NCBI GenBank assembly: GCA_016200325.1
Contig: JACQEZ010000019.1
Coordinates: 248,001-312,000, forward strand
Origin: Candidatus Manganitrophaceae bacterium
Lineage (GTDB): Bacteria > Nitrospirota > Nitrospiria > SBBL01 > Manganitrophaceae
DNA: 64,000 nt
Reading direction: 5' to 3'
Shown in pieces: positions 1-64,000 of this stretch (position 1 is the stretch's first letter; the number at the start of each line of letters is the position of its first letter). The translations under genes were made by a program, and so were the position numbers. Under the pieces are notes generated by a model that saw only the letters and a list, made by a program, of their open reading frames with translations, made no database searches and was not told the origin of the DNA.

Positions 1-1310
1 GCGATCAGCAGCCGGATCTCAGGCCGCGAGTAGAGGCCGCGGTTGCCGGTAAACCGATAGGGGATGCCGCGGACATTCAGCGCCCTTAAAAATGGATCGG
101 CATCGGCGTTCGCCCGCACGAGGATGGCAAAATCGCCGAGGTTTCTCCCCCCTTGCTGTTCTTCAGAGATGATCCGGGCCACCGCATCGGCCTCGGAGGA
201 GAGGGTGTCGAAGTGAAGGTGGACGACCGGCAGATCGAGAAGCGACGGCACGGGATCTTCGACCTGAGAGACCAACCGCTTGTCGATCTCCTCCTGGATC
301 TCCAGACGGTCGGGGTTGTTCTGCTGGATCAGACGGTAAGAAGCGTCGAGAATCGGCTGGACCGCCCGGTAGTTCTCGGTCAGAACCACCCGCTTTGCGT
401 CGTGGTACATCCTTCCGAAACCGAGAATGTTCGAGATCGCCGCCCCCCGAAATTTGTAGATGCTCTGGTCGTTATCCCCCACGACGGTGATGTTGTTGTG
501 GCCGGCGGCAAGCAGGCGAACCAGTTGGAACTGGGCGAAGTTGGTATCTTGAAATTCATCGACCAAGATATACCGGAATTGAGATTGGATCTTTTTGAGA
601 ACATTCGGGTGCTCTCGGAAGAGGCGGAGCGTCATAGAGACTTGATCGCCGAAGTCGATGCACCCCTCCTCCATCAACAGCTGCTGATAATGCCGGTAGG
701 TCTCCGCCAGTTCTTTTTGGAACGCCGCTTCTTCCAACAGGCTTGGATCCTCCGGCGTCGCCAGCGCCAGGGTGAACTGCCGATCGGCATGGGAAAGATA
801 GGCTCCCGGACCGACATCTTCATCCTTGGCGCGGGAGAAGAGGGTCAGGAGCGCTTCGATATGCTTGGTGGGATTCCCGAGGGGACGGAAGGTTTTCAGC
901 GGAAAAGCAAAGAGATGCTTTCGAAAGAAGATCACCTGCTCCGGCCGCGACAACACCCGAAAATCGGGGGTCAATCCGAGCCGGAGTCCATGTTCCCGCA
1001 GGATCCGGTCACCGAACGCATGAAAGGTGGAAATCGTCACCCCGGTATAGCCATAAGGGACCAGCAGATCGACCCGCTCCTCCATCTCCTTCGCCGCCTT
1101 TTCGGTGAAAGTCAGCGCCAGAATTTCGTGCGGCTTCGCTTGCTTGGTTGCAATCAGGTGGACGATCCGGCGGGTGATGACGAGCGTCTTGCCGGTCCCC
1201 GCCCCGGCGATGATGAGGAGCGGCCCTTCGCCATGCGCCACCGCCTCTTGCTGCTTCGGGGAGAGGGGACGCGTGCCGGCTTCCGATCCAAGGGTCGATG
1301 AGGGCTCCAT
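1..1310 (-). CDS. UvrD/PcrA-type superfamily 1 DNA helicase (3' end outside window)
   Basis: This is an ATP-driven 3'-5' DNA helicase of the UvrD/PcrA/Rep group, acting in DNA repair or replication-fork processing. About 436 N-terminal residues are visible. The minus strand reads an N-terminal Walker A (GAGTGKT), a conserved LTFTEKAAKEM motif Ia, and the motif II/III block ILVDEFQDTN followed by VVGDNDQSIYKFRGA. The next motif, LTENYR, is also present. The chosen ATG starts MEPSSTLGSEAGTRPLSPKQ, just ahead of the expected Q-motif; it has no strong Shine-Dalgarno, so a TTG one codon upstream cannot be excluded. The C-terminal half lies beyond the left edge. A long open frame on the opposite strand is a shadow. 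Confidence 0.93.
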   Translation of the reverse strand, partial: MEPSSTLGSEAGTRPLSPKQQEAVAHGEGPLLIIAGAGTGKTLVITRRIVHLIATKQAKPHEILALTFTEKAAKEMEERVDLLVPYGYTGVTISTFHAFGDRILREHGLRLGLTPDFRVLSRPEQVIFFRKHLFAFPLKTFRPLGNPTKHIEALLTLFSRAKDEDVGPGAYLSHADRQFTLALATPEDPSLLEEAAFQKELAETYRHYQQLLMEEGCIDFGDQVSMTLRLFREHPNVLKKIQSQFRYILVDEFQDTNFAQFQLVRLLAAGHNNITVVGDNDQSIYKFRGAAISNILGFGRMYHDAKRVVLTENYRAVQPILDASYRLIQQNNPDRLEIQEEIDKRLVSQVEDPVPSLLDLPVVHLHFDTLSSEADAVARIISEEQQGGRNLGDFAILVRANADADPFLRALNVRGIPYRFTGNRGLYSRPEIRLLI

Positions 1311-1422
1311 CAAAGCGGTACTCCATCCTGCAGCGGGAAAGCGCTATCCTGGATAAAAATGTAATGAAACCGGCGGGGGAAGTCAATGGAAATTAAGGAA
1401 GCGTTTTTATTTCAGCAGGTTA

Positions 1423-1445
1423 GATCGGAGTCCTGCGCTCCGATC
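1423..1445 (-). terminator. Hairpin after the 92-aa membrane protein gene
   Basis: GATCGGAG and CTCCGATC are perfect 8-bp arms around a 7-nt loop. It lies between the end of the 92-aa gene and the helicase start, both on the minus strand. There is no clean T-run, so termination is only an inference. Confidence 0.3.
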
Positions 1446-1592
1446 GGTGAGAAGCGTAGTGGCACGCGGGGTACGCAGGGAAGCATCCCCTGGAGTTAAG
1501 TGGACCATTCCGGAAAGAGAACAAAAAAATGAGGGTATCGATTCTAAGGGAAGAGCGGTCGAGGAGCTCTCGTTTATTCTTAAAGAGGTCGC

Positions 1593-1871
1593 CTAAAAGC
1601 GTTGGAGGCGTGATCGCATCCGAAGCCGCCAAGCAATCCGGGCGAGCCAGGCCATCCAGAGAAGGGTCAACGGAATGGCAAGCATCAATCCGATAAAGAA
1701 AGCGGAAATCAGAACGCCGATAAAAATCGTCAGCGCAAGAAGCGCCATCAAACCGAATTTCAATCGCTCCAGCCGGCTCAACGGACGGAAAACCGATCCG
1801 TTCCGCCAGGTACGCCCTTCGGTCGTCATTCGGTGAATGGCTCTCTCTTCCTCCGGGAATTTTTCCAACAT
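1593..1871 (-). CDS. Small two-helix membrane protein, unknown function
   Basis: This 92-residue protein has a basic N-terminal cytosolic stretch of about 35 residues, then two hydrophobic segments (roughly 38-58 and 60-80) and a short Arg-rich tail (RLRMRSRLQRF). That layout suggests an inner-membrane hairpin. A strong Shine-Dalgarno (GGGAGGG, 4 nt before the ATG) supports the start. I do not recognise the family. It stands alone between a terminator-like structure upstream and a hairpin downstream, so it is probably monocistronic. Confidence 0.65.
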   Translation of the reverse strand: MLEKFPEEERAIHRMTTEGRTWRNGSVFRPLSRLERLKFGLMALLALTIFIGVLISAFFIGLMLAIPLTLLWMAWLARIAWRLRMRSRLQRF

Positions 1872-1974
1872 GGAACCCTCCCAACTAAAGCTTTTATTTT
1901 TATCCTATCACACTTGAAACGCGGATGTCACAGGGCCGCGAGTGAACGATTTTGGATGATAAAGAGGCTTCGGA

Positions 1975-2038
1975 GATAAAAACAGACGGCCGTCTTTTCA
2001 CAACCGTTTTGGAGAGTCGGTTGATCGAGACGGCCGTT
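1975..2038 (-). terminator. Nested-stem intrinsic terminator of the 76-aa membrane protein gene
   Basis: On the minus strand a 10-bp perfect outer stem (ACGGCCGTCT with AGACGGCCGT) encloses a second stem (AACCG/CGGTT) and is followed by CTGTTTTTATC. It lies downstream of the 76-aa gene and would close that transcript. Confidence 0.6.
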
Positions 2039-2145
2039 GCGCCCGAACAGAAATGGATCTCACGGAAAATGAACTTGTGACGATTTATTGAAAGGCGGTG
2101 ATCCCCTTAGGCGAGAGGTGCAAACCGTTATGCTTAAGCTTGACG

Positions 2146-2376
2146 CTATTTAAACTTTGAACCGCTGAAATCAATCGACCACATGAACCAGAAAAAGAGA
2201 ATGACCGATGTGAAAAGTAGGATAGGCAGACCATATCTGTAAATAAATTCATAAAATTGATCCAGTCCCGGCCCGATGATATAGGAACCGTTATTCGGCT
2301 CCCCCAATCGCGACTCTTTTTTTCTCTCTTCCGAATAGACATTCGTCCGAATATCAGTTTTCGTAGATCCAGCCAT
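2146..2376 (-). CDS. 76-aa single-pass membrane protein, probable sigma-54 target
   Basis: The protein has about 45 polar residues, one hydrophobic helix (about residues 48-69, YGLPILLFTSVILFFWFMW) and a short tail. No family is recognised. An AAGGAGG sequence lies 7 nt before the ATG, so the start is well supported. It is the first gene downstream of an NtrC-type regulator on the same strand, preceded by a -24/-12 promoter and followed by an intrinsic terminator. It therefore looks like a single-gene unit switched on by that regulator. The product may sense or relieve an envelope condition reported by the upstream kinase, but that role is inference. Confidence 0.7.
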   Translation of the reverse strand: MAGSTKTDIRTNVYSEERKKESRLGEPNNGSYIIGPGLDQFYEFIYRYGLPILLFTSVILFFWFMWSIDFSGSKFK

Positions 2377-2447
2377 TCCCCAGCCTCCTTATTAGAATTC
2401 CTGTGGACCTCTCCCGAAGATGCCTCAAACGGGTCGCATCATTACTT

Positions 2448-2463
2448 TGCAGGACCGGTGCCG
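2448..2463 (-). promoter_or_regulatory. Sigma-54 (-24/-12) promoter for the 76-aa gene
   Basis: The minus strand reads CGGCACCGGTCCTGCA: GG, ten bases, then GC, with GGCAC at -24 and CTGC at -12. This is one base off the consensus at the first position. Transcription would start near 2437, leaving a leader of about 60 nt before the ATG at 2376. Confidence 0.6.
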
Positions 2464-2581
2464 GAAATTCAAAGGGCGGAGAAAATCGGGACGACCTCGG
2501 TAGCGGATGACTTTTCAAAGTAAATGAGTGATCTGAACAACAAGGAAAGCGAAAATGAGAAAAAAATTGGGTGAGTAACAA

Positions 2582-2613
2582 GCAAAGCTGCCACAACAGT
2601 GGGGCACATTTGC
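2582..2613 (-). promoter_or_regulatory. Imperfect dyad, candidate enhancer for the NtrC-type regulator
   Basis: The arms GCAAAGCTGCCAC and GTGGGGCACATTTGC flank AACA. The core TGCCAC-AACA-GTGGGGCA is nearly symmetric. It lies about 130 bp upstream of the -24/-12 promoter, a usual place for an upstream activating sequence, and touches the end of the regulator gene. Confidence 0.45.
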
Positions 2614-2614
2614 A

Positions 2615-4015
2615 CTATTCGGAATGTCCCTCTTCTCCTTTCTCCTCGGCCAAGGAGATCCCATGCCGCCGGGCCATTCGGTAGAGGGTCCTCCGGTCGA
2701 TCCCCAGGATCCGCGCCGCTTCGGTTCGATTGGAAACTTCCTGCAAGACCCGGATCAGGTATTGCCGCTGCAGCTCGTCGAGCGACATCAACGGGAAAGG
2801 GGGAAGACCCTCTTCCGAGGCCGGACCGTCCCGGACCGACAGCGGCAGATCCTCAGGGAGAATGACGCGGCCGGTCGTCAACACCACCGCCTGTTCGATC
2901 GCGTGTTGCAGCTCACGGACATTTCCCGGCCAGGCGTACCGGCTCATCGCCTCGAGCGCCTGGGGAGTAAATGCCAGATCGCGCTTCTTCGTCTCGGCGG
3001 CATATCGTTTCAAGAAATAGTCGGCCAGCAGCGGGATATCTTCCCGCCGGTCGCGCAGCGGCGGCAGCGGGATCGTCACCACCCGAAGGCGATAGAGAAG
3101 GTCTTCGCGGAAGCGTCCTTCTTTTACCCGCTGTTCGAGCGGCTGATTGGTCGCGGTGATGATCCGGACATCGACACGGATCGGATCGTTGGCGCCGACC
3201 CGCCGGATCTCCCGCTCTTGAAGGGCCCGCAACAATTTTGCCTGAAGGGCCAGGCCCATCTCGCCGATTTCATCGAGAAATAGGGTTCCCCCCTCCGCCT
3301 CCTCGAAGAGCCCCTTTTTGCTCGCAATCGCGCCGGTGAAGGCCCCTCGAACGTGGCCGAACATTTCACTCTCCAACAGCGGCTCCGGGAGCGCGGCGCA
3401 GTTGACGACGACAAACGGCTTCCCGGCGCGGGGACCGTTGTAGTGGATCGCCCGGGCGATCAGCTCCTTGCCGGTTCCGCTTTCTCCCAGGATCAGGACC
3501 GTGCTGTTCCGGTCGGTGATCATCGCCACCGTTTTATAAATGTCGGTCATCAAACGACTATGCCCGATGATCTGATTAAGGCCATAGGTCCGGGTGAACT
3601 CTTGCCGGTATTGTTCATTCTCCTTTTGCAGGCGTCGCTGGTCGAGCGCACGGCGGACAACGATTTTGATCTCGTCTTCCCGAAACGGCTTGCTGACGTA
3701 GTCGAAGGCACCCGCCTTCATCGCATCGATCGCCGATTCCATCGATCCGAACGCGGTCACCAGGATCACCAGCGTCTCGGGACTCTGCTCCTTATAGCGC
3801 CGAAGGACCTCCAGACCATCCACCCCCGGCATCTTCAGATCGGTGATAATTAAGTCATAAAATTCTCGCTCGAGGTGCGCCACCGCCTCCCGACCGCCGG
3901 AGGCCGATTCGACCCGATATCCGTCGTCCGATAAGATTTCGGCGAGAAGCTGGCAAGCGACGGCGTCGTCATCGACGGCCAAGATTCGGGTTGAGGTGTT
4001 GTCGGCTCGTTTCAT
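2615..4015 (-). CDS. Sigma-54-dependent response regulator, NtrC/AtoC family
   Basis: This 466-residue transcriptional activator has an N-terminal receiver (acidic pocket VDDD near 14-17, phospho-acceptor D59, conserved K109). The AAA+ domain has Walker A GESGTGKE at 177-184, the sigma-54 contact loop GAFTGA at 224-229 and Walker B LFLDEIGE. A C-terminal Fis-type HTH carries the ARILGIDRRTLYRMARRHG recognition region. All catalytic residues are present. Its ATG overlaps the TGA of the upstream kinase gene (ATGA), so the pair is translationally coupled. The dyad and -24/-12 promoter just downstream point to the adjacent 76-aa membrane protein gene as a target. Confidence 0.95.
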   Translation of the reverse strand: MKRADNTSTRILAVDDDAVACQLLAEILSDDGYRVESASGGREAVAHLEREFYDLIITDLKMPGVDGLEVLRRYKEQSPETLVILVTAFGSMESAIDAMKAGAFDYVSKPFREDEIKIVVRRALDQRRLQKENEQYRQEFTRTYGLNQIIGHSRLMTDIYKTVAMITDRNSTVLILGESGTGKELIARAIHYNGPRAGKPFVVVNCAALPEPLLESEMFGHVRGAFTGAIASKKGLFEEAEGGTLFLDEIGEMGLALQAKLLRALQEREIRRVGANDPIRVDVRIITATNQPLEQRVKEGRFREDLLYRLRVVTIPLPPLRDRREDIPLLADYFLKRYAAETKKRDLAFTPQALEAMSRYAWPGNVRELQHAIEQAVVLTTGRVILPEDLPLSVRDGPASEEGLPPFPLMSLDELQRQYLIRVLQEVSNRTEAARILGIDRRTLYRMARRHGISLAEEKGEEGHSE

Positions 4016-5568
4016 CTCCGTCCTACCGGAAGGGTAATGACCCAGGTTGTGCCGGCGCCGACACGGCTCGAGACATCCATTTCGCCCCCATGCGCCTTGA
4101 TGATCTCTCGGCAGAGGCTCAGCCCCAAGCCGGTCCCTTTTCCTTGCTCTTTGGTTGTGAAAAACGGCTCGAAGATTTTGGTGAGATCCCCCGCTGCAAT
4201 GCCGACGCCGGTATCGGCAACCATAATCCGAATCTCTCCATCAACCGACCGGGTCTGCAAATGTAAGAGCCCGCCGTTCGGCATCGCATCCATTGCATTG
4301 GTCAGCAGATTGAGGAACGCCTCCTGCAGATCACCGGGATCTCCAGCCGCGGTCGGCAAACCCTCCTCGAAAAGGGTGCGGACCTCGATGCCGCGCAGAG
4401 AGATCCCCGGCATCACGAGGTCGAGAAGGCCTTTCAACAACAGATTAATCTCGACCGGACCGGGACGCGAGGTCGGCTTTCGGACCGTTTCGAGCACCTC
4501 TTGGATGCTCTGGACCATCCGCTCCAGCTGAGACTCGATGATCTTCAGCCGCTCCTCTCTCTTCTCGGGGGAGACGTCCCGTTTTAACCGCTGGAGGTGG
4601 CCGAGGGTGGAGTGAAGCGGGGTGCCGATCCGATGGGCGAACGCCGCCGCCATCTGCCCCGCGGCCGCCAGCCGTTCGCTGTGGGCGAGCCGAAGCTGCA
4701 TTTCGGAGAGGCGACGGTTGACCCGGGCCAGCTCCTCATAACGCCGATTGACCTCCGACGTCGCCTGCTCGATCCGTCCCTGTAATGAATCATTCAGTTG
4801 TCCGACCGCCTCGGTCCCCTCGCGGATCCTTAGGATCATCCGGTTGAATTGCGCCGCAAGCGCACCGATTTCATCTTGGGATTCGACCGGGACCTGCCTC
4901 CTGAGGTCGCCTGTCTCGACGTGAGCCATCTCCTTCAAGAGCGAAGCGATCGGCTGGCCGATCCTTCGACGCAGATACCAGACCAAGAAGAACAGAATCA
5001 CAACCGCCACTATCACCGTCACCAACACGGCATGTAAGCGATCCCGGGCCACCAACGCTTCAAAGCGCTTCAGAGAAATTTGGGCGAGAACCAAGCCGGG
5101 AACCTTCTGGGGGCCGATCTGCACCGGCGCCTGGATTTCCCAAAAAAGCTCCCCATCCAGTTCTGCCAGATGCGCGAGCGGCTCCCCGTTCCGGCTTGTT
5201 TCAATCTCCGAGGCACTGGGAAGGGCGTTCAACCGGCTCACCGCCGCCCCGCTTCGGGCCGTCATCTGAGGAGAATCTGGCGTTAAATCAAAAATCTCTA
5301 TCAATACAATCTCCGGATCGATCTCTCGGAGTTTAGCCAATTCGCCCTCCAACACCGACCGATCCCGAAGCTCCTCCAGCGTCCCGATGCCAGCCCCGAT
5401 TTGCTTGACGAGAGTGATATATTCCGATCGGAGAAGCAAGCGGGCCTGTCTCTCGATGATGAGCCTGGAAACGGTGGTGGCAAGGGAGAGAACCGAGACG
5501 ACGATCCCGATTACGAAGAGTGTAATTTTGGTTTGGAGGCCAATGTTCCATCGGGACAAATCAACCAT
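4012..5568 (-). CDS. Membrane sensor histidine kinase (HAMP, HisKA, HATPase), partner of the NtrC-type regulator
   Basis: This 518-residue kinase has two membrane helices (about 15-37 and 180-199) bracketing a periplasmic domain of about 140 residues. A HAMP domain (about 200-250) and a coiled linker follow. The phospho-acceptor H312 lies in AHRIGTP, and the ATPase domain has an N box (NLLTNAMDAM), G1 (DTGVGI), F box (FEPFFTTK) and G2 (GKGTGLGL). The layout resembles ZraS/AtoS-type kinases that phosphorylate sigma-54 activators. It opens the operon with the downstream regulator. The periplasmic sensor shows no recognised fold, so the signal is unknown. Confidence 0.94.
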   Translation of the reverse strand: MVDLSRWNIGLQTKITLFVIGIVVSVLSLATTVSRLIIERQARLLLRSEYITLVKQIGAGIGTLEELRDRSVLEGELAKLREIDPEIVLIEIFDLTPDSPQMTARSGAAVSRLNALPSASEIETSRNGEPLAHLAELDGELFWEIQAPVQIGPQKVPGLVLAQISLKRFEALVARDRLHAVLVTVIVAVVILFFLVWYLRRRIGQPIASLLKEMAHVETGDLRRQVPVESQDEIGALAAQFNRMILRIREGTEAVGQLNDSLQGRIEQATSEVNRRYEELARVNRRLSEMQLRLAHSERLAAAGQMAAAFAHRIGTPLHSTLGHLQRLKRDVSPEKREERLKIIESQLERMVQSIQEVLETVRKPTSRPGPVEINLLLKGLLDLVMPGISLRGIEVRTLFEEGLPTAAGDPGDLQEAFLNLLTNAMDAMPNGGLLHLQTRSVDGEIRIMVADTGVGIAAGDLTKIFEPFFTTKEQGKGTGLGLSLCREIIKAHGGEMDVSSRVGAGTTWVITLPVGRR

Positions 5569-5885
5569 CTCACAACCTTGTAAGGAGAATGTAGAATGAG
5601 GAGGATCATACCAAATCTAACCGCTCACGCCAAGGAGTCCGGGATGAGGGCGGCGGGATGAAGAAGGTCTCAAAGAGAGCGAACCGTTTGTAGAATCGGT
5701 TCTGGGCGGCGCCCCCTTCCTGACTTGGATTCCCGAGGACGTTACGCTCCGATTCAATCGAGATCGCCGGACCGTATGGTTCCTATCGACGGGATAGAAT
5801 GCTGAGGATGATTGCACATCTTCGACGAACTGTGATAATTTCATTAAATAGAAAATCGATCCTATAAAAAATAAAAGATGAGTCT
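5569..5885. other. Divergent intergenic region between the kinase and ClC genes
   Basis: This AT-richer stretch of about 320 bases should hold the promoters for the minus-strand kinase/regulator operon and the plus-strand ClC gene. I see no convincing -24/-12 element, no strong dyad and no credible small gene. Bases near 5860-5880 are A/T-rich (CCTATAAAAAATAAAAG) just before the ClC start and could serve as a -10 region. Confidence 0.4.
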
Positions 5886-7748
5886 ATGGATCCGATATTG
5901 AAATCATCGACAACGGGAGGGCTGCCGATTTCCCCCTCACTTGAGCCCTCCCTCGAAGCGGCCCATGTCCCCCGCCGGACGACGATGGTCGACCGACGAG
6001 TCGTTCAGGTAACCGTCGTCGCGATCTTAATCGCGCTGGTCGCGGGGGTGGTGGCACAAGGTCTCACCCGTCTGATTAATCTGATCACCCAAATTGCCTT
6101 TTATGGTCGTTTTGTATGGACACCTGCCTCACCGGCGGACAATCAACTCGGCCTCTTTGTTCTCTTTGTTCCGATCGTCGGCGGGATCTTAGTCGGTCTG
6201 ATGGCGCGTTACGGATCGAAGAGCATCCGCGGACATGGCATCCCCGAGGCGATGGAGCAGGTCCTGATCAATCAAAGCCGTATTCCGGCGCGGATGGCCT
6301 TTCTCAAACCGATTTCCGCCGCCATCGCGATCGGGACCGGCGGGCCGTTTGGAGCCGAAGGACCGATCATTGCAACCGGGGGTGCGCTCGGATCCGTGGT
6401 CGGCCAGTTGTTGAAGACGACGGCCGACGAACGGAAGATTCTTTTATCGGCCGGCGCGGCGGCCGGGATGTCGGCGACCTTCGGCGCCCCGGTCTCCGCC
6501 GTCTTGCTGGCGATTGAGCTGCTATTGTTTGAGTTTCGCCCCCGCTCCTTTATTCCGGTCGCTCTGGCAAGCGTCACCGCGGCGGCGGTTCGAATGAGTT
6601 TCGTCGGTGCGGCGCCCGCCTTTGCCATGCCTGATTTGGCCCAGCCGACCGGCGCCGCAATTGCCATTTATATTTTCCTGGGAGGGATCGTCGGCGTCGC
6701 CTCGGTCTATATTACCCGTGCGGTCTATGCCATTGAAGATGGATTTGAGCACCTCCCGATTCATTGGATGTGGTGGCCCGCGATCGGTGCGGTGGCCGTG
6801 GGCGTCATCGGATATGCGGTCCCCCGCACCCTCGGAATCGGGTATGACAATATCGAGCAGATCCTTTCGGGTCAGATCGCCGGCGCCGCGCTGATCACGC
6901 TCTTTACATTTAAATTTATTTCGTGGGCGGTCTCGCTTGGAAGCGGGACCTCCGGCGGAACCCTCGCCCCTCTCTTTACGATTGGGGGAGGCCTCGGCGC
7001 GGCGCTGGGGAGCGCGATCCTTCTCGTTTTTCCTCAGCTGGGGGTCGACGTACGAATCGCGGCGCTGGTTGGGATGGCGGCGATTTTTGCAGGGGCCTCC
7101 CGGGCGCTGTTGGCCTCGGTCGTTTTTGCCTTCGAGACCACTCTTCAGCCGCTCGGCCTTCTTCCGCTTCTCGGCGGATGCAGCGCCGCCTATTTGGTGT
7201 CGAGCCTGCTGATGAAGAATACGATCATGACCGAGAAGATCGCCCGGCGCGGGGTGCAGGTTTTAACCGAATACTCGGTTGATTCTCTGGCGCAGACGCT
7301 GGTCCGGGACGCCGCGTCGTACCCGGCCGTGTCGCTTCAAGCCGCGATGACGGTCGAGGAAGTTCGTTCCTGGATCGCTTTAGATCTCCCCGAAAGGCAT
7401 CATCAAGGCTTTCCGGTCGTCGATGAAGGAGCGCAACTCATCGGCGTCTTGACCCGACGGGATCTGTTGGATCCCGCTATTCCGGTGACGCGTTCGCTGA
7501 GAGAGCTCATCAAGCGACCGCCGGCGGTCGTCTTTGAAGATCACACCCTTCGTGAAGCGGCCGACCTGATGGTGGGAGAAAACATCGGGCGGCTCCCTGT
7601 GGTCAGCCGATCCGACCGAACCAAAGCGGTCGCCATACTCACCCGAAGCGACCTTCTCCTGGCGCACCGCAAACGACTTGAGGAGGCGCATCAGATGCAG
7701 CAGAGCATCCGCTGGCGAAAAGAGGTAACCCCTTCGAGATCTGTTTGA
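5886..7748 (+). CDS. ClC-family chloride channel/transporter with C-terminal CBS pair
   Basis: This 620-residue anion channel or H+/Cl- exchanger has about ten hydrophobic segments between residues 40 and 460. Ion-path motifs are readable: GHGIP at 116-120 (the GSGIP position of EcClC), GAEGP at 156-160 with the gating glutamate E158, and GSGTSGG in the second half. Two CBS domains occupy about 470-535 and 540-605 and probably bind adenine nucleotides. Retention of E158 is what the family needs for gating or proton coupling; His in the selectivity motif marks a subclade. A roughly 35-residue hydrophilic N-terminal extension makes the exact start uncertain. Neighbouring DUF481 and MscL genes suggest a role in ionic or osmotic balance. 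Confidence 0.93.
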   Translation: MDPILKSSTTGGLPISPSLEPSLEAAHVPRRTTMVDRRVVQVTVVAILIALVAGVVAQGLTRLINLITQIAFYGRFVWTPASPADNQLGLFVLFVPIVGGILVGLMARYGSKSIRGHGIPEAMEQVLINQSRIPARMAFLKPISAAIAIGTGGPFGAEGPIIATGGALGSVVGQLLKTTADERKILLSAGAAAGMSATFGAPVSAVLLAIELLLFEFRPRSFIPVALASVTAAAVRMSFVGAAPAFAMPDLAQPTGAAIAIYIFLGGIVGVASVYITRAVYAIEDGFEHLPIHWMWWPAIGAVAVGVIGYAVPRTLGIGYDNIEQILSGQIAGAALITLFTFKFISWAVSLGSGTSGGTLAPLFTIGGGLGAALGSAILLVFPQLGVDVRIAALVGMAAIFAGASRALLASVVFAFETTLQPLGLLPLLGGCSAAYLVSSLLMKNTIMTEKIARRGVQVLTEYSVDSLAQTLVRDAASYPAVSLQAAMTVEEVRSWIALDLPERHHQGFPVVDEGAQLIGVLTRRDLLDPAIPVTRSLRELIKRPPAVVFEDHTLREAADLMVGENIGRLPVVSRSDRTKAVAILTRSDLLLAHRKRLEEAHQMQQSIRWRKEVTPSRSV

Positions 7749-7790
7749 TTCGGCCGTGAATTTTCTTTCGTTCCTTCCTTCTATACCTAA

Positions 7791-8516
7791 TTAAAACGTG
7801 TAAAGCAATGCCGTCTTAAAAAGGCTGTCGGTCTTCTTGAATCCCGGCGGGGGAAGATGATCATAGTAGACCGCATAGGAGATCTTGAAGGCCAGGTTCC
7901 CCATCAGGTTTGTGATGAAGGCGGTCTCTTCATTCATAAGATAGTCCCTGGCCTCTTTCAAGTTCGGGAGGTATTCAACCGTCTGCTCGAAACGGGTCTT
8001 CTCGGTGAAGGCGTGGGTATAACCGCCGAAGAGGCGAGCCGAGGGGAACCCACGGTCGTCGAGGGGGGCGATCGGATTCTCGCGCGTGTAGCCGGCTCCG
8101 GCCTCTCCTTTGAGCGTGTCGGTGGTGGTCTTTACAAAATAGTGACCCAAACCGAGCATCGAAATATATCGGATCTCAATCCCCTTCAGCGTGTTTCGCT
8201 CGACCGTCTCCGAAAGAAACGCATAGGTCAGCTCGGTGATGTTCTTGTCGTATTTAAGGGTCGCGAACCAGCTTTTGTCGGAGGCAACGCCGTGACTCTC
8301 TCCATAGAGCGCTTTCACCTCTCCCGACAATTTTGAATCGACAAACGCACGCTCGGCCTTGCCGGCCGCCACCAACGTTTGCGAACTCGTGTTCCCGGAG
8401 GTCTCCACATAAGAAAATTCCAAATTTCCCTTCCAAGGGGGCGGCTCCTCGGCATGCGAGGGAGCGACAACGGCTATTAAAAGGCAAAACACGATTAGGG
8501 GGCAGAACGGTTTCAT
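7791..8516 (-). CDS. DUF481 (YdiY-like) outer-membrane beta-barrel protein
   Basis: This 241-residue exported protein has a signal peptide ending at AVVAPSHA-EE. Alternating strands follow, with the family hallmarks GNLEFSYVETSGNTSSQT near the N-terminus and repeated amphipathic beta strands. The chain ends in an aromatic (TALLYTF), as expected for BAM-inserted barrels. DUF481 members are salt- or stress-linked outer-membrane proteins of unclear function. It is convergent with the ClC gene and precedes mscL on the same strand. The start is set by the signal peptide. Confidence 0.88.
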   Translation of the reverse strand: MKPFCPLIVFCLLIAVVAPSHAEEPPPWKGNLEFSYVETSGNTSSQTLVAAGKAERAFVDSKLSGEVKALYGESHGVASDKSWFATLKYDKNITELTYAFLSETVERNTLKGIEIRYISMLGLGHYFVKTTTDTLKGEAGAGYTRENPIAPLDDRGFPSARLFGGYTHAFTEKTRFEQTVEYLPNLKEARDYLMNEETAFITNLMGNLAFKISYAVYYDHLPPPGFKKTDSLFKTALLYTF

Positions 8517-8585
8517 CGATCTTTTCTCCTTAATAGACTTAATGGAAAGTGGAAATACCGATTTAAGGTTGACAGGTTGTACGAC

Positions 8586-9035
8586 TCAGACCGCCGCTTT
8601 CAGTTCGGAGGTGCAGTGGGGACACCGGCTTGCCTTAAGCGGAACGGCGAGAAGACAGTAAGGGCAGTCTTTGGTGCTCGGCGCGGGCGCGGCCACCGTC
8701 TCTGACCGTCGCTTCATCGCGTTGATCTGCCGAATCAGCAGAAAGATCACAAAGGCAACGATCAGAAAATCAATGACGCTGTTGAGGAAGAGGCCGTAAT
8801 TCACGGTCGCGGCACCGGCCGCCTTCGCCTCGGCCAATGAGGCAACCGGCTTTTCGGAGAGGTTAAAAAAAAGGTTGGAAAAATCGACCTTGCCGAGGAG
8901 CAGTCCGACCGGGGGCATCATAATGTCATTTACGAAGGAGTTGACGATCCGGCCGAAGGCGGCGCCGAGGATAATCCCCACCGCCATGTCGAGCACGTTT
9001 CCGCGCATGGCGAATTCTTTAAATTCCTTAAACAT
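8586..9035 (-). CDS. mscL: Large-conductance mechanosensitive channel MscL with C-terminal zinc ribbon
   Basis: MscL opens at high membrane tension to release solutes on osmotic downshock. The N-terminal amphipathic helix ([20 protein letters not shown]) and TM1 ([21 protein letters not shown]) are canonical, and TM2 lies near residues 85-108. After TM2 the protein extends past the usual cytoplasmic helix and ends in a CPYC-x10-CPHC pair, a zinc-ribbon knuckle. The start at MFKEF has AAGGAGG 7 nt upstream; an in-frame TTG six codons earlier would place that Shine-Dalgarno inside the gene and is less likely. Length 149 aa against about 136 for E. coli MscL. Confidence 0.95.
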
Positions 9036-9145
9036 CGTCACTCCTCCTTTCAAAGAATAGGGTCGGTCCGATTCTTCCCGGAAGAGACATGATATGCTGA
9101 CCGATTATTCCATGTCAACATACAAAAGCGGCGTTAAGATCGGTC

Positions 9146-10291
9146 TCACGCCGTGCTGTATTTTGCCCTCAAGGTGAGGAGGACGGCGCCGAGGCCGAAG
9201 AGGATGACGAAGAAGGTTATCAAGCCGCCGGGGCCCGGAATCAGCGTCACAAACGCATAGACAAAAAGCCCGATCAGCAATCCCCATCCCGGATCTCCTC
9301 TCTTCCCCATCCGTTCCAGGAGGGCGGTGCCGGCCCAGAGGAGGATGACAATCCGAGCCAAATAGAGGCTGATTAAATAGAGGGGGAATAGAATGAGTGC
9401 GAGCGGAATCCCGACGACCGTGACCAGAAGGGTCAAGAGGACGACCGGGGTGACGATCAGCCAGATCAGTCCCCAGCCCAATGAGGCCATCGGATGCTCC
9501 TTGAGCGTTGAGACAACGGCGCGGCTGAATCCCGGAAGGAGAAAAATCAACAGCAGCCCCATGATCAAGGTCGACACAAGACTGATGATCTTAAAAAAGA
9601 AGAAGAGACCCGCCATCATCCCGACGATTCGGCCCGGGGAAAAATCGGACATCGGAGACGGCGTTCGCTGCATCACCATCCCTTCGATTTTCGCCCCCGG
9701 CTCGATCTTCGCCGGATCTCGGCTCCGGTAGGTCATGTCGCCGACGACGACGGCGGTCGGCGTCAGCCGGACATCCCCCGCCATCGCTTTTAAGTTCCGA
9801 TCGATCTTGCCGGAGACCGTTACATTTCCCGCAGCAGAGGTCACATTCCCATGGACGACCGCGGCCTCGGTCAAATCAATTTGACCGCCGGCGAGCGTCA
9901 GGTTTTTCCCGACCTCCCCCCTTACGCGGACCTCTCCTCCCATTAACCGAGCATCCTGTCCGACCCTCCCGGCGAGATCAATTTTCCCACCGGCCGCGAG
10001 AAGATCCCCGTCGACCGTGCCGGCCACCCGGATCTCCCTGCCCGCCGCATAGAGATCGCCATGGACCGTTCCCAAGATCTCGACGACATCCCCCCAGGCA
10101 AAATAGTCTTCGTTAATCACCTGGTCGCGATCAAGGGTGATGATTCGCTTGGAAGCGTCGTCCCGCGACGCCGGCTCGGCCATCGCAGCAGTCGCCTGCA
10201 GCAAACCCATCACCAAGATCATAATCATCATGAGAGGCAGCATCACCCCTGCCCCTCTCTGTTGAATTTCTTCTTCTCCTTCGACCCTCAT
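9146..10291 (-). CDS. Bactofilin-like beta-helix fused to a multi-pass membrane domain
   Basis: After a signal-anchor (about 18-38) residues 60-200 form a run of short polar repeats (GTVHGDLYAAG, GTVDGDLLAAGGKIDLAG, GEVGKNLTLAGGQIDLT), typical of polymer-forming bactofilin-type beta-helices. The second half has four or five hydrophobic helices. This domain order suggests a membrane-anchored scaffold facing the periplasm. GGAGG lies 7 nt before the chosen ATG; a GTG one codon earlier is possible. A 50-residue membrane peptide gene ends 16 bases upstream and is probably co-transcribed. Function is inferred from the fold only. Confidence 0.75.
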   Translation of the reverse strand: MRVEGEEEIQQRGAGVMLPLMMIMILVMGLLQATAAMAEPASRDDASKRIITLDRDQVINEDYFAWGDVVEILGTVHGDLYAAGREIRVAGTVDGDLLAAGGKIDLAGRVGQDARLMGGEVRVRGEVGKNLTLAGGQIDLTEAAVVHGNVTSAAGNVTVSGKIDRNLKAMAGDVRLTPTAVVVGDMTYRSRDPAKIEPGAKIEGMVMQRTPSPMSDFSPGRIVGMMAGLFFFFKIISLVSTLIMGLLLIFLLPGFSRAVVSTLKEHPMASLGWGLIWLIVTPVVLLTLLVTVVGIPLALILFPLYLISLYLARIVILLWAGTALLERMGKRGDPGWGLLIGLFVYAFVTLIPGPGGLITFFVILFGLGAVLLTLRAKYSTA

Positions 10292-10307
10292 CACCCTCCC
10301 TCCAAAA

Positions 10308-10460
10308 TCATTGATTCGGCCGTTGACCTCCCATGAGAAATCCGATAAGGAACCCGATGATCAGCACAAACGTCGGCGGCCCCTCTCCACCTCGTTGCTC
10401 AATGGCCTCGCTCGGACCTTCCCGCTCCATTTCATCCGCGCTCTCTCGATCTCGCTTCAA
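10308..10460 (-). CDS. 50-aa membrane peptide upstream of the bactofilin-like gene
   Basis: From a TTG with GGGGG six bases upstream, the frame encodes a charged N-terminus (MKRDRESADEMEREGPSEAI) and one hydrophobic helix (TFVLIIGFLIGFLMGG). A short tail, QRPNQ, precedes TGA. An internal ATG (complement of 10428-10430) would give a 40-residue form. It stops 16 bases before the bactofilin-like gene on the same strand, which suggests co-transcription and perhaps a partner role. There is no recognised family, and the start codon is uncertain. Confidence 0.45.
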   Translation of the reverse strand: MKRDRESADEMEREGPSEAIEQRGGEGPPTFVLIIGFLIGFLMGGQRPNQ

Positions 10461-10672
10461 GAGACCCCCTTTCAGTAGATGCCCTCATCAAACCGCACAA
10501 TACCACCCGCGCCCCGAACCTTCCCTACCTCCTCCATTTTGATCAGGATTGAGGCGGAGAACAATCCCCCTTATGGGGCATTTTTTCGAGATCAGGCTGG
10601 GCCGTGACGCTATAGAGCGAGCGGTGGGTGGTTCAATGAGAGCATTTCAAAGTAAAGCTGGGATTAGTAGGA

Positions 10673-12136
10673 TTAGGAAGTGGTGTTGCTCAGGAGATAA
10701 AACCGATTTTGAGAACCGTTGATGTAGGCAAAGCCGATGCTTTGGATGCCCCGCGTGGCTTGGGAGGTGAAGAAGCCGGGAACCAGCGCGATCGGCGGCG
10801 CGTCTGTATTGTAACCGAGGTTGCCGATAAAATTTCCGGCCCCATCGCCGAATAACAGGAGGACTTTGTTCGAGGCCGGAAGCGAGACGGCGAGATCGGC
10901 CTGCTTCCCTTGCTTGTTCAGATTAAAATCACCCGAACTGATCGACGTCGGCGCCGATTCTACCGGCGTGAATTGCGTCGGCTGAAAGGTGCCGTCTCCC
11001 TTTCCGAGGGATATTGAGATTTGACTGGTGGAAGGATGGGTCGCAGCCAGATCGGCTATTTGATCTTGATTGAATTGGCCGATCGCAATAGACGTGGGGG
11101 GCGAAGGGAACGTAACCGAGAGGGGGGCTGAAAATGCGCCGGCGCCATTCCCCAGCAAGACCAGCACATCGTTTGCTCCTTCGCGCAGCACGGCGAGATC
11201 GGTCAGATTGTCCCCATTGAAATCGGCCGAGACCATCTGAATCAATTTTCCTCCCAGCGCGACGGGAGCCTGGGGAGTGAAATTCCCCGATTGGCGGTCT
11301 TGAAGAAAGAGGATCACCGATCCGTCTTCGGTCCCGACAACGAGGTCGGAATTGCGGGTGTTCACGTCGCCGTGAAAGCGTCCGACGGTCAGCGCCGAGG
11401 GGATTTTTCCTGAAAGAGGATTTGAAGCGGGATCCGAGAGCGGAAGCGGGATCGCCGTGCTCGTGAAAGGATCTTGCGCACGCCCCTTTTGTCCACGAAT
11501 CAGTTTAATTTCGGACTCATTTCTTCCGGCAATTGCAACATCGGCGGTAAAGTCGGCCGTGTTGAGAAAATCGCCGACGCTGATGGCCACCGGCTGATTG
11601 ATCGAAACCTGCGCCTGCTTCTGGAAAAGACCATTGCCGATCCCAAGGAAAATCGTCACAAGATTGCCGGAAGGGGTCGCCGTGATGAGATCCGGAACGC
11701 CATCATCGTTTAGGTCGATGACCTGGCCGCCCGGAACCGAATATCCTCCGATCACCATCAACGTGGAACCGGCCGGAACGACCTCTCCCGGCAATTTTGA
11801 GAAGGCGGTCGTCGTCACAGCCGCATTTCCAAATCTCGACGGATCTTCTTGGCTCACCGCCTGAATGGTCGTGGTCCCCGTGATGTTCAGCGGGGCCCGG
11901 TAAAGGCCGGTGGTCGGGCTGATGCTCCCCGGGCCGGTGATCTGCCAGATCACCCCCTTGTTTAACGTTCCGTCTACGCTGGCAGAGAATTGCACCTCTC
12001 CGCCGGCAGGAACCGCGAAGAATGAGGGCGCGACTGTGATTTGCGCTTCGCTGCTCGAATGCTTCTGTCCACAGGCGAAGAGCAACGATGTCAATGATAG
12101 AAGGGATATCAAAAGAAGTCGGCTTAAAAATGTCAT
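10673..12136 (-). CDS. FG-GAP/VCBS-repeat lipoprotein with N-terminal Ig-like domain
   Basis: This protein of about 487 residues has a lipoprotein signal (LLSLTSLLFAC, lipid-modified Cys). An Ig-like domain follows (about 35-115, ending in VTTTAFSK), then a series of FG-GAP/VCBS blades with Ca-binding-like signatures such as DLNDDGVPDLI, DFNGDNLTDLAVL and QFNQDQIADLAA. These form an integrin-type beta-propeller on the cell surface or periplasmic leaflet. The start at MTFLSRLLL is chosen because GAGAGG sits 8 nt upstream; a frame open 39 bases earlier would precede the signal. It faces away from the next minus-strand gene by 55 bases. Adhesion or structural role is inferred. Confidence 0.8.
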   Translation of the reverse strand: MTFLSRLLLISLLSLTSLLFACGQKHSSSEAQITVAPSFFAVPAGGEVQFSASVDGTLNKGVIWQITGPGSISPTTGLYRAPLNITGTTTIQAVSQEDPSRFGNAAVTTTAFSKLPGEVVPAGSTLMVIGGYSVPGGQVIDLNDDGVPDLITATPSGNLVTIFLGIGNGLFQKQAQVSINQPVAISVGDFLNTADFTADVAIAGRNESEIKLIRGQKGRAQDPFTSTAIPLPLSDPASNPLSGKIPSALTVGRFHGDVNTRNSDLVVGTEDGSVILFLQDRQSGNFTPQAPVALGGKLIQMVSADFNGDNLTDLAVLREGANDVLVLLGNGAGAFSAPLSVTFPSPPTSIAIGQFNQDQIADLAATHPSTSQISISLGKGDGTFQPTQFTPVESAPTSISSGDFNLNKQGKQADLAVSLPASNKVLLLFGDGAGNFIGNLGYNTDAPPIALVPGFFTSQATRGIQSIGFAYINGSQNRFYLLSNTTS

Positions 12137-12191
12137 GGAGAAACCTCTCATTAAGAATACTGCGAAGGGTCTCATTTGGCAACCAAGCCGG

Positions 12192-13520
12192 TCATCGCTT
12201 TTCCTGTTCGACGACCCGGATCTCCTGCCATTTTTCCGAGCGGTAGCGGAGCAGAGTCAATGTCATCCGCGTAAACCAGTCGACGACCATCACCCCCCAG
12301 ACATAGAGGATCCCGGCCGGCCGGACGAATGAAAAATAAAGGGCGAGAGGAACCCGGATCAACCACGCCCCGATGAAGGTGACCGCCAGAAGAAAGCGGG
12401 TGTCTCCCGCCCCTCTGAGCGATCCGGAGAGGACCATCGTAATGGCCAAGGGAATCTGAATGAGCGCCACCACTTTCAGGAAGAGGGTTCCCAAGCGGAT
12501 CACCTCCGCATCCTCGGTGAACAACCGGAGCAAGAGATAGGGGAAAAAGAAAAAGAGAATTCCCATCGACGCCATGACCAACACCGCCAAGCGATTTGCT
12601 TCCCAATTCTCCATCTTCGCTCGCTGATATTGCAGCGCGCCGATGCTCTGTCCCACTGAAGTGACGGCGGCCACGGCAAAGCCGCTTCCGGCCATGAATG
12701 AGAACGCCTCAATCGCAAGCCCCACCTGATGCGCCGCATAGGTGACGGTGCCATAGACGAGCACCGCGCGGGCATAAGAGATCTGCGCCAGCTGTTGGAT
12801 GATCCGATCGAAGCAAAAGGGGAGACCGACCCGAACCACCTGCCGGATCAGGTCGGGCCGAAACGGGGTTCGGCGAAGAAACCCTTTTTGAAAAGCGCGG
12901 ACCAAGAGGTAGACGGAACCGAAGATCTCCGAGATGCCGACCGCAATCGCCGCCCCCTGCACTCCCATCGCCGTGAAGCCGAATTTTCCATAGATAAGGG
13001 TATAAGCGATCCCCAGGTGGAGCAGATTGACGCCGATAATGCCGATCATCGGGGTCCGTGTGTCGGCTCGCCCATGCATGATCGCCGAGAGAAGGTCGAC
13101 GCCGACGCTGAACGGCAGGAAAAGAAAGATATAAAAAAGATAGGCGTCGACCAAGCCGGCCACCGCCGGCTCCGCGCCGAGGAGGGAGCCCTGCCGGCGA
13201 AGGAGAAGACCTGCGGCGGCAAGAAGCACGCTTAACCCAATGCCGACCCAGAGGGCGCTGAACGCCGCTTCCGAAGCGCGCTGTTTGTTGTCTGCGCCGG
13301 TCAACTGGGCGACGATGACCGTCGTCCCAACCGACAATCCGGCGATCACACTCATCAAGAGGACAATGACCAATTGGGAGAGGCCGACCGCCGCAATGGC
13401 CGAGGCCCCCAGCCCGCCGACCAGAAAGATATCGGCCGTGGTCACCGCCCGTTCCAGAAGGCTGCTCGCCACCACCGGAAGGGCCAGCGCCAGGATCTGC
13501 TTTCGAACCGCTCTTCTCAT
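12192..13520 (-). CDS. MATE-family multidrug/Na+ antiporter
   Basis: This 442-residue protein has twelve predicted transmembrane helices in two similar halves of six, as in NorM/DinF proteins that export cationic drugs in exchange for Na+ or H+. Family signatures include GTTVIVAQLTGA in the first half and GQSIGALQYQRA in the second. The chosen start is MRRAVRKQ, just before TM1, although no good Shine-Dalgarno is visible. The frame is open another 43 codons upstream, so the start is uncertain. It is divergent from the inositol-phosphatase gene. Confidence 0.9.
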   Translation of the reverse strand: MRRAVRKQILALALPVVASSLLERAVTTADIFLVGGLGASAIAAVGLSQLVIVLLMSVIAGLSVGTTVIVAQLTGADNKQRASEAAFSALWVGIGLSVLLAAAGLLLRRQGSLLGAEPAVAGLVDAYLFYIFLFLPFSVGVDLLSAIMHGRADTRTPMIGIIGVNLLHLGIAYTLIYGKFGFTAMGVQGAAIAVGISEIFGSVYLLVRAFQKGFLRRTPFRPDLIRQVVRVGLPFCFDRIIQQLAQISYARAVLVYGTVTYAAHQVGLAIEAFSFMAGSGFAVAAVTSVGQSIGALQYQRAKMENWEANRLAVLVMASMGILFFFFPYLLLRLFTEDAEVIRLGTLFLKVVALIQIPLAITMVLSGSLRGAGDTRFLLAVTFIGAWLIRVPLALYFSFVRPAGILYVWGVMVVDWFTRMTLTLLRYRSEKWQEIRVVEQEKR

Positions 13521-13698
13521 TCGCGCGCCGGACCCGGGTGCCGAGGGATGAACGACGCGGAAAATCGGAAAAAATGGGAGGGGATAAAATAAAAATCTTT
13601 TTCGCGCATAGGACGTTGAGATTATATCCGGTTTATCCTGGAACGGCAACCGGCCACCCGATTTTTACCTTTCCGATAAAACATGTTATCATGCCGTC

Positions 13699-14484
13699 AT
13701 GATCAATCTGGCACCGTTTCGAGAGGTTGCCCTTCGCGCCGCCAAAAAGGCCGGCCGCATTCACATTAAAGGGCATCAAGGAGAGCTCCAAGTCTCGTAT
13801 AAAGGAGACCTGAATCTGGTGACGAACGTCGACACCCTCTCGGAGGAAGCGATCGTCGCGCTGATTAACCGCCACTTCCCCGACCACCAGATTTTGGCGG
13901 AAGAAGGACACGATCGCACCGAGCCTTCTCCCTATCGCTGGATCATCGACCCGCTTGATGGGACCACCAACTACGCCCATCATTTTCCCTTCTTTTGTGT
14001 CTCGATCGCCCTGGAGATCCGGGGGAAGATCCACCTCGGGGTGGTCTTCGACCCTTCTCGCAATGAGCTGTTTTTCGCCGAACGCGGGAAGGGGGCCTTC
14101 CTGAACGATCGGCCAATCCACGTTTCCTCCGCCGCCGCGTTGGGAAAAAGCCTTCTGGTCACCGGCTTCGCTTATGATGTCCGAACCGATCCGGTCAATA
14201 ACTTTAATCACTTCATCAATTTCAGCATGAAGGCGCAAGGGGTTCGACGGACCGGCTCCGCCGCGCTCGACCTCTGTTATGTCGCCTCGGGACGCCTCGA
14301 CGGCTTCTGGGAGCTCAAGCTTCACCCGTGGGATACCGCCGCGGGAAGCCTGATTTTGGCCGAAGCGGGCGGAAAACTGAGCGACTTCTCCGGAAAGCCC
14401 TTTTCGATCTACGACGAAGAGCTCTTGGCGAGCAATGGGAAGATCCATCAAGAGATGATTGAAGTGATTCAAAGAAAGAGATGA
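13699..14484 (+). CDS. Inositol monophosphatase-family phosphatase (SuhB-like)
   Basis: This 261-residue Mg-dependent phosphatase removes phosphate from inositol-1-phosphate or related sugar or nucleotide phosphates. The metal-binding motifs are intact: LAEEG (E68/E69), the hallmark IDPLDGTTNYAH at 83-94, and WDTAAGSLILAEAGG near the C-terminus. Length matches SuhB (about 267). Its TGA overlaps the ATG of the next gene (ATGA), coupling it to an MFS transporter. The true substrate cannot be told from sequence. Confidence 0.93.
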   Translation: MINLAPFREVALRAAKKAGRIHIKGHQGELQVSYKGDLNLVTNVDTLSEEAIVALINRHFPDHQILAEEGHDRTEPSPYRWIIDPLDGTTNYAHHFPFFCVSIALEIRGKIHLGVVFDPSRNELFFAERGKGAFLNDRPIHVSSAAALGKSLLVTGFAYDVRTDPVNNFNHFINFSMKAQGVRRTGSAALDLCYVASGRLDGFWELKLHPWDTAAGSLILAEAGGKLSDFSGKPFSIYDEELLASNGKIHQEMIEVIQRKR

Positions 14485-15767
14485 AGGCAACCGCCCCGCC
14501 GCCGGTCACCCGGCGAGAGCAGATCAGCTGGTGCCTTTACGATTTTGCGAACTCGGCTTTCACGACGGTGATCGTCACCGTCGCTTACAGCGTCTACTTC
14601 ACGGAGGTGGTCGCTAAGGAGGGGGGCGCCACCCTCTGGGGAAGGGGGATCGCTTTCTCGATGCTCCTGGTGGCCCTTCTCTCGCCGATCTTAGGGGCCC
14701 TGGCCGACTACTCGGGGAAGAAAAAGCGCTTTCTCTTCTTCTTTACCGTCGTCTGCATCTTGTTTACCGCGCTCCTTTATTTTGTCCGCGAGGGGGAGTG
14801 GTTTCGCGGCCTTCTCTTCTTCACGATTGCAAATGTCGGCTACAATGCCGCCCTCACTTTTTATGACGCATTTTTAAAAGAATTGACCTCCGATGAGCGG
14901 ATGGGCCGGCTCTCGGGGTATGGCTGGGCGGTCGGTTATATCGGCGGCTTCTTCTCGCTCCTGATCGTCGCGCCGCTCATCCGGGGGGGGTTCGACGAGG
15001 CGTCGCTCCCCGCTTTCCGCTTTTCATTTGTCGTGACCGCCCTCTTTTTTCTTCTTTTCTCCCTCCCCCTTTTTCTCTGGGTTCGGGAACGGCTCCCGCC
15101 GCAGGGGCCGCCCCGAACCGATTCTTATCTAAAGATCGGCTTTAAAAGAATGGCAAACACCTTTGTCAGCATCCGGCGCTTTCGAGAGCTGATCAAGTTC
15201 TTCATCGCCTATCTCTTTTACAACGATGCCATCAATACGGTGATTGTTTTTTCATCGATCTTCGCCCGCCAAGTTCTTCAGTTCACCCCTTCCGAACTGG
15301 TGACCTATTTCATCATTACGCAGGTCAGCGCCGCCGCCGGCGCTTTCCTCTTCGCTCCGCTGACCGACCGGCTCGGCCCGAAACGGACGATCTCCATTAC
15401 CCTGGTCGGCTGGATCCTCGTTGTGATCTGGGCTTATCAAGTCGAGACCCGCCTCGGTTTCTACGGCGTCGGACTTTCGGCAGGGAGCATTCTCGGGGCA
15501 ACACAGTCGGCGAGCCGAACCCTCCTCGCTCGATTCGCGCCCCTCCAAAAGAGCGCCGAGTTTTTCGGTTTTTTTTCACTGACCGGAAAGATTTCAGCCT
15601 CGATCGGCCCGCTCTTCTACGGTGAAATCGTCCGATGGACCGGCAGTCAGCGCTGGGCAACCCTCTCCCTCACCCTCTTCTTTTTGATCGGTCTGATCCT
15701 CCTCCAAATGGTGAATGAACAGAAAGGGATCCGCTCCGCCGCCGATTGGCAATCCGGCCCAGAGTGA
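14481..15767 (+). CDS. UMF1/Atg22-type MFS transporter
   Basis: This 428-residue protein has twelve membrane segments. The N-terminus ISWCLYDFANSAFTTVIVTVAYSVYF is diagnostic of the UMF1/Atg22-like family of the major facilitator superfamily, whose yeast member exports amino acids from the vacuole. A characteristic loop, YNAALTFYDAFLKEL, and a GYGWAVGYIGGFFS segment follow. It is translationally coupled to the upstream phosphatase by a 4-base overlap, hinting at a shared substrate pathway. The direction and cargo are unknown. Confidence 0.9.
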   Translation: MKATAPPPVTRREQISWCLYDFANSAFTTVIVTVAYSVYFTEVVAKEGGATLWGRGIAFSMLLVALLSPILGALADYSGKKKRFLFFFTVVCILFTALLYFVREGEWFRGLLFFTIANVGYNAALTFYDAFLKELTSDERMGRLSGYGWAVGYIGGFFSLLIVAPLIRGGFDEASLPAFRFSFVVTALFFLLFSLPLFLWVRERLPPQGPPRTDSYLKIGFKRMANTFVSIRRFRELIKFFIAYLFYNDAINTVIVFSSIFARQVLQFTPSELVTYFIITQVSAAAGAFLFAPLTDRLGPKRTISITLVGWILVVIWAYQVETRLGFYGVGLSAGSILGATQSASRTLLARFAPLQKSAEFFGFFSLTGKISASIGPLFYGEIVRWTGSQRWATLSLTLFFLIGLILLQMVNEQKGIRSAADWQSGPE

Positions 15768-15974
15768 CATTTTTTGTCCACTCATGGGTAATTCTCGTTA
15801 TGCTCCTCCGATCTAACCTTTTTACCACCATTCTTAATACCGTCTAAGCCTTTGATTTATATAGCTCCTCATCATTTCTTACATTATACAGCATTGGTAT
15901 GGAAATTGCTCTCATTCTAGCTATCTATTTTCCTCATTTTCCCAATACTTAGACCCTTTCCATCAAGGCGGGCA

Positions 15975-17195
15975 ATGACCCTAGGGATATCCCAGAGAGG
16001 AAAGACCTCCGTGTTTAAAATGGCGATCTCTTCCCTCAGCCTGCTCATTGCCACCCTCCGAGACTTTTTAATCTTATGGTCCCCTCGGTTTATCGTTCGC
16101 CTCTTCATTCGTAAAGGGGATTATGCCTTCCTGATCCATCCGAGAGATCTCTCCGATGTCTCTCGAAAGTATCCTTTTTCTTCATATCTTCCCTCCCGGT
16201 GGGTGGAGGCCATCACGCGGATGATGTGGCCGATCATCGGATCCCGTATCACCGGCCTCCGGTCGATCAAAACGGGGGAGGAGAAAACCGGCTATATCGT
16301 GATCTGTCCCCTCACCCCGGAGCAGATGCACTACAATCAGCGCCTCGCAAAAAAAAGGATCCTCCAGACAACCCGGCTGGCGGAAAAACTCGGCTGCAGT
16401 GTGATCGGTCTGGGGGCCCTTTCCACCTCCATGAGCATGGGAGGAGAGTATCTCACCGGCAAGACGGCGATCGGGGTGACGACGGGACATGCGTATACCT
16501 GTTCTGTCATTCTACAGATGCTCGATGAGGTGGCCAACATCCTCGGCGTCGACCTGCATCAAAAGACGCTGGCGATCGTCGGGGCAGCCGGCTATATGGG
16601 AGTTCCCTGCACACGGATTCTTTCCGAGAAAAAGAAGGTAGGGAAGCTCCTCATCGTCGATCGTCCGTCAAAACGTCTCGTACTCGACCTGATGAAAAGA
16701 AGAATTCAAGTGGTGCCGATTGAGGTGGCGACGACGCTTCAAAGCCTTCGCCAGGCCGATATTGTCATCGTCGTCACCAACTCCGTTGAAGTCCTCATCA
16801 AACCGGAACATTTAAAACCGGGCGCCGTCGTCCTGGACGATACCCAACCGCGAAACACGTCCAGAGATCTTCTTTGGGAAAGGCCCGATGCCCTCATCCT
16901 CGATGTCGTCGCCCAGGCCCCCGGGGTCAATACCCATTTTCCATTCGGCTTTCCACAGAAAGAAGATATTTTTACCTGTTGCGGCGAAGTCCTCCTTTTA
17001 GCGGCTTATGATTGGAAGGGGAATTTCGCGGTCGGCCCCTTCGAAGATCAATTGATTCATCAGATCACGGAATGGAGCCAAAATATGAATTTCAAAATCG
17101 CGCCTCTCAGAAGCTTCAATGAACTCGTCTCACGGGAAAAGCTGGAATACATCAAGACCTTTCATCAGCCGATCACCGCAACCTTTCCGAAATAG
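15975..17195 (+). CDS. Acyl-ACP reductase (AAR)-like Rossmann enzyme
   Basis: This 406-residue protein resembles cyanobacterial long-chain acyl-ACP reductase, which makes fatty aldehydes from acyl-ACP with NADPH. Seen: VIGLGALSTSMSMGGEYLTG followed by TTGHAYT (cf. the GLGGFTS...TTGN core of AAR), a dinucleotide site IVGAAGYMGVPCTRIL, and VLDDTQPRN. Near the C-terminus is IFTCCGEVLLLA, matching the FACFAEAMLLE segment that holds the AAR catalytic cysteine. An N-terminal extension of about 80 residues is unlike AAR. Starts at residue 1, an in-frame GTG or MAISS are all possible. It sits 11 bases before a 7TM histidine kinase. The reaction is inferred from family resemblance. Confidence 0.65.
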   Translation: MTLGISQRGKTSVFKMAISSLSLLIATLRDFLILWSPRFIVRLFIRKGDYAFLIHPRDLSDVSRKYPFSSYLPSRWVEAITRMMWPIIGSRITGLRSIKTGEEKTGYIVICPLTPEQMHYNQRLAKKRILQTTRLAEKLGCSVIGLGALSTSMSMGGEYLTGKTAIGVTTGHAYTCSVILQMLDEVANILGVDLHQKTLAIVGAAGYMGVPCTRILSEKKKVGKLLIVDRPSKRLVLDLMKRRIQVVPIEVATTLQSLRQADIVIVVTNSVEVLIKPEHLKPGAVVLDDTQPRNTSRDLLWERPDALILDVVAQAPGVNTHFPFGFPQKEDIFTCCGEVLLLAAYDWKGNFAVGPFEDQLIHQITEWSQNMNFKIAPLRSFNELVSREKLEYIKTFHQPITATFPK

Positions 17196-17206
17196 AGCCG
17201 GTGTGA

Positions 17207-19405
17207 ATGGATATTCAAAATAGTCTGAGCTTCCTGGCAGGAATCACGAACCTCGCATTGGGGTTTGTGGTCTGGTCGCGCGGACACAAGAACATGATCA
17301 ATGCCTTTTATACCTTGGTGGCGCTCAGCGTGGCCTCTTGGTGCTTGGCCGTCATTCCCTTCAGATCGGCGGTCGATCCGCACATCTCGCTCTTTTGGTG
17401 CAAGATTTTATACCTCAGTCCGGTGGCGATCGTCACCTCGTTCTTATTTTTCAATTTTACCTTTCTCGCAGAAAATCCGACCGCCCCTTCTCTTCGGATT
17501 TTTCCGCTCCTCCCTTCCTTCGGCATATTCGGACTCATCCTCTGGCCGAACATGGTCATCCGGGAGGTCCTCCATTCCGCACCGGGCGAAAAGCGGATCG
17601 TCTTCGGACCGGCTTACCCGATCTATTTTATTTTCATCATCGCCTACTTCAGCTGGTCTTTTATTATCCTCAGCAAACAATACTTCAGCTCCGGCGGAAT
17701 CAGTCGGATGCAGATTCGTTATGTCTTTTTCGGAACTTTTCTCTCGGCCAATCTCGGGATGATCACCAATCTGGTTCTTCCGACCCTCGGCATCTTCTCC
17801 CTCAACTGGCTCGGCCAAACGTTAACGATCATCATGAGCAGCTTTATCGCCTATGCGATTGTCCGTTACCGATTGATGGACATCAAGATCATTCTCAAGC
17901 GGACGATCGTTTATTCGCTGCTTCTGATCATCGCCCTCTCGATCTATGCGTTTATGATCCTTCTCTCCCAAAACACATTGGGAGAGAGCACCGATCCGAC
18001 GTTCCGCATGTTCCTCTCCGCCCTTCTGGTCGCCGTCGGTTTCGAGCCGCTAAAACGCTTCTTCCAAAAGTCGACCGATCGGATTTTTTTCAAAAACGAG
18101 TACGATCAGAAGATCTTGCTCACCCGGATCTCCGCCATGATCAGCAACACCATCGACCTCGAGAAGCTTTGCAAGGAACTGACCGTCACGTTGATGACCC
18201 AACTCGCCGCAAAAAAAATGGCGATCCTGCTGGTGCAGGAGGAACCGCCGTTTGTCAGCATCGCGGCACAGGAGGGCTGCGAGGGGGATCTCCTCTCTCT
18301 TTCCTCAAATAATCCGCTCATCGAATATTTTAATATTCAGGGGATACAAAAAGAACTTCTGGTGTATAATGAGCTGAAAAAACAATCCGAGGAAGATCCG
18401 AGCGACCGGGACTTGTCGGTCTTAACGCGGGAGATGGAAGGGCTCGATGCGACGCTGGTCGGCCCCATCTATACCAAAGGACACCTGACCGGGCTCTTTC
18501 TCCTTGGAGAGAAGCGATCGGAAGACATCTATACCGAAGACGAATTCTCGATGCTGGAGATCATCTTCTCCCAGGCCGGCACCTCGATTGAGAACGCACG
18601 ACTCTACAAGCGGGTCCAGGAACAGATGGAAGAGTTGAAAAGAAACCAAAGCGAACAGCTGATGCAGTCGGCAAAACTCGCCTCCGTCGGCGAGCTTGCC
18701 GTCAGCGTCGCGCATGAGATCAATAATCCCCTCACCGGGATTCTCGGCTTTACCAGCCTGCTCCTCTCCGAGATGCCCCCGGACGACCCACGGGTAAAAG
18801 ATCTCCGGGTCATCGAAAGCGAGGCGCTCCGCTCGCGGCAGATCGTCAGAAACCTGCTCGATTTTTCCCGCTCCCACGGCTCGAAAAAGGAGCCGATCGA
18901 TATCAATGGGGTCATTCGAAACACCCTCACCCTTCTTCAATATCAGGCGAAAACGTCGAACATCAACATCGTCGAAAAATATTCCAAGCACCTTCCCCTC
19001 GTCCATGCAGACAGCGACCAGTTAAAACAGGTCTTCATCAATTTGAGTAAAAACGCCTTCGACGCCATGCTCAATGGAGGAACCTTGACCATCGAGACCT
19101 CGATGGCGCCGGACAAATCGCTCTTCTCCGGCCTTCCCCCTCCCGAGAATTCCATGGAAGAGACGGTGATCGTTCGATTCAAAGATACCGGGATGGGAAT
19201 TCATCCCGATCATCTCAACAACGTCTTTGATCCGTTCTTCACCACGAAAGGGCAACAGATGGGCACCGGCCTCGGCCTCTCTATCAGCTATAACATCATC
19301 GAGAAACATGGCGGAAGGCTGGCGGTTGAAAGCGAGCTGAATAAAGGGACCACTTTTACCATTAACCTTCCGGCGCTGTCTTACCAAGGAACTCCAAATG
19401 TCTAA
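17207..19405 (+). CDS. Sensor histidine kinase with 7TM N-terminus and GAF domain
   Basis: This 732-residue kinase has seven or eight membrane helices in residues 1-275 (histidine-kinase 7TM type), with WLGQTLTIIMSSFIAYAIVR ending the bundle. A GAF domain (about 310-465) precedes HisKA with phospho-acceptor H503 in VAHEINNPL. The HATPase domain has NLSKNAFDAM, DTGMGI, FDPFFTTKG and MGTGLGLSIS. Residues 470-500 look coiled. It follows the AAR-like gene by 11 bases and overlaps the HD-GYP regulator by 8 bases, so the three genes form an operon. A 7TM sensor beside a lipid-type enzyme suggests a membrane-lipid or aldehyde signal, an inference only. Confidence 0.93.
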   Translation: MDIQNSLSFLAGITNLALGFVVWSRGHKNMINAFYTLVALSVASWCLAVIPFRSAVDPHISLFWCKILYLSPVAIVTSFLFFNFTFLAENPTAPSLRIFPLLPSFGIFGLILWPNMVIREVLHSAPGEKRIVFGPAYPIYFIFIIAYFSWSFIILSKQYFSSGGISRMQIRYVFFGTFLSANLGMITNLVLPTLGIFSLNWLGQTLTIIMSSFIAYAIVRYRLMDIKIILKRTIVYSLLLIIALSIYAFMILLSQNTLGESTDPTFRMFLSALLVAVGFEPLKRFFQKSTDRIFFKNEYDQKILLTRISAMISNTIDLEKLCKELTVTLMTQLAAKKMAILLVQEEPPFVSIAAQEGCEGDLLSLSSNNPLIEYFNIQGIQKELLVYNELKKQSEEDPSDRDLSVLTREMEGLDATLVGPIYTKGHLTGLFLLGEKRSEDIYTEDEFSMLEIIFSQAGTSIENARLYKRVQEQMEELKRNQSEQLMQSAKLASVGELAVSVAHEINNPLTGILGFTSLLLSEMPPDDPRVKDLRVIESEALRSRQIVRNLLDFSRSHGSKKEPIDINGVIRNTLTLLQYQAKTSNINIVEKYSKHLPLVHADSDQLKQVFINLSKNAFDAMLNGGTLTIETSMAPDKSLFSGLPPPENSMEETVIVRFKDTGMGIHPDHLNNVFDPFFTTKGQQMGTGLGLSISYNIIEKHGGRLAVESELNKGTTFTINLPALSYQGTPNV

Positions 19406-20885
19406 AGAGCGAATCCTCGTCGTTGACGATGAAAAGACCATCTTGGAATTGGGGCGCCGGTTTCTTGCGGCGGAAGGATTCAATGTCGAAATTGCCGCCC
19501 AGGGAATGCAGGCGATGAAATTGCTGGAGCAATCCTCGTTCGAGATCCTCCTCACCGACATCCGAATGCCCGGGATGAGCGGCCTTGAACTGATGAAGAT
19601 GGCCAAGTCGCTCCGGCCCGAAATCATCATGGTCGTGATCACCGGACACGGCACGATTACGACCGCCATTGAGTCGCTCAAGATGGGCGCGATGGGATTT
19701 ATCCTGAAGCCCTTCACCCGTCAGGAGCTCCTCTCGGCCATTCACAACGCGCTCGACAAGTGTCGGCTGCGGCAAGAAAACATCCGGATGAAGTCGCTGA
19801 TGCCTCTTTTTCAGGTCAGCCGACAACTGATGATGGAGACCGAGCTGACGCCGCTGCTGAACCTGATCGTCGAGCTGATTAAAAAAGAGACGAAGGTCGA
19901 TCGGGCCAGCATCATGCTCTTAAATGAGAAGACCGGCGAGCTGACCGTCAAAGCAGGCACCGGCTTTGAAAACTTCGACGAAAAGAAATTACGGAAATAT
20001 GTCGGGGAGGGGGTCGCCGGGTTGGCGGTGGAGCGGAAAGAGCCGATTCTGATTCAGGGAGGCATTGAGCAAAATCCCCATCTGGGCCGGCTCCTCGACG
20101 ACAGCAAAGTCGTCTCGGGACTGTCGGTTCCGATCATGATTCGGAAGAAGGTCATCGGCGTCTTAAACCTCTCCAAATTTAATCCGGGCCAGCCGCTGGG
20201 GGAGAGCGATCTCGGCCTCATCTCCATCTTCTGCGGGCAGGCGGCCGTCGCCATCGAAAATGCGCGCCTCTACCGCGATATCAAAAACGCTTATTTTCGG
20301 ACGCTGCAGGCGCTGGTCTCCGCCATTGAGATTAAAGACGAATTCAGCAAGGGACATTCTTCCGGGGTCGCTCAATATGCGGCGCTGATCGGAAAGGCGC
20401 TGGATCTGCCAAAGGCGCAACTTCGAGATCTGGCGATCGCCGCCGTCCTCCACGACATTGGAAAGATCGGAAGCAGCGACGACATCCTTCGTAAAGGAAG
20501 CAAGCTCTCGGAAGAAGAATTCGAGATGATGAAATTCCACCCCGCCAACGCAGTCAAAATCCTCGAGACGATCGGCCTCTCCCAGGAGATCCTCACCGCC
20601 ATCCTCCATCACCATGAGTGGTGGGACGGCAGCGGCTATCCCAAGGGGCTTTCGAAGGAGGAGATTCCCCTTTTCTCCCGGATCATCACTATCGCCGACA
20701 CCGTCGCCGCGATGACGAGCCACCGCCCCTACCAGCAGAAGGTCACCCTTGCCGAGGCGCAGAAAGAGATCCGCCTGTATCAAGGACGGCAATTCGACCC
20801 ACACCTGGTCGACCTCTTCCTCAGAATTGAAGAGAAGACCTTCCTCCACCCTCATTCCTTCGACGTAGAAGGACTCTCCGACTAG
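19398..20885 (+). CDS. Response regulator with GAF and HD-GYP c-di-GMP phosphodiesterase domains
   Basis: This 495-residue protein has a receiver at 1-120 (VVDDE, D54, K104), a GAF domain at about 135-290 and an HD-GYP domain at about 300-480. The phosphodiesterase signature is complete: HDIGK (H352, D353), HHHEWWDGSGYPKGL around 404-418, and IADTVAAM. Such proteins hydrolyse cyclic di-GMP. The gene overlaps the upstream kinase by 8 bases, so that kinase very likely phosphorylates its receiver and tunes c-di-GMP breakdown. There is no DNA-binding domain. Confidence 0.95.
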   Translation: MSKERILVVDDEKTILELGRRFLAAEGFNVEIAAQGMQAMKLLEQSSFEILLTDIRMPGMSGLELMKMAKSLRPEIIMVVITGHGTITTAIESLKMGAMGFILKPFTRQELLSAIHNALDKCRLRQENIRMKSLMPLFQVSRQLMMETELTPLLNLIVELIKKETKVDRASIMLLNEKTGELTVKAGTGFENFDEKKLRKYVGEGVAGLAVERKEPILIQGGIEQNPHLGRLLDDSKVVSGLSVPIMIRKKVIGVLNLSKFNPGQPLGESDLGLISIFCGQAAVAIENARLYRDIKNAYFRTLQALVSAIEIKDEFSKGHSSGVAQYAALIGKALDLPKAQLRDLAIAAVLHDIGKIGSSDDILRKGSKLSEEEFEMMKFHPANAVKILETIGLSQEILTAILHHHEWWDGSGYPKGLSKEEIPLFSRIITIADTVAAMTSHRPYQQKVTLAEAQKEIRLYQGRQFDPHLVDLFLRIEEKTFLHPHSFDVEGLSD

Positions 20886-20918
20886 AGAAATGCGCGCGAC
20901 CGATCTTTTTCGGGAACG

Positions 20919-21887
20919 TTAGCTGACTTTGAAGGGAGCCGGCATGAAGGTGACGATGAAGAGGGCGATGGAAGCCCATCCGATCAGTTGATGTTTGAAA
21001 TCGAGCGGTGCCTCTTCATCAACGATCGGCGGATGTCGAATCCCGAGAATCGAGGTCAAGATCGCCCAGACGTACCATCCAGACCATCCCATCGCTCCCA
21101 AGAGAATTAAAACCAGAACCATCGCCATGGAGAGAAACCGCTGCTTCTTTCCGAGCAGGGCATACATGATGTGCCCCCCATCCAGCTGGCCGATCGGTAG
21201 CAGATTCAGCGAGGTGACGAACAGGCCGAACCATCCGGCAAACGCCATCGAGCTGAGCGCCACATCGTAGCCGGCCGGCGGAACCTTCCCGAGAAAATAA
21301 GCCATGAATGAAAAGATGAGGGGATCTCCCAATCGGATCAGGGCGTTCCCCTCCTCTATCTCAACGATCTTCGAGGTATAGAGTCCGATCCCCACGGCGA
21401 CGATTGAGACGACAAATCCGGCAATCGGTCCGGCCGCACCGATGTCGAGGAGCGCATTCTTTTTGAGAATCGGCGAGCGCATCCGGATGAAAGCGCCGAA
21501 GGTTCCGATGCCGAACGGTAACCAGGGGCCGGGAATAAAATAGGGGGGGGTGGTCTTGATACCGTATCGCTTTGAGGTCACATAATGACCCATCTCATGA
21601 ACGAACAGAATCGACATCAGGGTGAACGAGAAAGCGATCCCCCGCGCCAGATCGGCCGGATGACGGAAGGGATCTCCCCCCTCCAGATAACTTCCGGCGA
21701 TCAGGGTCGTGAAGACCGTCCCGATAAAAAGGAGAATCGGAACGGTGAGCCGCGTCTTCTCTTCCGCTTCCTCCGAGACCGCCCAGGCCTCCTGCTGAAT
21801 CGGAGGTGCTATCCCATTCCCCGCAGAACCGCCCTGGAATATCTCTCTTACCTCTGGAATTTTCGGTCCTTCGCTTTCAGGCTCCAT
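20919..21887 (-). CDS. Site-2 protease-like membrane metallopeptidase (M50)
   Basis: This protein of about 322 residues has six or more membrane helices. Zinc ligands are in VHEMGHY (residues 96-102) and in the later LPIGQLDGGH motif. A GTFGAFIRM segment between them is typical of the EGY-like/M50B group. Such enzymes cut proteins within the membrane, often anti-sigma factors. The start MEPESEGPK is chosen because it lies 8 bases after the stop of a small upstream gene; GGGAGG is 13 bases before it, a long spacing. A start 57 bases earlier would overlap that gene. The substrate is unknown. Confidence 0.9.
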   Translation of the reverse strand: MEPESEGPKIPEVREIFQGGSAGNGIAPPIQQEAWAVSEEAEEKTRLTVPILLFIGTVFTTLIAGSYLEGGDPFRHPADLARGIAFSFTLMSILFVHEMGHYVTSKRYGIKTTPPYFIPGPWLPFGIGTFGAFIRMRSPILKKNALLDIGAAGPIAGFVVSIVAVGIGLYTSKIVEIEEGNALIRLGDPLIFSFMAYFLGKVPPAGYDVALSSMAFAGWFGLFVTSLNLLPIGQLDGGHIMYALLGKKQRFLSMAMVLVLILLGAMGWSGWYVWAILTSILGIRHPPIVDEEAPLDFKHQLIGWASIALFIVTFMPAPFKVS

Positions 21888-21895
21888 CGGTGCTT

Positions 21896-22063
21896 CTATG
21901 CCTCCCGAACGTCGGTGATTTCTTCCATCGGTAAGGTCACCCAATCGTTTAGGGTTTGGAGATAAACCTCGGTGTCACTCGCGCCGACGAGCTTGCCTTT
22001 ATACACAATCCCTTGATAGATGACCTCCACCTCTTTTCCCTGAAGCATTTGAAGGCGATCCAT
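21896..22063 (-). CDS. 55-aa soluble protein, probable co-gene of the M50 protease
   Basis: The frame encodes MDRLQMLQGKEVEVIYQGIV, then YKGKLVGASDTEVYLQT and a tail ending ITDVREA. The alternating beta pattern (GKEVEVIYQGIVYKGKLVG) resembles a small Sm-like or SH3-type barrel. It ends 8 bases before the protease start on the same strand, so co-transcription is likely. The Shine-Dalgarno is weak. Codon periodicity and the compact fold pattern support a real gene, but no family is recognised. Confidence 0.6.
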   Translation of the reverse strand: MDRLQMLQGKEVEVIYQGIVYKGKLVGASDTEVYLQTLNDWVTLPMEEITDVREA

Positions 22064-22354
22064 CTATCTTAAATTCCTGCTCATTCCCTGTCGGCGCGTC
22101 GAACAACTGTAATTCATTATAATCCCCTCTTCTTTCCGGTGGCAAGCCGTATCAGCCGTCTATTGTAAAGGGGTAACGGGGGAAGGCAGTCCATCTTTAC
22201 CCTCCAGATTTGCCCTCGGTCACTCTCTCATCTTTCGCTTCCCCGCTCCCGTAATCAGCGAGGTTCCTCCAGTTTACCAAAGAATCCCCATTTGAGATAT
22301 GGGGAGACCGATTTCCCGTTAAAAAGGGGCGGAAGAGGTCAACCGTTAAGATTG

Positions 22355-22657
22355 TTATAGCGCCGAGAGGGCGGCGTTTTTCTTCTTGGCGGATCGATCC
22401 GCATCATAGACTGACAATCCCCAGAAAACGCCGAGCATAAGCAGTCTGAAAAGAAGATCGCCGGTCATTTTCACCTTCATCAGCAAGATATCAAGATAAC
22501 TTTCGGGAAGGAGAAAGGCCAATAGGAAAAAAAAGCCGACGAAAAAGAGGATCCCTTTCAACCAATCCTCATTGTAGAACTGTCCCAGTCCCGGCTGGAT
22601 CCCGGAAAGAAGGAGAGCGATCTGGTTCGATTTTCGTTTTCCCGATCTCTTGGTCAT
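22355..22657 (-). CDS. Small membrane protein with PGLGQ(F/Y)YN motif (TM2/DUF5683-like)
   Basis: This 100-residue protein has a basic N-terminus (MTKRSGKRKSNQ), then the motif IQPGLGQFYNEDWLKGILFF followed by hydrophobic segments (about 33-50 and 66-84) and a Lys-rich tail. The PGLGQFYN-x5-KG pattern is common to TM2- and DUF5683-like membrane proteins of unknown role. It is divergent from the LolA-like gene. Confidence 0.7.
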   Translation of the reverse strand: MTKRSGKRKSNQIALLLSGIQPGLGQFYNEDWLKGILFFVGFFFLLAFLLPESYLDILLMKVKMTGDLLFRLLMLGVFWGLSVYDADRSAKKKNAALSAL

Positions 22658-22851
22658 GAATCGGCTCCAGATAAGGTTCTCCGATCATAATGAGAAAACG
22701 TGACCGTGTCAATCTGAACAAGAGGGGAAAACCCGCGACAATTTCAAGAAGTCAGGCGGGGAAAGGAAGATTGACGGGTCAGACAGTTTTTGATACCCTT
22801 CCCTTCGGTCGTACCGGAGAGGAGCCGTTGCGACGGGGAAAGGACAGCGGA

Positions 22852-23667
22852 ATGTTAAACAGGCGTCTTTTGATTTTGTTTTTCCCATTATTCACCCTAC
22901 TGCTTCTACTCGCTTCGCCCTCGGCGGCGGAAGAAGCGCCCCCTAAGCCGGCCCCTTCCCCCGAAGCGATCCTCAAAGCGGCGTATAAACGGATGTATGG
23001 GATGAAAGACGAAACGGCGCAAGTGGTCTTCCGCGTCGTTGATACCTCCGGCGCCGAGAAAAAGACCCTCTTCCGGCTTTACTGGAAAAACTATTTTGGT
23101 CAGGACGGTCTCAACAGCAAAAGCCTTTTGGTCACGGAAGCGCCGGCCCACGATAAGGGAGAAAAGTTCCTCCTCTGGGAGCGGACCGATGAAAACAAAG
23201 CCGATCTCTGGCTCTATCTTCCGGAGCTGCGGCAGGTTCGGCGACTGCAACCGGGACGCCACCACCATCACGAGGCGGAACCGGAATCGGATCTTTTTTT
23301 TGAGGACATGCAGCAGCGCCCGGTCGATCGGGACGAACACCAACTCCTCTCGGAAGAAGAGGTCCGCGGCGAGGCCTGTTACGTCATCGAGAATCGCCTC
23401 AAAGGAAACCCCCTTTACGGCAAAACCATCGTCTATATTTCAAAGACCGACGGCACCCTTCGAAAGGTAGATTACTTCGCCGCCGACGGCAAACAGGTCA
23501 AGATGCAATGGATCGATTGGCAGCAGATCGACCAAGCGTTTGTCTGGAAAGCCTCGCAGGTCGTCAGCACCGAGTCCTCCCGGAAAACATTCGTGGAGGT
23601 CACCGACGTGAAGGTCAATGTCGGGCTGCAGGACGACCAGTTCTCCGAGCGTGCCCTGCGGCGATAA
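22852..23667 (+). CDS. LolA-like outer-membrane lipoprotein-sorting family protein
   Basis: This 271-residue exported protein has a signal peptide (MLNRRLLILFF... cleaved near SAA-EE). It then has a LolA/LppX-like half-barrel: strands such as LFRLYWKNY, KADLWLYLPELRQVRRL and CYVIENRL, ending in TFVEVTDVKVN. Proteins of this family carry lipids or lipoproteins across the periplasm and often pair with RND exporters; none is next door. The start is set by AAAGGA and the signal peptide; a frame open 54 codons earlier is not part of the gene. A His-rich patch (HHHHEAEPESD) is notable. Confidence 0.82.
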   Translation: MLNRRLLILFFPLFTLLLLLASPSAAEEAPPKPAPSPEAILKAAYKRMYGMKDETAQVVFRVVDTSGAEKKTLFRLYWKNYFGQDGLNSKSLLVTEAPAHDKGEKFLLWERTDENKADLWLYLPELRQVRRLQPGRHHHHEAEPESDLFFEDMQQRPVDRDEHQLLSEEEVRGEACYVIENRLKGNPLYGKTIVYISKTDGTLRKVDYFAADGKQVKMQWIDWQQIDQAFVWKASQVVSTESSRKTFVEVTDVKVNVGLQDDQFSERALRR

Positions 23668-23841
23668 TCGCCCTCTCGTGCGTCGTCTCAAACGGCACCT
23701 CCGAGCAATCGATTTCAATCGGATCTCAGTAAGGGTTCACCGTCGTAGACCCGGCCCGAAAGTCGTGATATGATGGGGCGTTTTTTTATCCGATCTTCCA
23801 GGACTGCAAACCGGCCGATTCCGGCATAAAGGACGGTTCCA

Positions 23842-26481
23842 TTGACCGAGCGATTGAAGCCTGAAGAGGCGCTCCAGCATCGGATCGGCATCGAAAAGCA
23901 GATCACCGCGATCTCCACGCACTTTATTAACCTTCCCCCCGAGCAGACCGACTGCGCCATCAATTGGGCCCTCAAAGTGATCGGCGAATTCGCCGGCGAA
24001 GACCGCAGCCACCTCTATCTTTTCACCGAGCAAGGAACCCAAATCGACAACTCCCACGAGTGGTGCGCGGAAGAGATTCCGTCGATCATCACTGCGATGA
24101 AAGGCCTCCCGGTCAGCGCCTTTCCGTGGTGGATGGATCAGCTCCGGCGGAGCGAGAGCATTCACATCCCCCGCCTTGCCGACCTTCCGCCCGAAGCGGC
24201 GGCGGAAAAAGCGATCCTGCGGCAATATGACGTAAAGTCGGTCCTCTCCGTCCCGGTGACCTACGGCGGAAACCTCGTCGGCTTTATCGGCTTCGATTCG
24301 GTCCGCGCCGAAAAGAGCTGGGCCGAAGCAGACATCCGCCTCTTGAAATTGGTCGGAGAGATCATTTATGCCGCACTCGATCGCAAGCGCTTGGAGGAAA
24401 CCCGGCAGGCGACCCTGGTCTACATGGAAGGAATGCAGCAGATCTCCGAAGTCATCGAGCAGACGACCGACCTGGAGGTGATGATTACCCAGGTCATCGA
24501 GCGGATTCGCCAGATCTTTCGCTCCGACCGCGCCTGGCTTTTCTATCCTTGCGATCCGGACGCCTCCTCCTGGCGCGTTCCTGTGGAGAGCACCGTTCCG
24601 GAATATCCCGGCGCGTTCGCTAAAAATGTGGAATTACCGTTCGATGACACGGTCCGGGAGATCTGCCGCGCCTCGCTGGAACAGGGAGAGCCGGTCACCT
24701 ACGGTCCGGATCACCCCATCCCCGGCAATCCGGGATGGCAGCGCGACTTCTCCATTCAATCGCACATGTCGATCGGACTTCGGCCCAAACTGGGGAAACC
24801 CTGGATGGTCGGCCTCCACCAATGCGCCTACCCGCGCATCTGGTCTAAAAACGAGCGGCGTCTTTTCAAGGACCTTTCTCGAAAAATCGCCGACGCGCTC
24901 GATAATCTGATCCTCTATCGCAATCTGCGCCGATCCGAGGAGCAGTACCGCTCGGTCGTGGAAAATGTGAAAGAGGTCATCTTCCAAGCCGATACCGATG
25001 GCCGCTTCCAATTTCTCAACCCGGCCTGGAAGACGATGACCGGCCTTTCGGTCGATGCCAGCTTGGGCACCCCTTTCTGGAAATATGTCCATCCCCCCGA
25101 CAAGCGAAAAAACGAAGAGCATTTCCGCGCTTTGATCACCGGCGAAAAAGAATCGGTCCGCTATGAGACCCGCTACCGCACCACCGAAGGGCATGTCCGA
25201 TGGATTGAAGCGTACCTCCAGACCGCCCGCGATGCCAAAGGAGCGTTAACCGGCCTCTTCGGAACGTTGAATGACATCACCGAACGAAAGCAGCTCGAAG
25301 AGCAGCTCAGGCATGCCCATAAACTCGAGGCGGTCGGCCAACTCACCGGCGGGGTGGCGCACGAATTCAACAACCTCCTGACGGCGATCACCGGGAACCT
25401 GGCGCTGGCCCTCGACCAGCTTCCCCCCGGAAGCGATCTCCACACCCTGATCGACCCCGCCCAGCAGGCCGCCTGGCGCGCGGCGGGGCTGACGCAGCAG
25501 CTCCTTTCGTTCAGCCGGCGGAATCCGATTGACCTTCGGCCCCAAAATCTCGGCACCGAGGTCAAAGAGGTCGCCCGCCTTCTCCGGCAGGCGATCGACC
25601 GCCGGATCCGAATGGAGATCGAAATCGACGCCAATCTCTGGCCGATCCTCGCCGATACGGGACAGATGAACCAGCTGATCATGAACCTCTGCGTCAATGC
25701 ACGCGACGCCCTGTTGGAACGGATTGAAGTCGAGGGAGGCCCCTCTGCTTCCAAGGAGTGGGAGCCCCGCATTATAATCCAGGTCGAAAATGCTCATGTT
25801 GACGATGCGCACCACAGGGTCCATCCGAACGCCAAAAGCGGCAAGCACGTTCGCCTCTCCGTATCGGACAATGGGATCGGAATCGATGAAGCGCTCTATC
25901 ATCGGATCTTTGAGCCGTTTTTCACCACAAAGCGGGTCGGACGCGGCACCGGGCTCGGCCTCTCCGCGGTCTATGGAATCGTTGCCGCACACCAGGGCTG
26001 GATTGAGCTGCAAAGCGCGAAGGGAAAAGGAACCACCTTTTCAATTTATTTTCCGCTCACCAAGCAGAGTCCCGCCTCCACAGCGCCTCCCTTGTCCGAG
26101 AAGCCGGCCCTGCATGGCGGAAAAACCATCCTCTTGGTCGACGACGAAGAGGCGATTCGCCACCTGGGAAAAACGATCTTAGAACACAAAGGCTATCGGG
26201 TGCTGACCGCCGCGGATGGACGGGAGACGATCGACCTCTTCTCCAAAAAGAAGGATGAGATCGATCTCATTATCCTCGACATGACGATGCCGCATCGATC
26301 GGGCGGAGAGGTGCTTCAGCAGCTCCGCCAAATCGATCCGAAGCTGAAAGTCATTGTCTCCAGCGGACATCGAAGCGGTCAGACGTTCGATCTCACCGAT
26401 GTCACCTTCCTCCCGAAACCATACCGTCCCAACGACCTCCTCCGAACGGTCATGGATGCCCTCCGGCAAACCTCGGAGTAA
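23842..26481 (+). CDS. Hybrid sensor kinase: GAF-GAF-PAS-HisKA-HATPase-REC
   Basis: This 879-residue cytosolic hybrid kinase has no membrane helix. Two GAF domains (about 20-185 and 195-355) precede a PAS/PAC domain (about 365-485). The phospho-acceptor is H507 in VAHEFNNLL; the ATPase has NLCVNARDAL, DNGIGI, FEPFFTTK and GRGTGLGLS. The C-terminal receiver (760-875) has D813 and K859. All catalytic residues are present. The start is a TTG with AAAGGA nine or so bases upstream. Its TAA is 2 bases before the DUF1835 gene, so the two are co-transcribed. The input signal is unknown. Confidence 0.92.
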   Translation: MTERLKPEEALQHRIGIEKQITAISTHFINLPPEQTDCAINWALKVIGEFAGEDRSHLYLFTEQGTQIDNSHEWCAEEIPSIITAMKGLPVSAFPWWMDQLRRSESIHIPRLADLPPEAAAEKAILRQYDVKSVLSVPVTYGGNLVGFIGFDSVRAEKSWAEADIRLLKLVGEIIYAALDRKRLEETRQATLVYMEGMQQISEVIEQTTDLEVMITQVIERIRQIFRSDRAWLFYPCDPDASSWRVPVESTVPEYPGAFAKNVELPFDDTVREICRASLEQGEPVTYGPDHPIPGNPGWQRDFSIQSHMSIGLRPKLGKPWMVGLHQCAYPRIWSKNERRLFKDLSRKIADALDNLILYRNLRRSEEQYRSVVENVKEVIFQADTDGRFQFLNPAWKTMTGLSVDASLGTPFWKYVHPPDKRKNEEHFRALITGEKESVRYETRYRTTEGHVRWIEAYLQTARDAKGALTGLFGTLNDITERKQLEEQLRHAHKLEAVGQLTGGVAHEFNNLLTAITGNLALALDQLPPGSDLHTLIDPAQQAAWRAAGLTQQLLSFSRRNPIDLRPQNLGTEVKEVARLLRQAIDRRIRMEIEIDANLWPILADTGQMNQLIMNLCVNARDALLERIEVEGGPSASKEWEPRIIIQVENAHVDDAHHRVHPNAKSGKHVRLSVSDNGIGIDEALYHRIFEPFFTTKRVGRGTGLGLSAVYGIVAAHQGWIELQSAKGKGTTFSIYFPLTKQSPASTAPPLSEKPALHGGKTILLVDDEEAIRHLGKTILEHKGYRVLTAADGRETIDLFSKKKDEIDLIILDMTMPHRSGGEVLQQLRQIDPKLKVIVSSGHRSGQTFDLTDVTFLPKPYRPNDLLRTVMDALRQTSE

Positions 26482-26483
26482 GC

Positions 26484-27452
26484 ATGCTCCACATCCGGCC
26501 CGGCGACGACATCCTCCCCAAACTAAAAGAGGCCGGCCTTCCCGGAGAGTTCATCCATTGGGCGGACCCTCTCTGCCAAGGTCCGACCCCGGCGGGATTG
26601 TCCCAAGCGGCCTGGCGGGAGCGCCGCGCCCGATTCGCCGCCGACAATGATTTTCTTCCCTTCGATGCAGCCCTTCGTTTTCTATCCGAACAAAATCAAA
26701 ATCTCGAGCGCTTTCGCGATCACGACCGGGTTGTCCTCTGGTTCGAGCACGACCTGTTCTGTCAGATCAATTTGATTTATCTCCTCGATTGGTTTTCCCG
26801 GCACGATCTCGGAAAGACAAACCTCTTTTTGATCTGCATCGGAAAACACCTGGGCCATTTGGAATCAACCGAATTGGCGCGGCTCTTCGGAACGGAACAC
26901 AAGGTCACCGATGCGGAATTCGATCTCGCCCGCCGCGCCTGGAGCGCCTTCTGCGCCCCCGACCCGACCGGAGTCGAAAGAATCATTCATGACGACACCG
27001 CTTCACTCCCCTTCCTTCAAGCGGCCCTCCTCCGACATCTCCAAGAATTCCCCTCGGTCCACAATGGGCTGAACCGAACGGAGCAGCGGGCGCTGGAGAT
27101 CCTTGCATCGGGAGAAAACCGGCCCGATCGCCTCTTTCGGGAGGTGAATCATCGAGAGGAGGTCTTCTGGATGACAGACCGAATGTTCTACTCCTCTCTC
27201 AAACGGCTGACCGCAGGAACCTCGCCGCTCCTCAACGTCAATGGCTCCAATCGATGGCCGACGGGCGACTGCCCGACCACAGAAGTCACCCTCGGGATCA
27301 CCCAAACCGGCCGAGCCGTCCTCGGCAACGGAACCGATTGGATCGGACGCAACGGAATCGACCGCTGGCTGGGCGGCGTCCATCTTCATGGCACTGAATC
27401 GATCTGGCGATGGGATGGCGAGAACAGACGACTCGTCGGACAATCCTACTAA
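26484..27452 (+). CDS. DUF1835 domain protein
   Basis: This 322-residue protein has the DUF1835 N-terminus: MLHIRPGDDILPKLKEAGLP, then WADPLCQGPTP and VVLWFEHDLFCQINLIYLL. A helical C-terminal half (HNGLNRTEQRALEILASG...) follows. The family has no established function. It lies 2 bases behind the hybrid kinase, suggesting translational coupling, and may act in that signalling pathway. I see no metal site or membrane segment. Confidence 0.8.
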   Translation: MLHIRPGDDILPKLKEAGLPGEFIHWADPLCQGPTPAGLSQAAWRERRARFAADNDFLPFDAALRFLSEQNQNLERFRDHDRVVLWFEHDLFCQINLIYLLDWFSRHDLGKTNLFLICIGKHLGHLESTELARLFGTEHKVTDAEFDLARRAWSAFCAPDPTGVERIIHDDTASLPFLQAALLRHLQEFPSVHNGLNRTEQRALEILASGENRPDRLFREVNHREEVFWMTDRMFYSSLKRLTAGTSPLLNVNGSNRWPTGDCPTTEVTLGITQTGRAVLGNGTDWIGRNGIDRWLGGVHLHGTESIWRWDGENRRLVGQSY

Positions 27453-27516
27453 AGGATCAAAGCGCTAAGGCAGACCCTCTCCTGCTTCCCGATCTAAAAT
27501 GTTATAATGACCTCCT

Positions 27517-28620
27517 ATGAAACGAACCGGCATCGCCTCCCTTCCCCTCCATGGCGGCAAAGCGCCGCGCTGGCTCATGATGTTGATGACCCGCCTCTCG
27601 CGCGAGATCGTCCGTGTGATGGCGGAGGAGTTCGGACCGCGCGAAGTGCTGGTCCGGCTCTCCGATCCGCACTGGTTCCAGGCGTTCGGCTGCGTGCTCG
27701 GATTCGACTGGCACTCCAGCGGCGTCACCACCACTGTCTGCGGCGCGCTGAAAGAAGGGCTGAAGGGAATCGACAAAGAGATCGGCCTCTTCGTCGCCGG
27801 CGGCAAAGGGAATGCCTCCCGAAAAACGCCGTCCGAGCTGGAGGAGATCGGCCGGATCACCGGGCTCGACACCACCCGTCACATCTACGCCAGCCGGATG
27901 AGCGCCAAGGTCGACAACACCGCCCTCAAAGACGGCTATCAGCTCTATCACCACACTTTCTTGATTACAACAGAGGGAAGCTGGGCGGTGATCCAGCAGG
28001 GGATGAATGCATCGAACCGGTATGCCCGGCGCTATCACTGGCTGTCGGATTCGGTCACCGATTTTGTCAGCGAGCCGCACGCCGCCATCTGCTGCGACCG
28101 GACGGAGCGGACATTAAACCTCGTCGCGCAGGAGAGCGCCGCGAGCCGAAAGATAATCACCGAGCTCTCGCACCTCTCCCCCGCGCAGACCCTCACCGAG
28201 ATCAAGAAAATCCAAACCTTGCACCTCCCCTCCCATCATGCGGTCGATGTCGATGACATTCACCCCGACCGCCTCCACAAAGCGCTCCTCTCCACCTATG
28301 AGCGGCAGCCGGAGAGCTTCGAAGCGCTCCTTGGGATTTCGGGGGTCGGGCCGAAGACGGTCCGCGCGCTGGCCCTGATCGGCGAGCTGCTCTACGGCGC
28401 CCCGGCGAGCATCCGCGATCCGGTCCGATTCAGCTTCGCCCACGGGGGAAAAGATGGACATCCCTATCCGGTCGATCGACCGACCTATGAGCGATCGATC
28501 GAAACGCTTCGCCGCGCCGTCGACTCGGCGAAGATCGGCCACACCGAAAAACGCAATGCGCTGAAGACCCTCTACCTCCTTTCCGAATCAACCCCGGCGG
28601 ACCGAAGCGTTCCTCATTGA
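27517..28620 (+). CDS. DUF763 protein with helix-hairpin-helix motif
   Basis: This 367-residue protein starts MKRTGIASLPLHGGKAPRWL, the DUF763 signature. Conserved segments are FGCVLGFDWHSSG, CGALKEGLKG and DGYQLYHHTFLIT. Near residues 270-290 LLGISGVGPKTVRALAL is a helix-hairpin-helix, as in DNA glycosylases, followed by a conserved FSFAHGGKDGHPYPVDRP block. DUF763 is mostly found in archaea and thermophilic bacteria, and a nucleic-acid role is plausible but unproven. It begins 64 bases after the DUF1835 gene. Confidence 0.88.
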   Translation: MKRTGIASLPLHGGKAPRWLMMLMTRLSREIVRVMAEEFGPREVLVRLSDPHWFQAFGCVLGFDWHSSGVTTTVCGALKEGLKGIDKEIGLFVAGGKGNASRKTPSELEEIGRITGLDTTRHIYASRMSAKVDNTALKDGYQLYHHTFLITTEGSWAVIQQGMNASNRYARRYHWLSDSVTDFVSEPHAAICCDRTERTLNLVAQESAASRKIITELSHLSPAQTLTEIKKIQTLHLPSHHAVDVDDIHPDRLHKALLSTYERQPESFEALLGISGVGPKTVRALALIGELLYGAPASIRDPVRFSFAHGGKDGHPYPVDRPTYERSIETLRRAVDSAKIGHTEKRNALKTLYLLSESTPADRSVPH

Positions 28621-28716
28621 AATCTCCATCCCAATCATCTATGATTTCGATAGACAGACATCGATGTCGGAGGGATCACTCCGCGCAATCTTACTTATGA
28701 TGAAAGAGGAAATGAA

Positions 28717-29376
28717 ATGAACTTCGTTAAGCAGACCCTCCGCGCCCTGCTCCTCACCTGGGTCTCCTTCGGCGCCTCCTGGGCCGCCGAGCTGCCGGAG
28801 CCGAAGGTGGAGTATTCCGCCGACAGCGTGGTCGAAGCCGAACAGATGACCCTGAAGGCGACGATTTATCACGCGCTCGACAAAGAGCGGCGGGAGCAGG
28901 AGAAGGGGAGCATGAAACAGGTGCTCATCCTGCGAAAAGACAAGAACCTGGCCTGGATGCTGATGCCGGAGCAGAAGATGTATATGGAGATGCCCTCGAC
29001 CCAAGCCAAAAACAAGGAGATCGATCTCTCCAACTATAAAATTGAGCGGACGGAGGTCGGCAAGGAGGTCGTCGAAGGGGTCGACACGACCAAGAGCAAG
29101 GTGGTGATGACCGGAGCCGACGGCGCCAGCTTCGACGGGTTTCTCTGGACCACCCCGGAGGGGATTACGATGAAGATGGATGCCGTCGCCCAGGGGAAGG
29201 GGGAGAAGTCGCAGATCAAGATGACGCTGAAAAATTTAAAGATCGCTAAACAAGACCCTGCCCTCTTCGAGATTCCCGCCGGCTACCATAAGATGCCGGT
29301 CAATCCGTTCGGCGGCATGGGAAAAGCCCCGGGAAGCGGCCATGACCTGGATGAACGGATGAACGAGAAAAAATAG
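28717..29376 (+). CDS. DUF4412-type periplasmic/outer-membrane protein
   Basis: This 219-residue exported protein has a signal peptide cleaved near SWAA-ELPEP. A LolA-like half-barrel follows, recognisable from LILRKDKNLAWMLMPEQKMYMEMP, the layout of DUF4412 proteins (related to lipoprotein carriers). The tail MGKAPGSGHDLDERMNEKK is charged and probably flexible. A bidirectional terminator lies 23 bases downstream. Its binding partner is unknown. Confidence 0.8.
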   Translation: MNFVKQTLRALLLTWVSFGASWAAELPEPKVEYSADSVVEAEQMTLKATIYHALDKERREQEKGSMKQVLILRKDKNLAWMLMPEQKMYMEMPSTQAKNKEIDLSNYKIERTEVGKEVVEGVDTTKSKVVMTGADGASFDGFLWTTPEGITMKMDAVAQGKGEKSQIKMTLKNLKIAKQDPALFEIPAGYHKMPVNPFGGMGKAPGSGHDLDERMNEKK

Positions 29377-29398
29377 ACCGGAAAACCGGTTCCGCCCT

Positions 29399-29445
29399 AA
29401 AAAAAGGGCCTGTCGAGTCGCTCCACTCGCAGGCCCTTTTTTCTT
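29399..29445. terminator. Bidirectional intrinsic terminator
   Basis: AAAAAAAGGGCCTG and CAGGCCCTTTTTTCTT form a 9-bp GC-rich stem with an inner GAGT/ACTC stem. The A- and T-runs on both sides suit convergent transcripts: the DUF4412-type gene on plus and the small periplasmic protein gene on minus. Confidence 0.85.
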
Positions 29446-29473
29446 AGATGGCCCCTGTCCGATAGACAGTCGA

Positions 29474-29734
29474 CTATTTCTTCTCTTTCACTTCAATCGT
29501 GGTGGCGGTCATCCGATACTCCACCGTCACCTTGGAGCCGACCTTTAGATCGCCCTTCACCTTCGTATCTTTGTCCCGCGCAATCTCCCACTTCTCTTTT
29601 CCCTTTTCAACGGTGATCATGTCGTCCTTCAGATCCAGAATCGGACCGGTCACCTGATAGCTCTTCGGCGCCGCCGCCATCACCAAGGGGACCGCCATCA
29701 AAATCAATACCGCAATGACCAGAAATCGTCTCAT
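29474..29734 (-). CDS. Small periplasmic protein, OB-like fold, unknown function
   Basis: This 86-residue protein has a signal peptide (MRRFLVIAVLILMAVPLVMA, cleaved before APKS). The mature part of about 66 residues is a beta-rich, Lys-rich module: YQVTGPILDLKDDMITVEK, then KWEIARDKDTKVKGDLKVG and KVTVEYRMTATTIEVKEKK. This strand pattern resembles DUF5666-like or OB-fold domains. AAGGAGG precedes the ATG at optimal spacing. Confidence 0.72.
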   Translation of the reverse strand: MRRFLVIAVLILMAVPLVMAAAPKSYQVTGPILDLKDDMITVEKGKEKWEIARDKDTKVKGDLKVGSKVTVEYRMTATTIEVKEKK

Positions 29735-29906
29735 CCTATCCCTCCTTCGGTTGTCGGTTCGTCGGTTGAAATGCGCTTCTATTATAATTCGATTTTTCGA
29801 GAACGCAACAGAGCTTCACCTGATTTTCTATCGATCGAGCTGTTTGCAAATCGTGAGGAGCCAGGTATAATTTGTTCCGAAGATGAATACAAAGGAGGTT
29901 CCCGGA

Positions 29907-30227
29907 ATGGAACAGGACGTACGGAAGCTCGGTTACAGCCAGGAAGAGGAATACTTTTATAGAAAGAACAAAGAACTGATTGAGAATAGCCGAAAAGAGC
30001 GTGATGCCGAGCGGGCCGCGCAAGAAGCGCGGGCGCGGAAGCAGGCCCACTGGATGAAGTGTCCGAAGTGCGGCTCGGACCTCCAAGAGATCGAACATCT
30101 TGGAATCAAAGTCGACCGGTGCAGCGGCTGCTCCGGGATCTTCTTCGACAAGGGAGAGTTGGAAACGCTCCTGCAAACGCACGAGCCGAATGGCTTCTTG
30201 GGCGGCCTGCGCAAAATCTTTAAATAG
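29907..30227 (+). CDS. TFIIB-type zinc-ribbon protein
   Basis: This 106-residue protein has a long charged, coiled N-terminal half (Glu/Arg/Ala-rich, residues 5-50), then a zinc ribbon CPKCGSDL-x15-CSGC with the following GIFFDKGELE motif that marks the zf-TFIIB family. The start MEQDVRKLGY is set by AAAGGAGG at 8 nt; an upstream ATG would sit ahead of that Shine-Dalgarno. It precedes a lipoprotein gene by 17 bases. Members usually have unknown function. Confidence 0.85.
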   Translation: MEQDVRKLGYSQEEEYFYRKNKELIENSRKERDAERAAQEARARKQAHWMKCPKCGSDLQEIEHLGIKVDRCSGCSGIFFDKGELETLLQTHEPNGFLGGLRKIFK

Positions 30228-30244
30228 CGCCGCCGCTCCTTCCC

Positions 30245-31075
30245 ATGCGAACGACCTCAGCCTCCTTCTCACTCTTCCTTCTCCTTTTTCTTTCCGGATG
30301 CACCCCCTTCGGGATTCCTGCCCTTTATGAAAAGCCGGCGGCCCATTTCGAAAACCGCGCCATCGATGAGTCGTCGGGTCTCGTCAAGAGCCGCCGGCTG
30401 GAAGAGGTTTTTTGGACCCATAACGACTCGGGAGACCGCGCGCGGATCTTCGCCGTGACGCGAGAGGGACAAGATCTCGGCACCGTCGAGGTCCGGGGCG
30501 CGCAGAATGTCGATTGGGAAGACCTCGCCATCGACGATGCCGGATTTCTCTATCTCTGCGACATCGGCGACAACCGCGGCCGCCGACACGACCTGGTGAT
30601 TTATAAAATTCCGGAGGTCGATCCGCGCCGCGTTCAGGAGACGACGGTCGCCGCCCGCTTTCCCTTTCACTATCCCGATCATCCGCCGATCGACGCCGAA
30701 GCCTGCTTCTATGCCGGCGGGGCGTTTTACGTGATGACCAAAGAGCGCGCGGTCAACGACACCACCCTCTACCGCCTCGACCTCTCCCGTCCCGATCAGG
30801 ACCAGGCGGCCACCTTTGTTGGGAGAACATCGATAGAAAGTCTCGTCACCGGCGCCGACGTCACCCCCGACGGCACGCTCTTGGCGGTCCTCTCCTATCC
30901 ATTCATCGATCTCTATCGAAAGCCGGCCGACAATGACAACTACCTCGCCGGCCCCCATCGCCGCACCTGGATCTACTTCGGACAGGCCGAAGGGATCGCT
31001 TGGGATGGAGCCGACCTGCTGATCTCCGATGAAGAGGGAAACCTCCTCCGTCGGACCGGCCTACGGCGTCCGTAA
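30245..31075 (+). CDS. Beta-propeller-like lipoprotein
   Basis: This 276-residue protein has a lipobox LFLSGC (C19), so the mature protein is lipid-anchored. The body has repeated beta blades: [39 protein letters not shown], and [16 protein letters not shown]. These resemble esterase-like or SdiA-regulated propellers. It appears to share an operon with the zinc-ribbon gene. The C-terminus is followed at once by a decayed region. Confidence 0.7.
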
Positions 31076-31077
31076 TC

Positions 31078-31431
31078 GCCCCCGCACTTTTCTTCTTCCA
31101 AGCCGATCTGCCGATGCTCTATGCCGCGCTCCGCCCGAAAACGCTGGCGACCATGCACGGTTCGACGTTCGTCGGCGACGGTGAGCAGGCGCTGCGCGAT
31201 CTGGCGGCGGCGATGAAAGCGGTCTTGGGTGGATCGCCGAACGGGCGCCTCTCTTTCTAACAGACCACCCTTCCAGAGGCGTTCGCCCGCGCCCAAGACC
31301 CCGGGACCTTCTATTCCATTCACCTCATCGAACCGGACCTAACCGCATCGAACACCGATCGACCGCCGCTTCCCCTCTCCACCTTTTCTATTGAATTGAT
31401 TCGGTCTGCATGCTATACCAGGCTTCGATGA
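31078..31431 (+). pseudogene. Remnant of an MBL-fold (di-iron/FprA-like) hydrolase C-terminus with internal TAA
   Basis: One reading frame gives [20 protein letters not shown], then [19 protein letters not shown], which resembles the C-terminal end of metallo-beta-lactamase-fold proteins with the P-x-TLA-MHGS signature. It meets TAA at 31258-31260. The same frame then continues open for 56 codons (TTLPEAFARAQDPGTFYSI...) to TGA. No N-terminal MBL metal-binding half is present upstream, where the propeller lipoprotein ends. It therefore looks like a truncated gene, with a nonsense change or a second fragment after it. Confidence 0.4.
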
Positions 31432-31516
31432 GCCTTTCGAGATAAACCGGTCGGTTGGAAAAAATATCCCGCTCTCGGCCGTATGATCGAAGCGAGCATG
31501 CGCACCAGGAGGATTG

Positions 31517-34417
31517 ATGAGACGGTCGATGAAACGCGTGGTCTGTTCCGCTCTGTTGATGGCGATCGTGATGAGCGGCTGCTCCGGTTTGAAGAAGCGG
31601 CTTGCGTCGGAGCGGGATCTCGACGACTGCGCAAAGATGGCGGCGACCGGATTCCGCCCCGTGGCGGGCGAGCGGACCGAGCGCTTTCTCGGTAAGGTCC
31701 GGGAAGAGACGGCCCGCTGCCGCGGCGGCGAGAAGGCGGCCTCCTTCCGAGGCGCCTCCTGGGTCGATTGGTCGAACTACTGGGCGACCGGCGACCTCCG
31801 CAGCCGGGCGACCGGCTTCGGAGGCGACACCCGCCATCTCGATCCGAACGGCCGCGGGATCGACGGCGCGCTGCTCGATCTCGAATACCAACGGATGGAG
31901 CTGATCAAATTCAACCTCTTCGACAACAGCGGCACCTACCCCGACTTCGTGCAAGGACGGAGCGGCGTTCAGGGAGCGGCGCTGAAAGTCTGGGACACCC
32001 TGCGTCTGCCGAAGGAGAGCCCCTTCTATCAAGCGGTCGGCGGCGACGGCCCGCAGCTCTGCCGCGATGAATTGATCCGCTTTCGCAATCTGACCGGGAT
32101 CTGCAACGACCTTAAAAACCCGGCGATGGGATCGGCCGGCATGCCGTTCGCCCGAAACGTCCAGTTCGAAGCGACCTTCCCCGACCTCGGCAAAAACGAG
32201 CTGGCGAGAAACCGCCACGGCGATCGGCTCGGTCCGCTGACCCCCGATCCGCAGGTGATCAGCCGGAAACTCTTCACCCGCGCACAATCGCAGCCGGAGA
32301 AATGCCGCGAGGGTCAAGGACTCCCCAACGACTCCCCCGACGCAAATTGCGATTATAAAAAAGCGCCGTTCTTTAATGTCTTGGCCGCCTTCTGGATTCA
32401 GTTCATGACGCACGATTGGTTCTCCCATTTGGAAGAGGGTCATAATCAATCGGAAATGATGGCGGTCGGCTGCGCGACCCAGCGGGTCAGCAATGTCGAG
32501 ACGCCGCTGACGCCGGAGGAGATCGCAAAGCTCGGCTGCCGTCCGGATGACCGGATGGAAAAGCCGCTCATCGCCGAGGAGAGCGATCCCGCCACCTTCT
32601 TCCATAAAGGGAAGGAGATTCCGACCCGCGCCTATAAAATCACCCGAAACACCAACACCGCCTGGTGGGACGCCTCCCAGCTCTATGGCTATGATGAAAC
32701 GTCAAGACGGCGGGTCAAACGGGATCCGGGCGATCGGGCCAAGCTGCTGTTGGTCGGGATTCCGCAGCGGACGTCGGCCGGCGAGCAGACCGGTTATCTC
32801 CCGCCGTTCGCGCCGGGCGATCCGATCAACCCCGCCTGGTCGGGACAGGAGGCGGCCGCCTTTCCCGACAACTGGTCGATCGGCATGAGCTTCTATCACA
32901 ACCTCTTCGCCCGCGAGCACAATCTTTTCGTCGAGGCTTTCCGGCAGCGGACGGCGAAGATGCCGGGGGCCGACGCGGGCCTTCGCAACCCCGCCCGGCC
33001 CGACGCCGTCATTCTCTATCGAGATGTCTCCGACGACGAGATCTTTGAGGTGGCGCGGCTGGTCGTCTCGGCCGAGATCGCCAAGATTCACACCACCGAG
33101 TGGACCCCGCAGCTGTTGTATGACGAGCCGCTCTTTTTGGGGATGAACTCCAACTGGCATGGGCTGATCCACGACGATAATTTCGTCTCGCGGGCGTTGG
33201 AGAAGATCGTCATCGACAATTTCGGAAAATCAAAAGAGGCGAAGGAAGCATCGCAGTGGTATTAGGTCTTCGCCTCCGGACCCGGCATTTTCGGGCTCGG
33301 CAGCCGGGTCTATGACGATGACGCGATCTTTGCCAAATTCGATCCGAAGAAGACCGACATCTGGAGCCTCTCCAACCCCGACCATGTCAACGGCGGGGTG
33401 AATCACTTCGGCTCGCCGTTCAACTTCCCGGAGGAGTTCGTCACCGTCTACCGCCTCCATGCGCTCGTCCCCGATCTGATCGAATACCGAGAAGTCGGCC
33501 GCCCCAACACCATTCGGAACAAAATCCCGATCCTCGCCACCTTCCGCGGCCAGGCGACCGACGCGATGGAAAGCCGCGGGCTGGCGAACTGGGCCCTCTC
33601 GATGGGGCGCCAGCGTCTCGGGCTTCTCACGCTGCAGAACCAGCCGCAGTTTCTTCAGAACCTCCCGATGCCGCGGCTCCAGACGGCGACGAACAAGCTC
33701 GATGTCTTAGCACTCGATTTAATCCGCGACCGCGAGCATGGCGTCCCCCGCTTCAACGAGTTCCGGCGGCAATATGGTCTGAAGCAGCTGACCGGCTTCG
33801 ATGACTTCATCGACCCGCATCTTCCGAAAGATTCGTCTGAACGGGCAGAGCAGGTCCGCTTGGTCGGGCTGCTCCGCGAGGTCTACGGCCAGCACACCTG
33901 CGACGCCTCAAAGGTGATCACCGCCGCGCAGGTGAATGACGACGGCACCCCGATCACCGACTGCCTCGGCCATCCCGACAAGAGCGTCGTCGACAACATC
34001 GAGGATCTCGACACGATCGTCGGCTGGCTCTCGGAATTCACCCGCCCGCACGGTTATGCGATCTCCGAGACCCAATTCCAGGTCTTCATCCTCAACGCCT
34101 CCCGGCGGCTCTTCAGCGACCGCTTCTTCACCTCCAGCTTTCGCCCCGAGTTCTACACCCACCTCGGCGTCGAATGGGTGACGAACAATGGACCGGAAGG
34201 GAAGGTAATGGAAAAGGGGACGCCGAATGGACATTCGGTGGAGGTCTCCCCGTTGAAGCGGGTGCTGCTCCGAACGACCCCGGAGCTGGCGCCGGAGCTG
34301 GCGAACGTGGTGAACGCGTTCGATCCATGGGGACGCGATCGCGGCGAGTATTACTCGCTGGAATGGAAACCGCGCGCGGGGGCGGAGGGAGATGAGGCGT
34401 TCAAGGGAACGAAGTAG
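31517..34417 (+). pseudogene. Animal-haem-peroxidase/alpha-dioxygenase-like lipoprotein gene interrupted by one in-frame TAG
   Basis: Two collinear reading stretches, 582 and 383 codons, are separated only by TAG at 33263-33265 in the same frame. The first has a lipobox (IVMSGC, C22), a distal haem His H299 in QFMTHDWFSH and NLFAREHNLF. The second continues VFASGPGIFGLGSRV and includes TVYRLHALVPD, which matches the proximal His and radical Tyr of COX and fatty-acid alpha-dioxygenases (Tyr-x-x-His-x-x-x-Pro). Without readthrough the product lacks its haem ligand. The TAG could derive from TCG by one change. AGGAGG precedes the ATG. It could be a recent null, a sequencing error or recoding. 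Confidence 0.75.
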
Positions 34418-34502
34418 GAACGCCTTTCATACCGTTGATATTTTCCGCGGCTGATACTTTGTGGGAATGACATCCGGACTTCACCCTCTTTTTTGAAACC
34501 CT

Positions 34503-34535
34503 CCGTTTACCCTGAGCGGGTCGAAGGGTGAACGG
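34503..34535. repeat. REP-like inverted repeat
   Basis: CCGTTTACCCT and AGGGTGAACGG are near-perfect 11-bp arms around GAGCGGGTCGA. It lies in the gap between the peroxidase and alpha/beta-hydrolase genes and resembles common dispersed intergenic repeats of the CCCTGAGC-x-GGTCGAAGGG type. Confidence 0.6.
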
Positions 34536-34576
34536 AAGTCCTGTCATACCCGGCCAATAGGGGGAGATAAAAACCA

Positions 34577-35641
34577 ATGCCGAAACAGCTGCTTTTTTTA
34601 ATTCATGGGATCGGGGTTCATGACACCGATTGGGCGGAGGAGGTCGACGGTCCCATCAAGACCCTCCAAAAGGTCAGCCAACAATATGCTTCCTTTCAAG
34701 CGAAGCCGCTGGAGGATCGGATCGAATTCGTCCCGATCCATTATGATGAGATCTTTCAGGAGATCGCCTCGCAGTGCCAGCACGACACGGAGCAGATCCA
34801 ACAGCTCGATCCGACCGGAACCTTCTCGAAGAGCCTCTCATGGATGGCGTCGGCGGGGGAGAAGGAGAAGAACTTTCTCTGGTCGCATGTCGCCGACATT
34901 GCCCTGTACCGCTTTTGCGCCACCTACCGGGAGCGGGTCCGAAGCCATGTGATCGCCGAGATCGCCGACCGGATCGAGAAAGCCTTCGCCGCCGACGGCA
35001 ACGCCACCGCCTCGGTGCTTGCCCACAGCATGGGGACGGCGGTGGCGCACGATGCCCTCCATCTCCTCGGAACGGTCCGGTGGGGCGATCGAACCAATCC
35101 GTTTAACCCCGCTCATTGGCGGTTCAATCAGATCTTCATGATCGCCAACACCAGCCGATTTCTCCAAACCGAAGATCGGGAGATGAAGGGGGCCTATGAG
35201 TCGATCGTCCGGCCGGGACCGGTGGAAGATCCCACCTCCTACTGCGCCGCCTACTGGAACGTCCGGCACGAGGCCGACCCGGTCCCCTTTCCCCGCGCGT
35301 TCGATCCGGTCGGCTGGAAGAGCTACGGCGCCATCCCGGTTCGGCACTACTACGAAAAAAACATCCACAACCTGAGCCACTACCTTCTCAACCCCGCCGT
35401 TCATATCCCGATTCTCAGAAAGCTGACGACCCCCAAAGCGGTCACCCCCGAAGAAGAGATCGCCGCGGTCAATCCCAACCGCTTCCCCCAGTTCGGCGGA
35501 GAGCTCGCCTTTATTCAGAAGGCGAAGTTGATGGCGCTCCAGCTGGAGGAGATCAAGCGCGCCCTCGGCGACAATCCGGAGCCGTCGAATTGGATCCGAT
35601 CGCTTGTCCAATTTTATCAAGTGGTGGAGGCCGCCCGATGA
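34577..35641 (+). CDS. Alpha/beta-hydrolase-fold protein
   Basis: This 354-residue cytosolic protein has an N-terminal strand and oxyanion-type loop LLFLIHGIGVHDTDWA and a nucleophile elbow LAHSMGTAVAHD with S151. The long insertions around it do not match a named family. No signal peptide is seen. Its TGA overlaps the ATG of the next gene (ATGA), so the two are translationally coupled. Lipase or esterase activity is likely from the catalytic serine; the substrate is unknown. Confidence 0.78.
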   Translation: MPKQLLFLIHGIGVHDTDWAEEVDGPIKTLQKVSQQYASFQAKPLEDRIEFVPIHYDEIFQEIASQCQHDTEQIQQLDPTGTFSKSLSWMASAGEKEKNFLWSHVADIALYRFCATYRERVRSHVIAEIADRIEKAFAADGNATASVLAHSMGTAVAHDALHLLGTVRWGDRTNPFNPAHWRFNQIFMIANTSRFLQTEDREMKGAYESIVRPGPVEDPTSYCAAYWNVRHEADPVPFPRAFDPVGWKSYGAIPVRHYYEKNIHNLSHYLLNPAVHIPILRKLTTPKAVTPEEEIAAVNPNRFPQFGGELAFIQKAKLMALQLEEIKRALGDNPEPSNWIRSLVQFYQVVEAAR

Positions 35642-36696
35642 CCCGCCGTCTCCTCCTGACGATCGTCTTTTTATTCTCCCTGGCACCACCGCTCTTCGCC
35701 CTCGATCCCTTTGAATGGAATCCGAAGCCGGCCGACCCGCGCGCCTACGCGCCGGTGCGGCAAGCGCATCAGCCGTCGCTTGCCGCCTGGGATTATCCGA
35801 CCGTCTTTCGGAAACTCCAAGCCGACCTGGAAACCGCTCCGCAATGGAATAAAACGGAGCCGGCTTATCAGCGTCTTTTGCAGGCGCTTCGGGTGTTGAA
35901 TGAACGCTTCTCCCACTTTGAGTCCGACTTGGCGAGGGCCGATAAAAACGGTGAGACCCTCGATGCCTTTCTCGACCGAACCCCGACCGGCCTTTTTCAA
36001 TTCCCCTGTCCCGACGGGGTCTGCTTTTCAGGAACAGCCTATGCGCTGACCTACGATGAAATCGGCGCCCTTCCCGACCCGCAGGCTGAAGACCTGCTCT
36101 ACCGGATCGACACCGTCAACCGCCTGTTGACCGACTTCAAAAAACCGGCGATCGCGCAGACGACCCGAGCGATCGAGAATGCCAAAACGCGCTGGGAGAT
36201 TTACATGCGGGAGGGGATGTCGCAGTTTCCGTGGGAGGCGGCCTTCAACAGCTGGACGATCGGCGCCGACAACATCCAATATCCGCCGATGCGGCAATGG
36301 ATCCTGGCGCACCCGGAGCTGGGGGTCGAAGTCAGCACGAAGAGTCTGAAAGAGATCACCGCGAAACAGAGCCTTTCGATCGAACTCATTGGGCAGGTCT
36401 GGTATCGGTGGAAACGCCTCGACCATCCGGAGTCGGGACTCGGTTGGTGGGGAATTTCCGCCGCCGCGTCGCTCCGCGACGACCTTCGGCCGGGGATCGG
36501 ACTGATCGCCCATTATGGCCGCTTCGTCACCCTCGGGGTCCTCTGGCACGATGTCAACCGGGACGGACGTTGGTTTAACGACCCTCCGTTTATCACGATG
36601 GGGATTGATCTCTTCCGGTTCGCGGGGGATCGCGCACCCGCTTATCAGAAAAAGTGGGAACGGGCGCTCGAGGTTCGGGAGCGATTTCTTCAGTAG
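35638..36696 (+). CDS. Exported protein of unknown function, coupled to the hydrolase
   Basis: This 352-residue protein has a signal peptide (MTRRLLLTIVFLFSLAPPLFA, then LDPFEWNP). The mature part is mixed alpha/beta with no motif I recognise; features include FPCPDGVCFSGTAYALTYDEIG and a C-terminal GWWGISAAASLRDDLRPGIG then GVLWHDVNRDGRW. The start is set by ATGA overlap with the hydrolase and by the signal peptide. The coupling suggests the pair work together, perhaps with the hydrolase acting on a lipid or envelope component. Confidence 0.7.
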   Translation: MTRRLLLTIVFLFSLAPPLFALDPFEWNPKPADPRAYAPVRQAHQPSLAAWDYPTVFRKLQADLETAPQWNKTEPAYQRLLQALRVLNERFSHFESDLARADKNGETLDAFLDRTPTGLFQFPCPDGVCFSGTAYALTYDEIGALPDPQAEDLLYRIDTVNRLLTDFKKPAIAQTTRAIENAKTRWEIYMREGMSQFPWEAAFNSWTIGADNIQYPPMRQWILAHPELGVEVSTKSLKEITAKQSLSIELIGQVWYRWKRLDHPESGLGWWGISAAASLRDDLRPGIGLIAHYGRFVTLGVLWHDVNRDGRWFNDPPFITMGIDLFRFAGDRAPAYQKKWERALEVRERFLQ

Positions 36697-36745
36697 AAGG
36701 CGACGAACGGATTGTCCGACAGGGAAAATCGCTCGGCTGAAAATG

Positions 36746-36783
36746 GATAGGCCGTGGTCAGGGGCATCCGACCACGGCCTATC
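36746..36783. terminator. Hairpin between the exported-protein gene and the Ser/Gly-rich gene
   Basis: GATAGGCCGTGGTC and GACCACGGCCTATC are perfect 14-bp arms with a 10-nt loop. It is placed between two convergent genes. A similar GCCGTGG/CCACGGC hairpin lies behind the second Ser/Gly-rich gene. The T-runs are weak. Confidence 0.55.
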
Positions 36784-36805
36784 AACGAACCTTTTAAAGT
36801 CCTTT

Positions 36806-37213
36806 TTAGTGGCTGGGCGTCCCGCTGCTGCCACCCGGTGTGGTTCCACCGGCGCCGGGCGCTCCTGACATTCCACCGCCGGAGCTGGAGCTGTCACCGC
36901 TGGAAGAGCCGCTGCCGGAAGAGCCGCTACCTTTGCCCGATCCCTGGGCGCAGGGGTCGGTGGCCGAGCCGCTCTTGCTGGAACCGGAGGTCGAACCGCC
37001 GGCGGAGAGCCCCTCCTTAGAAGAACTCGAGGAGCTCGATGAACTTCCGCCGCCGACCGAAGGACAGTCGGTGGTCGATCCACTCTTGCCGCTGCTCATT
37101 CCCTTGTTGCTATCGGTGCTGCCTGCGCCCGATTCGGCGAATGCCGGCATCGTCCCATAAACCATCAATGCAATAAGAAAAGACGCGATTCCGAACGCTT
37201 GGATTTTTTTCAT
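36806..37213 (-). CDS. Secreted Ser/Gly-rich low-complexity protein A
   Basis: This 135-residue protein has a signal peptide (FGIASFLIALMVYGTMPAFA, then ESGAG). The mature chain is almost entirely Ser, Gly and Thr with two Cys (TTDCPSVG and ATDPCAQG), and lacks a fold-like pattern. A related protein occurs 9 kb away with the same paired motifs (STNCPPG, KTDPCAS). It could be an extracellular matrix or adhesive protein; no function is known. The Shine-Dalgarno is GGAGG-type. A hairpin follows the stop. Confidence 0.75.
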   Translation of the reverse strand: MKKIQAFGIASFLIALMVYGTMPAFAESGAGSTDSNKGMSSGKSGSTTDCPSVGGGSSSSSSSSSKEGLSAGGSTSGSSKSGSATDPCAQGSGKGSGSSGSGSSSGDSSSSGGGMSGAPGAGGTTPGGSSGTPSH

Positions 37214-37512
37214 TCTCTATCCTCCGTTTATGTTGTGTATGTGAACAGGAACTTCGGTGTAATTGATCGACCGGCAACTTTCAATCTGTCTGGGCAGCCT
37301 TCCCGGGTGGTTAGGAAGATCACAACGGCCAACGCTTCTGTCTGACAAATAAAAGCTTAGAAGATTAGTAGAGCTTGGGTCAATTAGCCGAAAGGATTAC
37401 TCTGTCAGGAGTAGATAAAGTGAGCGTGGGTAAGAGAAATGTCACAGGGTCGGGTCAAACGAGAAGGGCGTTCAGCGGCTCGATCTATTTCGCCGCAGGA
37501 AAAAACGAAGCG

Positions 37513-39495
37513 TTAAGAAAAAGAGAGCGGAAGATAAAAGAACCGGCAGGGTGGCATCTTTTCTCTGTCAAAACCGATCGCGCACCCCCCGCCGCCTCCC
37601 CCTTGGACTGCAGCGGCTTCGGACCGATCATCGGTCCGGTTCGCCTCCGGAACACCCTGTGGACCGGGGCTCGGGGCCTCATGGATGACCGTCGCGGTGG
37701 TGGTGCTGTTGTTTATCGTATTCGGATCGGAGACCTCTCCCGCCACCTCGGCCTTGGCATTCGACGTTCCGTTCTCCAACGGGGTGACGACAATTCGGAT
37801 GGTCGAGCTTCCCTGATTGTCAATCGTCCCCAATTCGCACCTGATTTGGGTCGTCGTTGTGCAACTCCCTTGGCTGGCGATTGCGGAGCTGAAAGCGAGG
37901 GTCGGCGGGAGTTCCTCCGTGACGATCACATGAGAGGCGGCATGGGTCCCATTGTTCGTCACGGTGATTACATAGATCATCGGCTGACCGATCGTCCCCG
38001 AGTCGGGCGAAAGGGCCTGGGTAATCGAGAGGTCGGCGGCCGCCGCTGAGGGGGCGATCGCCTCGGCACTTTTTTCCGAGGTATTGTCGGCCGGATTCGG
38101 ATCGGGCTCGGCCGCGTGGATCTCCGCATGGTTGATCATCGTTCCTCCGGAGGCCGGGGTCACGACGATGGAAACCGAGGCGACCTCCCCGACCGAGAGC
38201 CGGTCAAAAGCACAGCTGACCCTGCCGCTCGACTGAGGACAGCTTCCCTCCGACGCCGTGGCCGATTGGAACGTCGCCCCCGCCGGAAAGATGTCGGTGA
38301 GCATCACACCGGAGGCCGGCGAAGGTCCATTGTTGACGACCGACACCGTATAGGTCACCTCGCTTCCCGTAATCACCGGACCGGACAGATCGGATTGGCT
38401 GACGGCAAGATCGGCCGTCGGCGCGACCGGGTGGACCGCATTAAAAACGGCCGTGCAGGTTTTGCCGACATCCATGGTGATGGTGCCGTCGGCGCAATCG
38501 TCATCGCCGCTCCAGCCGTCAAAGGTCGATCCGGCGGCGGCTGTCGCGGTCAGGGTGATCTCCACACCGAGATTGTACGGCTCGACGCAATCGGCGCTGC
38601 ACTGAATCCCCGCCGGATGGCTGGTGACGGTGCCGGCGCCGGTCCCGAGGTGGGTCACCCTCAAGGTCGGATAGGGGTTCAAGTGGATCTGCTCAAAACC
38701 GCTCAACTGCGCCATGGCGAGGATATCGAGGGCGGAGAGGACATTCCGCTGATCCGAGCCGAGCCCCGCCATAATCGCATCGCTCGCGAAAGCGGCATCG
38801 ATATGGCTCGTCACGCCGAAGTTGTTAAATGCGAGGGGGATCGAGGTTCCGGGCAGCGGCCGGGGGGGGGCGATGTCGATATCGCTGTCTTGGCTTTCAT
38901 CGGCGAAGGTGTCGTCGCCGATGCTCATCCCCATCGCATGGCCGATCTCATGAAGCGCCGCGGAAAGGAGATCGACCCGGGTTGATCCGGTGTTGGCCTC
39001 TCCGGTCGCACCGGAAAAAAGCCGTCCGTTGTTGATCTCCCCTCCCCCGAAATCGTGGGCCGTTTCGGAATAGGTGGTGTACTCTTCGTTGAATTTCGGC
39101 GTCGGATCGAGATACCACTGAAGATGCCCATCCGCGTCGTCGTTGTTAAACAAGATCGTCCCTTCCGTCTCTCGATTCGGCGTTCCCCCCTGGGTGATCA
39201 GCTGATGCGTCCCTCCGGTAGCCGATCCCCACCCGAAATGGAGCACGATCGTATGCGGATCTTGGATCGCCGCCTCCCATTGGTCGGCCGCCGCATTGAA
39301 AATGTCGATCAGGTTTCCCTGACCGACCGGATTCGCCGGCGGGGTTCCTCCGATAAAATCGCGGATGATCGTCAAGGCCCAAAGATTGGACAAGGCGGAA
39401 AAGAAGGTGAGAAAGAAGACGAGCGCGAAGAGCGGCGGCCGCAGCAGAAGGGAGCGCCGGAGAAGACAAGATCGGTTTTTAACTGTTTTGGCCAC
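37513..39495 (-). CDS. Secreted zincin-like metalloprotease with DUF11 domains; C-terminal sorting tail out of frame
   Basis: This 660-residue secreted protein (GTG start, long signal peptide ending near LWA-LTII) has a zincin motif HEIGHAMGM (182-190; H182, E183, H186). One Cys-paired beta domain and two DUF11-like repeats (DLAVSQSDLS..., DLSITQALS...) follow. The frame then gives GGGGGGCAIGFDRE and a nonsensical tail. One base away the sequence reads DATLPVLLSSALFFLTLRFF, then LRRNRSSR, stopping at 37472. That fits a GGGGC / FD-x-TLP / hydrophobic / Arg sorting tail (JDVT-CTERM-like). A one-base indel in a run of four A's would fuse them. No matching sorting protease is in the window. Confidence 0.72.
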   Translation of the reverse strand: MAKTVKNRSCLLRRSLLLRPPLFALVFFLTFFSALSNLWALTIIRDFIGGTPPANPVGQGNLIDIFNAAADQWEAAIQDPHTIVLHFGWGSATGGTHQLITQGGTPNRETEGTILFNNDDADGHLQWYLDPTPKFNEEYTTYSETAHDFGGGEINNGRLFSGATGEANTGSTRVDLLSAALHEIGHAMGMSIGDDTFADESQDSDIDIAPPRPLPGTSIPLAFNNFGVTSHIDAAFASDAIMAGLGSDQRNVLSALDILAMAQLSGFEQIHLNPYPTLRVTHLGTGAGTVTSHPAGIQCSADCVEPYNLGVEITLTATAAAGSTFDGWSGDDDCADGTITMDVGKTCTAVFNAVHPVAPTADLAVSQSDLSGPVITGSEVTYTVSVVNNGPSPASGVMLTDIFPAGATFQSATASEGSCPQSSGRVSCAFDRLSVGEVASVSIVVTPASGGTMINHAEIHAAEPDPNPADNTSEKSAEAIAPSAAAADLSITQALSPDSGTIGQPMIYVITVTNNGTHAASHVIVTEELPPTLAFSSAIASQGSCTTTTQIRCELGTIDNQGSSTIRIVVTPLENGTSNAKAEVAGEVSDPNTINNSTTTATVIHEAPSPGPQGVPEANRTDDRSEAAAVQGGGGGGCAIGFDREKMPPCRFFYLPLSFS

Positions 39496-39826
39496 GGGAT
39501 GTTTAAACTTAAGATGGACCGATTCACAAGCCGGTTTACTTATAGCATATCGGTTTTAGTATACCGGATTTTTTAATTCCGGCCATGGGGGGTCGATCGG
39601 TGGAGGAGAATCAGAGAAGAGAGGAGGGAAACGCTTAGGTGAGAATGACGTGAATGGGAAGAAGACGGACGGGCCTGCTCCCCCATTCATTAAAGCAAGG
39701 AAAAAGGGCCGGCTTTGCCTCTTCTGTATTCGCTCACAGGTGCAACCCCACAATGAAGGCAAACGGGACTTCCTTTTTGATCTCGGCTTGATTATGATAA
39801 AGCCATTCTCTTCCAGAGGGAGGACG
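39496..39826. other. Intergenic region before the ParB-like gene
   Basis: About 330 bases without a supportable gene on either strand. It includes the frame extending upstream of the ParB-like start, which I do not accept as coding because a strong GGGAGG lies directly before the internal ATG. No hairpin of note. Confidence 0.4.
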
Positions 39827-40822
39827 ATGCCGGAGAAAAAAGTGAAGAAGCCGCGTGCGGCGGGAACGGTTCGACGGCGGCGGAAGCCGGCGGGGGTGTC
39901 GGTCGGGTTGGGCGCCACCGAGCTGCAGGCTGCGAAGCCGCCGGGAGAGGTGATCACCCTTCATCAGCAGATTGAAGCCGACCGCGGGCAGGTCTTGTCG
40001 GTCTATCGAGAGCCGTACGGCGGACGGTGGCTGGTCCTGGCCGCCCTTCCGATCGACAAAGTCGCGCCGACCCCTTATCAACGAAATCTCTCCGAGACGC
40101 ATGTCCGCAAGTTGGAGCGGGTGATCGGGAAGATCGGAAGGTTCTTGGACCCGATCATCGCCGTCCGGACCGACACCGGCGGCGCGGTGAAATATTGGAC
40201 ACCGAATGGACACCATCGCCTCTCGGCGATGCGGACCCTCGGCGCCAAGAGCATTATCGCGATCGTGGCGCCGGAGCCCTCCACCGCCTATCAAATCCTG
40301 GCGCTGAACACCGAGAAGGCGCACAACCTCCGCGAGCGGGCATTGGAAGTCGCCCGGATGTATCACGAGCTCGTTCGCCTCGGTGACGCCACGGAAGAGA
40401 CCTATCAGCTCGAATTCGAAGAGCCGGCATTGATCACCCTCGGCTTCTGCTATGAAGCGCGCGGCCGATTCGGCGGCGGCGCATATCACCCCATCCTTCG
40501 GCGCGTCGATACCTTCATCAAGAAACCGCTCGATCAGGCGATGCCGATCCGGCAAGAACGGGCCGACGCCCTCCTGCAATTGGACGAAGCGGTCGGCGCC
40601 CAGGTGGACTCTCTCAAATCCCGCGGCCTCACCAGCCCCTACCTCCGCAGCTTCGTCGTCGCGCGAATCAATCCGCTTCGCTTTCGGCCCAAAGAGGCCG
40701 AGCCGCTTTCGTTCAATGAAACGCTGGAGCGGATGAGCAAGGCAATCGCGAAGTTTAATCCGGAAAAGATTAAGATGGAAGATCTGGCGAAGACGGGCGG
40801 GGGGGTGGAGGAAACAGAATAA
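39827..40822 (+). CDS. ParB/Srx-fold nuclease-like protein
   Basis: This 331-residue protein has a basic N-terminus (KKVKKPRAAGTVRRRRKPAG). A ParB-type N-terminal domain then includes LPIDKVAPTPYQRNLSETHV, IGRFLDPIIAVRTD and the signature TPNGHHRLSAMRTLGAKSI. It lacks a recognisable ParB HTH; instead it has a helical C-terminal half. No parA or plasmid gene is close, so it may be a stand-alone ParB-like CTPase or nuclease rather than a segregation protein. GGGAGG lies 3 bases before the ATG. Confidence 0.85.
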   Translation: MPEKKVKKPRAAGTVRRRRKPAGVSVGLGATELQAAKPPGEVITLHQQIEADRGQVLSVYREPYGGRWLVLAALPIDKVAPTPYQRNLSETHVRKLERVIGKIGRFLDPIIAVRTDTGGAVKYWTPNGHHRLSAMRTLGAKSIIAIVAPEPSTAYQILALNTEKAHNLRERALEVARMYHELVRLGDATEETYQLEFEEPALITLGFCYEARGRFGGGAYHPILRRVDTFIKKPLDQAMPIRQERADALLQLDEAVGAQVDSLKSRGLTSPYLRSFVVARINPLRFRPKEAEPLSFNETLERMSKAIAKFNPEKIKMEDLAKTGGGVEETE

Positions 40823-40946
40823 TTAGGTCTAGAGCAACCTCGGAATGCGGTTTGGGTGTGACCCGAAGCATCGCAACCACTGTCTCCGGCAAAGCGCCGG
40901 AGATTCGCCTTAAAAAAAGCTCACTGATCTCTTTATAGGGGGTGGG

Positions 40947-42068
40947 TCACTTTACTCTTCCAGGCAGGGTAAACCGAAATGTCGAGCCGATCCCTTCCTT
41001 GCTCTCGACAGAGACCTCTCCGCCATGCGCCTCGACGAATGTTTTGACGATGGCGAGACCGAGCCCCAGCCCTTCTTCTTTTTGAGGATCGGTCTCGAAT
41101 TTATCGAACACTTTTGCAAGCCGCTCCGCCGGCACGCCGGCCCCGTTGTCGCTGACGGAACACTCCGCGGCCCCCTCCTCATCGGTCGCTTTTGCCGTAA
41201 TCATGACCTCTCCGCGCGGCGTGTAGGTGAGCGCGTTGGCGACCAGATTCTGAAAAACCCGCCTCAAGAGACTGGCGTCGGCATAGACGAACAACCCATT
41301 CGGGACCTTGTTCGTAAGCCGGGTGCTGTCGGTTCCTGCGATCGGATGGAGGTCGTGGATGAGCCCCTCGACGAGCGGCCACAAATCGATCATTCGTCGC
41401 TCCAGTTTCACACCAATCTCAGTGATGAGGTTCATGTTCTCTTTGAGGACCTTATCGATTAGCTCATTGAGGTTTTTGACATTGCGGCGCAAGATCTCCA
41501 GCATCCAGGCGCTTTCGTCCTCTCCGCTTCCCGAGGAAAGGGCTCCTGCCAATGCCCCCGTGGCAAGCGAGATCGCATTGAGCGGCGTCCTTAAGTCGTG
41601 CGCCACAAAGGTGAGGTACTCTTCCCGGCGCTGCTTGACCTCCAGCGCCTGCTGCGTGGCGTAAGCCTGTACCGCCGATCCGATCGCCCCATCCAAGACC
41701 CGGTTCAGAATGTGGAAGGGCTTCCCCTGCAGGACCAACCCTTTTGAATCGGCGAGGTCATGGAGACAGCCGCGCAGGATGTTGTACTCCGCCACGACCT
41801 CGACCAGATCAAATCGTTCCTGAAGCCGCTGCAGACCATGGGCCGGCGGGCTCGATTCCTTGAGCGCTTCCGGGATGGTCTCGCCGGAATGTAACCGCAG
41901 GGCAACCGCCAATTCATCGATGAGCTGGGGAAGATGATCGTTGAGCGTCGGGACATCCAGCCCCTTCGCAGAGGGGAGCTCTCTCACCTGCTCGCGCCAT
42001 CGCGAGAGCAAGGCGACGCGCTCCTGCCTTATGAGCGCCGCCATTTTGTCGACAACATTGATTTCCAT
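40947..42068 (-). CDS. Soluble histidine kinase with RsbRD-like N-terminal domain
   Basis: This 373-residue kinase has no membrane helix. The N-terminal 140 residues are helical (LSRWREQV, DHLPQLIDELAVALR, EYNILRGCLHDLA) and match the RsbRD/GlpB-type N-terminal sensor of stressosome proteins. The phospho-acceptor is H157 in VAHDLRTPL. The ATPase domain has NLVANALTYTPRG, DNGAGV and GLGLGLAIVKTFVEAHGG. No response regulator is adjacent, so this is an orphan kinase in the window. The signal is unknown. Confidence 0.9.
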   Translation of the reverse strand: MEINVVDKMAALIRQERVALLSRWREQVRELPSAKGLDVPTLNDHLPQLIDELAVALRLHSGETIPEALKESSPPAHGLQRLQERFDLVEVVAEYNILRGCLHDLADSKGLVLQGKPFHILNRVLDGAIGSAVQAYATQQALEVKQRREEYLTFVAHDLRTPLNAISLATGALAGALSSGSGEDESAWMLEILRRNVKNLNELIDKVLKENMNLITEIGVKLERRMIDLWPLVEGLIHDLHPIAGTDSTRLTNKVPNGLFVYADASLLRRVFQNLVANALTYTPRGEVMITAKATDEEGAAECSVSDNGAGVPAERLAKVFDKFETDPQKEEGLGLGLAIVKTFVEAHGGEVSVESKEGIGSTFRFTLPGRVK

Positions 42069-42301
42069 TTCCGCTCCCGCAACTCCATTGTGGTATCGTG
42101 CACCTCGGCCTGGTGATTCCAGAGGGGACGGCTAGATCTAAAACAATCCATTTAAAAGAGTGAGCGTAAGTGAAAAGAATGGAGGAAGTCAAGGCAGCGC
42201 TTTATTTTTCGAATCGGATGGGAGAGGGATCGGCTGTGACCCACTCTCTCTGATAAGGTTATTTCGTAAACTTAATGAAGGGGATCTGATAGAGGCAAAA
42301 G

Positions 42302-42509
42302 CTGCCGAGGAAGATCCGATCCCTGCTGGAAAGCCTCGAAGAAACCCTCAATCCAGAGGCTGAAGCGGCGTGGGAAACAGCCAAAGGATACCGAGGAAGC
42401 CCGACGGTATCTGCTCCATCGCTTTCATTTCTTAATGATCTACCGCAAGCAAAGCATGACAATACAGGTTGTCGCGGTGGCGCATGGCCGCGAAGGCCCG
42501 GTTCTTTAG
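42302..42509 (+). pseudogene. Fused remnant of a ParD-like antitoxin and ParE/RelE toxin module
   Basis: One frame gives KIRSLLESLEETLNPEAEAA then WETAKG, like the C-terminal half of the addiction-module antitoxin family (LLDSLE...DPEAEAAW). The next frame gives RRYLLHRFHFLMIYRKQSMT and IQVVAVAHGRE, the ParE C-terminus (FPY-x-IIYR ... VLAVAHGRR), ending at TAG. The antitoxin end and toxin middle are missing and the frames differ, so the module is dead. Confidence 0.55.
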
Positions 42510-42837
42510 AAGGAACGATCGCACCCAACCAGGTCTCTGAAGAAACATCCGCCCTCATGCCACCCTCGCCATTATTTCGAAAGTAAATCCCGCCAACGGC
42601 TCAACGAATTTCCCCTTTTCACGCTGGAAGAAAAGATATGACCCTCCTCTATCGTTACCTAAGTGACCTCCATTTTCCTCAGTAAATTGAGACTCGATTT
42701 TTCTAAAAGGTGACGTACGCATCAATACAAAACACCCCCTTTGGGGGAGAGCAACCAGCGGTCGGATTGGGTAGAGTGAAGTTGACGGGAAAGCGTTGAG
42801 AAATCATCCCTACCCGCGACAGAAAGGAGTGCACCAC
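42510..42837. other. Intergenic region before the DUF2231 gene
   Basis: About 330 bases without a gene. A CCCCC-TTT-GGGGG hairpin lies near 42733. Nothing else is supported. Confidence 0.35.
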
Positions 42838-43314
42838 ATGACCCATCCAATCCATCCCATGTTCGTCCACTTTCCCATCGCCCTTTTGTTTGCCTCGGTT
42901 CTCTTTGATCTAATCTTTTTCTATACCGGACGGGAAGACTTTAAAAAGGGGGGCTTCTGGCTGTTGATCCTCGGCTGGATCGCAGGGCTCGCCGCCACCC
43001 TTTCCGGAACCTGGAGCGAGGACATCGTCGAGAAGGCCGGGGTGCCGAAAACGGCCATCGAGCTGCATGAGAGCTTCGCGCTCACCACCCTCGCGCTCTT
43101 TGCCGGGTTGATGCTGGTTCGCTTTTGGGTCAGAAAGCGCTGGTCTTCCCGAGATCGGCTTCTCTATACGGGGATGGCGTTGATCGGGCTTTCCCTTTTG
43201 GCGACGACCGGATTCTGGGGAGGCGATCTGGTCTACCACTACGGGGCGGGGGTTCAATCCAATTCGCCTGCCGTGATTTCCACCCCGAATCTGGATAAAG
43301 GGCAAACAGGATGA
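42838..43314 (+). CDS. DUF2231 four-helix membrane protein
   Basis: The protein (158 aa from the chosen ATG) starts MTHPIHPMFVHFPIALLFAS, the DUF2231 signature. Four membrane helices follow, with conserved histidines (HPMFVHFP, ELHESFA, DLVYHYGAGV) that could bind haem or metal. The ATG at MTHP is preceded by AAAGGAG; an upstream in-frame ATG would precede it. The function is unknown. Confidence 0.88.
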   Translation: MTHPIHPMFVHFPIALLFASVLFDLIFFYTGREDFKKGGFWLLILGWIAGLAATLSGTWSEDIVEKAGVPKTAIELHESFALTTLALFAGLMLVRFWVRKRWSSRDRLLYTGMALIGLSLLATTGFWGGDLVYHYGAGVQSNSPAVISTPNLDKGQTG

Positions 43315-43344
43315 TAAGCCTCTCCTGAATACCCACCCCGGTCA

Positions 43345-43375
43345 AGGAATCGATCGGCCCGTTTGATCGATTCCT
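43345..43375 (+). terminator. Hairpin after the DUF2231 gene
   Basis: AGGAATCGATC and GATCGATTCCT are perfect 11-bp arms with a 9-nt loop, 30 bases after the stop. There is no T-run. Confidence 0.45.
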
Positions 43376-43500
43376 GCATTCAAGCCCCTCCTCCGGTAGT
43401 CTAGGATTCGGATTGAGAAGAAAGAGGTCGTTGGACTCAGAGCCGAGGGAAGGGCTTTTCGAATAGCGTATGGAAGAGCGGGATTGAGATATTTTAATAC

Positions 43501-43563
43501 GTCATGCCGGCAGGCGGGCGTCCGAGCTTTAGGTCACTGGATTTCCGCCTGCGCGGGCATGAC
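43501..43563. repeat. REP-like inverted repeat
   Basis: GTCATGCCGGCAGGCGGG pairs with CCGCCTGCGCGGGCATGAC across a short loop. This is the ubiquitous GTCATGCC / CGCGGGCATGAC type of dispersed intergenic repeat. Confidence 0.7.
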
Positions 43564-43620
43564 ACCCAAACAATAGAACCAAATTCAGTCACTACCCGGT
43601 TTTCAGTCCCCTTACAAAGC

Positions 43621-43833
43621 TCAGGCCGCCTCGGAGATCCGTCGAACGTTCGTCGCCTGGAGACCCTTCGGCCCTTGGGTCACGTCGAACTCGACCTCTT
43701 CCCCTTCATCTAAATTCTGATACCCTCCGCCGCCGAGCGCGGTGTAATGGACGAAGACATCGTCCCCACCGTCCTGCGAGATAAAACCAAACCCCTTCTC
43801 ACGGCTAAACCATTTTACACGTCCCCTTGCCAT
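43621..43833 (-). CDS. Cold-shock-domain RNA chaperone
   Basis: This 70-residue single-domain protein has the nucleic-acid-binding motifs KGFGFI (RNP1) and VFVHY (RNP2), preceded by [11 protein letters not shown]. Length and motifs match CspA-type proteins that melt RNA secondary structure. AAGGAGG is present before the ATG. It is monocistronic between repeat-rich intergenic DNA. Confidence 0.95.
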
Positions 43834-43993
43834 TGATTCCTCCTTACAATTCTATTTTTCGTCCGCCTCTCCAGCCGGCCGACACCGGATGAAGTCTCAC
43901 GGGCGATTACATCATGCACATAATTTTAAATTAGCATTCCAGCGGAAAAAGAATCAATACCACAACGCACCGCCGGGCCTGACCTCCGCTGCT

Positions 43994-44797
43994 TTAGGTC
44001 ACCTTCACAACCTTCTCAAAAGCAAACCGCGCCGGCTCCTCGGTCAGCTTCTCCTTCTCATCCCAGAAGATCGCATGGTTGCTCTTCTCAAAGCGGACCC
44101 GTTCCGCTCCCCGCAGCATCCGCTGCTGCGCCTCGGCGGCGACGAAAGGGATGACCTGATCATGCACGCCGTGGAAGATCCGCGTCGGGGTTCCGATCCG
44201 TCCTATCTCGGCGCTCAGGTCCTGCGCCAGCATCTCTTCAAGGCCCCGCACCTGTGCATGGAGCGAGGCTCGCATGGCGATCTCTTCGAGCCATCGGACA
44301 TACTGCACGCTGACGGCGGTGTGGAAACCGGCCACGATGAAATCGTGAACAGACTTCGCAGGGTCTGCAAGGAGCGTCCGGATCGACTTTCTAAACAGCT
44401 TTTGGCGTGTCAGGTCGGGCGCCAGGGCAGGAACCGCTGCGGAGAGGAGAACCAGCTTTGTGATGGAGGGCTCCCGCTGCGTCGCCGCACAGTGCGCGGC
44501 GATCGCCCCGCCCATCGCGTAGCCGACGAGCATGACATTGCGAAGATCAAGCGCCTGGATGACTTGAACGACATCGCGCCCCCAGGTGTCATCATCGTTC
44601 CCCTCCCACGGCTGGTCCGACTCCCCGAAACCGCGCACGTCGATCCCAACCACCCGATAGGCATCTGCCAAAGAGCGCATCGAATACTCGAAGATTCGGT
44701 GGCTGAACAGCCACCCATGGATGAAGACGATCGGCTCGCCTGCTCCCCAATCCTGCACGAAGAGTCTCACCCCGTCCGACATTTGGATCGACGGCAT
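43994..44797 (-). CDS. Alpha/beta-hydrolase-fold protein with Ala at the nucleophile position
   Basis: This 267-residue protein has the haloperoxidase/esterase-like order: oxyanion strand PIVFIHGWLFSHRIF, then VVGIDVRGFGESDQP. The nucleophile elbow reads VGYAMGGAIA with A94 where Ser is usual, followed by acid D213 (FHGVHDQVIP) and H241 (KSNHAIFW). The Ala codon is GCG; TCG would differ by one base. Some related families (RutD-like) naturally carry Ala here, so it may be a non-hydrolytic or altered-mechanism member. GGAGG precedes the ATG. Confidence 0.85.
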   Translation of the reverse strand: MPSIQMSDGVRLFVQDWGAGEPIVFIHGWLFSHRIFEYSMRSLADAYRVVGIDVRGFGESDQPWEGNDDDTWGRDVVQVIQALDLRNVMLVGYAMGGAIAAHCAATQREPSITKLVLLSAAVPALAPDLTRQKLFRKSIRTLLADPAKSVHDFIVAGFHTAVSVQYVRWLEEIAMRASLHAQVRGLEEMLAQDLSAEIGRIGTPTRIFHGVHDQVIPFVAAEAQQRMLRGAERVRFEKSNHAIFWDEKEKLTEEPARFAFEKVVKVT

Positions 44798-44945
44798 CTC
44801 TTTCCCTCCTTAAAGTTTAATTCAATGTTTATGGCCCGCCTCTCCTCCGGCCTCCTCCGCCCATAGAACTCTTCGGCGCGGGTGTGTGATAATTTAGGAA
44901 AAGCGCTGTAATACGAAAATAGAGCCTTTACAACGGAGGTGGTCG

Positions 44946-45389
44946 ATGGAACGATTCTTAAATAGATACTCTCCCGATGTCTATGCCCTGCTGAGAATCA
45001 TCGCGGGGTTGATGTTTGCCCTGCACGGCATGCAGAAGCTCTTCGGCTGGCCGGGGGGGAAACCCCCGGTGCCGATCGCATCGTTGATGGGTCTGGCGGG
45101 GCTGATCGAGGTGATCGGCGGGCTGATGATTGCGTTCGGCTTCCTCGCCGGATCGGCCGCTTTCATCGCCAGCGGTGAGATGACGTTCGCCTACTTCATC
45201 GCCCACGCGCCGCACGGTTTCTTCCCCATCCTCAATCAAGGCGAGGTGCCGGTCCTTTACGCATTTCTCTTCCTCTACATCGCCACACAAGGCTCGGGGA
45301 TCTGGAGTGCCGATGCACTGATCCGGCCGAGATCGGCGAACCACCGGCCGCCGAATATCAGACCGCTCCGCTCCCAGCGCTCGGCTTAG
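44946..45389 (+). CDS. DoxX-family membrane protein
   Basis: This 147-residue protein has four helices and the DoxX signature ALLRIIAGLMFALHGMQKLF followed by GLIEVIGGLMIAFGFL. It belongs to a family linked with quinone and sulphur/thiosulphate redox chemistry in other organisms; no redox partner is adjacent. GGAGG lies before the ATG. The basic C-terminal tail is flexible. Confidence 0.9.
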   Translation: MERFLNRYSPDVYALLRIIAGLMFALHGMQKLFGWPGGKPPVPIASLMGLAGLIEVIGGLMIAFGFLAGSAAFIASGEMTFAYFIAHAPHGFFPILNQGEVPVLYAFLFLYIATQGSGIWSADALIRPRSANHRPPNIRPLRSQRSA

Positions 45390-45423
45390 ATGCGGGACGC
45401 CCGCCGGCGGAGAGAACGAAAAA

Positions 45424-45452
45424 GCCGTGGCCGGAATCACCCCGACCACGGC
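45424..45452. terminator. Hairpin between the DoxX gene and Ser/Gly-rich protein B
   Basis: GCCGTGGCCGG and CCGACCACGGC are 11-bp arms with one mismatch. It is convergent between the two genes and similar in core (GCCGTGG/CCACGGC) to the hairpin behind Ser/Gly-rich protein A. Confidence 0.5.
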
Positions 45453-45475
45453 CATTGGTTCGCGGCCAAACTCGA

Positions 45476-45931
45476 TTAACGGGTCCCGCCGCTGGAGGAA
45501 CCATTGGAGCTGCCGCCCATACTGCCACCGCTCGAAGAGCCGCCCGACATGCCGCCGCCGCTGGAAGAGCCGCCTGATCCGGAACTTCCGTTGCCGGTGC
45601 TGGCACAGGGATCGGTCTTACTCGAGCTCGATCCGCTCCCGCCCGACCCGGACGAGGAGCCGCTTCCGCCCGAGCCGCTCATACCGCCGCCGGAGGAGCT
45701 TCCGCCCATGCTACCGGAAGAGCTACCATTTGATCCGGAAGAACTTCCACCGGAAGAAGAGCTCCCTCCCATGCCCGGAGGGCAGTTGGTGCTCCCGCCG
45801 GACCCTTTATCCATTGAGCTTCCGCCCGACGAAGAACCGCCGCTCGAGGTTTGTCCAAAAGCGGCCGGCCCGCTGAAGGCGACCAGCGCCAGGATAGAGA
45901 ACGCAATTCCAAACTGATATACTTTTTTCAT
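45476..45931 (-). CDS. Secreted Ser/Gly-rich low-complexity protein B
   Basis: This 151-residue protein has a signal peptide (MKKVYQFGIAFSILALVAFS...FGQTSS) and a mature chain that is nearly all Ser and Gly with two Cys motifs (STNCPPGMGG, KTDPCASTGN). It is a paralogue of the 135-residue protein near 37 kb. AAGGAGG before the ATG marks the start; a frame open 40 codons further upstream is not coding. A plausible surface or matrix protein; no known family. Confidence 0.75.
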   Translation of the reverse strand: MKKVYQFGIAFSILALVAFSGPAAFGQTSSGGSSSGGSSMDKGSGGSTNCPPGMGGSSSSGGSSSGSNGSSSGSMGGSSSGGGMSGSGGSGSSSGSGGSGSSSSKTDPCASTGNGSSGSGGSSSGGGMSGGSSSGGSMGGSSNGSSSGGTR

Positions 45932-46084
45932 GATGTAACCTCCTTCATTCTGACTTGAGTGGTCTGCTGCTTGTTGTTTCCATGAACCGTCGCACATCCC
46001 CCCTGATGCGACATTCCGGCCGATGATCCGCCCTATCATTAATGATATCAATGTAACCCAGGACGGTCCCCTGTTCGAACGCCT

Positions 46085-46960
46085 CTACGCTGCTTTTTGA
46101 ATTCGACTTGCAGGTACCTGAAAACGGTATGTCTCGCCGTGTTCGATATATTTCACCCGGCTCTCCAACCCGGCGGCGGTGACCGCTTTTTTAAAATCCG
46201 CCAGGGGAGACTTAAATACACCATAGTCGTTGTAATGAATCGGAACAACCTCGCGCGGCTGGATGATCCCGATCGCCTTCACCCCTTGCTCGGCATCCAT
46301 CGTCAGCAGCAGCCCCATGATCCGCGTTCCGCCGAGATGAAAGACACCGAGGTCAATTTCAGGATATCGCTTTGGGATTTCCTTCAGGTCGTCAAAGAGA
46401 AGCGTATCCCCGGTGATATAGAGACGAAGAGCGGTCTGCCCTTCATCCGGCTGAAACTCCAGCAAGCTTCCCATCACCGACGGGAGAAGATTCTCGACTA
46501 CCGGCGGACCATGCCGGCCCGGCATCGAGGTAATCTTCACCCGCGCGCCGTGCTTCTCCACCGCCACCGCCTCCCATGTGTCGAGCGCCGTCGGCGCCTG
46601 GAACCCTTTGTCCCTTAATTTCCCGGCGGCTTCCCGGGTGGTGACAATCGGCAGATCTTTTCGAAGCTTCTCCTCGGCGACCTGGTCAAAGTGGTCGCCG
46701 TGATAGTGCGACAGGATGCAGAAGTCGATCGGCGGCAGATCTTCGATGCGTATCGCCGGCTCGGTCAGCCGCTCGGCGGTCAGGCCATAGCCGAGATGGA
46801 CATGGTCTCCCGCATGAACGAAGTTGGGGTCGGTCAGGATGGTAAAGCCGGCATAACGTAGAAGAACGGTGGCGGTTCCGATGAAAAAGAGCGAGCCCTC
46901 GGTAAAGTCGAGAGGGGTCTCTTGAGATGAAGCAAGGTGGATTTGATTGAGGTCGGGCAT
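46085..46960 (-). CDS. MBL-fold metal-dependent hydrolase (UPF0173/UlaG-like)
   Basis: This 291-residue cytosolic protein has the metallo-beta-lactamase motif LSHYHGDHFD (H85, H87, D89, H90). Further ligands include the GRHGPP and GDTLLFDD positions, and a C-terminal IPIHYNDYGVFKSP. This is the UlaG/UPF0173 layout. Substrate unknown. GGGAG before the ATG at MPDLNQ supports the chosen start. Confidence 0.9.
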   Translation of the reverse strand: MPDLNQIHLASSQETPLDFTEGSLFFIGTATVLLRYAGFTILTDPNFVHAGDHVHLGYGLTAERLTEPAIRIEDLPPIDFCILSHYHGDHFDQVAEEKLRKDLPIVTTREAAGKLRDKGFQAPTALDTWEAVAVEKHGARVKITSMPGRHGPPVVENLLPSVMGSLLEFQPDEGQTALRLYITGDTLLFDDLKEIPKRYPEIDLGVFHLGGTRIMGLLLTMDAEQGVKAIGIIQPREVVPIHYNDYGVFKSPLADFKKAVTAAGLESRVKYIEHGETYRFQVPASRIQKAA

Positions 46961-47113
46961 CACACTCCCTTTGAGATAACGTTGCAACGATGATTTAAGC
47001 TTGGATGCGTCTCTGGGATCTTAAAAACTTTTCACTCATTTATCCTGAAATGAAGGAGAGAAGGCTGCTCTCCAGCCCTCTCTCCTTCGGGCTTCGGGGT
47101 GAGAGAGTCCCCT

Positions 47114-47653
47114 TTACTGACCCTGCATTCCATTCTTCGGGCTGCTGCTTCCCTGCTGGCTTTGAGCACCGCCGCTGCTCCCGCCGTTGCTCGATGATCC
47201 GCCATTTTGCTTGCCGCCTCCCATGCCGGGGCTCGACGAGCTGCTTCCCTGCGTCCCGCCGGATGAACTCCCACCGGAGGCGGCGCCTCCTTGACCGGAG
47301 CCCTGTCCTTGAACCCCCAGGGCGGCGAGCGTCTTCTGGTCCACCTGCCCGGTCGGCTGGATGCCCTCTTTCTGTTGAAACTTGCGCAGAGCCTCTTTTG
47401 TTTTCGGTCCCGACTTGCCGTCGACCGGACCGGCATCATAGCCTTGATCGTTCAATTTCTGCTGAACCTGCTTGATGGAGGAAGAACCGGTCGCGCCGCT
47501 CCCCTTCATCCCGCCTCCCCCTTGATCTCCGCCACTTTGGCTTCCTTGCTGACTGGGGCTGGTCGAGGACTGGGAGCTCGCTTGCTTTGCATAGACGGAG
47601 GAGACGAGGAACATTCCTGCGATCAAACTGATCGCGATTGTTTTGACCTTCAT
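47114..47653 (-). CDS. Secreted Gln/Ser/Gly-rich protein with a peptidoglycan-binding domain
   Basis: This 179-residue protein has a signal peptide (KTIAISLIAGMFLVSSVYA). A PG_binding_1 repeat occupies about 60-115, including VQQKLNDQGYDAGPVDGKSG and EALRKFQQKEGIQPTGQVD. Low-complexity Gly/Ser tails flank it. The same domain architecture recurs in the next gene but one. It likely anchors to cell-wall peptidoglycan while exposing low-complexity arms. AAGGAGG precedes the ATG. Confidence 0.82.
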   Translation of the reverse strand: MKVKTIAISLIAGMFLVSSVYAKQASSQSSTSPSQQGSQSGGDQGGGGMKGSGATGSSSIKQVQQKLNDQGYDAGPVDGKSGPKTKEALRKFQQKEGIQPTGQVDQKTLAALGVQGQGSGQGGAASGGSSSGGTQGSSSSSPGMGGGKQNGGSSSNGGSSGGAQSQQGSSSPKNGMQGQ

Positions 47654-47890
47654 AAGATACCTCCTTCTTATTTCTAGAAAGGACCCGGACGCCTGTCTTG
47701 GGGTTGGCACTCTGTGTTGCTCTTCCACTTCTTTGGATTATTTGGAATGAGCGCTGTTGAGTATTGGTATGAGTTTACCAAGCGGTCTCTTCGGCAATCA
47801 ATACAACCTGAAGTATTAATCACTTTGCAGGTAAGCGTTCTTACTGTGATGAAAGATACAATGGAGAGATGATGAAGCGCGGGCAAAAAA

Positions 47891-47918
47891 AGAGAAGGCT
47901 AAAAGCCTTCTCTTTTTA
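47891..47918. terminator. Intrinsic terminator, bidirectional
   Basis: AGAGAAGGCT and AGCCTTCTCT are perfect 10-bp arms with a 3-nt loop, with a T-run on the minus strand (and a shorter one on plus). It terminates the downstream-to-left minus-strand gene. Confidence 0.9.
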
Positions 47919-47941
47919 AAAAGATGCATTTGAATGACTGC

Positions 47942-48751
47942 TTACTGAGCGGAGCCGGACGATCCGCTTCCCTGGCCTGCATCTCCTTGCGAACTGCCGG
48001 CCGAAGGAACCTGACCGGAGCTGCCGCCGATGCTGGAATTTGGATCACCCCCTTGAACGCCGCTATTCGGCTGGCTGCTCCCCAGATCGGAACCGGACGA
48101 ACTGCTTCCTGGACTGTTTTGAATCGCGCCGCCCCCCATATCTGTGTTCGGCGGGGTCGCTCCCGGCTGAACACCGCCTTGGGATCCACTCCCCTGATCA
48201 GTGCTTCCCGGCTGACTGGCGCCGCCCCCTTGCTGGCTGCCGCTTTGGCCCTGGATACCGAGGGCCACCACGGTCTGCTGATCGACCTGTCCGGTCGGCT
48301 GGATTCCTTTTGCCTGCTGGAATTGACGAAGCGCCTCTTTCGTTTGAGGACCGAATTTGCCGTCGACCGGCCCGGCGGGGTAGCCCTGCTCATTCAGTTT
48401 TTGTTGAATCTGTTGCACGCCGGCCAAGCTGGCCCAGCCGCTCTCTTTATTCTGGCTGCCGCTCTGCATTGTCCCCGAGTTCGGGCCTTGCTGGTTGCGT
48501 CCCGCTCCGGAGCCCTGATCGGGGGTTGACGATCCGACACTCGGCTGGCTGCCCATGTCGGAGCCTTGCGGAGTGCCGCTTTGGATATCGCTGCTCGATT
48601 GGCCGCCGCCCATGTCACTTCCCGGCCGACCGCTCTGCTGCTGGTTCAGCCCTTGTTGGCTATTCCCCGGGTCGACACTCTGCTCGGCATAGCCCGAAGA
48701 AATCAAAAATCCGCTTGCGATCAATCCGACCGCAACTGTTTTCAGTTTCAT
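47942..48751 (-). CDS. Secreted Gln/Ser/Gly-rich protein with a central peptidoglycan-binding domain
   Basis: This 269-residue protein has a signal peptide (KLKTVAVGLIASGFLISSGYA) and a Gln/Ser/Gly-rich N-terminal arm. The PG_binding_1 module lies at about 112-165 (IQQKLNEQGYPAGPVDGKFG, EALRQFQQAKGIQPTGQVDQ), followed by a low-complexity C-terminal arm. Its PG module is about three-quarters identical to that of the neighbour. A strong terminator follows, and AAGGAGG precedes the ATG. Confidence 0.85.
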   Translation of the reverse strand: MKLKTVAVGLIASGFLISSGYAEQSVDPGNSQQGLNQQQSGRPGSDMGGGQSSSDIQSGTPQGSDMGSQPSVGSSTPDQGSGAGRNQQGPNSGTMQSGSQNKESGWASLAGVQQIQQKLNEQGYPAGPVDGKFGPQTKEALRQFQQAKGIQPTGQVDQQTVVALGIQGQSGSQQGGGASQPGSTDQGSGSQGGVQPGATPPNTDMGGGAIQNSPGSSSSGSDLGSSQPNSGVQGGDPNSSIGGSSGQVPSAGSSQGDAGQGSGSSGSAQ

Positions 48752-49248
48752 AATCAATACCTCCTTCGCTTACAAAAAATGGTCTTCTAAATTGTCTTCT
48801 ATTGATAATGCATGATCCCGCGTGGTGCGGGTGGTGTCCAACCGGCCTATTGAAGACTTCTCAGAATCAAGCCGGCTGTTGGTGTTTATTGATGTAGTGC
48901 TTAACACACGCCACCCCTCTTCATTACTGTAAGTTTAACAACATGCCGAAGACCAATCAATTAACCCGAAAGAGGGGAGCCCACCCCCAATGGTGGTAGA
49001 AAGAAACCGGTGGAAATCGCCCGGACAAGATCTCTATCATCACGTCAGGGTTGGGTCTCCATTGGGCATAGCGAGGGGAGGAGGGAAATATGAAAATTGC
49101 CGACGCTAGACGATCAGGAGCACTCCTCGTTCCAGGCATTCTCTTGCCAGGCATTTTCTTGCTTGAGTGAAAAGGACAATAAAAAAGGTGGAACCCCTGG
49201 GCCGTTATTGAACGAACATCCGCTCATCATTCAGAAAATCAAAAATAT
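48752..49248. other. Gene-poor stretch upstream of the GST-like gene
   Basis: About 500 bases with no supportable gene. It contains a tandem 15-bp near-repeat and several small inverted repeats. Expected promoters for the minus-strand PG-binding gene lie at its left edge. Confidence 0.35.
49132..49161 (+). repeat. Tandem near-perfect 15-bp repeat
   Basis: CCAGGCATTCTCTTG is followed directly by CCAGGCATTTTCTTG. Confidence 0.8.
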
Positions 49249-49278
49249 TTGACTTTCCGTGGACCATCTCGTTATATG
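49249..49278 (+). promoter_or_regulatory. Sigma-70-type promoter for the GST-like gene
   Basis: TTGACT and TATATG are separated by 18 bases. The start site would be near 49285, about 50 bases before the ATG at 49336. This fits that start rather than the upstream in-frame ATG, which would coincide with the promoter. Confidence 0.6.
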
Positions 49279-49335
49279 TATTATGAGTACGCCCATCCTT
49301 CAGATGAATGTGCAGATGAATGTGGAGAGATAGAG

Positions 49336-50268
49336 ATGCCTTTTCCCAAAGAACAAAACAAACAAGGCGAGTTCGTCCGGCAAGAAGATCGGTTTCGAGA
49401 GTGGGTCACCGCCGACGGCTCCTCCGGATACCCCGCCGAGCCGGGCCGCTACCATCTTTACGTCTCGCTCGCTTGTCCCTGGGCGCACCGAACGGTGATT
49501 ATCCGGAAGCTCAAGCGGCTGGAGAATGTCGTCGGGATGACTGTCGTCGATCCGGTGAGAGATGAAAAAGGATGGGCATTCCGCAACGGCCCCGGCTACT
49601 CCGAAGACCCGGTCAACGGCTTTCGCTATCTGAGCGAAGCGTATAAAAAGATGGACCCGACCTTCAACGATCGCGTCACCGTCCCGGTCCTCTGGGATAA
49701 GAAGAGCGGCCGGATCGTCAGCAATTCGGACGACGATATTTTAAGGATGCTGAACAGCGCGTTCAATGCGTTCACCGATGTGAAGGAAGATTTCTATCCC
49801 GAGCCGCTTCGCGCCGAGATCGACGAGATCAACGACGTTATCTATCCCAACATCAACGACGGCGTCTACCGGGCCGGCTTCGCGTCGAATCAAAAAGCGT
49901 ATGAGCGGGCGGTTCAGAAGCTTTTTGCTGCCCTCGATCAAATCGAAGCCCGGCTTTCAACGCAACGCTACCTGGTGGGACACCAGATCACCGAGGCCGA
50001 TTGGCGACTCTTCACCACGCTGATTCGTTTCGATGCCGTCTACGCTGTTCACTTCAAGTGCAACCTCCGCCGGATCGTCGATTACCCGGCGCTCTGGGGA
50101 TATCTGCGGGAGCTCTATCAATATGATGGAATTGCAGAGACGGTCGATTTCGACCAGATCAAACGCCACTATTATATGACGCACGAAGATATCAACCCGA
50201 CCCGGATCGTTCCGGTTGGACCGGTGCTCGATCTCACCTCGCCGCATGGACGGGAGGGGCTGAAATGA
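49336..50268 (+). CDS. Glutathionyl-hydroquinone reductase-like protein (YqjG/ECM4 family)
   Basis: This 310-residue omega-GST-like enzyme has the catalytic motif LACPWAHRT (C47), then VVGMTVVDPVRDE and the family block TVPVLWDKKSGRIVSNSDD. The C-terminal helical domain includes YAVHFKCNLRRI. These proteins remove glutathione from glutathionyl-quinones. The chosen start has GGAGAG upstream and a promoter immediately before; an in-frame ATG 29 codons earlier would overlap the promoter. The downstream hairpin lies between it and a convergent gene. Confidence 0.93.
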   Translation: MPFPKEQNKQGEFVRQEDRFREWVTADGSSGYPAEPGRYHLYVSLACPWAHRTVIIRKLKRLENVVGMTVVDPVRDEKGWAFRNGPGYSEDPVNGFRYLSEAYKKMDPTFNDRVTVPVLWDKKSGRIVSNSDDDILRMLNSAFNAFTDVKEDFYPEPLRAEIDEINDVIYPNINDGVYRAGFASNQKAYERAVQKLFAALDQIEARLSTQRYLVGHQITEADWRLFTTLIRFDAVYAVHFKCNLRRIVDYPALWGYLRELYQYDGIAETVDFDQIKRHYYMTHEDINPTRIVPVGPVLDLTSPHGREGLK

Positions 50269-50335
50269 AATACCCATTGGGTAACGATAAATGGGTCCAT
50301 CCTGCGCTGCCGAATTGAATTATGACGATGTAAAA

Positions 50336-50370
50336 GTGGTGGCCCGGAGCGGATCGTCCGGGCTCACCAC
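50336..50370. terminator. Hairpin between convergent genes
   Basis: GTGGTGGCCCGG and CCGGGCTCACCAC form a 10-13-bp stem with a bulge. No clear T-run. Confidence 0.5.
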
Positions 50371-50388
50371 GGTGAATTCTCCTATTCT

Positions 50389-53300
50389 CTATTTTTTATA
50401 AATGTTGAAGTAGTCATACTTCACATCGGCATTGTAGGCTTCAATCCCTGCCCCTCCGGACGCGATCTGTCCGGTTGAGCTATCGTCATAGTTGATCCTT
50501 TTTGACCCATCTAACCACACTTCCAGATGGACCGGGTTTGTCCCCTGCACGACCAACTCGACGGCATAGGCCGTACCCGACACAATCCCGGCCGCGTAGG
50601 GCGTTCCCAAAACGGTCCAGGTCCATCCGTTTCTTCGATAGAGGTAGACTTTTCCATCCGTGGCAATCTGGGCCGAATAGAGGTCCTTATCGAAGTTGAG
50701 CGAATCGTTGCTGCGGGCGACGATTCCGCTATAGAGAGAGCCGGGCGGAATGATTAAAGAGGACTTCACCGAATAATCATTCGTTCCCAGCGGTGGGACC
50801 ACCGACGCCCAGTTTCCGTTGCTCGGAGGCGTTCCGGAGGCCGCATAAATGCCGTCGGTGGTGAAGCTTCCATACCAGACCATCCAATTGGTTCCAAGAC
50901 CGCTGGTTCGATTGAAGTTGTCGCTAAAGATCGGCGGTGGGACCACTGCATTGAAATTGTCGAACCAGGTGGTATATGCCGCTGAGGCGAACGATTTGAT
51001 TCCGGCAAAACTGCCCGTAGAGAGAGACGAATCTGTAACGGCGATCGATGCTGTTGGTTCACCGTTAAAGAAGAGTTGTATCGTTCTCCCTTGCACCACC
51101 AATCGAATTGAATAGTAGGTGTTATAGGAGACCGTCTTGATTGCCTCACCCAACTTCGTTGCGGCGCCGCCGACCTTTTTGTAAAGGAAGACCTTTCCTA
51201 ACCCGACGTCTAGAAAGCCATAGTAAAAATTATTGCCATCCGACCATCGGGCCATGACCGTGCAGTTATTCCCGCTCGCAGTGACTTTACACTGGCTCGA
51301 GACATCCTGATCCAATCCGATCGGCGTAAGATACTGTGCTTCATTTGCGCCGGCCGCGGTGTTTCGGACTTCATTGTTGGAAATTTCAAAACCGCCTACA
51401 TATGAACCCCAACCCGACCCTAAGCTGGGACCCGGCCTCTGAAAACAGTCGGTCACGGGACAGGGGGCGGACGCAGCCACAGCGTTGAAGTTGTCGAAGG
51501 AGGTGATGAAAGCGACGTCGTTGTACGATTTAATTCCAGCGTAACTTCCGGCCGAGAGGGATGAATCGGTCGCAGTAATTTGCTGGCCGTTCACATAAGC
51601 GGTTAAAGAGGTTCCGCTCACGACAAACCGCAAGGTATAATCGGCCCCCCAATTCAGAGCGGGGCTTGCATTTTCGTCCGCACCGGCCAGCAGCGTCACC
51701 GTGCCGCCTACTTTTTTAAGAATGTAAATACCCTGCCGTCCCACGTCGATTTGAGTATAATAATAATTGTTTGGGTCGCTCCATCGTGCCATGACGCCGC
51801 AATTATTGCCGGTTCCCTGACCGCCCGAAGCGATATTGCATGTCACAGAAACATCCTGGTCCGTACCGATCGGCTGGGTAAATTGCGCCTCGTTCCAGGA
51901 GCCATCTGCGTTTCGAATCCGATTGCCGAAAATCTCAAGCTGAGGGACATATTCATTCCAACCCGACCCCAGATCGGTATTATCGGGCCGATTAAAACAA
52001 TCGGAAACCGGGCACGGTGGGGGATTCCCGACGGTGATGTTTGTCTGCTTCGAGCCGGTCGCACCTTGATTGTCGGTGACCGTCAGGGTCACAGTATAGG
52101 TGCCATCGGCGGCATAGGCATGATCAATCGTCGCGCCGGTGCCGGTTCCCGCGTCACCGAAATTCCACGCATAAGCGGCGATCGTCCCATCCGGGTCGGA
52201 AGAGGCGCTTCCATCGAAATGGAAGGTCCGTCCGGAAACCAGGGTTGACGTGAACTGGGCAACAGGAGGTTGATTGGTGATAACTGGATCCAGCTCGTCT
52301 GCCAGTCTCGCACGGGCATTCAGGATCCCCTTAGGGCCTGGGGGGCAATTCGTGCTGTTCGGATCTTTATTCCAGACAAAGGTATAAAACCTACATTGGG
52401 TATCACTAATATAGGGAGTAAAAATGTTATCTTGGATCCACGCTTTTCCGTTTGTCCCTTGCCCGTTTTTTTTCGCTTCGACAAGGGCCATATACTCATA
52501 ATCTTCGACCGCTTCGCGAAGCATCTTCAGACGGATGCTGGGAATCGCAATGTCGTGACTTCCTCCTATTTTGGCGACCGTGCCGGGATAGAAAAGGGTC
52601 CCATCCCCGTTTCCGCCGAAACAATAATTAGAAGCCCAGGGATCAGGGTGGACCGGAGCACATTTGCCTTGTTCATCTAAATAGTTATAGACGGTCTCAT
52701 AATAAAGCGTGGCCAGGGGCCCTGGCTGAGAATAAAACTGCGGATCGTCTGCGATTCGCCCGATCCGGTATTGAAAGGTAAGCCATTCGAACATCCGGCT
52801 GAACAGGTTCGGAAGGTCGGCCATGGGGGTTGCAAAATCGGTCTCTGAACCTTCGCAGCCGTGTTGAGTGCAGCCATGATACCACCAGAGCTCTTTGCCC
52901 AGGGCTGAAAGGATCGAATCATAGGATCCCCGATTGTTCGTCCCCGATTTATCATGCATAGCGCTCTCCGGAACAACCCAGGTATCGATGTAGGTGTGGG
53001 AGTCGGCTACCGAATGACCATTCGCTTGGAAACAGCTTTCCGCCTTTTCCTTGCTGGTCGTAACCATCATTGGGATGTCAATTTGATTGTCCTTGAACCA
53101 TTTTGATTTTGTGTAGAGTATATTTTGCCACTCGGTAACGTTACAGTTAGACGAAGGTTCGTCGACAAGGTAGTAGAACATAGACGACTTCCAACCATAG
53201 CGCGTAAACACATTCACATAATCATTGTAGTAGCTGGCGGAAGCGTGGCCGCTATTAAAGCTAAATCCATCCCGTACCCGGGCGAGTTGAACCTTGGCCC

Positions 53301-54267
53301 CCGGCAATTTTCCATTGGGAAGATCGGAACGGGTCGGATTGCTTGAATCTCCGCCGGTCAAAAAGTCATCATAGCGCTCATTGCAGTGCGGTGGAGGATT
53401 CTGCACGAAATTGGTAATGACTTTCTTGCTAGGATCATTCGGGTCGGGACCGAAGGTCGGCACTCTCCAGACAACCTGTTCATTTGACAGACGATGCAGA
53501 AGCAGCTCCTTCGTATACAGGCAGACGAGTTCGGTCTTTCTTAGATCGGTCGGTTCGGTAGTGCCGTCATGTCCGTACCATAAGGGAAGCGTCCCGACCG
53601 CCCAGGCCGTTTTAAGGGAGGGGGTGGAGGGAAGATCGATACTGCGCACGGTGAGCTGAATCGGGATGGTTGCTCTGCTTGTCCCTCCCACCGTCACGTT
53701 GACCGAGCCGGTATAGAGTCCTGCGGGTGTCGCGGGAGGCACATAGAGATCAATCCAAACCCCCTGCATTTGCCCAGACGGAACATCGAACGGAAAAGCG
53801 AAACGACCATTCGGGTCCCCCGGCACCTTGCGGGCCTCGAAGCTGTACTCATCCACTTTCGGCACCAATGCATCCGGCCAGAGTCCGGCTGATCCCTGAG
53901 TCGAGGAGGGATTGGTAATGTTAAGATAGTGCTCGCGGTAGATCATGACATTCTTCGGCGTTCCATTCGTATTTAATGCTGCAATGGTGTTGCCCCCACT
54001 GATCAGATCGGTCACTGTCACATCAACCGAACTGGCGGGACCGGCAATGAAAATTTGAAAAGGCTCGAATTCATTGCGAGCCGAAAAAAGCTTAACGGCT
54101 CCATTCGTACAGCCGCTCAGGTCGCATGAATTGCCGGGAGGAGGATCTGTTTTTTTAAGTTTAGCCAAGCCGTTATCCCACCAAACCTGATCGGCGTGGG
54201 CAACCGTCACGACGAAAAAAGTCCAGCTTGCCATCAAAAGGGAAACCCATCCATTCCACTTTTTCAT
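50389..54267 (-). CDS. Large secreted DUF4091 protein with PKD and three carbohydrate-binding-like modules
   Basis: This 1292-residue exported protein has a signal peptide ([17 protein letters not shown], then DQVWW). The first about 660 residues form a glycoside-hydrolase-like domain of the DUF4091 type, recognised by its C-terminal LRLKML[17 protein letters not shown] segment. A PKD domain (about 670-755: [29 protein letters not shown]) follows. Then come three beta-sandwich modules that begin [37 protein letters not shown] and [15 protein letters not shown] and share a GIKSY/GIEAY core. The layout suggests a carbohydrate-active exoprotein. A receiver-lacking sigma-54 activator is the next upstream gene. 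Confidence 0.85.
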
Positions 54268-54620
54268 CGAATTCTCTCCATTACACTTCCAGTTGTTAGA
54301 CGATCAGAGCCTTTGCCCTAATCAAAATTGGCTGGTTCCAGTGCAATGTCGAGACCGAGAGTTCACAGCTTCTTAATTTGGAATGAACGGATTCTTAATA
54401 AATCTATAAGCAACGGTAAAATCTGCTTTTATTTAGAAGGAGATCTGAACCGGTGAAAGATGGGATCGCCAAAGTCGATTCGTGGGATACCGGAAAAATA
54501 TTTCCGATCGATTTCAAATAAGGGGTATTAAAGAAGAGGGAGTCCACTCGATTAAATTGATTTTATAAAGGGATATATAACGTCGGAAAGAAACGAGACC
54601 GGCTGGAATATTTTTGCCGA
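54268..54620. other. AT-rich intergenic region between the exoprotein and sigma-54 activator genes
   Basis: About 350 bases of AT-rich DNA. I searched both strands for a GG-N10-GC sigma-54 element and did not find a convincing one; the exoprotein promoter is not recognisable. No coding frame of interest. Confidence 0.4.
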
Positions 54621-56132
54621 TTAGAGCGAGAGAAATTTTTCCGGGTGAGCGGATGGGTTTTCCGAAGCCGCTCGGATGTTAATTTGAACCGGAGACTCTA
54701 ATTTCGTGGGGCCGTGCCGCTGCATCTTGTTGAAGAGCGTTCGGAGCGTCACTTTCAATAGGGCAGCCATTTTAGAGCGCTGGCCTCCCGTTTCCTCGAA
54801 AGCCGCTTTTAAGAGCATTCTTTCACACAATCCGATTGTTTCTTGAAAGGAGAGGCCGGACTGAATCTTACCAAAGAGAAACCGTTCAAATGCTTCTTCC
54901 TCTTCCCAAAGAGAAGGGCCTACTGTATGCCTTAACAGCTCTGGGGGAAGGTCGACCATCTCAATGATTTCACCGTCACTTTTTCTAAATAAAATTTTCC
55001 GAACGATATTTTCAAGCTCCCGCACGTTGCCGTCGTAGTTGAGCGTTTGAAGCAATTCCATCACGCGGGGATGGACCTCTTGGATTTGGCCTCGGTAGCA
55101 GCTGCGATGTTTTTTGAGAAAGAAGTAAACCAGGGGGCGGATATCCTCTTTTCGCTGTTTCAGCTCCGGAATCTCCAGCGAGAGGACATTGAGTCTTTGA
55201 AAGAGATCCATTCGAAAATGGCCTTGCGCGACCGAGGCCGGCAGATCCTTATTCGTTGCGGCAATGACGCGAACATCAATGAGCTGCTCGCTCTCTTGCC
55301 CCACCGGTAAGATGCGTCGTTCCTGAAGGACCCGAAGCAACTTGGGCTGTAATTTCAAATCCAATTCGCTGATTTCATCTAAAAAGAGCACCCCCCCTTC
55401 CGCCGCACGGAACAGGCCGAGCCGGTCTCGATCGGCTCCGGTAAAAGCGCCGCGTCGATGACCGAAGAACTCACTCTCAGCCAGCATTCCTGAAATAGCG
55501 CTGCAATTGACCGCAATAAAAGGGCTGCCACTTCGTTTCGGATCCATCTGGTGGATTGCGCGGGCGATCAGCTCTTTTCCCGTCCCGGACGCGCCGGTAA
55601 TCAAGACCGGCAGGTCGCTGAAAAAAGCCGCCTTTCGAGCGGACTCCCGGATGCGCCGCATCGCCGCACTTTGTCCGACCAAACCGAGCCCCTCGAAGGA
55701 GACCCGCCGTCGATCCTCGGCGGCTTCGGGGCGCTCGAGCACCGATTTGCAGACGGCGCTTTTTAAGCGATTCATAAATGCAGGATCGGCCTCATCTAAA
55801 AAAGCGATTGCTCCTTTTAAAAAGGGGTAACAGTATTCGGAATTCAATAAAGTGTGCAGCTGATCATCAAACAGAATCAGCTTCAAAGGAGAGGTTGATC
55901 CTTCCAATTGATCGACGAGGGTGAAACCGAAGCTCTTTTCGGGTATTGAATTTTGGGAAGAGGGCCAGCGCAGGGGAAGGATCACCAAATCAGGTCGCTG
56001 CTTCCTGATGAATCGGATCATTTCTTGCGGATCTGTGACCTGCTGGATGAAATAGTCGGCATCAAAGAGTTTTATGAGCTGTTGCGCCCGCTCCGCTTTC
56101 CAATCGCTAATTAGAATAAGTGACTTACTCAT
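54621..56132 (-). CDS. Sigma-54-dependent activator with a degenerate receiver domain
   Basis: This 503-residue protein has an N-terminal receiver-like fold (SLILISDWKAE then DLVILPLRWPS) in which the phospho-acceptor position is Pro (P53) and the acidic pair is altered, so it is probably not phosphorylated. The AAA+ domain is intact: Walker A GASGTGKE (180-187), GAFTGA (228-233), Walker B LFLDEIS. The C-terminal Fis-type HTH reads GGQRSKMAALLKVTLRTLFN. No partner kinase is adjacent; the exoprotein gene is the next gene downstream. Activity may be set by ligand or protein contact. Confidence 0.9.
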   Translation of the reverse strand: MSKSLILISDWKAERAQQLIKLFDADYFIQQVTDPQEMIRFIRKQRPDLVILPLRWPSSQNSIPEKSFGFTLVDQLEGSTSPLKLILFDDQLHTLLNSEYCYPFLKGAIAFLDEADPAFMNRLKSAVCKSVLERPEAAEDRRRVSFEGLGLVGQSAAMRRIRESARKAAFFSDLPVLITGASGTGKELIARAIHQMDPKRSGSPFIAVNCSAISGMLAESEFFGHRRGAFTGADRDRLGLFRAAEGGVLFLDEISELDLKLQPKLLRVLQERRILPVGQESEQLIDVRVIAATNKDLPASVAQGHFRMDLFQRLNVLSLEIPELKQRKEDIRPLVYFFLKKHRSCYRGQIQEVHPRVMELLQTLNYDGNVRELENIVRKILFRKSDGEIIEMVDLPPELLRHTVGPSLWEEEEAFERFLFGKIQSGLSFQETIGLCERMLLKAAFEETGGQRSKMAALLKVTLRTLFNKMQRHGPTKLESPVQINIRAASENPSAHPEKFLSL

Positions 56133-56387
56133 ACGGCGAGATGACCGAAATCAGCCTCTTCGGTATTTATGAAAAGGGGTTGGAACTCCGTTTTGGTTTT
56201 CTATTTTGGCGTGCCGACTCAGAAATCAGACCTAAAGCTTACCTATAACCGTATTATAGCTAACAATGAGGGTCTAAAAAAATAACCATCGCGTATTATA
56301 TAAATCTATGTACAAAATGCACCGTTGAATTAATTATAGAAGGCCACTTTATACTGATATGGCCTCGTCGGCCGAGGGTCTACTGAT

Positions 56388-57374
56388 CTATGTTTTCGAC
56401 GGCTGCTCTTCAAAAATCCGGCGGATCACCTCTTCGACTTCGACCTCTTCGACCGCCAGGTCTTCGACCGGAAGCTGACCGAGGAGCCGATGGGTGACCT
56501 GGGCGACCTCCTTTTTCTTCACTTTCAATACCGCATGGTGCTCATCGAGCTCCACCACCCCCTCTTCTCCGGAGAGCGCGGCGGCCGCTTGCGGTGAAGC
56601 GAACCGAATCTTGATCACCTTGTGATCGACGTATCGCTGCGAGAGGTCGTCGAGCGAGCCGTCGTAGACGACCCGGCCATGGTTGATCACCAAGACCCGC
56701 TTGCAGAGCTGCTCGACGTCGCGCATGTAGTGGCTCGTCAGGAGCACCGTCGTCCGCTTGAGCCGGTTGTATTCCTGAATGAACCCCCGGATCTTTTCTT
56801 GGGAGATTACGTCGAGCCCGATCGTCGGCTCATCCAAGAAGAGGACCCGCGGCTGATGAAGGAGCGCCGCCACCAGCTCGCACTTCATCCGCTGCCCCAA
56901 CGAGAGCTGCCGGACCGGCACATTGAGCAGCTCTTTGAGGTCGAGCAGCGAGACCATTTCATCGAGGGCCCGCTGAAAGGTGGTCCGGTCGACCTCATAG
57001 ATATCGCGGTTGAGCGCGAACGACTCCGCCGGCGGCAGATCCCACCAGAGCTGATTCTTCTGCCCCATCACGATCGCGAACTGCCGCTGATAGGCGCGGT
57101 TTCGCTCCCAGGGAACAAATCCCAAGACCCGGACCTCCCCGGTGGTCGGCGTTAAGATGCCTGAGAGCATCTTCAAGAGGGTCGTCTTCCCGGCGCCGTT
57201 CGGGCCGAGAAAACCGACCAGCTCTCCCTCTTCCAACGAGAAAGAGACCGACTTGACCGCCTCATTATAAAACGCCTCGCGCCAGAAGAGCCCCTTGATC
57301 GAGCCGACCAGGCCCGGCTCTTTCCGATGGGTCTTAAACGTCTTGGTCAGATTTTTGACATCAATCGCAGGCAT
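56388..57374 (-). CDS. ABC transporter ATP-binding protein of an ABC-2 exporter
   Basis: This 328-residue ATPase has Walker A GPNGAGKT (57-64), a signature LSLGQRMKCE and Walker B VLFLDEPTIGLD with switch His in LLTSHYMRD. A C-terminal extension with EVEVEEVIRRIFEEQP is typical of ABC-2 exporters with DUF990/ABC2_membrane_6 partners. It is the last gene of a three-gene operon. Substrate unknown. Confidence 0.95.
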   Translation of the reverse strand: MPAIDVKNLTKTFKTHRKEPGLVGSIKGLFWREAFYNEAVKSVSFSLEEGELVGFLGPNGAGKTTLLKMLSGILTPTTGEVRVLGFVPWERNRAYQRQFAIVMGQKNQLWWDLPPAESFALNRDIYEVDRTTFQRALDEMVSLLDLKELLNVPVRQLSLGQRMKCELVAALLHQPRVLFLDEPTIGLDVISQEKIRGFIQEYNRLKRTTVLLTSHYMRDVEQLCKRVLVINHGRVVYDGSLDDLSQRYVDHKVIKIRFASPQAAAALSGEEGVVELDEHHAVLKVKKKEVAQVTHRLLGQLPVEDLAVEEVEVEEVIRRIFEEQPSKT

Positions 57375-57410
57375 CTGAAATACAATTCCTCTAAATAATA
57401 TATTTTATGA

Positions 57411-57445
57411 CCGTCCCGTCATTCCCGCGAAAGCGAGAACGACGG
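57411..57445. repeat. REP-like inverted repeat inside the ABC operon
   Basis: CCGTCCCGTCATTCCCGCG and the downstream GAACGACGG share CCGTC/GACGG arms; the core GTCATTCCCGCGAAAGCG is a common dispersed repeat. It lies between the second permease and the ATPase gene. Confidence 0.5.
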
Positions 57446-57461
57446 CCTCCCAGAAAATGAT

Positions 57462-58280
57462 CTAACTGCTTGCCGAGCTGTAGTGCTGCAGGCTCCAATT
57501 CCAGATCGCCAGCCCCAGCGACAGCAGGACCGCCGTCACGCAGAGCGTGAGGGCGATCAATCCAACATCGGCCCGGCCGGTGAGGATCGACGCCGGCACC
57601 GTCGCGATCAGGCTGCTCGGGACAACGAAGGTGAAGAAGGCCTTTCCCAAACCGCGGTAGATCTCCCGCGGGTAGCGGGCGGTGTCGATGAAATAGTAGA
57701 CGACGGTGTTCAGCTCTTGCGACTTCACCAGCCAGAAGACGGCGCTGTTGATGATCAAACAAAAAGCATAGTAGAGCAAAAGCGAGTTGATCAACATCAC
57801 CAGATACAAAGGGATACTGCTCAAGGCGGCATCGGGGAGATGGATAAATCCATACACGACGAGTGCCAGCCCCATCAACCCTTCGCCGAGGCTCTCGGTG
57901 AGCGAGACATGCCGAAAGGCGAGGTGGGCATTCGCCGCCATCGGCGCGGTCAGCATCGCGTCGAACCGCCCCGTCCGAATATATTCTCCGAGCTCGAGAA
58001 ACCCTTGTCGAAAGGTAAGGTAGGCGATTTCGCGGACCACGCCGACACTCCCGACCAAAACCATCGTTTGATGGAAGCTCCAGCCGCCGATCGTCTCGAC
58101 GTTGGCATAAAGGATGGCGAAGAAGACGACGTTCACCCCCATGAAAAAAATATCCATGATGACGGCGATGACGAAGTTCGCCCGGTAGATCATCTCATTT
58201 TTCAAATTATGGGCGAGAAAAGAGCGGTAGAGGAAAAGATACCGGGAGATCTGCGCCGAAACCTTACTGACCCACGGCTT
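57462..58280 (-). CDS. ABC-2 exporter permease 2 (DUF990/ABC2_membrane_6)
   Basis: This 272-residue protein has six membrane helices and the ABC2_membrane_6 block GEYIRTGRFDAMLTAPM. The ATG at MKPWVSK overlaps the stop of the first permease by about 17 bases; an ATG four codons upstream is also possible. It pairs with the other permease and the downstream ATPase. Confidence 0.92.
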   Translation of the reverse strand, partial: KPWVSKVSAQISRYLFLYRSFLAHNLKNEMIYRANFVIAVIMDIFFMGVNVVFFAILYANVETIGGWSFHQTMVLVGSVGVVREIAYLTFRQGFLELGEYIRTGRFDAMLTAPMAANAHLAFRHVSLTESLGEGLMGLALVVYGFIHLPDAALSSIPLYLVMLINSLLLYYAFCLIINSAVFWLVKSQELNTVVYYFIDTARYPREIYRGLGKAFFTFVVPSSLIATVPASILTGRADVGLIALTLCVTAVLLSLGLAIWNWSLQHYSSASS

Positions 58281-59052
58281 CATACCGCGCAATCCCCCGC
58301 TTTAAAATGAACTGAAGGAGAAAATAAAGGCCGATGACCCAGACCGCCGCCGCAACGAGCCCTTCGACCGGGTGCGGCTCCTTTTCCAGAAAAACCTGAA
58401 TCGGGAAGAAGACCAGATACCGGAACGGCAATACCCGGGCAATCGTCTGAAAGAGCTGTGGGAAAAGGTCGAGCGGCAGGAGCGCGCCGGCGAAGAAGAA
58501 GATGATGTATTGAAGCATGTACTTGAACGCGTTCGCCTGGACCAGCCAGAAGGCGAGGAGCCCGATCGCAAAATCGAATGCAAACGAGAGAAGCCCCCCC
58601 AAGATCAACGCAAGGATAAAAAAGAGAACCGTCTCGGGCCGGGAGGGAAGCGTGACGTAAGGAACCAGGAAAAACGAGAGGGCGCCGACCGCCACCAAGA
58701 TCATCGCCCCCTCGAACAGCTTCCAGGAGAGGTTGATCGTAAAGGAGTAGTGGAGATAGTTGACCGGGCGGATCAGGAAGTTCGAAAAGGTCCCTTCCCG
58801 GATCTGATCGACGATCTCCCAGCTCGCATAGGAGAGGACAAGGCTGTTCATCACCATCTGGATCAGATAGTAGGTGATCAGGTCCGACAGATTGTACGCG
58901 CCGAGCCGTCCCTCCCCCTGGTAGATGGCATTCCAGAGGTAGAGGAGAACCGAAACACGGAGGATGTTTCCGAGGATCGAGATAAACGTCGGCCCCCGGT
59001 ATTGCAGGGCATTCTGCCAATTTACCCAAAAAACGGTCCAATATTTTCGCAT
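58264..59052 (-). CDS. ABC-2 exporter permease 1 (DUF990/ABC2_membrane_6)
   Basis: This 262-residue protein has six membrane helices with REGTFSNFLIRPVNYLHY, the block equivalent to that of its partner. It is the first gene of the operon (permease, permease, ATPase). The two permeases likely form a heterodimeric pore. The exported compound is unknown. Confidence 0.92.
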   Translation of the reverse strand: MRKYWTVFWVNWQNALQYRGPTFISILGNILRVSVLLYLWNAIYQGEGRLGAYNLSDLITYYLIQMVMNSLVLSYASWEIVDQIREGTFSNFLIRPVNYLHYSFTINLSWKLFEGAMILVAVGALSFFLVPYVTLPSRPETVLFFILALILGGLLSFAFDFAIGLLAFWLVQANAFKYMLQYIIFFFAGALLPLDLFPQLFQTIARVLPFRYLVFFPIQVFLEKEPHPVEGLVAAAVWVIGLYFLLQFILKRGIARYEAVGQ

Positions 59053-59362
59053 CGCGCCATTATAGCCGATTGACGAGGTGAGGTCTACGGCAGATGCGGA
59101 TGTTTTATACTAGAACGATACAAGGCAGCTTGAGTACCGCCACATCAGGGAAGCCGCCATAGAAAGGGGGCAAAGAAAAATAATTGGATCCCCTACCGAA
59201 CATGAAGAAAGATGAAAGCCAAGTTAGAGAAGACCCCGCCCCCTGAAGACGCAAAGCGTATCTGGACTCTTTAGATGATAGGTTGCTAAGGGGCGCTGCC
59301 CATCGCGTGGTCAAGGGCGCGCCCTTCGGGTTTTGGCTCCCCGCTTCGCGGTCCCCCCAAAA

Positions 59363-59379
59363 AAGTTGCAGCGCAACTT
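59363..59379. repeat. 7-bp inverted repeat at island boundary
   Basis: AAGTTGC-AGC-GCAACTT, a hairpin-forming dyad just inside the boundary region. Confidence 0.7.
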
Positions 59380-59421
59380 CGCTAACCCTTGACCGTGCTA
59401 CCCCCGCCCTCGCCGGGAGCA

Positions 59422-59452
59422 GGGTTGCAGCTGCAACCCATTTTTAATTTTA
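59422..59452 (+). terminator. Palindrome followed by T-rich DNA
   Basis: GGGTTGCAGCTGCAACCC is a perfect 18-bp palindrome followed on plus by ATTTTTAATTTT, so it can act as an intrinsic terminator on the plus strand. It shares GTTGC/GCAAC sequence with the dyad about 50 bases to its left. Confidence 0.55.
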
Positions 59453-59491
59453 TAAAATGTAAAAGGCGCGGCGGGTAATCGCCAGAAGCAG

Positions 59492-60226
59492 TTATCCTCC
59501 AGCGGCCTCTGAAAGCTTCAGCACCTTTGGCAGCAAGGAAATTTCAATATTACGGAATGAAAGCTCTATTGCTTCAATGAGAAAAAATCCCCCAAAAATA
59601 TAATTGAAAAGGGATTTTCCGGGGATTGGTTTATCAGAGAGATTAACCGTCCAAGTGTCTTTATCTACCTGATAAAAGTGGGTGTGTCCGTAGCAGTTTG
59701 GATGGCAGAATTCGCATAGAAATTCGTAAAGACCTAAGATGCCCTCCTCTTTTTTCTTGCCTAATTGTCTATCTAATTTTTCAATCAAACTTATAGCATT
59801 GACGGCTTTGCTGCCCCCAGTCAAATCTTCTAGGCGGGTGGCAAGGGCTGTTTCCGCTATAAGTTCCTCAATTGCGCTCAGGTCGCCTTCTTCGCACAGC
59901 TTCGATAATTCTGTTTCAAAATTATCGAAATAAGCGGTCGTTTCGATAATTGCACGGGCGCAGAGAGCGGCCGCGAGAGGGTTGTCCGCATTCCAAGCAT
60001 CGGCGCACCCATCGGCCAGCATCACCGTACGGTATAGAACGCCTTGTTGAAAGCATTTGATGTTAAACACCGCTGGGAAACGGTCTGCCCCTTTTCTTTG
60101 GATAGCAGGCAGCCGATGCTTTTTAAGGCGTTCTAATATCCGATTGGAAACCTCGACCTTGGCCCAATCTTGGCCCGCCGCTTCGACGGCTTCGCGGCTA
60201 AAACCGATACCTATCTTAGATTCCAA
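59492..60226 (-). CDS. Hypothetical cytosolic protein of the mobile island
   Basis: This 244-residue protein is helical and not recognised. Features include a basic patch near RLKKHRLPAIQRK, Cys in LCEFCHPNCYGHTHF (HPNCYGH), a long charged linker, and a C-terminal hydrophobic helix FNYIFGGFFLIEAIELSF. It begins inside the end of the recombinase gene (11-base overlap), so it was carried in with that gene. No function is assigned. Confidence 0.65.
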   Translation of the reverse strand: MESKIGIGFSREAVEAAGQDWAKVEVSNRILERLKKHRLPAIQRKGADRFPAVFNIKCFQQGVLYRTVMLADGCADAWNADNPLAAALCARAIIETTAYFDNFETELSKLCEEGDLSAIEELIAETALATRLEDLTGGSKAVNAISLIEKLDRQLGKKKEEGILGLYEFLCEFCHPNCYGHTHFYQVDKDTWTVNLSDKPIPGKSLFNYIFGGFFLIEAIELSFRNIEISLLPKVLKLSEAAGG

Positions 60227-60689
60227 TGCTCTCCACCTCGCCCAGGCTCACGTTATCCCCGCGCCGGTCATAGAGTCCGGTGGTTTTAGCGTTGGAGTGT
60301 CCCGCCATCTGTTGCGCGACCTCGATACGCCCGCCGTTGGTCAAATAATCGGTGATTCCGGTTGCCCGGAAAGTATGACAGCCTATGGCGGTATCAATCT
60401 CCGCGTCCCCTGCCCGCCTTCGCACCATATACCAGACATCGGTGCGCGACATGGCCGAGCCGGAGAGCCGCCCGGTTTTCCCCACCGCCGCGCGGAAGAG
60501 CGGCCCCTTTTTATCATCCGCGATTCCCGCCGCCTCGATATATTCATCTAAAAATTGTTCCAGGCTGTGATGACACGGCATTTCATTGACCTTGCCGTTT
60601 TTTTCCCAGGCCGCGCGATCGCCCGCGCTGGAAATCAACGCCGGGATCCCCGGCACGGAAGGACTTTCTATGACGGCCAGCTCATTCAT
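60216..60689 (-). pseudogene. Tyrosine recombinase with an internal in-frame deletion
   Basis: This 157-residue frame starts with the integrase N-terminus MNELAVIESPSVPGI then ISSAGDRAAW. It jumps directly to EKNGKVNEMPCHHSLEQFL, the box-II lysine region. The catalytic C-terminal motifs GCHTFRATGI (His/Arg) and MAGHSNAKTTGLYDRR (His/Arg then Tyr) are intact. Roughly 120-150 residues, including the first Arg, are missing without a frameshift. The protein is probably inactive. The ATGA overlap with the gene before it indicates co-transcription. Confidence 0.7.
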
Positions 60690-60961
60690 CGGTTTGGGCT
60701 CTTTAACTTCTGAATCTTTTCCGCAATGGACAGATAGTTGGAAGTAGACGACGTCAGCCCCATTCGCACCGTCGAGCCGTGTAAGTGCTCCGCAATCTTC
60801 GATGCGGGCGCGCCTTCCAGCACCAATTTGAAGACCTGGGGAACATAGCTGTCATATTCATCCCTGGGCATACCCGCCCCGATAGGGTTCCAATCCTCCC
60901 AGAGGATTTTATTAATCGCGTTGTATAATTCAACTTGCTCCGGCGACATGCGCTTTCTCAT
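60686..60961 (-). CDS. Small hypothetical protein of the island
   Basis: From the chosen ATG (about 91 aa) the protein reads RKRMSPEQVELYNAINKILW then RDEYDSYVPQVFKLVLEGAP, similar in pattern to short proteins often seen next to integrated elements. An in-frame GTG 47 codons upstream overlaps the TGA of the MBL gene (GTGA) and would add a Cys-rich N-terminus (CLCGYNGC, CGIGKRYCLG); no Shine-Dalgarno distinguishes them. Its stop overlaps the recombinase ATG. Confidence 0.55.
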   Translation of the reverse strand: MRKRMSPEQVELYNAINKILWEDWNPIGAGMPRDEYDSYVPQVFKLVLEGAPASKIAEHLHGSTVRMGLTSSTSNYLSIAEKIQKLKSPNR

Positions 60962-61005
60962 CATCTCCCCGAGACAGTACCGCTTTCCGATTCCGCAGGT
61001 CAAGG

Positions 61006-61045
61006 AATTTACTACAACATAACGTCCTTTATGTTGTAGTAAATT
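61006..61045. repeat. 17-bp perfect inverted repeat
   Basis: AATTTACTACAACATAA and TTATGTTGTAGTAAATT flank CGTCCT. The position is upstream of (or inside the alternative N-terminus of) the small hypothetical gene, and the T-content is too low for a terminator in either direction. An operator or transposon-end role is possible. Confidence 0.7.
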
Positions 61046-61098
61046 GCATCCGTTGTAGCCGCACAGGCACTCGGCCAAAGTGAGCACCCGACGAATAA

Positions 61099-62091
61099 TC
61101 ACTCAGCAGTGTTGTTAATGCGCCTAAGGTATATATATCCCTGTGCATTTGTTTTTAAACAATCTGCTTTGCACACTTCTGCAAAGACCGCATTTTCCAC
61201 GTAAACATCTAACGCCTGATCCGCAACTTCCAGAACGATATTGCCGGCCTGGTTGCTCGTAATAACCGCCAGCTTGCGTTGACTCCAAGCGTCATAGGCA
61301 AGGTGTTCTGATGGAGCGCACCCAAACAGAGTCAATTTAGGTCTTATTTGATCAAGGAAATCAAAAGATCGATCCGAGCCGCGGCCGTGATGTGGGGCAA
61401 TCATCACCGAACAATTAGCAACGTCAGACTCGTAGTGCTTCAAAACATATTCCCATGTTGCATCATGAGCATCGCCGGGTATAAGCACGCGGCCGCCGGC
61501 AGATCGATACAACAATACGTAAGAGCCATCATTAATATCGCCATCATCTGAAGCGGCTGCAACCAGGGCATCATCTGGCGCTAGAATATATAAACCATCC
61601 CCGCCGCCTTCGGCGTTTTCAATTCGATTAGCGAACTGAAAATATACACCAGCAAGATGTTTCAAGGTATTTACACCAGACTCCCTGCCATCGCGAAGAC
61701 TCTCATAACGATTCCAATCCGCCTCGTTATAAGGACAGCTTGAAAAGTCTGGGGCTTCTCGCTGGACTCCAGTGTGCCAGAAGTTGGTTATGCCGATCTC
61801 ATCGGCTAATACATCCAAACCGTCCATATGATCCATATCTGGATGTGTCAGGATAAACCGAAAAATTCTAGTAATCCCAAGTGATTTTGCGTAAAGAATC
61901 GGGTTTGTCGGATATTTGCACATCCTAAAATTACCGAGCAGTCTCCTCAGCGCAGCTTTTTCCAGGATAGCTTTTCTCGGTTCCTCTTTTATGTTCCCGT
62001 CGCAAATATCAATCATGGACACGCGACCGCTTACATGACGAATAATTGTGCAATCTCCGGGGGCAACATTTAAAAAATGAACCGATGCCAT
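61099..62091 (-). CDS. ComEC-type MBL-fold hydrolase of the mobile island
   Basis: This 330-residue protein has a metallo-beta-lactamase core: an N-terminal NVAPGDCTIIRH, then LTHPDMDHMDGLD (HxDxDH-type), VLIPGDAHDATW and IAPHHGRGSD, as in ComEC C-terminal and related stand-alone hydrolases that act on nucleic acids or nucleotides. AAAAGGAG precedes the ATG. It starts 63 bases after the membrane protein gene on the same strand, so the two appear paired. No signal peptide; the enzyme is probably cytosolic. Confidence 0.85.
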   Translation of the reverse strand: MASVHFLNVAPGDCTIIRHVSGRVSMIDICDGNIKEEPRKAILEKAALRRLLGNFRMCKYPTNPILYAKSLGITRIFRFILTHPDMDHMDGLDVLADEIGITNFWHTGVQREAPDFSSCPYNEADWNRYESLRDGRESGVNTLKHLAGVYFQFANRIENAEGGGDGLYILAPDDALVAAASDDGDINDGSYVLLYRSAGGRVLIPGDAHDATWEYVLKHYESDVANCSVMIAPHHGRGSDRSFDFLDQIRPKLTLFGCAPSEHLAYDAWSQRKLAVITSNQAGNIVLEVADQALDVYVENAVFAEVCKADCLKTNAQGYIYLRRINNTAE

Positions 62092-62154
62092 TGGCGCTCC
62101 TTTTATTATCATTTATTCTTTTCTCAAACGTGCTGCAGGCATAAATACAGTGGG

Positions 62155-62907
62155 TTAAAGATGGTCACAGCTCTGTAGCAGACGCTCTGCGTATGAAAAA
62201 CCCGTACGCTTGAGTGCGCCCTCGTTCAACAGGAAAAGCCATGCAATGAGCATCATCGCCGAAACGCCTAGTGTGATCATCTCAGCGGGCTCAAGAGTCA
62301 GCATCGGATTGCTGAAGAAATAAGGTGGCGTCACCATTAAAACTTTCGCATGGAACAGAGCCCACGCGATACAAATGGCGGTCATAGCTATACCATAGCA
62401 CCGGAGCCCTAGGCAATTCCGCTGAAATCCAAAAGCGACATTTTCCTTAAACACCAAAGGGAATTTTTTTGTGTCGCGCGTTTGGGCGATGAGCCACACG
62501 GTCGCGGCTCGATATAATTCGTCGGCCGCCGCCGGATCGGCTCTTTCAGCTTCGGCAGCAGGCAGAGGCTTTTTGAGTCCCTGTGCAAGTACACCGTGGA
62601 AACGCTCCTTGGTATACACGTCAATGCTTGTGTCACGATATCGAAGCAACTGTGTGGTGGGAGCGCCGCCCCATTTTCTGAATAACTTGTCTTGAATACG
62701 CTTGCCTGCGTCTCTGGAAACACGTCCAAGGGCATATCCTGCACCGCAGAAACCTAAAATGGACAACACGCTGGAGACAATGATGTGTGCTGTCCCATAA
62801 AGACATACCAGCAGTACCGCTATTGGTAAGAAGACCAAAAGTCCAGGATACAAGCGAGCTGGCCGATCATATGGATCCAGCAGAAATTTGGGAATAAACG
62901 CACTCAT
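62155..62907 (-). CDS. Multi-pass membrane protein paired with the MBL hydrolase
   Basis: This 250-residue protein (from MSAFIPKFLL) has an N-terminal hairpin of hydrophobic segments around LLVFLPIAVLLVCLYG and SSVLSILGFCGAGYAL, a charged central domain of about 100 residues, and two further helices near residues 175-195 and 220-240. That is four helices in two pairs, as in several membrane-effector proteins. A Shine-Dalgarno AAAGGA is seen. No family is recognised, but its position directly upstream of the MBL gene suggests a two-gene unit. Confidence 0.7.
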   Translation of the reverse strand: MSAFIPKFLLDPYDRPARLYPGLLVFLPIAVLLVCLYGTAHIIVSSVLSILGFCGAGYALGRVSRDAGKRIQDKLFRKWGGAPTTQLLRYRDTSIDVYTKERFHGVLAQGLKKPLPAAEAERADPAAADELYRAATVWLIAQTRDTKKFPLVFKENVAFGFQRNCLGLRCYGIAMTAICIAWALFHAKVLMVTPPYFFSNPMLTLEPAEMITLGVSAMMLIAWLFLLNEGALKRTGFSYAERLLQSCDHL

Positions 62908-62978
62908 TTTTGCACCATCCTTTGCCCCGCGATCACGACACTCAGCGGGCCAGAATGCGCCGCCTCCCAAGTGAATTT

Positions 62979-63006
62979 ACGATTTTACGATTAATCGTAA
63001 AATCGT
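62979..63006. repeat. Perfect 28-bp palindrome
   Basis: ACGATTTTACGATT is followed directly by its reverse complement, giving an uninterrupted 28-bp palindrome with two TTTACGAT half-sites. It lies between the truncated antitoxin gene stop and the membrane protein gene. It could be an operator of a HigA/XRE-type dimer, a recombination site or a transposon-derived end. Confidence 0.85.
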
Positions 63007-63007
63007 T

Positions 63008-63166
63008 TTACTTCAGGTTAATCTCCTTCGCCTTCAACGGCTCGACCGGCGGCATGCATAGACGATCGAATTCACGCAGCGTGACCTGATCCATAATGCC
63101 CGCTTCGTGCAATCCGCTCGCCGTCTCATGGACGGCCTCAAGAATCCCCGATTTTCTTTTCCTCAT
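63008..63166 (-). pseudogene. Truncated HigA/NadS-type antitoxin lacking its HTH
   Basis: A 52-codon frame reads MRKRKSGILEAVHETASGLH then MDQVTLREFDRLCMPPVEPL and ends AKEINLK. This is the N-terminal half of HigA-type XRE antitoxins (VHETAKGLH..., LREFDRLCLPP...), whose HTH normally follows. Here TAA ends the frame and the palindrome begins immediately, so the DNA-binding part is gone. Overlap of 29 bases with the upstream gene. Confidence 0.6.
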
Positions 63167-63395
63167 CGCGGCACCTTTTACCTAGATAACGCACCATGCG
63201 GATATAGGCCTCTTGGCTATCTAACAACTCCGCCGTGGACATACCCAAAGCTTCTAAAGCAGCCTGGGCAGCTGTGCGAAGGCCAGTGACATCGCCTGGC
63301 GTCAAACCTAAACTTGCGCAAAATTCTTTAAAAATTTCCCTCCTTAAATCAATTTCAGAATGAGATAATGCCCGGATCGGTTCAGATTGGTTCAT
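63138..63395 (-). CDS. Small hypothetical protein of the island
   Basis: From the ATG with GAGGAGG upstream, this 85-residue protein is acidic and helical (EIDLRREIFKEFCASLGLTP then ALEALGMSTAELLDSQEAY). It overlaps the antitoxin remnant by 29 bases. It is divergent from the XRE gene, and its 5' region holds the repeats of the shared control region. No family is recognised. Confidence 0.55.
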   Translation of the reverse strand: MNQSEPIRALSHSEIDLRREIFKEFCASLGLTPGDVTGLRTAAQAALEALGMSTAELLDSQEAYIRMVRYLGKRCRDEEKKIGDS

Positions 63396-63510
63396 ATCGG
63401 GTTCCTCCTCATCTATAGGGTACTGCGTTAGCCAAGCCATGGCCTCAAAGAAAAAGGTACCACAGCCTCTGCATTTTGTCAAAACGGCATACGATATAAA
63501 TATTAATGTT

Positions 63511-63545
63511 TGTCATATTGACTATATATGTCAACCCTGTTGACA
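63511..63545. promoter_or_regulatory. Repeated TTGAC/GTCAA half-sites in the divergent control region
   Basis: TGTCA, TTGAC-TATATAT-GTCAA and TTGACA occur in close succession ahead of the XRE gene, and a further TTGACA lies next to its start codon. They suggest an operator array for an XRE-type dimer. Confidence 0.5.
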
Positions 63546-63568
63546 TCGTATTGTTAAGCGTGTAGTAT
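63540..63568 (+). promoter_or_regulatory. Sigma-70-type promoter of the XRE gene, leaderless
   Basis: TTGACA and TAGTAT are separated by 17 bases. The -10 ends 6 bases before the ATG at 63575, so the transcript would begin at or near the start codon. No Shine-Dalgarno precedes the ATG. Confidence 0.7.
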
Positions 63569-63574
63569 CTTGAC

Positions 63575-63895
63575 ATGGATTATTTTTATCGTGAGTTCGG
63601 GCGCATCTTGCGCCAGCGGCGCAAAGCAGCTGGTTTTACTCAAGATGAGGTATCAGCCCGTGTTGGCCTTTCCCGTACTTCAATCACAAATATCGAACAA
63701 GGACGCCAGCATATCTCATTGCACATGTTATATGAACTTGCGGATGCAATTGGTTCTACGCCTGGTGAACTACTCCCCGACCGCTTGAGTTTGGTACAGC
63801 AGAGCTCTGAACTTGAAAAGAAACTTGGAAAGCTATCTGTACCAGAAGATGAAAAAGATTGGATTCGGCGGCTAGTATCTAAGACAAACGTTTGA
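63575..63895 (+). CDS. XRE-family HTH transcriptional regulator
   Basis: This 106-residue protein has a Cro/CI-type HTH at about 9-63: FGRILRQRRKAAGFTQDEVS, RVGLSRTSITNIEQGRQ, then LADAIGSTPGELLP. The C-terminal 40 residues are helical and probably contact the partner ImmA/IrrE-like protein. It precedes that gene by 11 bases. Its own promoter overlaps half-site repeats, so autoregulation is likely. Confidence 0.92.
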   Translation: MDYFYREFGRILRQRRKAAGFTQDEVSARVGLSRTSITNIEQGRQHISLHMLYELADAIGSTPGELLPDRLSLVQQSSELEKKLGKLSVPEDEKDWIRRLVSKTNV

Positions 63896-63906
63896 GGAGA
63901 GAGTTT

Positions 63907-64000
63907 ATGGCAAATCTTATCCCAGTGCGGGAAGCTCAGAGGCTATTAAAAGAATCTAAAATTACTCAGGCTCCAGTTGATATTGAAGCAATCGCTAAAA
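63907..64000 (+). CDS. ImmA/IrrE-family metalloprotease (partial at right edge)
   Basis: Only 31 codons are visible: MANLIPVREAQRLLKESKIT, then QAPVDIEAIAK. This resembles the N-terminus of ImmA/IrrE proteases (EAE-x-LLKE-LGI-x-PPVDVE-x-IAKK). AGGAGAG precedes the ATG. The catalytic HExxH lies outside the window. Such proteases cleave XRE repressors to de-repress mobile elements or defence genes. Confidence 0.7.
   Translation, partial: MANLIPVREAQRLLKESKITQAPVDIEAIAK

Follow-up and report, generated by a model that had tools for sequence, protein, structure and literature searches.

An in-frame TAG private to one assembly interrupts the single copy of an alpha-dioxygenase-like lipoprotein gene in a Candidatus Manganitrophaceae bacterium

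The window analysed here, a 64,000-nt stretch of a Candidatus Manganitrophaceae (Nitrospirota) genome, contains a gene whose reading frame is interrupted once. Direct translation of positions 31517-34417 yields a single frame that runs from an ATG at 31517 through 582 sense codons to a TAG at 33263-33265, and then through 383 codons to a second TAG at 34415-34417, bearing out the original prediction of one stop codon splitting the gene. The features of the locus are as follows.

31507..31512, + strand: AGGAGG ribosome-binding site, read directly from the sequence, 4 nt upstream of the ATG
31517..33262, + strand: alpha-dioxygenase-like lipoprotein gene, part 1, 582 codons, with signal peptide, lipobox Cys22, distal haem His299, His525 and Thr530
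33263..33265, + strand: in-frame TAG, at a position that is Ser (TCG) in five of five same-genus relatives
33266..34414, + strand: remainder of the dioxygenase gene, 383 codons, with radical Tyr645, proximal His648 and Arg864, under purifying selection on its own branch
34415..34417, + strand: normal terminal TAG
34577..35641, + strand: predicted 354-aa protein with N-terminal LLFLIHGIGVH and no Pfam match

The lipobox reads MSGC and ends in Cys22. Both parts of the frame match PF03098, the first at 7e-41 (profile positions 1-291) and the second at 2e-26 (profile positions 304-433). Given the strong ribosome-binding site, the lipobox and the matches of the two parts to consecutive stretches of one profile, we conclude that the two parts form a single gene interrupted by one stop. 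The gene is present in a single copy in the host genome (4.2 Mb in 20 contigs).

The protein had been described from its sequence as an exported lipoprotein resembling cyclooxygenases and alpha-dioxygenases. That family call is right, and it can be narrowed to the group of fatty-acid alpha-dioxygenases: in a comparison of the family profile with solved structures, plant fatty-acid alpha-dioxygenases are the nearest proteins (3e-75), and no myeloperoxidase-type chain reaches 1e-10. By sequence, the protein belongs to the same haem dioxygenase family as rice alpha-dioxygenase (PDB 4kvj, 4kvk and 4kvl; also plant 4hhr and 4hhs). The predicted distal haem ligand H299 lies in a QFMTHDW motif that aligns with the same motif of 4kvj, and the predicted Tyr-x-x-His motif (YRLHALVP) places Y645 and H648, both past the stop, against Tyr379 and His382 of 4kvj, in which residue positions equal the rice numbering plus 3. 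In the mutant chain 4kvl, the residue aligned with Y645 is Phe rather than Tyr, in agreement with the alignment register. Each of the five catalytic or substrate residues examined (H299, H525, Y645, H648 and R864) is present, and all are invariant among 27 diverse aligned family members. The distal and proximal histidines, the radical tyrosine and the equivalents of His311 and Arg559, with which H525 and R864 align, are thus shared with the rice enzyme. We take the rice counterparts of the five residues to be His157, His311, Tyr379, His382 and Arg559, in that order. His311 and Arg559 are reportedly key for fatty-acid oxygenation, to go by the title of a 2008 paper by Koszelak-Rosenblum and colleagues that PMC8720084 cites. 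Unlike the rice enzyme, the present protein has an export signal, a lipobox, extra segments and the TAG interruption, and it is longer (about 966 versus about 620 residues). No NCBIfam model matched it, and structure prediction for the read-through protein gave low confidence (mean pLDDT 48.7, pTM 0.39). From its family and its conserved residues, an intact enzyme would be predicted to alpha-oxygenate free fatty acids in the periplasm or on the cell surface.

Independently of the stop, the intact protein might instead oxidise manganese, as a MopA-like haem peroxidase. The host family has been proposed to oxidise Mn(II), and haem peroxidase homologues do so in some heterotrophs (PMC9040806). 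However, alpha-dioxygenases are the best solved relatives by a wide margin, and both residues linked to fatty-acid oxygenation are kept, as H525 and R864. We consider a MopA-like function very unlikely.

Residue 583, the stop, falls within a segment that is absent from shorter alpha-dioxygenase relatives and lies between the distal-side and the proximal-side residues. The claim that it removes exactly the catalytic half is correct for Y645, H648 and R864, which follow it, but not for H299 and H525, active-site residues that precede it. The further claim that the rest of the gene is undamaged is nearly so: among 26 aligned relatives, the sole changes at otherwise invariant positions are L240P and L509I, both upstream of the stop.

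Relatives of the protein are encoded at 202 loci of the genome collection, of which the best 80 were read. They occur widely in Nitrospirota, Nitrosomonas, methylotrophs, Halomonas and Acidobacteria, often with a lipoprotein or Sec signal, so that a lipid-anchored dioxygenase in bacteria is not the rarity it had been thought to be. The uncharacterised homologues in Nitrospira, Nitrosomonas, Methylomonas, Halomonas and Acidobacteria are about 57-75% identical to the present protein, full length and in many cases exported, and they have no stop at the position of the TAG. Bacterial members of the same family include CalDOX and LepDOX of cyanobacteria, and the family has been mapped in five bacterial phyla; Nitrospirota is not among the phyla given, and the main text of that study contains neither 'lipoprotein' nor 'signal peptide' (PMC8720084). 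No paper linking alpha-dioxygenase to Nitrosomonas came up in a literature search.

The dioxygenase gene is present in each of the other five genomes of the genus, with 84-88% protein identity; the copy in G001 is split across two contigs. Each has TCG at the site of the TAG, as the original prediction had suggested other strains might. Across 99 aligned loci, a count that includes some genomes fetched twice, the codon is TCG in 50, another serine codon in 17, alanine in 18, glycine in one and a gap in 12. No other locus has a stop there, either in this alignment or among the best 80 of the 202; rather than being shared by all relatives, the stop is private to the present genome. Internal stops elsewhere in L061 (at codon 159) and L069 (at codon 490) and a frame change in L101 show that genes of other draft genomes are occasionally disrupted too.

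If the stop were old, the sequence past it should have evolved neutrally. When G003 is taken as the sister and the outgroup is G002, G004 or G005, omega for the post-stop part on its own branch is 0.07 (0.065-0.072 depending on outgroup), with a 95% bootstrap interval of about 0.04-0.12. The sister branch has a higher omega, 0.11-0.13; dS is 0.43. The part after the stop has thus been under strong purifying selection along its own branch, since an early onset of neutral evolution would have given an omega far higher than the one seen. With a background omega of about 0.08, the upper limit of 0.12 permits neutral decay over roughly 4% of the branch, so that decay can account for a few percent of the branch at most. 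It follows that the stop is very young, is an error or is harmless owing to readthrough.

The position of the stop, its absence from relatives, the family and active-site residues, the purifying selection past the stop, the single gene copy and the lack of a called suppressor tRNA together point to the first of these. The lone chromosomal copy of an exported, lipid-anchored, alpha-dioxygenase-like haem enzyme has probably been inactivated by one nonsense substitution, very recent in the present strain or in the population sampled. Translation would then stop at codon 582, the truncated product would lack the proximal haem ligand and the radical tyrosine and would be inactive, and the allele would be too young to have decayed further. 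Within an enzyme family already known, such a nonsense allele, or a sequence error in its place, is an ordinary feature.

The lack of further decay is predicted equally by a sequence error, and an error of consensus or assembly would look identical. Under this reading, which includes a minority allele picked from a mixed population, living cells would have an intact gene. It fits a gene with no other break and with purifying selection acting on it, a stop that is private to the present assembly, and the presence of another clean nonsense codon on the same contig. However, a single substitution is an uncommon type of error in deeply covered assemblies. Moreover, gross frameshifts are rare in the contig (one candidate in 69 aligned genes), which speaks against a poor assembly, and changes of the G:C to T:A type are not in excess among the private changes of the gene (18 of 172), on which ground an oxidative-damage artefact was rejected. 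We regard an error or minority allele as possible but rather unlikely.

The second nonsense codon lies in an Lhr-type helicase gene (G000:C19:230690-235231, where G000 is the host genome), 17 kb before the window start and 49 kb from the dioxygenase gene. It is a single in-frame TGA at C19:232238, a position at which the gene is open in G002, G003, G004 and G005. Both nonsense changes are G:C to T:A, which in two cases is not informative. These two were the only genuine nonsense codons in a comparison of 69 genes (24,422 aligned residues) with syntenic regions in G005; a third case fell at a gene edge, in a poorly aligned N-terminal stretch, and the reverse comparison gave cases solely in unaligned N-terminal stretches. 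A coding-potential scan of 870 kb of the 4.2 Mb, which could miss cases, found no further clear nonsense gene. To find two such genes over a fifth of the genome is unremarkable, and general decay or hypermutation was rejected on this count. The stop itself carries small weight, as one of a few nonsense alleles in the assembly.

Persistence of purifying selection past the stop would also be expected if the TAG were read through, by a programmed or a tRNA-mediated mechanism, to yield some full-length enzyme. We found no sign of this in tRNAs, PylS, post-stop structure or relatives. None of the 45 tRNAs called by ARAGORN has a CUA anticodon; a 46th tRNA match in the genome, not called by ARAGORN (L146, G000:C19:350749-350822, minus strand), is weak (33.5 bits), has by eye a glycine-type CCC anticodon and is perhaps a tRNA remnant. 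The only match to PylS in the genome is below threshold (27 bits against a cut-off of 178), and a pyrrolysine system was rejected. About one in four long ORFs in sampled contigs (51 of 226) terminates in TAG, and genome-wide recoding of TAG was rejected on this evidence and the lack of a CUA tRNA. With TAG an ordinary terminator and neither a CUA tRNA nor a pyrrolysine system found, recoding is unlikely. RNA structure after the stop is not unusually stable (z -0.66), and the stop is kept at none of the other aligned loci. Readthrough of this kind is highly improbable. Slighter still is the chance that near-cognate tRNAs read the stop at a low level, giving mostly inert lipoprotein and a little active dioxygenase, and that the stop is tolerated for that reason.

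Finally, the two halves might now be two genes whose products assemble, much as the two chains of myeloperoxidase, which arise by cleavage, do; the stop does lie between the ligand halves, in the segment missing from shorter relatives, but this is extremely unlikely. A restart is implausible, since the nearest possible start is 44 codons downstream of the stop (GTG at 33398), and the second half lacks a signal peptide, so that the products would be expected in different compartments and could not come together as an exported enzyme.

More useful than the stop is the branch to which the gene belongs, a widespread, uncharacterised group of exported alpha-dioxygenases in Nitrospirota, nitrifiers, methylotrophs and others, whose neighbours in several genomes suggest a bacterial oxylipin chemistry at the cell surface. 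A dioxygenase relative in Nitrosomonas europaea lies near a lipoxygenase and a GMC oxidoreductase (L082:4227-13647), another near a P450 and a RoxA-like cytochrome c (L030:2074-7936), and a third near catalase-like and DyP-like proteins, the latter two by weak matches (L055:8926-13224). These neighbours fit oxylipin-type chemistry, and the three neighbourhoods may be bacterial clusters for oxylipins. Three to four families of neighbours are found repeatedly, in 13-19 of the loci compared.

Downstream of the dioxygenase gene in the window, the 354-aa product of 34577..35641 is possibly an alpha/beta hydrolase, judging from its N-terminal motif. A hydrolase-like neighbour is common to the window and one relative only, and in that relative it begins about 15 nt past the dioxygenase gene. 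The segment 34577-39495, about 5 kb between the dioxygenase gene and a gene at 39794, includes the hydrolase-like gene and a gene whose product carries DUF11 repeats and weakly matches matrixin. The segment is absent from G003, G004 and G005, and its first two genes are present in G001.
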